Of a stretch of 22,495 bases of DNA, positions 1 through 22,495 are shown in pieces. Origin of the DNA: a virus; the IMG/VR virus record IMGVR_UViG_3300035698_011489, positions 1 through 22,495 of that record. The stretch is one strand, 5' to 3'. Each line of letters begins with the position of its first letter. Position 1 is the first letter of the stretch. The position numbers were made by a program, and so were the translations under genes. The notes below the pieces were generated by a model. It had not been told where the DNA came from. It saw only the letters and a program-made list of their open reading frames with translations, and did no database searches.

Positions 1-281
1 ACGGTATCATTCAACTCTGGTGTGAACGTCAATGCGCTTTTAAGTAGCAATGCCTGCATATCGCCACTCACAACTGAACGCAAATTTAATTGCTGTTCAG
101 TCATGTTTAGAAATAATGCATTCACCATCTTCTTCTTTTTCACTGAGTTAGTTTCACCAGTAACTGGGTCATAAACTCCAGACTTGAGTTGAAAGTACGC
201 AACATCTTCAGTCACGTCTTTGAAATCATTAAAGAGTGATTTGGCCACATCGACCATTTCACTACGAAAATTATTAGCCAC
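1..281 (-). CDS. Partial neck / head-closure-like protein (3' end off the left edge)
   Basis: An open frame of about 93 codons runs from a GTG at 281 to the left edge, so the C-terminus is missing. GTG is chosen because GAGG lies 8 nt upstream and the start overlaps the end of the adaptor gene by a few bases. An in-frame ATG at 257-255 is the alternative. The product begins with a charged helix, then a segment reading FQLKSGVYDPVTGE and a lysine run. It follows a head-tail adaptor gene, the position where head-completion or neck proteins are encoded in siphoviruses. The role is inferred mainly from gene order; I do not recognise a family with certainty. Confidence 0.72.
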   Translation of the reverse strand, partial: MANNFRSEMVDVAKSLFNDFKDVTEDVAYFQLKSGVYDPVTGETNSVKKKKMVNALFLNMTEQQLNLRSVVSGDMQALLLKSALTFTPELNDT

Positions 282-768
282 GATCAACCCTCATAAACAT
301 AGAACCAGAACCATTAGATGACAGAAAGTCTTGCATTAGCAGGGACACTTTTCGCATTTGAGTTTGTTCAACATTTGATCCAGGATTAAAATACTCAGTC
401 TTCTTTTTCAACGGACCAAGACCTTGTTCAACAATCTTAACGTTGCCGTCTTTAGACATAGGACCTGATGGGTCAAAGCCTAGTGAGATCAATGCCAGTT
501 CAGAAGTCGCATGAGCGATGGGCTTTGGTAAGCCATTTGTTTTTGTTCTAGGCCAATCCAAAGACTGGTTCTCATCAACTTTATTACCAATAAATTCAAA
601 CAACAGATCAAGATCACGTGTTGCTTTTCTCAAAGAAATTTCTTTCTCAGAGGTTGACAGTTCAGCCCAGCCAATATTACCGTATCTGACGTGATAAGCA
701 TCCGCATCTTCTACCGAAATATATGAGTCAGAGCCCAAGATACCCGTCCCATCTTCTACTGTAATCAT
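274..768 (-). CDS. Head-tail connector/adaptor, DnaT-like domain family
   Basis: This 164-residue protein opens with ITVEDGTGILGSDSYISVED, then a helical stretch with WAELSTSEKE and a later LDWPRT motif. This pattern is typical of the phage proteins annotated as 'DnaT-like ssDNA-binding' (DnaT_2), which sit after the major capsid gene and are thought to act as head-tail adaptors. The label DnaT-like reflects database naming and does not demonstrate DNA binding here. The start has a strong SD (AAGGAG, 6 nt before ATG), and that SD overlaps the stop of the 50-residue gene upstream. The end overlaps the next gene, as in a tightly coupled neck operon. Confidence 0.82.
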   Translation of the reverse strand: MITVEDGTGILGSDSYISVEDADAYHVRYGNIGWAELSTSEKEISLRKATRDLDLLFEFIGNKVDENQSLDWPRTKTNGLPKPIAHATSELALISLGFDPSGPMSKDGNVKIVEQGLGPLKKKTEYFNPGSNVEQTQMRKVSLLMQDFLSSNGSGSMFMRVDRG

Positions 769-771
769 GTT

Positions 772-924
772 TTACTCCTTGGCTTTCTTGCCTTCAAGAT
801 TGTCAAGTTTCTTGACTAGTTCGTCAACCGATTTCGTTAGTGTGTCTAACTTGTTCATGATTGACTGTTTAAATTCACGTTCTTTTGCGCTGGCTTGTGC
901 CATTGCTGCTTGTTGATAATCCAT
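772..924 (-). CDS. Small coiled-coil protein between capsid and adaptor genes
   Basis: A 50-codon frame starts at an ATG preceded by AGGAGAG and ends just before the adaptor gene. The product begins MDYQQAAMAQASAKEREF and is almost entirely charged and helical, with a heptad-like stretch ending in a lysine-rich tail. It has no hydrophobic segment and no recognisable domain. Good SD and exact packing between neighbours support it as a real gene. It follows a terminator-like hairpin after the capsid gene. The function is unknown; a small capsid-associated or assembly protein would suit the position, but this is only inference. Confidence 0.75.
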   Translation of the reverse strand: MDYQQAAMAQASAKEREFKQSIMNKLDTLTKSVDELVKKLDNLEGKKAKE

Positions 925-950
925 GTAACTCTCCTGTTGGGGGACTATTA

Positions 951-983
951 GAAAAAGGGAGGGAAGTCACCTTCCCTCCCTTT
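951..983 (-). terminator. Terminator-like hairpin after the major capsid gene
   Basis: A perfect 13-bp stem (AAAGGGAGGGAAG at 954-966 paired with 971-983) has a 4-nt TCAC loop. On the minus strand it is followed by TTTTTC. It lies 20 nt after the capsid stop codon, so it probably ends or trims the capsid transcript, with some read-through into the neck genes. Confidence 0.85.
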
Positions 984-1003
984 AGTTATCCGCTAATTGC
1001 TTA

Positions 1004-1945
1004 TTAGGCTGCGAATTTGTACTTAACCACGCCCACGCCTTTAGCAGGGCCAACGATATCCCAGCTAGCGGCGGTTGCTAGCGTAGCATTGGTAGGCAGA
1101 CCAGTTGAAGTACCAGCTACGAAAGCGGAACCTTCAATGTGGAACGTGTAAACGTCACGGAAGTGAATCGTTTCAACACCATCACCATTAGCTGCATCTT
1201 CGTCTTGCTTAACGGCTACTGGACGGCTATGCTGTGCAACACCCATGGAGATAGACCCCATTTCGATCAGGATCACTTCACCATCAGCAATCTTGTCGTC
1301 AACCAGAACTGGCATACCCAGATAGGTAGCAAGACCGATATTGGTTTGCGATGCAGGAATAAACGCATTAACTTCAGCAACTTGACGCTTGGTCATTTCT
1401 TTGCTGTTCATGACCAAAGCCACGGAACCAACGCTACGATCACCCCAAACGCTCTTCGTTTCCAGAAGACCAGCAATGCTGAATTGATCAACAGTCGTGT
1501 TAGTCAAACTAGCATCAGCACCAACAACACCAGCGATAACAGCCAGCAAAGCTTTCTGGCGGTCAGCAGCAGCGCGTTCACCAATGGCTTGTGCAACGGC
1601 AGCTTGTGGGTCAGAACCAGCCAGCATGCCTGCCATACGGGCGGAGGCATAAGAACGGTTACGTACCAAACGAACAGCAACTTGCTCATAAGCAGTCAGC
1701 TTTTCTGGAGTAGACAGTACGGCTGGATCGAACGATGCGACGTTGTCGTCGGTAGCGTCGTCGGCGATATTGCGCCACGATGGGAAGTTGAACGTAGAAC
1801 CACCACCAGCAAGAGCTGCGGACAGTACGGCGTCGTTCATTACGATACCGGACTTGATCAGGGCGCTAGAAGTAAGAGCGGCATTTAGGGCGTAAGGTGC
1901 GAAGACCTTAGGTTGGATGATATCACCAAAAACTGTAATAGACAT
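1004..1945 (-). CDS. Major capsid protein (HK97-fold type)
   Basis: The 313-residue protein starts SITVFGDIIQPKVFAPYALN, followed by SALIKSGIVMND and the GGGSTFNFPSW segment. This opening is characteristic of a large family of siphovirus major capsid proteins expected to adopt the HK97 fold and form the icosahedral shell. Its length is usual for the family and no delta domain is needed because a separate scaffold-like gene lies directly upstream. The start is supported by GAGGA 7 nt before the ATG. Codon use is more GC-rich at third positions than in neighbours, as expected for the most highly expressed gene. It is flanked by hairpins on both sides (951-983 and 1980-2075), suggesting a separately processed transcript. 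Confidence 0.92.
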   Translation of the reverse strand: MSITVFGDIIQPKVFAPYALNAALTSSALIKSGIVMNDAVLSAALAGGGSTFNFPSWRNIADDATDDNVASFDPAVLSTPEKLTAYEQVAVRLVRNRSYASARMAGMLAGSDPQAAVAQAIGERAAADRQKALLAVIAGVVGADASLTNTTVDQFSIAGLLETKSVWGDRSVGSVALVMNSKEMTKRQVAEVNAFIPASQTNIGLATYLGMPVLVDDKIADGEVILIEMGSISMGVAQHSRPVAVKQDEDAANGDGVETIHFRDVYTFHIEGSAFVAGTSTGLPTNATLATAASWDIVGPAKGVGVVKYKFAA

Positions 1946-1979
1946 TATATTTTCCTCAAAAGGGAATGGGTTTATTTTC

Positions 1980-2075
1980 GGCCATTGTGGCCATTTTCAC
2001 TAAAACCAATTTCCCCTTGGGAAATTGTGATGCCCTTAAGGCTACCGGTCTATCCGCCTTAGGGTTCAAGACCGG
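1980..2075 (-). promoter_or_regulatory. Structured leader of the capsid gene (three hairpins)
   Basis: The space between scaffold and capsid genes holds three inverted repeats. CCGGTCT (2045-2051) pairs with 2069-2075. A perfect 9-bp stem CAATTTCCC at 2007-2015 pairs with 2019-2027, with a 3-nt loop and GTTTTAG after it on the minus strand. GGCCA (1980-1984) pairs with 1988-1992. The middle one could be a weak terminator or an RNA-processing or stabilising element. I find no convincing -35/-10 pair. Confidence 0.5.
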
Positions 2076-2095
2076 GTATTTTCAAATGGTATTTA

Positions 2096-2872
2096 TTAAG
2101 ATAACTTGTAATTCGCTTGGCTAGCTAGCATATTCGCCAATTGCGGGTTATTGCGCAATAGTTCGGACTGTTTAGTCAAGTTAAACGCTGGAGTTCCGGT
2201 CATAAACGGATTATCAACTTGTGAACCAGTAATAGCACTTGCCTTAGCACCACTACCTGAACGATTAGTAGCTCCAAAGAACTGTCCGTATTTTGGGTGG
2301 TTGCTATACTCAACAAACAGATCATCAACCGTGGCATCTTCCATATTACCTTTCAGCATTGGTGTTCCATCAGCATTGAATACTTTGATGGATACATTAC
2401 CAGCTTCATCAGTTACGGTCTTGGTACGTGGGCTCAAGAACGGTGTAAGCATTTCAAGATCAGCATCATGTTTCTTAGCCAATGCACTCAGCTTCTTATC
2501 TACTTGATAATTAACATCACGTTTGGCATATGCTTCAAGTTTGGCATCTTTATCAGCCAGCATTTGTTGCATTGACTTGCGTACTGACTCAACATCATTA
2601 CTTGCTGCTTCAACTTGCAGAGCGGCTTGTTGTCTTGCTTGTTCAGCTTGTTCAACAGAGCTTAGACGGGTCTTAATGGTGTCAAGACCACCCAGATCGT
2701 CAATACTCTTTTTGTAAACTGAATGCTTGTCCAATAGATCGCGGTTCTTGGCTAATAGACCAGTAACATGACCATTAATCATGCCCTTTACTACTTCCAA
2801 GACTTCAGGTTTGGCGAACATTTCCGCCACTTCTGGTGCCAGACCTTCTGGTAGTTTAAATTCATCACTCAT
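2096..2872 (-). CDS. Capsid scaffolding-like protein
   Basis: The 258-residue product is highly charged and helical. A coiled-coil-prone central part (about residues 60-135) rich in Q, A, E and K contains runs such as EQAEQARQQAALQVEA. A less helical C-terminal third ends in Asn/Gln-rich sequence. It lies between portal and major capsid genes, where phages encode the scaffold that templates procapsid assembly. Composition and position match GP20-like scaffold proteins. No protease signature is seen, so it may be expelled rather than cleaved in place. AGGAGAT upstream of the ATG sets the start. The family assignment is inferred from composition and position. Confidence 0.8.
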   Translation of the reverse strand: MSDEFKLPEGLAPEVAEMFAKPEVLEVVKGMINGHVTGLLAKNRDLLDKHSVYKKSIDDLGGLDTIKTRLSSVEQAEQARQQAALQVEAASNDVESVRKSMQQMLADKDAKLEAYAKRDVNYQVDKKLSALAKKHDADLEMLTPFLSPRTKTVTDEAGNVSIKVFNADGTPMLKGNMEDATVDDLFVEYSNHPKYGQFFGATNRSGSGAKASAITGSQVDNPFMTGTPAFNLTKQSELLRNNPQLANMLASQANYKLS

Positions 2873-2894
2873 TTATTATCTCCTGTTATGAGAA

Positions 2895-4355
2895 TTAAGG
2901 TTTACTATTAGTTATCAATGGAACCGTGAGGTCATTTGGTAATGCCTTAATAACTGGTTGAGTCAATACTGTGGCTGAATCAATAATATTTCGGCGCTTT
3001 GCTTCAGCAATAACGACATCCCAACCAATTGCACCCAGGTTGAACAGTTCCATTACTTGAACAAAGGTTTCAACAGCCACATAATCAACTGAGAACGAAG
3101 TATTAACTGATGCTCTACCATAATCAGATAACTCAAGATATTGAGCGGTAAAATAAAGTGCAGCGTTGATGCCATCTTGCAGTTGAAGAGCCATACTCTT
3201 TAGATCACTATTAGCTTCAGCCGCATTGATAGCGGATTGCGTGGCAGTAGTGCTGGAAGACGCTTGGGTCGTCAATTGATTAGATAACTGTTCCATGCGT
3301 TGAGTCAGTCTATCTAGGTGTTCCTGTGCTGATTTGATTGATGCACCGGTATGTTCAATCCATGCAATATCAGCATCTGGATTATCACTGTGTACCATTT
3401 GGTTAATAGACAGATCAAACGTCGCCTCTTTACCATTTGCATCCATAGCCTTCAGACCTTTTGCAAACAAGAACGGTACGGTGCAAATATGGATAATATT
3501 ACTCAAGTCCGAGCTTTGAGCCCAATGAGCGATATTCAACTCTGCCAATTCCATCATAGGTGGTTTACCCAGATAAAAACCAGAGCGTTTGGTATAAACT
3601 GGTACGATTGGGATATACAAAGTAGAAAGATAACCTTCAGTCTCAACCGTGTATTGCTGATCGTTATCAAGTGACGGGCGGTACGTTCGGTACATGACTG
3701 GAGTTACATTGCCCAATGCATCAGGTATTTGGCTGTACTCACGAATCTGAATGACGTTCCTTTCACCAATACCATCTTCATTCAATTCGGATATAGTTTC
3801 AGTAAAGCGGAATAGGCATAGTCGTTCACTACCATCCATCATTGCTGAGCGAGCTTCTAACACTGTCGAACTTGATACCTTTACCCAGTAAGGGCGGATA
3901 CCGCTACTAAGCTCTTGGGCTCTATTAGCGAATGGCCTGTCGATTGGAACTTGTGGGTAGTCAACTAAAATATACGACACACCGTGGTTAACTGAGTCAG
4001 AAAATACGGACTTGCAGAACTGCGTCAAGTTACTATTTTGACTATCAATATCCTCAACGTAAATCTTCAGCGTATTGGGCATATTTTCAACTGCAATATC
4101 TTTACTGAATACCTTGGACACCGCTCTTTCAACTGCTGATTTATAGTAGTTGTCAAGCGTTGAGCGTGCTAATCTGGCTTGATAGTCAGCATCATCTTCT
4201 TTTGGTTCTTGTGGTAGGAAGGTTAGGCCAGCTTGTTTCATGGCATCAGTTCCACCCGAAAGAGTATCAACTACATGCCAGTGCATACGGTGTTGTTGAA
4301 TGGCTAATGAGGCTTTTGCCACATCAGCTTTTACTGTTCTTTTATTAATTGTCAT
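2895..4355 (-). CDS. Portal protein, DUF4055 type
   Basis: The 486-residue protein matches the DUF4055 phage family, regarded as portal proteins: a dodecameric channel at the capsid vertex through which DNA is packaged and to which the neck attaches. Visible hallmarks are an N-terminal helical region with YYKSAVERAVSKVF, the GVSYILVDYP strand, the YIPIVPVYTKRSGFYLGKPP segment and a long C-terminal helical region with a Ser/Thr/Gln-rich stretch. Length is normal for the family. AGGTGAG precedes the ATG. The gene follows the large terminase by about 50 nt and precedes the scaffold, the canonical packaging/head order. Confidence 0.88.
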   Translation of the reverse strand: MTINKRTVKADVAKASLAIQQHRMHWHVVDTLSGGTDAMKQAGLTFLPQEPKEDDADYQARLARSTLDNYYKSAVERAVSKVFSKDIAVENMPNTLKIYVEDIDSQNSNLTQFCKSVFSDSVNHGVSYILVDYPQVPIDRPFANRAQELSSGIRPYWVKVSSSTVLEARSAMMDGSERLCLFRFTETISELNEDGIGERNVIQIREYSQIPDALGNVTPVMYRTYRPSLDNDQQYTVETEGYLSTLYIPIVPVYTKRSGFYLGKPPMMELAELNIAHWAQSSDLSNIIHICTVPFLFAKGLKAMDANGKEATFDLSINQMVHSDNPDADIAWIEHTGASIKSAQEHLDRLTQRMEQLSNQLTTQASSSTTATQSAINAAEANSDLKSMALQLQDGINAALYFTAQYLELSDYGRASVNTSFSVDYVAVETFVQVMELFNLGAIGWDVVIAEAKRRNIIDSATVLTQPVIKALPNDLTVPLITNSKP

Positions 4356-4406
4356 TGCTAACTCACCTATAGCAGTTAAAGATATTTCATGTGTCTATAT
4401 TTACCC

Positions 4407-5762
4407 TCATTTGGTTTTTCTGGTGCCAAATAATGACCCTTGAGAAAATCCACCTGGGAGCTTTATCATGTTCACAGCGGCATAACGGAATGCATCAGCA
4501 CCGTGTGAAAAGTTATCGTGATCTGGTTGATCAAATACCGTACCTGTCTTGCGGTCGGTCTTAGCCTTATAGTTTTCAAGTGCTACTATACCAGCTTCGC
4601 ATTTGACTGGGTTAAAGTAGCAGTGTGGTAAAAGAATACGAGCTGCCTCAATACCATCCTCAAAGCCTATACTTGGTGTGATGGTAAAGTTTACACCATG
4701 TTGTAAAGCAAAGTTAGCACGTGATACACCAATTGTGAAGTCACGATTTCGCATGTCATGCGGAGCAAAATGGGCGCCATAATTATATCCCTTACCTTTA
4801 ACGACTTTAATCCACTCAAGTAAACTGGTGTTGTTATTCTCCAGATAATCAATGAAGTGGAATTTACCAGCTATCTTCTGAAAGAACCATATACATGTCA
4901 AGTCCCTGATACCAATGTCCCATGCGGTAAAGACTGGGAAGTTAGAATCATACTTTATCTCAGTACTGATTCTATTTTGTTCCCTAGCCTTAATGATGTA
5001 GTCATAGTAGTAAGTTGCCGATGTATTGGCGAAGAAGTCGCAATACCATTCCTGCATCTTCTTTTCTTCACTCATGTTTTCACTGAAGATCTTAAAGTCG
5101 AATGTTTGATCGTAAAACGTATCAGCGACTGTCAGCTTCTGAACATGCCATGTCTTTTTCTTCTTTAACCCTTTCTCATACAACTTGAAGAAAAGATTCC
5201 GCCCTTTTGGTGTACCAAGAATAATAACGAACCAATTATCTTTACCAGCCAATGTTGGTAATAGAATTTCATCCCACAAGATATCAGGTAAATCCTGAGT
5301 CTCATCCATAACCACACCATGAAACCCTTGACCTCGCAATCGATCAGGTTCATGAGCTCCAAACAACCTGATAGTTGAACCATTAGGGTAACGAACAATC
5401 ATAAAGGACTCATTGAACCCAATGCCATTAACGTGTTTGGCATAGTTCTTTAATCGATCCCACGCAATACTCCGCACTTGGTCAGCAGTTGGTGCAATAT
5501 AGGCATAATGAGTGTTGGGAACGGTTAATGCCTTACGCTGTAGTTCATTAACTGCAAACTCAGTCTTACCACTACGACGATGACACACATATAAGTTGAA
5601 TCGCTTCAAGCTATTGTGTGCAGTCCATTGCCACGCTCTGGGCTTATATGGAATAACGTTTCTTCGTGGTCCCGCTGTACCCATTAGAGCCAGTGCAGGA
5701 GCCTCGAATTCAATAACATCATTCATCGGTTGGTTCGCCCTCATCCTCGTCATCAAGTTCAT
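4407..5762 (-). CDS. terL: Terminase large subunit (packaging ATPase-nuclease)
   Basis: This is the DNA-packaging motor. The N-terminal ATPase has a Walker A loop CHRRSGKTE (residues 60-68), Walker B VVMDE (140-144) and coupling motif LGTPKG (172-177). The C-terminal RNase H-like nuclease shows acidic residues in FTAWDIG (D272), the APHDMRNRDF segment (D326) and HGADAFRYA (D413), fitting the Terminase_3/6 pattern. The start is uncertain. The ATG at 5762 gives 451 residues and a 44-nt overlap with the small subunit. A second in-frame ATG at 5726 overlaps the small-subunit stop by 8 nt (ATGAATGA), which looks like ordinary translational coupling and may be the true start. Confidence 0.95.
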   Translation of the reverse strand: MNLMTRMRANQPMNDVIEFEAPALALMGTAGPRRNVIPYKPRAWQWTAHNSLKRFNLYVCHRRSGKTEFAVNELQRKALTVPNTHYAYIAPTADQVRSIAWDRLKNYAKHVNGIGFNESFMIVRYPNGSTIRLFGAHEPDRLRGQGFHGVVMDETQDLPDILWDEILLPTLAGKDNWFVIILGTPKGRNLFFKLYEKGLKKKKTWHVQKLTVADTFYDQTFDFKIFSENMSEEKKMQEWYCDFFANTSATYYYDYIIKAREQNRISTEIKYDSNFPVFTAWDIGIRDLTCIWFFQKIAGKFHFIDYLENNNTSLLEWIKVVKGKGYNYGAHFAPHDMRNRDFTIGVSRANFALQHGVNFTITPSIGFEDGIEAARILLPHCYFNPVKCEAGIVALENYKAKTDRKTGTVFDQPDHDNFSHGADAFRYAAVNMIKLPGGFSQGSLFGTRKTK

Positions 5763-6078
5763 CCATACTCATTGTGGCAGTAGCCATTGGTATAGTCCCT
5801 TCAGGTTCTGGTGGTAGCCATGTATAGGTATTACTAATAGCTTCACCATTCACACCACTCATTTCTATCTGTTTCAACTTTGGATACCGATAAGGCATAA
5901 GCTCAAGAGCGCATTTAATCCTTACTTGTTGGTCAGCAGTTGTATCAGCGAGTACTGTTGCCAAAAACTCAGCTGGGTCGATATAACCAGGTATGGCTGC
6001 AATTAATACTGCCATCTCCTCTGAGCGTTTGTTCTTTGAACCTTTCGGTCTACCAGCTTTTGCTTTCTGTTCATCCAT
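5719..6078 (-). CDS. terS: Terminase small subunit
   Basis: A 119-residue protein with an N-terminal AT-hook-like basic motif AGRPKGSKNK and a short helical core (ALELMPYRYPKLKQIE) typical of small terminase proteins. These bind the packaging site and load the large subunit. The C-terminus is strongly acidic (DELDDEDEGEPTDE), a common large-subunit contact. It is encoded directly upstream of the large subunit and overlaps it. No good SD precedes the ATG; the upstream sequence is A-rich. Initiation may depend on coupling to the 19-codon leader frame that ends 13 nt earlier. Confidence 0.87.
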   Translation of the reverse strand: MDEQKAKAGRPKGSKNKRSEEMAVLIAAIPGYIDPAEFLATVLADTTADQQVRIKCALELMPYRYPKLKQIEMSGVNGEAISNTYTWLPPEPEGTIPMATATMSMDELDDEDEGEPTDE

Positions 6079-6091
6079 ATTTTTTTATACT

Positions 6092-6151
6092 TTATTCACC
6101 TAACGGCGCGAAATACCACTCGAAGTAGTGGTAATCATCATATTTAGTCAT
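6092..6151 (-). CDS. Possible 19-residue leader peptide upstream of terS
   Basis: A short frame encodes MTKYDDYHYFEWYFAPLGE, with 7 aromatic residues out of 19. It ends 13 nt before the terS ATG. An AGGAGG lies upstream but about 20 nt from the ATG, which is too far for a normal SD. A 7-bp inverted repeat TACCACT/AGTGGTA (6114-6133) lies inside it. The frame is short enough to be chance. The unusual composition and the missing SD for terS are the reasons to record it. Confidence 0.3.
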   Translation of the reverse strand: MTKYDDYHYFEWYFAPLGE

Positions 6152-6200
6152 CTAAGCGTTTTAAAGTAGTAACCTCCTGTTATAGATATTTACCTCAAAC

Positions 6201-6232
6201 AAAAAAGCCAAGAGCAGATCACCGCTCTTGGC
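6201..6232 (-). terminator. Intrinsic terminator between lysis and head modules
   Basis: A perfect 9-bp GC-rich stem (GCCAAGAGC at 6207-6215 with 6224-6232) has an 8-nt loop and is followed on the minus strand by TTTTTT. It would stop minus-strand transcripts coming through the lysis genes in antisense, before the terminase genes. On the plus strand the tail is only CCCTTT, so it is mainly a minus-strand terminator. Confidence 0.75.
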
Positions 6233-6299
6233 CCTTTCTTCACAGGAGATACCAAGTTTCCTCAGCCTATTACTTAGCAAAATATTGATTATTTTGAGT

Positions 6300-6331
6300 T
6301 CATTTGATAGCCAAATTTGGCTATCAAATGA
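6300..6331 (+). repeat. Perfect 32-bp palindrome in the lysis-cassette leader
   Basis: The half-site TCATTTGATAGCCAAA (6300-6315) is followed with no spacer by its exact reverse complement (6316-6331). It sits 22 nt before the first lysis gene and just before its SD (AGGAGGGGG). No T-tract follows, so it is not a plain terminator. It could be an operator for a dimeric regulator, or an RNA hairpin controlling lysis-gene expression. Confidence 0.85.
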
Positions 6332-6353
6332 TAAGTAGGAGGGGGAATTAACC

Positions 6354-6611
6354 ATGAGTAAATTCAGCAAAGTTATGAAAGAGTTTCTCTTCATTGATGC
6401 TTTTACCGGCCAAGTTAGTCATACTAAGTTTTGGTCTAATGTCGGCCATGCGTTGGCTTGTGGTTTATTCGCCTTTTCAGTTATCACCGGTGATGCAAGT
6501 ACTGAGCTATGGTTTATATTTGGAACCTTGGTTATGGGTAATGCGACTGCTAATAAACTACTCAACATAAAATACGGCATACCAGCCAATCCAACGGATG
6601 ATAATAAATGA
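6354..6611 (+). CDS. Small two-helix membrane protein, holin candidate
   Basis: An 85-residue protein with two hydrophobic segments, roughly residues 28-45 and 51-66, separated by a short loop with Asp and Ser, and a charged C-terminal tail. The amphipathic N-terminus carries SHTKFW, reminiscent of the DUF2644 phage/prophage proteins. A small two-span protein first in a cassette that ends with a lysozyme is the usual holin position; holins form the inner-membrane lesions that release the endolysin. Start is set by a strong SD (AGGAGGGGG). Its stop overlaps the next start (ATGA). Holin function is inferred from topology and position. Confidence 0.72.
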   Translation: MSKFSKVMKEFLFIDAFTGQVSHTKFWSNVGHALACGLFAFSVITGDASTELWFIFGTLVMGNATANKLLNIKYGIPANPTDDNK

Positions 6612-7057
6612 CCACTCAGGACCCTAATAGAGATCAAAGAGATCTGTTAATCAAACTAGCTGCAAATTTCGATAATATGAACTCAAAATTTGATACTATG
6701 GTTGAAAACTTCAAGGAGTTTGAAAGACGACTTGATGATAAGTTTGTTGCCAAATCTGATCACGCAAAGCTATCTGAGCAAGTTATTCGATTAGAATCTA
6801 AGTTAAGCACTGAGTATGTTCCTCGGGCAGAAATACAACCAGTACTTGATACCCATAAGGCTATGACTGATAAGATACGAGCGTCATTCATTCGTTCTTA
6901 TTTCACCATCGGTGTTATCTCTATTGCCTTTCTTATTGCCATACCAGTTGGTTATAAGATTTACTCATCAGTGAATGAACTAGCCACCAATCAGAAGCAG
7001 TTAATTGAGCGAGTTATACAAGCAACTCCATGGCCATCAATAGGGGTTAAACGATGA
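6608..7057 (+). CDS. Coiled-coil single-span membrane protein of the lysis cassette
   Basis: The 149-residue product has a long hydrophilic, coiled-coil-prone N-terminal part (about 15-92, with FDNMNSKFDTMVENFKEFE), then one hydrophobic segment (about 98-117, FTIGVISIAFLIAIPVGY) and a 30-residue tail. It overlaps both neighbours by ATGA, so the three genes are translationally coupled. The architecture resembles XhlA-like or holin-associated proteins more than a classical i-spanin, whose membrane segment is N-terminal. No lipoprotein o-spanin frame was found nested in it. A role in holin regulation or lysis is inferred from context only. Confidence 0.72.
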   Translation: MTTQDPNRDQRDLLIKLAANFDNMNSKFDTMVENFKEFERRLDDKFVAKSDHAKLSEQVIRLESKLSTEYVPRAEIQPVLDTHKAMTDKIRASFIRSYFTIGVISIAFLIAIPVGYKIYSSVNELATNQKQLIERVIQATPWPSIGVKR

Positions 7058-7521
7058 AAGCGTCGAGCACATGCCGTAGCATCATAAAGAAGTGGGAAAG
7101 CCTACACGACGGAAATCCCAAAACATCGCTTGTAGAGCCAATGCTTGATCCTGTGGGCATTCCTACCATCGGTTGGGGTTCTACCTTTCATCCAAATGGT
7201 AAGCGAGTTACTATGGATGATAAAGCGATCACATTATTGGAGTGTGAGGCTTATCTGGAGCACGACTTACTGGCATTAGAAGCAGTAGTTACTCGTTATG
7301 TGATTGTACCATTAAACCAGAACCAATTCGATGCATTGGTTAGTTTGGTTTATAACATTGGTTCAGGGAACTTTACCAACAGTACGTTACTGAAGAAGTT
7401 AAATGAAAAATGTTATTACTGCGCGGCTGAACAGTTTCCTAGATGGAACCAGCATCACGGTAAAGTCCTCAATGGCCTAACCAGTAGGCGGTTTGAGGAA
7501 AAGATATTGTTCTTGAGCTAA
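7054..7521 (+). CDS. Endolysin, GH24 (T4-type) lysozyme
   Basis: A 155-residue peptidoglycan muramidase. The catalytic glutamate is in KKWESLHDG (E15). The Asp/Thr pair is in LDPVGIPTIGWGST (D32, T38), with the same six-residue spacing as D20/T26 in T4 lysozyme. The structural motif NQNQFDALVSLVYNIGSGNF and the C-terminal LNGLTSRRFEE are also typical of the family. About nine extra residues lie between E15 and D32 relative to T4. There is no signal peptide or SAR segment, so export should depend on the upstream holin candidate. AGGGG lies 8 nt before the start. The gene converges on the minus-strand gene at 7525 with only 3 nt between stops and no terminator. Confidence 0.92.
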   Translation: MKASSTCRSIIKKWESLHDGNPKTSLVEPMLDPVGIPTIGWGSTFHPNGKRVTMDDKAITLLECEAYLEHDLLALEAVVTRYVIVPLNQNQFDALVSLVYNIGSGNFTNSTLLKKLNEKCYYCAAEQFPRWNQHHGKVLNGLTSRRFEEKILFLS

Positions 7522-7524
7522 CGC

Positions 7525-7869
7525 CTACATGCTATTGTTTAAGTCCAGGTGACTAAACTTTAGCTTACATTCAACCAGTTGATATGGTTCCATATGCCGT
7601 ATAACATACGTATAGCTTTTAATCACACCAACAAATAAACGCTTAACGGATGTTACGCTTATATCAAAATTAATCTGGTTGACTGCTAGCCATTGACTAA
7701 TCTCATCCCATTCTTTAACCTTTCTTATCGCATGGTTATCTTGATGTAGAGAATCCATTACCATAAAACCACTACGAATGGTAAGCATTCCCATACCACC
7801 AGGATGTCGTTCAGATGGTTCTTGTTGTTTTGCTGTATGAAATTCAAATAGTGTTTGGCTAGTATTCAT
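7525..7869 (-). CDS. Unrecognised 114-residue protein
   Basis: This is the last gene of the minus-strand run from 9969 to 7525. The product is soluble, with an N-terminal Gln/His/Pro-rich stretch (QQEPSERHPGGMGM) and beta-type segments later (KRLFVGVIKSYTYVIRH). I recognise no domain, membrane segment or catalytic motif. The SD is weak, so translation is probably coupled to the preceding gene, whose stop is only 9 nt upstream. It ends 3 nt from the convergent endolysin gene, so transcripts of the two must overlap unless terminated inside one of them. Confidence 0.62.
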   Translation of the reverse strand: MNTSQTLFEFHTAKQQEPSERHPGGMGMLTIRSGFMVMDSLHQDNHAIRKVKEWDEISQWLAVNQINFDISVTSVKRLFVGVIKSYTYVIRHMEPYQLVECKLKFSHLDLNNSM

Positions 7870-7878
7870 TGGTGTTCT

Positions 7879-8109
7879 TTAGAATATACGACCTTGCGCC
7901 ATTATATCTTCTATTTCGTAGTGAGCGAAGCGATAACAGATTGCATACCTGAGTTTATGTGTGATTTCTTTTATGAAGGGGTCAGTTGCCTCGCTATCAT
8001 CAAGTATACTCAACCAGTGTAAAGCTATACCGTACGTCATATGCGTTTCCATGATCAGCGTCATGCACCCATCAAAATGAGCGGTTAGTTCCTGTTTGTT
8101 CATAGCCAT
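7879..8109 (-). CDS. Unrecognised 76-residue protein
   Basis: A small, mostly helical, soluble protein (residues 3-26 and 40-72 look helical) with several His, Met and Cys residues (HFDGCMTLIMETHMTYG) and an acidic middle (LDDSEATD). No family is recognised. The ATG is 3 nt after the stop of the preceding gene and lacks a good SD of its own, so coupled re-initiation is likely. It lies in the run of unknown genes between the non-coding island and the lysis cassette. Confidence 0.62.
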   Translation of the reverse strand: MAMNKQELTAHFDGCMTLIMETHMTYGIALHWLSILDDSEATDPFIKEITHKLRYAICYRFAHYEIEDIMAQGRIF

Positions 8110-8112
8110 AGC

Positions 8113-8421
8113 TTAGAAGATCAAGTTAGTAGGAACAGCAGTTGGTAAGTAAATCGCACAAAAGTCTGGCAGATCACCCGTAGGCCATACCTGAGCGAAG
8201 TAACAAGCATCCACCATGTTCTCGAATTGAATCAATGCTTTGATTGTTGCTTGTGAGCCATTTTTAACTAAACTCAAATCAAGGGTAAAGCCACCGATCA
8301 GTTCGGGGTATGCCATGATTGTGTCGTGGAATTGGTTTTTATATTCCTCAATATCAAGTACTGAGCCTGTTCTTGCAAACAGACCATCAGCAGTTAATAG
8401 ACCAGTGTTTGATAATGACAT
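8113..8421 (-). CDS. Unrecognised 102-residue protein
   Basis: A soluble mixed alpha/beta protein beginning SLSNTGLLTADGLFARTG and ending in a hydrophobic stretch CAIYLPTAVPTNLIF that is too short and proline-broken for a clear membrane helix. A good SD (GGGAGAG) precedes the ATG. It abuts the upstream gene directly. I know no family for it. Conserved-looking features are the central segment GGFTLDLSLVKNGSQATIKALIQFE, which reads as strand-turn-helix. Confidence 0.66.
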   Translation of the reverse strand: MSLSNTGLLTADGLFARTGSVLDIEEYKNQFHDTIMAYPELIGGFTLDLSLVKNGSQATIKALIQFENMVDACYFAQVWPTGDLPDFCAIYLPTAVPTNLIF

Positions 8422-8652
8422 TCACTCTCCCTTTGGTTGATACCAACCATTAATTCGACCATTATTTTTTTGAGATTCTCGTATTATACCCCGAGCCTCT
8501 CGGATATTTAGTGATTTATATGGTGGTCGATTATCAACCATCGCTTTGATCGCTGCTACCCGTCGTCTACTTTCATGTTGCTCAGCTTGCATTTCAAGGC
8601 TAAGATGAGCGATTGATTTGATGAACTTTACATCGTTTAAAGTTGAAGCCAT
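8422..8652 (-). CDS. Unrecognised basic 76-residue protein
   Basis: The start is placed at the ATG at 8652 because AGGA lies 6 nt upstream. The frame continues upstream to an ATG at 8688 and a TTG at 8700, but these lie within or against the terminator stem at 8690-8715 and have no SD. The product begins MASTLNDVKFIKSIAH, continues with a helix rich in His, Glu and Arg (EQHESRRRVAAIKAMVD), and ends with a basic tail containing REARGIIRESQKNNGRING. Strong positive charge suggests nucleic-acid or protein contact, but no motif is recognised. Confidence 0.62.
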   Translation of the reverse strand: MASTLNDVKFIKSIAHLSLEMQAEQHESRRRVAAIKAMVDNRPPYKSLNIREARGIIRESQKNNGRINGWYQPKGE

Positions 8653-8689
8653 TAAATTTCCTAGGTTGCTAGTATTTAAGCCACTCATG

Positions 8690-8720
8690 AAAAAGACCAA
8701 CTAAATGGTCTTTTTGTTTT
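8690..8720. terminator. Bidirectional terminator-like hairpin
   Basis: A perfect 10-bp stem AAAAAGACCA (8690-8699) pairs with TGGTCTTTTT (8706-8715) around a 6-nt loop. The A-run and T-run make it usable on either strand. It separates the 96-residue gene from the next minus-strand gene, so it probably attenuates the operon there. Confidence 0.75.
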
Positions 8721-9009
8721 ACATTTCACCCCATGCTAATAAAAACATCAAAGCATCAGATTCTGAGTAGAAGCCTATTTTGTAAAGCCACTTGAAATCA
8801 TCAAAACTATCTTCATCAAAGCCATCACCATCAAATTGATTATAGACTACCTTCTTTTTGACCTTGTACTTGATTTTGTTGTGATAACACCACGTTAGTG
8901 CTTTATGGTAATGCTCCATTTTCTCATCACCATAGGGTCTAATATCCCACCCAGGATCATTGAAATTAACGGTAAATTTGGCAGTTGGTGTTTTGGGTTC
9001 GTAGATCAT
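8719..9009 (-). CDS. Unrecognised 96-residue protein, acidic and aromatic-rich
   Basis: The protein has a Pro-containing N-terminus (NFNDPGWDIRPYGDEK), a basic patch (IKYKVKKKVV) and a strongly acidic aromatic segment (QFDGDGFDEDSFDDFKWLY), ending in a hydrophobic helix. The alternating charge blocks are distinctive. The acidic segment recalls DNA-mimic-like inhibitors, but I cannot assign it. Start: GAGG 7 nt before the ATG, and a 4-nt ATGA overlap with the 138-residue gene upstream, showing translational coupling. A terminator-like hairpin follows immediately. Confidence 0.68.
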   Translation of the reverse strand: MIYEPKTPTAKFTVNFNDPGWDIRPYGDEKMEHYHKALTWCYHNKIKYKVKKKVVYNQFDGDGFDEDSFDDFKWLYKIGFYSESDALMFLLAWGEM

Positions 9010-9422
9010 TTCATTTCCTCAAATAATAGTTTAAAAACGAAACGCGGTTCCGAGTCCATCATGTGTTTGAGGTACGCTCTCGGGTGCCCAAACTCCCCAT
9101 TGACTGTTATCCACCATGTAGCGCCGCGCTCGCTCTTTAAAAGTTCCTTGAATGCTGCCAGTTGTGGCTCCGATATCACCTTCATGAACTCTTTGATTTG
9201 TACTTTGCTTTTCGTTCGACTCACTAACCACTTGAATCGAATCACTTGGGAGTAGTCCACTTGTTTTTTGCTTCCGATTAATTCTGGCCAGCAGCTCTTC
9301 TGGGCATAAAGCTTCGATTCCTGTATTGCGTTTAGGTAGTTCAGCTGTGAGTTCACTATCGAGTTGTAAGCTTCCATCTTCTGGTTCTTCAACGCAATCG
9401 GATCTTTGATTTGTTCTAGCAT
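9006..9422 (-). CDS. Unrecognised 138-residue protein nested in the 3' part of a larger gene
   Basis: This frame lies +1 relative to the 312-codon gene and shares 392 bp with it on the same strand. The ATG at 9422 has AAGGGA about 9 nt upstream and an in-frame stop a few codons before that. Its stop overlaps the next ATG (ATGA). The product looks like a folded, mostly helical protein with a C-terminal segment ATWWITVNGEFGHPRAYLKH and balanced hydrophobics. That makes it the more protein-like of the two frames in the shared region. No family is recognised. A frameshift joining it to the upstream frame is an alternative. Confidence 0.65.
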   Translation of the reverse strand: MLEQIKDPIALKNQKMEAYNSIVNSQLNYLNAIQESKLYAQKSCWPELIGSKKQVDYSQVIRFKWLVSRTKSKVQIKEFMKVISEPQLAAFKELLKSERGATWWITVNGEFGHPRAYLKHMMDSEPRFVFKLLFEEMK

Positions 9423-9969
9423 TATCGAATTTCCCTTTTAAGTTGTCTTCTAAATCTTTAGCTGCATCATAGTAGCCAATCATAATTGGCGCTTTAGTGG
9501 TAGTTGATAGTTTGGCTGGACTTAGCTCAATATTAATAATTTCACCATCCCACATCATTTCAACATTCACTTTGCAAGTTTCAGAAGTATCGCCTGCTTT
9601 GATTGTAAACCAGCAGTTGGTACTCGTATCTGATTTACGGTGAACGTATCTTGCACCTGCCTTCATTTCAGTAGTTGATATTAACCTGAAGCCAAACATA
9701 GATCTTTCAAAATCCTTGCATAAAATCTTGTATTTGGCCATAACATTGATTGCCATGTCTTCACCAGCTACAGTCTTTACCTTTTTGCGCAAGTTTCTGT
9801 TTTTGTTATCAGATAAAGGAATGATGAATTCATTATCACGGCTTCTGGCTGTTCTATACTTGATTTTAAGCACATGAGTTGACATGCCTTTCTTGGTTTC
9901 TTCATTAAAAAAGTATTGAACGCGTAGGTGAACTAGTTTTTTCTTGTTCGGTAGTTCATAAATTTGCAT
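9031..9969 (-). CDS. Unrecognised 312-residue protein, first gene of the minus-strand run
   Basis: Residues 1 to about 180 look folded, with basic beta-rich sequence (KKKLVHLRVQYFF, HVLKIKYRTARSRDNEFIIP, RYVHRKSDTSTNCWFTI). The remaining ~130 residues are polar and low in hydrophobics (SDSIQVVSESNEKQSTNQRV), look disordered, and are the part that overlaps the 138-codon frame. The start has GGAG about 9 nt upstream and follows a highly structured leader (9992-10098). Third-position A/T preference persists through the overlap, so this frame may really be translated to its end. No family is recognised. Basic N-terminus plus position beside iterons would allow a DNA- or RNA-binding role, but nothing proves it. 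Confidence 0.66.
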   Translation of the reverse strand: MQIYELPNKKKLVHLRVQYFFNEETKKGMSTHVLKIKYRTARSRDNEFIIPLSDNKNRNLRKKVKTVAGEDMAINVMAKYKILCKDFERSMFGFRLISTTEMKAGARYVHRKSDTSTNCWFTIKAGDTSETCKVNVEMMWDGEIINIELSPAKLSTTTKAPIMIGYYDAAKDLEDNLKGKFDNARTNQRSDCVEEPEDGSLQLDSELTAELPKRNTGIEALCPEELLARINRKQKTSGLLPSDSIQVVSESNEKQSTNQRVHEGDIGATTGSIQGTFKERARRYMVDNSQWGVWAPESVPQTHDGLGTAFRF

Positions 9970-9991
9970 ATTTGTTTACTCCAATGACGAA

Positions 9992-10098
9992 ATGCGTAAT
10001 AGGCGGGGGCACCTATTACGCATCGTCGAGTGGCTGACCACTAGGGGATCAACCACTTGTTAACTTTGCAAGATTATCAGCGCCCCCGCTGCATCTTG
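9992..10098 (-). promoter_or_regulatory. Structured leader with complementary hairpin loops
   Basis: Hairpin B is a perfect 12-bp stem (9992-10003 with 10012-10023) whose loop reads CGGGGGCA on the plus strand. Hairpin A is a two-part stem (CAAGAT 10069-10074 with 10093-10098; CAGCG 10078-10082 with 10087-10091) with a CCCC loop. GCGGGGGC (10003-10010) is the exact reverse complement of 10082-10089, so the loops could kiss. A small 5-bp hairpin (AGTGG/CCACT, 10029-10042) lies between. In the minus-strand transcript this is the 5' leader of the 312-codon gene. Confidence 0.6.
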
Positions 10099-10113
10099 TC
10101 TCTTATTTAATCT

Positions 10114-10143
10114 ATTATGATACGAAGTGCTGAATAGTCGCAA
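10114..10143 (-). promoter_or_regulatory. Candidate sigma70-type promoter for the 9969 operon
   Basis: On the minus strand, TTGCGA (10143-10138) is followed after 18 nt by CATAAT (10119-10114). A TATCAT in the same place is an alternative -10 at a shorter spacing. The inferred start near 10107 would give a leader of roughly 138 nt containing the paired hairpins. The match is moderate and rests on sequence only. Confidence 0.35.
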
Positions 10144-10462
10144 TATATCATCAATAAATTTCACGAATTAGTGTAGGTGGACATTGGACCTACGGCTGCA
10201 CATTTATCGCTTACCTGGAGTTCTGGCATCAGGTTTTTATTTAATCCACACCCGACAGTAACGCCATTGCGTTCTTTTATGCCTCACATGTGCAATATGA
10301 TATGCGAAAGTGGAAAATACAACCATATTTATAATCATCAAAATCACGCCCTTTTATATCTCGGCAGTCGCCAACCAATATCATGGGACTATCTGGCGAA
10401 GGAAGCGACGCGACTAGAAATCAATGGTCTTCTGGTATTCACCCAGATAAGCTAGTGCAGCG

Positions 10463-10533
10463 GTAGGTAATCACAGGTGACGAACGACAGTGAGGATCTG
10501 TGATTACCGCTTGGTACGAAGGACCAAGCCTAC
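10463..10533. ncRNA. Multi-hairpin candidate RNA structure
   Basis: GTAGG (10463-10467) can pair with CCTAC (10529-10533), enclosing two hairpins: GGTAATCACAG (10466-10476) with 10498-10508, an 11-bp stem with a 21-nt loop, and GCTTGGT (10509-10515) with 10523-10529 around an ACGAAGG loop. Two GG/CC positions are shared between helices, so they would compete. Similar ACGAA words occur in three successive loops. The strand of transcription is unknown. No known RNA class is recognised. Confidence 0.4.
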
Positions 10534-10582
10534 GAAGTAGTGACCCATGAAATTTCTCAAAAAATCATGGTATGTCGTGAAA

Positions 10583-10722
10583 CGCGTACCTTATTCTCTT
10601 TCAGAGCCATCTATAATAATAGAAGAGAATAAGGTACGCGATTTGGTTTACAACCAACCGCCATGAAGAATAAGGTACGCGGTTGTATTTGGCTGTGCAT
10701 CTAAAAGAGAATAAGGTACGCG
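10583..10722 (+). repeat. Iteron array: three direct and one inverted copy
   Basis: The 13-bp core AATAAGGTACGCG occurs at 10628-10640, 10669-10681 and 10710-10722, so starts are exactly 41 bp apart (about four helical turns). A fourth copy is inverted at 10583-10595. With flanks, the inverted copy and the first direct copy form a perfect 18-bp inverted repeat (10583-10600 with 10623-10640) around a 22-nt AT-rich spacer that contains TATAAT at 10612-10617. Two of the direct copies share the longer form AAGAGAATAAGGTACGCG. This phasing is typical of cooperative binding sites for an initiator, partition or regulatory protein. Confidence 0.85.
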
Positions 10723-10738
10723 ATAATGAACAATCGTG

Positions 10739-10766
10739 AAAAAGGCCACATAAGTGACCCCTTTTG
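10739..10766 (-). terminator. Imperfect terminator after the 75-residue gene
   Basis: AAAAAGGCCAC (10739-10749) pairs imperfectly with GTGACCCCTTTT (10754-10765) around ATAA, with one mismatch and one bulge. On the minus strand it ends in CCTTTTTC. It lies 18 nt beyond the stop of the 10784-11011 gene. Confidence 0.5.
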
Positions 10767-10783
10767 ATTCGAGTAGGTTGCTA

Positions 10784-11011
10784 TTACTTGGTGAATAGCT
10801 TAACTAATACCGTGATAGCACTTGATACCGTTGGCCACAGCACCATGAAATCATTTGAAGTACCGTAAGCTTTTTCCAACATAACTCGCACCAACTCAAG
10901 TTTCATAGCTCCCTTACCAGATTCAGGTACTGCTTGTTCGATTGTCTTAATTGCTTGGATGACTACTGGTAGCAATTGCACAGTTGCTACGAAAATTTGA
11001 ATTGCATTCAT
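10784..11011 (-). CDS. Small hydrophobic phage protein (75 residues)
   Basis: Two hydrophobic helices (about residues 3-22, IQIFVATVQLLPVVIQAIK, and 57-73) flank a polar middle with EQAVPESGKGAMKLELVRVMLE. I recall similar short proteins with an E-x-A-x-P-x-S-G-x-G signature as hypothetical, possibly membrane-associated proteins in phages of proteobacteria. Their function is not known to me. AAAGG lies about 9 nt before the ATG, and the preceding gene's stop is 1 nt away. It is the last gene of the small minus-strand operon starting at 11380. A holin-like role is possible but not supported by context, since the lysis cassette is elsewhere. Confidence 0.7.
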   Translation of the reverse strand: MNAIQIFVATVQLLPVVIQAIKTIEQAVPESGKGAMKLELVRVMLEKAYGTSNDFMVLWPTVSSAITVLVKLFTK

Positions 11012-11012
11012 A

Positions 11013-11171
11013 TTAAATTACCTTTGTTAGTTCACTATAAAATTGTCTAAGCTTCATAAGAGCCTCTGAGCGTCTGCCTTCTGAAAACAACATAACTGCA
11101 CACTCAAGATGTTTGCGCCTGATGGCGGCTCTTTGGTCGAGGACGGTTTGATATGCCGTCCTCGAAGCCAT
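11013..11171 (-). CDS. Unrecognised basic helical 52-residue protein
   Basis: A 52-codon frame starts at an ATG overlapping the previous stop (TAATG) with AGGG 7 nt upstream. Its stop is 1 nt from the next ATG. The product, beginning MASRTAYQTVLDQRAAIRRK, is helical and rich in Arg, Ala and Leu, with a second helix ending MKLRQFYSELTKVI. The tight packing between two SD-bearing genes is the main reason to accept it. Function unknown. Confidence 0.7.
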   Translation of the reverse strand: MASRTAYQTVLDQRAAIRRKHLECAVMLFSEGRRSEALMKLRQFYSELTKVI

Positions 11172-11380
11172 TACATTACCCTATTAACTACGATCTTGAC
11201 CTCACCATCAAACCATTCAGTATCAAGCAGGCCTTCATATACATAGCGCAAAACCATGTTTATTTCATCATCAGCAGTGATGCAATCATTGATCTTCACA
11301 CCATTGAAATAAATTTCATATTGCGACAGATCAAACTCTGGGTCAAACGACTTATCCGTTGGGTCTACTGTAACTCTCAT
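11171..11380 (-). CDS. Unrecognised 69-residue protein
   Basis: An acidic, beta-rich small protein (MRVTVDPTDKSFDPEFDLSQ at the start, later EWFDGEVKIVVNRVM). It has no membrane segment or known motif. A strong SD (AGGAG, 5 nt spacing) marks it as the first gene of a three-gene coupled operon (69, 52 and 75 residues). Upstream is an inverted repeat at 11420-11452 that could be its control site. Confidence 0.7.
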   Translation of the reverse strand: MRVTVDPTDKSFDPEFDLSQYEIYFNGVKINDCITADDEINMVLRYVYEGLLDTEWFDGEVKIVVNRVM

Positions 11381-11419
11381 AAAATCTCCTGTTAGAGGCC
11401 ATTACTTATTAGAGTTGCG

Positions 11420-11452
11420 GTTAGTTGTCATAACTGCCAGATAACAACTAAC
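11420..11452. promoter_or_regulatory. Inverted repeat in the divergent intergenic region
   Basis: GTTAGTTGT (11420-11428) pairs with ACAACTAAC (11444-11452) across 15 nt, with two further base pairs inside. It lies between the minus-strand gene starting at 11380 and the plus-strand gene starting at 11544, the usual place for an operator. No T-run makes it a terminator. A weak plus-strand promoter candidate (TTCGTA 11482-11487, 17 nt, TAGACT 11505-11510) lies downstream. Confidence 0.5.
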
Positions 11453-11543
11453 TCACAGATTTGTAACGGTATCAAAATAAGTTCGTAATCACACCAAATG
11501 AGTGTAGACTACGTTATCGCAACAAACAACTGAAAGAAATAAA

Positions 11544-11783
11544 ATGAACGCTAAACAACACACACAACAAGAACAAATCGCTGGGTTTGTACAATGGCTA
11601 GCTGACGAAGTTGCCACGGTCGTAACTAGTAAAAGCGCCAAGAAAGCACAAGAACAGAGAATTACTTATATCAAGGGTCGTATTGCAACGTTCAGCGCAG
11701 TGACTCCACAAGAATACGATACTTGTATGGCTCTGGCTGCACAGCGCAAAGCTAAACGCGAATACTCAGTTATGACAAGCTAA
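11544..11783 (+). CDS. Unrecognised 79-residue helical protein on the opposite strand
   Basis: A soluble protein rich in Ala, Gln, Lys and Arg (QQEQIAGFVQWLADEVATVV, then SAKKAQEQRITYIKGRIATF), predicted almost fully helical. No domain is recognised. The leader is A-rich with no strong SD (GAAAGAAATAAA before ATG). It is a monocistronic unit: a divergent regulatory region in front and a strong terminator 17 nt after the stop. The leader sequence AACAAACAACT just upstream recurs at 12122. A small early or host-interaction protein is plausible but unproven. Confidence 0.7.
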   Translation: MNAKQHTQQEQIAGFVQWLADEVATVVTSKSAKKAQEQRITYIKGRIATFSAVTPQEYDTCMALAAQRKAKREYSVMTS

Positions 11784-11799
11784 AAGAACTTAGCTCGTA

Positions 11800-11827
11800 G
11801 AAAAGGCCACCAATATGTGGCCTTTTC
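11800..11827. terminator. Bidirectional terminator
   Basis: A perfect 11-bp stem (GAAAAGGCCAC at 11800-11810 with 11817-11827) encloses CAATAT. A- and T-runs on its two arms let it serve both the plus-strand gene ending at 11783 and the minus-strand gene ending at 11840. Confidence 0.88.
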
Positions 11828-11839
11828 TTCATTCAAAAT

Positions 11840-12088
11840 TCACTTAGCATTTACGCGCAGACCCATTAATCTGATATCAGATATCAATACCTTTGCCTCA
11901 TCGCATGTTACTGTTTGGTATAAGGGCTTGTTTGCTAGTGCTTGCTCAGATTGGAATAGCTGCGCATACTCTGCTTGGCGCCTCAGAATTACAAACGAAC
12001 GACCATCACAATCTTGGTTCCAGTCTTTGAAATCAACTTTGCCATTTGCTTTGATCAATCTGCCTTTGGTAATTTTTGTTTTTATCAT
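11840..12088 (-). CDS. Unrecognised basic 82-residue protein
   Basis: A short basic protein beginning IKTKITKGRLIKANGKVDFK and continuing with DGRSFVILRRQAEYAQLFQ, then a helical end reading DEAKVLISDIRLMGLRVNAK. AAGGA lies 5 nt before the ATG. It stands alone: an imperfect palindrome (CTTTGGT/ACCAAAG, 12106-12121 region) upstream and the shared terminator downstream. No family recognised. The SH3-like look of the first 40 residues (alternating strands with K and G) is only an impression. Confidence 0.68.
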   Translation of the reverse strand: MIKTKITKGRLIKANGKVDFKDWNQDCDGRSFVILRRQAEYAQLFQSEQALANKPLYQTVTCDEAKVLISDIRLMGLRVNAK

Positions 12089-12170
12089 TTTAGTCCTTTG
12101 GTGTAATTATATTACCAAAGTAACAAACAACTAAAAGAAAACCAAATAGGAAGGTGCGGCCCGCCATTCG

Positions 12171-12566
12171 TTATATCTTTGGCTTTTTTAAAGCTTTCTC
12201 TTTTGCTTTAGTGGCTTTCAACTTTTCCTTTACTCTATGCATCTTTGCTTCTTTTTCAACTTGCGTCATGTGGGTATAGTGCCTAATCGTCGTAGGATCA
12301 TCATGGTGCGTCTGGAGGTATTGGCCAATACCGTGCGCAAACGCCATTAAGTCTTTGACGGCATAGCGTTTCCACCGATTCTCAATAGGCCCTAGTAGTG
12401 AATTACAGCCACGATGCAATACCCCACGCAATAAGCCAGTTGAGTGATCGTGGTCTAATACCGCTTCATCACCAGTGCATACTAGGCCACACAATGAACA
12501 TTTGCCATTCTGAGCTGCGAGCTTTTCTTCACGTATCGCTTTTACTTGAGTTTGTTTTATTTTCAC
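12171..12566 (-). CDS. Endonuclease VII-family (HNH-fold) nuclease
   Basis: The N-terminal half carries the recombination endonuclease VII signature: CSLCG (C23 and C26 counted from GTG), then VLDHDHSTGLLRGVLHRGCN with the DHDH catalytic motif and the CNSLLG zinc-ligand end. One of the usual four cysteines is His51 (HRGC), a variant I know from other phage members. The C-terminus is a long Lys/Ala-rich basic helix. T4 endonuclease VII resolves branched DNA for packaging; small phage homologues may do this or act as homing nucleases. The start is a GTG (or TTG one codon earlier) with no SD, just after a terminator. Confidence 0.85.
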   Translation of the reverse strand: MKIKQTQVKAIREEKLAAQNGKCSLCGLVCTGDEAVLDHDHSTGLLRGVLHRGCNSLLGPIENRWKRYAVKDLMAFAHGIGQYLQTHHDDPTTIRHYTHMTQVEKEAKMHRVKEKLKATKAKEKALKKPKI

Positions 12567-12584
12567 CAAGTATTTACGTCATAG

Positions 12585-12608
12585 AAAAAGCCCCAATTAA
12601 GGGGCTTT
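12585..12608 (-). terminator. Terminator at the end of the tail operon
   Basis: An 8-bp stem AAAGCCCC (12587-12594) with GGGGCTTT (12601-12608) and loop AATTAA is followed on the minus strand by TTTTTC. It lies directly after the last tail gene, so the tail transcript probably ends here and the nuclease gene is expressed separately or by read-through. Confidence 0.85.
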
Positions 12609-12610
12609 CA

Positions 12611-12793
12611 TTATTTCCAAATACTACCGTTCCATCGCTTGGGTACTTTAACTTGCCACGCATTGCCATTCCAGACACGTAAGGTTTTAGATTGCCATTG
12701 GTTGTTCAGCCATACCTTAAGACCACTCGGGGTGCTTATTACAGTCCCCCAAGCAAACTTCCATGACTTACCCCATACGCCGTTGCGCCACAT
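12611..12793 (-). CDS. Trp-rich 60-residue tail-associated protein
   Basis: The protein contains 10 tryptophans in 60 residues, arranged as repeats of the type W-x-N-x-x-W (VWLNNQWQSKTLRVWNGNAW, RWNGSIWK). Small proteins or fibre ends with WNG..W repeats are frequent at the distal end of phage tail operons, and the repeats likely form a small beta structure. The ATG overlaps the stop of the preceding gene (TAATG), indicating coupling. A terminator follows, so this is the last gene of the tail operon. It may join the tail tip or fibres; the exact role is unknown. Confidence 0.75.
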   Translation of the reverse strand: MWRNGVWGKSWKFAWGTVISTPSGLKVWLNNQWQSKTLRVWNGNAWQVKVPKRWNGSIWK

Positions 12794-13296
12794 TAAACAG
12801 GGCCCCAGGGGTCTTGTTCAGTACCCAATCCCTCTACAGCAACACCATTTACCTTCTTGATGTCTGCGTTCAGAGTTTGACCCGAAAGCGCTGCAACGAC
12901 CGCTGCTGCAATCGCATTAATATCAACAGAACTTGAACCACCAGTATCAACACCAATAGCCGCTACTGGTACCTCGCGATCCACTAAAACATTGAACGCA
13001 CCAAGAGTTGATACTACGGGGTCACTTCCATCATCAGTACTAATTTGCCCACCCGTAATGTGCAGGGTATGACTGCTTTCCATTGGCCGTATTTTCCACC
13101 CATTTGTCAAAAACAAATATGAAGGAACTGAACGACCACCGCCCAAGGGATCGCCGCCCACCACCCTGAAGACGGGTAAATACTTCAGATGGTCATTTTG
13201 ACTTGCCCAAGTTTTCCAAGCTGAATAACAAGTTTTGGTATCAAGGTAAGCTGCATCAAGTACGATGCGTCGATTAGTCGGGTCAAATTGAATCAT
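12793..13296 (-). CDS. Phage tail tip/fibre-associated protein (167 residues)
   Basis: The start is placed at the ATG at 13296 (MIQFDPTNRRIVLDAAYLDT), preceded by AAGAGAAAA. A longer open frame to 13380 has no SD and would overlap the divergent gene. The region WKTWASQNDHLKYLPVFRVV, GGDPLGGG and LTNGWKIRPMESSHTLHITG matches a family found among distal tail genes of siphoviruses. The C-terminal part (SSVDINAIAAAVVAALSGQT, ADIKKVNGVAVEG) resembles the ends of phage tail proteins. It has N-terminal similarity to the protein encoded at 13730-15079. Exact role unknown. Confidence 0.8.
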   Translation of the reverse strand: MIQFDPTNRRIVLDAAYLDTKTCYSAWKTWASQNDHLKYLPVFRVVGGDPLGGGRSVPSYLFLTNGWKIRPMESSHTLHITGGQISTDDGSDPVVSTLGAFNVLVDREVPVAAIGVDTGGSSSVDINAIAAAVVAALSGQTLNADIKKVNGVAVEGLGTEQDPWGPV

Positions 13297-13331
13297 AAGT
13301 TTTCTCTTTTTAATATTTACACAGGCAGCAA

Positions 13332-13733
13332 ATGAACAAATACCCCGAAATCGAAGCAAAATATAACCTGAAACCTGCACAATGTCAGGATTTATTTAGG
13401 CGCTTTAGTAGCCAAAAGAATACCGCACTCAAACGAAAAGATAAAAATAACCAACCAATTACTTTTGATCTCACATTTGAACAATGGCTGCGCATCTGGG
13501 AATCAAGTACACATTTGAACCAGAGAGGTGTAGGCATTGGAGAATACGTGATGAGCCGTAAAGGTGATATTGGTGGTTATACGATTGATAATGTCGAAAT
13601 CCAACTGGCGAGTGAAAACTCACGCCAAGCAAACTTGGATAAAGTAAAACCGCAAGAAACGCGATTGAAGATAAGCCAAAGTCTAAAAAAGACTTTGGCT
13701 GCGCGATCAAATAACCGCTCATCTCCAACTTAA
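13332..13733 (+). CDS. HNH/NUMOD-like, probable homing-endonuclease-type gene
   Basis: A 133-residue basic protein on the strand opposite to its tail-gene neighbours. The central segment GIGEYVMSRKGDIGGYTIDN followed by VEIQLASENSRQAN resembles the (G)GY..xNV.....EN pattern of phage HNH-type homing nucleases. The end, ETRLKISQSLKKTLAARS, resembles a NUMOD3 DNA-binding helix. A canonical His-Asn-His triad is not visible, so activity is doubtful. AGG 6 nt before the ATG supports translation. The gene overlaps the convergent tail gene by 4 nt and has a divergent neighbour 35 nt away, consistent with an inserted selfish gene. Confidence 0.66.
   Translation: MNKYPEIEAKYNLKPAQCQDLFRRFSSQKNTALKRKDKNNQPITFDLTFEQWLRIWESSTHLNQRGVGIGEYVMSRKGDIGGYTIDNVEIQLASENSRQANLDKVKPQETRLKISQSLKKTLAARSNNRSSPT
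13674..13700. repeat. 10-bp inverted repeat inside the HNH-like gene
   Basis: AGCCAAAGTC (13674-13683) pairs perfectly with GACTTTGGCT (13691-13700) around TAAAAAA. It lies in the 3' coding part of the plus-strand gene, about 30 nt before its stop. It lacks a T-run beyond the stem on either strand, so it is more likely an RNA stability or processing hairpin than a terminator. Confidence 0.6.
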
Positions 13734-15079
13734 GCTGGGTTGCTGTAGTTACGCTCAAGTGCTGGTGCCAACAAGATTGATTGACCAGCAGCTCTTGTAA
13801 TCGTTGATGATACTGCAACGTACTGTCCACCCGTCAAGCCAATACCAACCAAAGTCACAGCAGGGCTTGTTCCAGCAGTTCGTCCACCTTGTATGTTGGT
13901 ATCATATGCATACGTGAAGCTTACTGGAGCGCCGCTATACGTGCCTGTAATATCCACACCGTCTTTGTCCTTTACAATCACAGCGGTACCAGTTCCATAA
14001 TTACCACCTGGGTTAGAAGTATAGTAAAGAACGTACTTAAAGTCGCCCGTTCCAGCATTGGCTCCAAAGTTGATCGTACCAGCAGCTACGAATGGATAGA
14101 TTCGGTTGATACCGTTCTTGTCAAACAAACTTACGCTGTTCAGGTAATTACTATTCAGGTTATCGATTGCAACACTCGTACTACCAACCAATGTATCACC
14201 AACGAACTGCACCAAAGCGTCAGCAGTCGCACCAGTTACCGTGCCAGCGCCAGCATCAATGTCACTGTTCTGACGCAGTGAATACTGAAGCTTGGTGTAA
14301 ATCTGAGCAGTTGATGCATTACCTGAGGCATCACTAACCACAATACGGAAAGGAGCTGATGTACCATCAATATTGCGCATTTGATCGGCAGCGAAATACT
14401 CAACTGTAATCTGGTTGTAAGGTGCAGTACTTGATACCGTTGCATCATTAGCAGCTACTTTCAAGTCTGTGGCATTTGATAGTGGGAAGCGGTAAACTTG
14501 GAAGGTCAATGTTGCTGCACCAATACTAGCATTGGTGGAAGCAGAATATGTTTTGCCGTATTCACGAACATAAAGTGTCAGCGTATCACCACCGTCTGAG
14601 TAATCAAAGTTACCATTCGTGGCATCACCGTAAATCTGAATTGCTTCGTTGGTAGCACCTGGGAAACTGAACGTTGCCTTAGTGCCATTGTTCCAGCGGT
14701 AATAGGGCTGGTCGGTTGCACCAAGTGATCCCAGTGTCACGATGCCCATGTACTTGCGCCTTACCAGACCCCCGGCATCTTTTTCAGCCCAACCAGCATT
14801 GCGGATCAGCTTACGAGTCGTATCATCTTTTGGTGCCCAGCCATTAAATTCAAATTGTTCACCAGTAATGGCTTCCATTGGGAATGGAAATTTGATGAAC
14901 GTTGAACTGGCTTTCCACTGTTCTTTTAGCCAGCTATAAAGTGCTTGACCTGATACACCACCGCTGTTACCAGCATTGGTGACGCTACCAGTCGTTTTAA
15001 TTTCAATAGTTCGTGCAGTGGTATCAATTACGATATCAGTTGTTAGAGCTAGGTTATCGGGGTCCGTAATCAATGGCAT
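13730..15079 (-). CDS. Tail protein, beta-rich (449 residues)
   Basis: The N-terminus (MPLITDPDNLALTTDIVIDT, RTIEIKTTG, QALYSWLKEQWK) and the FNGWAPKDD.TRKLIRNAGW segment place it in a family of siphovirus distal tail proteins. The remainder is beta-rich, with many Thr, Ser, Gly and Asn residues. The C-terminus ILLAPALERNYSNPA is shared with the 872-residue protein encoded upstream (ILIQPVIDRNYSNPA), which suggests a common terminal module. GAGGAA before the ATG. It belongs to the tail operon after the gpJ-like gene. A role in the tip complex or host recognition is inferred from context. Confidence 0.82.
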   Translation of the reverse strand: MPLITDPDNLALTTDIVIDTTARTIEIKTTGSVTNAGNSGGVSGQALYSWLKEQWKASSTFIKFPFPMEAITGEQFEFNGWAPKDDTTRKLIRNAGWAEKDAGGLVRRKYMGIVTLGSLGATDQPYYRWNNGTKATFSFPGATNEAIQIYGDATNGNFDYSDGGDTLTLYVREYGKTYSASTNASIGAATLTFQVYRFPLSNATDLKVAANDATVSSTAPYNQITVEYFAADQMRNIDGTSAPFRIVVSDASGNASTAQIYTKLQYSLRQNSDIDAGAGTVTGATADALVQFVGDTLVGSTSVAIDNLNSNYLNSVSLFDKNGINRIYPFVAAGTINFGANAGTGDFKYVLYYTSNPGGNYGTGTAVIVKDKDGVDITGTYSGAPVSFTYAYDTNIQGGRTAGTSPAVTLVGIGLTGGQYVAVSSTITRAAGQSILLAPALERNYSNPA

Positions 15080-15082
15080 GGG

Positions 15083-15262
15083 TTATTCCTCAAGGGTTAA
15101 AATATAATTGTTATTTCCGAGTGCAATTCGGTTGTCTTCCAGGTACTTGATAAACTCAACATAAAGGTTGAAGTCTCCAAGTACCAAGGTATCGCCTACC
15201 TGGACATCTGGACTAATATCAGTACCAAGGTATTTAAGGTCTGTTGATGCTACTATTTTCAT
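15083..15262 (-). CDS. Small 59-residue tail-operon protein
   Basis: A 59-codon frame (MKIVASTDLKYLGTDISPDV, then QVGDTLVLGDF and YVEFIKYLEDN) with AGGA 7 nt before its ATG fills the gap between the two large tail genes. Its stop precedes the next ATG by 3 nt and its last codons contain the next SD. It is acidic with predicted beta strands and no membrane segment. It is unrecognised; a small adaptor of the tail fibre complex would fit. Confidence 0.75.
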   Translation of the reverse strand: MKIVASTDLKYLGTDISPDVQVGDTLVLGDFNLYVEFIKYLEDNRIALGNNNYILTLEE

Positions 15263-15274
15263 GTGAATATCCTG

Positions 15275-17893
15275 TTATGCTGGATTAGAATAATTTCTGT
15301 CAATTACTGGCTGAATCAAGATCGAGTCGTCAGTAGTTTTGAATGTGTACGGAATACGAACTGGTTGGTATCCCATTGCCAATATAACCAGATAACCATC
15401 TGTTCCACCACTTGAGTGACTAAAGCTAAAGCTTGATCCTGATGACTCAGTACCACCAATCTCAACTGATGACGAGGGATCAGTGCCTTGATAAGCTCGT
15501 ACTTCACTACCTGGGATCAATCCAGTAAACGCCAATGTATTGGTATTAAGTGGGTATTGGTTAGCTGCACGATCTGATGCACTACTGGTGGTTTGAACTG
15601 TAATACAAGTTATACCACTAGAAGTAATATAGGCAGTCGCTACCATTGTTATCCGGTACTTCAACTTCATACCAGCTGGATTAACTGTTTCAGTAACCAA
15701 GTTAGCACCATTCAAAGTTTTCCAAGTGCTGTCCCAACCAGAACCATTATTGATCTGATATTCAAAAGTATAGTTTGTTAATGTATTACCATTGATAGTT
15801 GGTGCTAAGTTTAGAAATCCAGTATGACCTTTGGTAAAGTAACCCATTTCAACATACGCGACATCACCGATCTCACCAAGACTTAAAGTTACACCGTTTG
15901 TACCAGCGTATGGGGAGCTTGATATAATGTAGTTCTCACCAGCAGTTTTACTCGATGGTAGTATGGGTACCCATACTACCGCACCATACAATGCACTCGT
16001 GGATGATTGGAAGTAATCAGAAAATCCTTCACCGTATGCGGCATTACTTGCTGCTGATGTTGGGTATGAGTTAGTATAAACTCCCCTAATGTAGCCATTA
16101 GGTAATGATATGACAGATGGCATACCCGAACCAGTGCCGGTATAAACTGATTCGATAACTGAGTCGGTAGAAAACGTAGTTAAAAAAGCGTTTATGTTGG
16201 CCCTTGAATTTGATAGATACGCTCGTTGAAGTTTGAAGTTGGTAGTATTGGGCCCAGTATTACTACTAACAATACCGTAGCATACATTAACTGTTCCACC
16301 ATCAAGTGGATTAGTTGGCGAACCAATATTTCTTATAGTTACATTTGAACTACCATTAGTTCCAGTTCCTAGTACATAACCATACCACTGGTTGTTTGTA
16401 AACAAACCATTGTCACCAAACGTTAAACCGTCGATAGTGATGTTGTCTGAATTGTCAAATTGAAACAAGTTACCAAAAGCATTAATGGTTCCAGTGGTCC
16501 CAGCAAGTAAGCAGTAATTAGTGTCTTTGAAGGTTATACTCTTAGCTTGATTGGCAATTGAAATTCTGCAATTTCGCAACTTGGTATTTGTAAATTGGCC
16601 GTTGCTGGTGCTTGTTAGCGAAATCCCAACATTAGACGAACTTTCCGGCCCAACAGTAATTAATTCAATATAATTTGATACAACTCCGGAGGAAGCAGTG
16701 AAGTTTATAACACCACTAATATACGCTGTCTTATTCACCATCTTGGTATTATTGCAAGTTATATTTTTACAACGAGTTAGTGATAACCTGAAAGCTGCTG
16801 CGGTAATGTACTGAGTTAAGCAACTACCATCTAAATTCAAAGTAGACGCATCGGCCCAACTATGAGAATTTTCAACTATGTTGTTGGTAAACTGCAAGCT
16901 ATTAATAGTTAAGCACGTAATACCTACTTCCAAATGAGCGCAGTTGATTACCGCATATGCAGTATTTGATATACTGAACAAATACCGAGTATTAACACCA
17001 GGTAATGCATTAGTTTGGCGACTTGCAATGGCTACTGTTCTAATGAAAATATTTGGTATACGAATGGCGCAGCCAGCTACTGGCACATAACCAATATTGG
17101 TCGTACCATCACTACCCAGGCGTACTTGGCCATTGCCTACGAACTGTACGAACTTGCTCCTGGTATCGGTGCTTAAACTCGTACTATCAAAACCACCACC
17201 TGTTTGTTGAGTTGGAGTTAGTAAACTCGGATACCACTCAAATACACCACTACCTGGGCTTGTTTCAATTTGAACACCATTAATGTATGTGTTTGCACCG
17301 CCACCATTTGTTGGTGCTTGAATCAATTGACCAGCTACACCTGTGGTTGAACCAAGACTAAACCAATTGCCATTGATTGCCAAACCCTCACCATTAGCAG
17401 CGCCCGTATAACCACCAACACCGCAAGTGACTTCAATCCATCCAGTAACATCTGGGCTTGATGCACTCGCACCAATACCAGTCAAAGCGCCAGCTGCAAA
17501 AGAGCCAACTACTTCCCTGAATTTAATAAAGCCTGACGTTGGCATTGCTGAATTCAAACCACTTGGATCTGAGCTCATACTCGCATACACGCCAAGCAAA
17601 CTACCGGTAGTGCCACCTTGTGTGATCACGGTATCGATTTGCGGTACCAAACCAGTACCTGAGTTAAAAGGCATCCAGCGTACTTTTGTACCATCAATTA
17701 AGAACTTTGAACCTCGAGCCAACGTCACAGCACTCAAACAAAAGGTCATACCACTTGGAGAACCATTAAACCAACGAGTATCTGTTCTAACTGTGAAGGT
17801 GCAAGCAGCCGTGTATGTAATAGTATCACCAGCAGCACGAGTACCAGGGGCAGTATCCAAAAATGTATCAGTTGCTATTGAAATATTCGCCAT
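15275..17893 (-). CDS. Large distal tail protein with beta-helix-like centre (872 residues)
   Basis: The N-terminal third is Gly/Ser/Thr-rich tail-type sequence (ANISIATDTFLDTAPGTRAA, later GSGVFEWYPS). The centre (about residues 260-560) has short Asn/Thr/Ser-rich strands such as CKNITCNNTKMVNKTAYISG and LTINSLQFTNNIVENSH, the look of a parallel beta-helix as in tailspikes. The last ~200 residues contain Ig-like strands and end ILIQPVIDRNYSNPA, shared with the 449-residue protein. It probably forms a trimeric fibre or spike at the tail tip that contacts the host surface. No catalytic motif for polysaccharide cleavage was identified. The ATG has no striking SD but lies 9 nt beyond the previous stop. 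Confidence 0.83.
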   Translation of the reverse strand: MANISIATDTFLDTAPGTRAAGDTITYTAACTFTVRTDTRWFNGSPSGMTFCLSAVTLARGSKFLIDGTKVRWMPFNSGTGLVPQIDTVITQGGTTGSLLGVYASMSSDPSGLNSAMPTSGFIKFREVVGSFAAGALTGIGASASSPDVTGWIEVTCGVGGYTGAANGEGLAINGNWFSLGSTTGVAGQLIQAPTNGGGANTYINGVQIETSPGSGVFEWYPSLLTPTQQTGGGFDSTSLSTDTRSKFVQFVGNGQVRLGSDGTTNIGYVPVAGCAIRIPNIFIRTVAIASRQTNALPGVNTRYLFSISNTAYAVINCAHLEVGITCLTINSLQFTNNIVENSHSWADASTLNLDGSCLTQYITAAAFRLSLTRCKNITCNNTKMVNKTAYISGVINFTASSGVVSNYIELITVGPESSSNVGISLTSTSNGQFTNTKLRNCRISIANQAKSITFKDTNYCLLAGTTGTINAFGNLFQFDNSDNITIDGLTFGDNGLFTNNQWYGYVLGTGTNGSSNVTIRNIGSPTNPLDGGTVNVCYGIVSSNTGPNTTNFKLQRAYLSNSRANINAFLTTFSTDSVIESVYTGTGSGMPSVISLPNGYIRGVYTNSYPTSAASNAAYGEGFSDYFQSSTSALYGAVVWVPILPSSKTAGENYIISSSPYAGTNGVTLSLGEIGDVAYVEMGYFTKGHTGFLNLAPTINGNTLTNYTFEYQINNGSGWDSTWKTLNGANLVTETVNPAGMKLKYRITMVATAYITSSGITCITVQTTSSASDRAANQYPLNTNTLAFTGLIPGSEVRAYQGTDPSSSVEIGGTESSGSSFSFSHSSGGTDGYLVILAMGYQPVRIPYTFKTTDDSILIQPVIDRNYSNPA

Positions 17894-17902
17894 GGCTTGC
17901 CT

Positions 17903-18151
17903 TTAATTTGTGTCGATCCAAATGTCACCAATACGTGGCAACATTGGAGCTGTATTACTTACTGTGATGCGAGTGTCTTTGACCCAATCAGGGACATCAG
18001 CATCACTACCTGGAGGCCCTTGTATGCCTTCTTGAATAACCAAAACTGTTGCAGTTTCTTGTTCAACAATAATAACTGGAGCCAATGACTCATTTACCAG
18101 AACAGTTGGTTCTTCAGGTACTTGGATAACAATTACGTCATCACTTACCAC
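17903..18151 (-). CDS. Small tail-operon protein with short collagen-like motif
   Basis: An 82-residue acidic, Val/Ile-rich protein (VSDDVIVIQVPEEPTVLVNE) with a short GIQGPPG motif in the middle and a C-terminal segment NTAPMLPRIGDIWIDTN that is typical of phage fibre-associated proteins. The start is a GTG at 18151 inside the end of the preceding gene (AAGGTGAG about 6 nt upstream), so the two overlap by 7 nt. The Val/Ile-rich N-terminus resembles that of the collagen-like 226-residue protein two genes upstream. It probably joins the tail tip as a small connector; this is inference. Confidence 0.74.
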   Translation of the reverse strand: MVSDDVIVIQVPEEPTVLVNESLAPVIIVEQETATVLVIQEGIQGPPGSDADVPDWVKDTRITVSNTAPMLPRIGDIWIDTN

Positions 18152-18531
18152 GTGTACTCACCTTCAATCTCTATTGATCCTTTCACCAACTTGACTACTT
18201 TGCCATCAGTAAACGTACATTCAACATCATAGCCATAAGTACCAGCCTTAACTGATGCCATCTTTGCAGCCGTAATATGTAGAGTCACTTTATTATCAGC
18301 AGCATCGACTTCGATGTAGTTACCAGTTGAAGTAGTGGAGTCAAGTTCAATTACTGCTGAAGCTAATGGCGTAAGCCGCACCTTCATGCGAATAACCGCA
18401 CCAGTAAAATCGTAGCGATTGACTAACGATGATACATCACCTGGAATTGAATACTGTTTGCACTTGAACGTGATATCTTGTGAGTCACCTTGCTGGAGCG
18501 TCCAGTCTTGTGTTGGAATTGGGGAAGCCAT
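18145..18531 (-). CDS. Ig-like tail protein (BppU-like fold suspected)
   Basis: A 128-residue beta-sandwich-like protein: MASPIPTQDWTLQQGDSQDI, the strand YDFTGAVIRMKVRLTP, then a second half with DAADNKVTLHITAAKMASVKAGTYGYDVECTF. The alternation of strands and the AGTYGYDVE..FTDGKV pattern are seen in phage tail/baseplate proteins related to the BppU N-terminal domain. It lies between the collagen-like gene and the small tail-operon gene. A structural, probably fibre-anchoring, function is inferred; the family match is from memory and not verified. Confidence 0.75.
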   Translation of the reverse strand: MASPIPTQDWTLQQGDSQDITFKCKQYSIPGDVSSLVNRYDFTGAVIRMKVRLTPLASAVIELDSTTSTGNYIEVDAADNKVTLHITAAKMASVKAGTYGYDVECTFTDGKVVKLVKGSIEIEGEYTW

Positions 18532-18564
18532 AGAAACCTCTTTATATTATTTACTGACGACTTA

Positions 18565-19245
18565 TTAAAACGTCGTGATTATTAGTCTTGCGAATACGTT
18601 GAAGCTCGTACCCACTGCATCCGGCGTAACGTAGTTAAAGGCGCCAACTTTGAATATTAACTCACCAGTCGTATTGTCAACTACTGGTAATGCCAAACCA
18701 TCACCATCAAGTTGCATCATTGGGACTACATCAGTATTTGAACTACTGAAACTATACGAGTTAGTAGTAGGTGAAGATTGATTATCATCAAACATATGAA
18801 CGTCGTCAAGCGTCATACCGACTCTAATCAATAGTATTGGTAATCTGCTTGATATGAACGTCACGCCTGTACTTGGGTTTTTACCAAATATAATTACATC
18901 AACTCTACTCAAACTGTTGAGTGGTAAAAACACACCATTGACTGCTTCTAACTTAGAATAAACAATGTCAATCGCATCATTAGAATCAGTACCAACAGTA
19001 GTACCAAACAGTTCATACTCAGTAGTATGTGAACCAAATCCTTTACCTGGAATACCAGGTAGTCCTTGCTCACCAGTATCACCTTTGACACCATCTTCGC
19101 CATTAATCCCATCAATGCCATCCTCACCATCAATTCCGTTAGCGCCATTAGTGCCTGGTAATCCACGTTCACCTTTGTCGCCTTGAATCACAGATACCAA
19201 AATAACCGGGGCTTCTTTTTCACTAACAATGATTACTTCTTTCAT
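18565..19245 (-). CDS. Collagen-like tail protein (226 residues)
   Basis: Residues 22 to about 69 contain 16 consecutive Gly-X-Y triplets (starting GDKGERGLPG and rich in GIDGED), a phage collagen-like repeat expected to form a trimeric rod. The N-terminal 20 residues are Val/Ile-rich strands (KEVIIVSEKEAPVILVSVI). The C-terminal ~155 residues form a beta-rich head that could bind the host or cap the trimer. AGGGG lies 5 nt before the ATG and can be paired in a hairpin. It follows the gpJ-like gene, so it is likely a side fibre or spike of the tail tip. Confidence 0.85.
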   Translation of the reverse strand: MKEVIIVSEKEAPVILVSVIQGDKGERGLPGTNGANGIDGEDGIDGINGEDGVKGDTGEQGLPGIPGKGFGSHTTEYELFGTTVGTDSNDAIDIVYSKLEAVNGVFLPLNSLSRVDVIIFGKNPSTGVTFISSRLPILLIRVGMTLDDVHMFDDNQSSPTTNSYSFSSSNTDVVPMMQLDGDGLALPVVDNTTGELIFKVGAFNYVTPDAVGTSFNVFARLIITTF

Positions 19246-19250
19246 ACGCG

Positions 19251-19294
19251 CCCCTATTTGATATTTATTGACCCATATTTATTGCTCATAGGGG
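19251..19294 (-). promoter_or_regulatory. Hairpin that can mask the SD of the collagen-like gene
   Basis: CCCCTAT (19251-19257) pairs with ATAGGGG (19288-19294). In the minus-strand mRNA the first arm is the SD (AGGGG) of the collagen-like gene. The 30-nt loop contains two copies of ATATTTATTG (19261-19270 and 19275-19284, plus strand). Confidence 0.4.
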
Positions 19295-19297
19295 ACT

Positions 19298-21361
19298 TCA
19301 TATATTATCCATCTCAGCATATTTATTTGAATCCCATGCCACAACAGATAGTTCGTAGATACCAAGTGAACGTTCATTCTTCGCTATAATTTTGAATGTT
19401 ATAGGGTCTAAGCTTTGTCCATGGTAAAACCACACGGCATTTACCAGTACTGCTGAAGGGAAGGGTGAAGCCAATGACACTGTTGACACTCCACCACTAG
19501 TGATAACACTTGCTACTTGTCGACTAACAATACTACCATCAGCAGCCGTTATATGCAGGTAACCAGCTGAATTGAACACAATAGAACGATCAAGAGTTAC
19601 TACTGATGTTGAGGACGATGACGCCACTCGACCTCCTTTGTAGATAGAACCCATGGGTTGGTTATTATTGTTAATCACCGCAACCAAGTCGCCTGGTATT
19701 AAGTCGTGATTATCCCAACTTGCCACGTAAGTAACCACCAATGGGTTAGACTTTTCGTTCAACATGACCATACGGGCTTTTCGTTTGGCTTGTGATTCCG
19801 ATGCGCAGCCAAATGCATGAATTGAGGTTTTCTTTTCACCGTATTTGACGATACTTTCCATATCGTAAGCAAACACACCTTCTAAATTATAAAATTTATC
19901 TGGGTTGTTGAACTGAACATCCACCCAGTTATACATTGAGTTAAGCGAACCGCCCGTGTATTTGAATTGACCAGCACCAACATTAACATTGGTGATTAGA
20001 CGCTTCACAGTATCAGGCATATCTGGTTTAAGGTGGGTACCAGTATCAGTGTATGCAACCATAGCATCAAAGTTACTAGCCACTGCCTCAAGTGCTTCTT
20101 TACGCGATAAGTCGTTGATCAATGTATGAATAGCATAACGCGGTTCCATAATGTTAGAACCATCAGCATTCTTATATCCTGTACGAACCATTTCGTCGCA
20201 CCGTGGCGAGACGCTCCAAACTTGCTTGTTAAGGCGTAGAGCTTCTTCAGCAGTCATTGGTAAAGCGTTACCAGCACCCCAACGTTTTGACTTTACTAGT
20301 TCCAAAAAGCACCAAGCGGGGTTCATACAGAACTCCTTTTCTGGTTTAAATGTAATATAGTCCCAAGAACCTGGGTAAACTGCCGCTGTCCACTTATTAT
20401 CATCACTTAATTGTGGTGGGGTATAACCAACTGGGACACTAATTAACTGGCAGTCATAAAGAACTGATACATCGGGTATCTCGCCGTTATCAGTAAGAAC
20501 CTCAACTTGAACTTGCGAAATGTTACGTAAAATTAAGTTAGTCGCCAATGCACCAATTGCAGTTGGTAGAATAGCCTTTGCGCCATTGATTAACTTATCA
20601 GTCCAGCTAACATTGGGATCTACTTGAGTAACACCACCAGCCAGCGCACCCCCTGTAATCGACATCGTGCCAGTCGTGACTGCTGATACTACCAATCCGT
20701 TTGCACCTGTCCCATAGTCTAATGGGGCTTCCAATTTGATGGTATCGCCAATCTTTGTAGCAGTGAACTTTGGTGTACCACTAAACGAGTTAATACTGGC
20801 TACTAAAAGTGATACGGTATTTGATAGCGATGTCGCAAAAGTAACCACACCTGAAATTGCTTGACTACCAACTAACAGTTTGATAGTACCACTAGTTCCA
20901 GATACTGTAATAATCTTGCTTGCTTTGACACCAGCAGTAAACAAGTTCGAGTTAACTACCTCGAGTTGTTTTGGGTATTCAAAGATGCTACCGCCATTAG
21001 AAATGATAGCTGAATAAGTGATTGTATCGTATCGAGTTCCATATGGCTTAAACCATAAACCATTACTCAATATGGCATTAATTTCACTTCTGGTTCCAGT
21101 GATAGTCCGAAGACCGTCATCATATGTTCCAGTTTTGGTTAATGAGAACCTTCCAGTTTCAGCACCAGCTCTAAACTGTAATTCCAAAGAACCAGAACCA
21201 CCTACTGAAAAGGCAGGTAACTGAATTGCTTCTTGAGTTTGTGCATTATATTGGCTAGTCGATGGCTCTGTTACGTGGATAGCTAGGACACTATCATCTA
21301 TACTGCCATCAGGGTTAGTTGCACCAGGTGTTGTTTGGCCTGGGTAGATAAAATCTGACAT
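19298..21361 (-). CDS. Tail tip attachment protein, gpJ-like
   Basis: A 687-residue protein whose central part (about 330-590) matches the phage tip attachment protein J family: WDYITFKPEKEFCMNPAW, LELVKSKRWGAGN, the SPRCDEMV segment, PRYAIHTLINDLSRKEAL, NWVDVQFNNPDKFYN and SIHAFGCASESQAKRKA. It assembles at the tail tip and typically determines receptor binding. It is much shorter than lambda gpJ (1132 residues) because the long fibronectin-like C-terminal part is missing; separate downstream genes may supply those parts. Residues 150-230 are a small beta domain found in other tail proteins. AGG 7 nt before the ATG. Confidence 0.88.
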   Translation of the reverse strand: MSDFIYPGQTTPGATNPDGSIDDSVLAIHVTEPSTSQYNAQTQEAIQLPAFSVGGSGSLELQFRAGAETGRFSLTKTGTYDDGLRTITGTRSEINAILSNGLWFKPYGTRYDTITYSAIISNGGSIFEYPKQLEVVNSNLFTAGVKASKIITVSGTSGTIKLLVGSQAISGVVTFATSLSNTVSLLVASINSFSGTPKFTATKIGDTIKLEAPLDYGTGANGLVVSAVTTGTMSITGGALAGGVTQVDPNVSWTDKLINGAKAILPTAIGALATNLILRNISQVQVEVLTDNGEIPDVSVLYDCQLISVPVGYTPPQLSDDNKWTAAVYPGSWDYITFKPEKEFCMNPAWCFLELVKSKRWGAGNALPMTAEEALRLNKQVWSVSPRCDEMVRTGYKNADGSNIMEPRYAIHTLINDLSRKEALEAVASNFDAMVAYTDTGTHLKPDMPDTVKRLITNVNVGAGQFKYTGGSLNSMYNWVDVQFNNPDKFYNLEGVFAYDMESIVKYGEKKTSIHAFGCASESQAKRKARMVMLNEKSNPLVVTYVASWDNHDLIPGDLVAVINNNNQPMGSIYKGGRVASSSSTSVVTLDRSIVFNSAGYLHITAADGSIVSRQVASVITSGGVSTVSLASPFPSAVLVNAVWFYHGQSLDPITFKIIAKNERSLGIYELSVVAWDSNKYAEMDNI

Positions 21362-21388
21362 GTTATACCTATTTTAAATGATACGAAG

Positions 21389-21419
21389 AGGAGATAGTAG
21401 CGATTTACTACTATCTCCT
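21389..21419. terminator. Terminator-like hairpin between tail genes
   Basis: A perfect 12-bp stem (AGGAGATAGTAG at 21389-21400 with 21408-21419) has a 7-nt CGATTTA loop. The T-tract is TTTT on the plus strand but only CTCTTC on the minus strand. In the direction of the tail genes it may act as a processing or stability hairpin rather than a full stop. Confidence 0.55.
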
Positions 21420-21425
21420 TTTGGT

Positions 21426-22495
21426 TTACGTTATTGACTTAATCGTGATACTTATCTTAGTAGGATCACAGTACTGGCCACCACCAATCGCTGTCCAATA
21501 AGGCCACATCTGGGTGAACTGATGCGTATGACCAACACCCCGTTGAGTAATATCAGGACATTGTGTAATTGCCAGACCACCACTAAAAGTCAGTGTCAGG
21601 GTGTTAATGTTCTCACCTCTGAAGTCTGGGTTTAAGTGGTATATGGACCATATGTAATTAGCAATACCACCGGTTCCGCTAGTAGTTAAATTACTCATTG
21701 GGTCACCAACAAATAATGAACCACCGTTTTTAGCAAATGCCATCGACTTACCAAAAAGTCTAGATGTATTGGCTGTCTGGGTTTGTTCAAAACCATCGCT
21801 AGCACCGTAAACGCTCACCCAACCAGTATAGTTAGACTGTTGACCCGCAACCGCAATACGATCGCCATTTGGGCTTAACTTAATGGCGTAGTACGGGTCA
21901 CTCGTCACTGTTTTGGCCAGGGTGTTGAAGGTCGAACCAGTTTCGTTAATTGCACCATTAGGGAACTGTGCAATCACGAATTCTATGTTACTAGAACCAG
22001 CTGAACCAAGTTTACGAGCGACCACAATCGTTCTAAAGTTAGGTGAAATATCATAACTGAAACCATTCTTATCACCAGTAAAGAACTTAATACCGTCATA
22101 CACTGTGCTAGTTGGTCTTGGTGAATGGGGATCAATGAAACCCTTCCAGAATGGACGTTCAACCACAGCACTATTTGATCCGATGTTGTAAACCACTGGG
22201 TGCGCACCGATCGAATAAGGGTTAGTATCAGTAAAACCGCCAGAACCATCTTCTCGGTTTGTTATTGCCATTATACAAATACGGTTACCATCATCAGATA
22301 TGTGAACATCACTATATGGTGCCATTGCTTTGAATACGGGTTTAACTGCTGACTGTATACCATCAAAGCTATATGGTAAATTACCAGTTCCGATTATTGG
22401 TGTATCAGTTCCAGTTACGTTCACATAACCAGCGCCACCGTCTTTATAAACGTAAACACCACTCAAAGTTTTAATAACCAGAGCCTTTGAATTAA
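21426..22495 (-). CDS. Partial beta-propeller-like tail protein (5' end off the right edge)
   Basis: The frame is open to the right edge, reading through NSKALVIKTLSGVYVYKDGG with no credible start, so the N-terminus is missing. The visible ~356 residues contain at least four blade-like repeats: VHISDDGNRICIMAI, YDISPNFRTIVVARKLG, IKLSPNGDRIAVAGQQS and MAFAKNGGSLFVGDP. These resemble WD40- or FG-GAP-type propeller motifs. Propellers occur in phage tail proteins that bind host receptors or partner proteins. It lies immediately upstream of the gpJ-like gene and is separated from it by a strong hairpin. Its role in the tail tip is inferred. Confidence 0.75.
   Translation of the reverse strand, partial: NSKALVIKTLSGVYVYKDGGAGYVNVTGTDTPIIGTGNLPYSFDGIQSAVKPVFKAMAPYSDVHISDDGNRICIMAITNREDGSGGFTDTNPYSIGAHPVVYNIGSNSAVVERPFWKGFIDPHSPRPTSTVYDGIKFFTGDKNGFSYDISPNFRTIVVARKLGSAGSSNIEFVIAQFPNGAINETGSTFNTLAKTVTSDPYYAIKLSPNGDRIAVAGQQSNYTGWVSVYGASDGFEQTQTANTSRLFGKSMAFAKNGGSLFVGDPMSNLTTSGTGGIANYIWSIYHLNPDFRGENINTLTLTFSGGLAITQCPDITQRGVGHTHQFTQMWPYWTAIGGGQYCDPTKISITIKSIT

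Follow-up and report, generated by a model that had tools for sequence, protein, structure and literature searches.

The phased repeat array in this phage genome is best explained as a platform for a sequence-specific phage DNA-binding protein, functioning as an iteron-like region for the start or control of genome replication, a reading to which we assign a probability of roughly 0.4. The gene next to the array, 9031-9969, most likely encodes the binder. Phages devoid of nearly all replication genes exist (PMC11348598). A relative of the phage, described below, has a 32.7-kb circle-assembled genome in which no replication gene was recognised, as well as one conserved array next to a conserved gene of unknown function, and it offers a small, testable candidate pair of origin and initiator.

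The array and its surroundings

The window, meaning here the whole stretch of 22,495 bases that was analysed, is a virus record and represents an incomplete siphovirus genome. Its minus strand mainly carries the genes for the portal, scaffold, major head protein, tail J-like protein, tail fibres and terminases, the plus strand carries an endolysin cassette, and small genes lie in between. The array sits in an 814-bp intergenic region that extends from the gene at 10784-11011 to the gene for a 312-aa protein at 9031-9969, both on the minus strand (Table 1).

Table 1. Features of the array, its flanking non-coding DNA and the neighbour gene (window coordinates)
Feature	Positions	Strand	Remarks
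Array-adjacent gene, 312 aa	9031-9969	minus	N-terminal ~185 aa are a remote homologue of the 234-aa protein of the related phage G001; candidate array binder
Perfect 12-bp inverted repeat, 8-nt loop	9992-10023		directly upstream of the 9031-9969 gene
Strongly structured non-coding stretch, array to gene	10425-10570		z -4.1 (plus), -4.5 (minus); includes inverted repeat 10466-10476/10498-10508
Site 0, inverted AATAAGGTACGCG	10583-10595	minus	nearest the 9031-9969 gene; arm of the perfect 18-bp inverted repeat with site 1
Inverted-repeat spacer, 22 bp, 68% AT	10601-10622		TATAAT at 10612-10617 on plus
Site 1, direct AATAAGGTACGCG copy	10628-10640	plus	
Site 2, direct AATAAGGTACGCG copy	10669-10681	plus	41 bp from site 1
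Site 3, direct AATAAGGTACGCG copy	10710-10722	plus	41 bp from site 2
Terminator-like hairpin AAAAGGGGTCAC-TTAT-GTGGCCTTTTT	10736-10772	minus	folding, -13.3 kcal/mol; parts the array from the 10784-11011 gene

The repeat unit is a 13-letter word, AATAAGGTACGCG, present in four exact copies. An earlier note on this DNA had described three direct copies spaced 41 bp apart, a fourth, inverted copy that pairs with the first in a perfect 18-bp inverted repeat, and a TATAAT in the spacer, and each of these statements was confirmed: the start-to-start steps of the direct copies are 41 and 41, the arms of the inverted repeat occupy 10583-10600 and 10623-10640 (21 bp at 95%), and the TATAAT is where the table places it, with no convincing -35 partner on either strand. 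The two outer direct copies, sites 1 and 3, agree at 96% over 23 nt, the middle copy matches less well beyond the core (70%), and the bases common to all four copies are AGAATAAGGTACGCG.

The word is also unique, as the note had proposed, for no further copy was found in the window even when 2 mismatches were allowed; shuffled sequences yielded a mean of 0.35 such matches, and none of 100 shuffles reached 4. A phage promoter family, in which the motif would stand before many genes, had been named as the alternative and is disfavoured, the motif being confined to this one array. The window has 14 9-mers that recur with a 41-bp step and have an inverted copy close by; when the 814-bp intergenic region was dinucleotide-shuffled 1000 times, not a single such 9-mer arose. 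The array is not a product of chance. Its AT content is 58.6% as against 58.3% for the whole window, the DnaA box TTATNCACA is absent from the window, and GC skew is uninformative. A CRISPR-like array was considered improbable on the repeat and spacer lengths usual for CRISPR.

The DNA between the array and the neighbour gene folds strongly. The ~650 nt that lead from the core of the array up to the start of the gene (9960-10612) fold on the minus strand with a z of -5.8 (20 shuffles), and Rfam returned no family at gathering threshold, the weak miRNA matches stemming from the inverted repeat itself. The non-coding stretch 9975-10574, whose folding on the minus strand is far above that of shuffles, could be a phage structured RNA, and the inverted repeat at 9992-10023 is a possible attenuator or leader hairpin.

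A related phage and the neighbour gene

Several routes were taken in the search for relatives, and close ones proved few. The exact core patterns had no match in IMG/VR, a search from which close copies of the genome that the window belongs to may be missing, and the neighbour protein (9031-9969) retrieved nothing from IMG/VR and phage records. The large terminase of the window retrieved only phages related by that gene, with at most 42% identity, and none of the other window genes were found in them. The tail protein encoded at 13730-15079 led to IMGVR_UViG_3300037418_001138 (L092), hereafter G001, the only genome-wide relative found for the window phage; a tail-protein query found no relative among GTDB genomes, and relatives by tail fibre only (L091, L093, L099-L111) had no such array within the stretches examined. 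Two further uncultured phages carry short repeats accompanied by inverted copies, one with a step of 41 bp (AAGCATATGC; L036 283-334) and the other with a step of 38 bp (TATGCTTAGC; L032 5778-5870).

The contig of G001, a siphovirus (L094/L095), is 32,809 bp long. Its ends overlap by 127 bp, so that G001 was treated as complete, assembled as a circle of 32,682 bp. G001 and the window are colinear over the stretch that begins with the J-like protein and takes in the fibres, and the endolysin, TerS and a holin-like gene are also common to both phages. G001 genes were called mechanically; 30 of their products were scanned in PHROGs, 10 of these also in Pfam, and the larger unscanned tail proteins were assigned by synteny. 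The scanned set is made up of structural, packaging and lysis proteins, two HNH endonucleases, one marginal HTH protein and small unknowns, and among these 30 no polymerase, primase, helicase, Rep, integrase or Par/partition protein was recognised. By synteny, the window lacks a part that in G001 holds head-tail and tail genes over about 8-11 kb, so that the window phage, too, is probably without recognisable replication genes. The large terminases of the two phages (window 4407-5762; L095 11312-12652) best match different groups, pelagiphage-like in the former and Kagunavirus/Dhillonvirus-like in the latter. From sequence comparison, differing large terminases in two syntenic phages with homologous TerS proteins appear to be a mosaic swap.

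G001 carries an array in the matching place, between the genes at 5300-5647 and 5928-6632. CTTATT begins at 5703 and 5744 and AATAAG at 5785, with steps of exactly 41 and 41, and the inverted hexamer copy is the one nearest the gene, the same polarity as in the window, where these hexamers begin at 10590 (inverted), 10628, 10669 and 10710 (steps 38, 41, 41). The repeat unit differs, AATAAGGTACGCG in the window as against AATAAGAATGAC in G001, and blastn of the window array region against the whole G001 genome detected no significant similarity; what the two phages keep in common is the spacing, the polarity and the position before the next gene. The earlier note had named absence of the 41-bp phasing in relatives as a result that would refute its reading; G001 retains this phasing, with the same polarity and with a homologous gene adjoining.

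The G001 array came to light through inspection of the syntenic interval, and the same interval served for the shuffle test: shuffles of this 280-bp gap produced a 41-bp match in 0 of 1000 cases and any phased match in 2 of 1000. An IMG/VR scan with the pattern CTTATT, 30-38, AATAAG, 35, AATAAG returned 28 stretches. Matching bases around the hexamers number 30 in the window, 27 in G001 and 23 in the next best stretch, the last without a contiguous shared unit; the matches other than G001, with their weaker and non-contiguous extension, were judged to be chance. The register of the two arrays was set by the hexamer positions, MAFFT having misplaced the sites because one array holds three direct copies and the other two. 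The AATAAG hexamer common to both phages could be partly fortuitous. The conservation argument draws on one relative and leans on the 41-bp step, the polarity and the neighbour gene. The G001 array is 75.5% AT as against 57.0% for its genome, and the distance from array to gene start is 614 bp in the window but only 132 bp in G001.

The gene next to the G001 array encodes 234 aa. BLASTP between this protein and the 312-aa protein of the window gives a weak match (E 4.1); the global alignment score of the conserved parts is 39.5, above all 2000 shuffles (mean -31.4, sd 12.2). In local alignment, 4 of 2000 shuffles reached the score of the real pair. When non-structural genes were scored across the two phages, only the endolysin, TerS and the holin-like protein ranked above the neighbour gene; apart from the genes for these three, it is the clearest conserved gene of the small-gene region. 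Neither protein has a match in Pfam, PHROGs or NCBIfam, and these databases gave no similarity to a Rep initiator (Rep_3, RepA_N, RepA) for either one. The neighbour protein has no sequence match in the PDB, and the two structure predictions obtained were too poor to use (mean pLDDT 34 and 32). The 234-aa protein is slightly acidic (pI 6.2), whereas the N-terminal part of the window protein is basic (pI 9.5). A shorter ORF at 9006-9422, with a weak PHROG match (phrog_16123), overlaps 9031-9969 by ~390 bp in a different frame of the same minus strand; these may be overlapping genes, or a frameshift, in the gene or in the assembly, may have rendered the C-terminal part of the 312-aa protein spurious.

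The array position, polarity and phasing are thus kept jointly with the identity of the next gene while the word and the protein have diverged, a pattern that fits a cognate pair, in which protein and site would be expected to diverge together.

Possible roles of the array

With sites about four helical turns apart, bound molecules would lie on one face of the DNA, where they could join and bend or wrap it, and the inverted copy together with site 1 would form a symmetric operator whose core is AT-rich and contains the TATAAT. The main job of such a complex would be to start or control replication by recruiting the host replisome; a second would be self-control of the 9031-9969 gene by its product. 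It is the anatomy that suggests replication as the main job, since direct iterons together with an inverted operator of the same word before the binder gene recall an iteron replicon. In such replicons, Rep occupies the iterons and, by way of an inverted-repeat operator of the same word that lies before rep, also represses its own promoter (PMC3557383). Here, a comparable anatomy, the inverted copy with site 1, lies upstream of 9031-9969 and of its G001 homologue, the initiator role of the gene being putative. The replication role and the identity of the binder are what we infer from the array, phasing, polarity and homologous neighbour that are observed. The replication role is favoured by the uniqueness of the array, its retention in G001 even though the DNA is unalignable, the homologous neighbour gene that has diverged along with the word, and the lack of a recognised replication gene in G001; against it stand the single relative, the missing DnaA box, the lack of AT enrichment, as an unwinding region would show, in the window array though not in that of G001, the absence of a skew signal, the lack of similarity to Rep, the unequal array-to-gene distances and the unlike pI of the two proteins. 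Although phased direct repeats are present, membership of the iteron class is not claimed, because the initiator that defines the class was not recognised. Cumulative GC skew, which the earlier note had recommended as a check, was computed for G001 and has its minimum near 32.0 kb and its maximum near 4.0 kb; it reflects the direction of the genes, and the array, at 5.7 kb, is not picked out as an origin. Of the note's broader proposal, the idea of phased binding sites for a DNA-binding protein finds support in the unique motif and the conserved phasing; sequence does not choose among origin, centromere and operator. It is enticing to speculate that the array and neighbour gene form the replicon of a group of small tailed phages that otherwise rely on the host to replicate, with a new initiator family acting on four-turn iterons and with word and protein changing together, a doubtful extension at present.

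A cooperative operator with no part in replication is a tentative competitor that is only slightly less probable. A regulator, encoded by the adjacent gene or by another small gene of the phage, would occupy the four sites and repress or activate the 9031-9969 promoter, perhaps through a DNA loop that joins the inverted copy to the direct ones. The array does lie directly upstream of the gene with its polarity kept in two phages, the inverted repeat encloses a TATAAT-like core, the upstream terminator-like hairpin isolates the unit, and G001 encodes a 96-aa protein with a marginal HTH match that might serve as regulator. No good sigma-70 promoter was found in the window array or the G001 array, however, and the operator would serve a single gene because the array word occurs nowhere else; the start of replication of a genome without recognised replication genes would also stay unexplained. 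The structured DNA invites an RNA-primed origin, in which that stretch would be an initiator RNA, as in ColE1 and in parABS mycobacteriophages without RepA, and the array would control its promoter. Its folding far exceeds that of shuffles and RNA-based phage origins are known (PMC7157519), yet G001 keeps the array without the structured stretch, its 132-bp gap folding ordinarily (z -0.5), and the lack of an Rfam family likewise counts against this reading, which we consider very improbable.

A packaging site, at which the small terminase protein would bind the repeats in the manner of the lambda cosB R sites and so start DNA packaging, finds some encouragement in the TerS common to both phages, with its GRPKGS basic motif. 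It is nevertheless improbable, if slightly less so than the RNA-primed origin, because the array is far from terS (~4.5 kb in the window and ~6.4 kb in G001, beyond the lysis genes); cos and pac sites lie next to or inside terminase genes, and the array does not. In addition, the large terminases match different phage groups while the array format is kept. Phased repeats are also typical of partition, recombination and mobile-element sites, and the confirmed array would suit a partition centromere or a site of either other kind. No ParA/ParB, integrase or resolvase was recognised in the incomplete window or in G001, however, and a centromere is disfavoured because this complete relative shows no partition or lysogeny gene; we rank this explanation as the least probable of all.

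Comparison with known systems

Operators with direct repeats that are bound by phage repressors or activators, such as P2 C and 186 CII, consist of phased cooperative sites near a promoter at about two-turn spacing. The array described here shares the phased-site plan but has four copies at about four turns. The RNA-based prophage origins of parABS mycobacteriophages resemble the window in that no repA was found and a structured non-coding region lies near the presumed origin (PMC7157519); they differ in that parABS is absent here and G001, which keeps the array, shows no such structured region. In the PLE satellite replicon of Vibrio cholerae (RepA_N with iterons), a small phage-like genome likewise has one non-coding repeat region, its origin, and its own initiator (PMC7145576), but the PLE initiator is recognisable as RepA_N, whereas none was recognised here.

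There is also a likeness to iteron theta replicons with an autoregulatory operator (pPS10, pSC101, pMbo4.6; P1 oriR). The array departs from these in its step of 41 bp, about four turns, as against about 20-22 in theirs, in having only two or three direct copies, in a neighbour protein without detectable Rep similarity and in the absence of a DnaA box. What it shares with them is the arrangement known from the plasmids, namely phased direct repeats joined by an inverted version of their word close to the gene for the presumed binder (PMC3557383).
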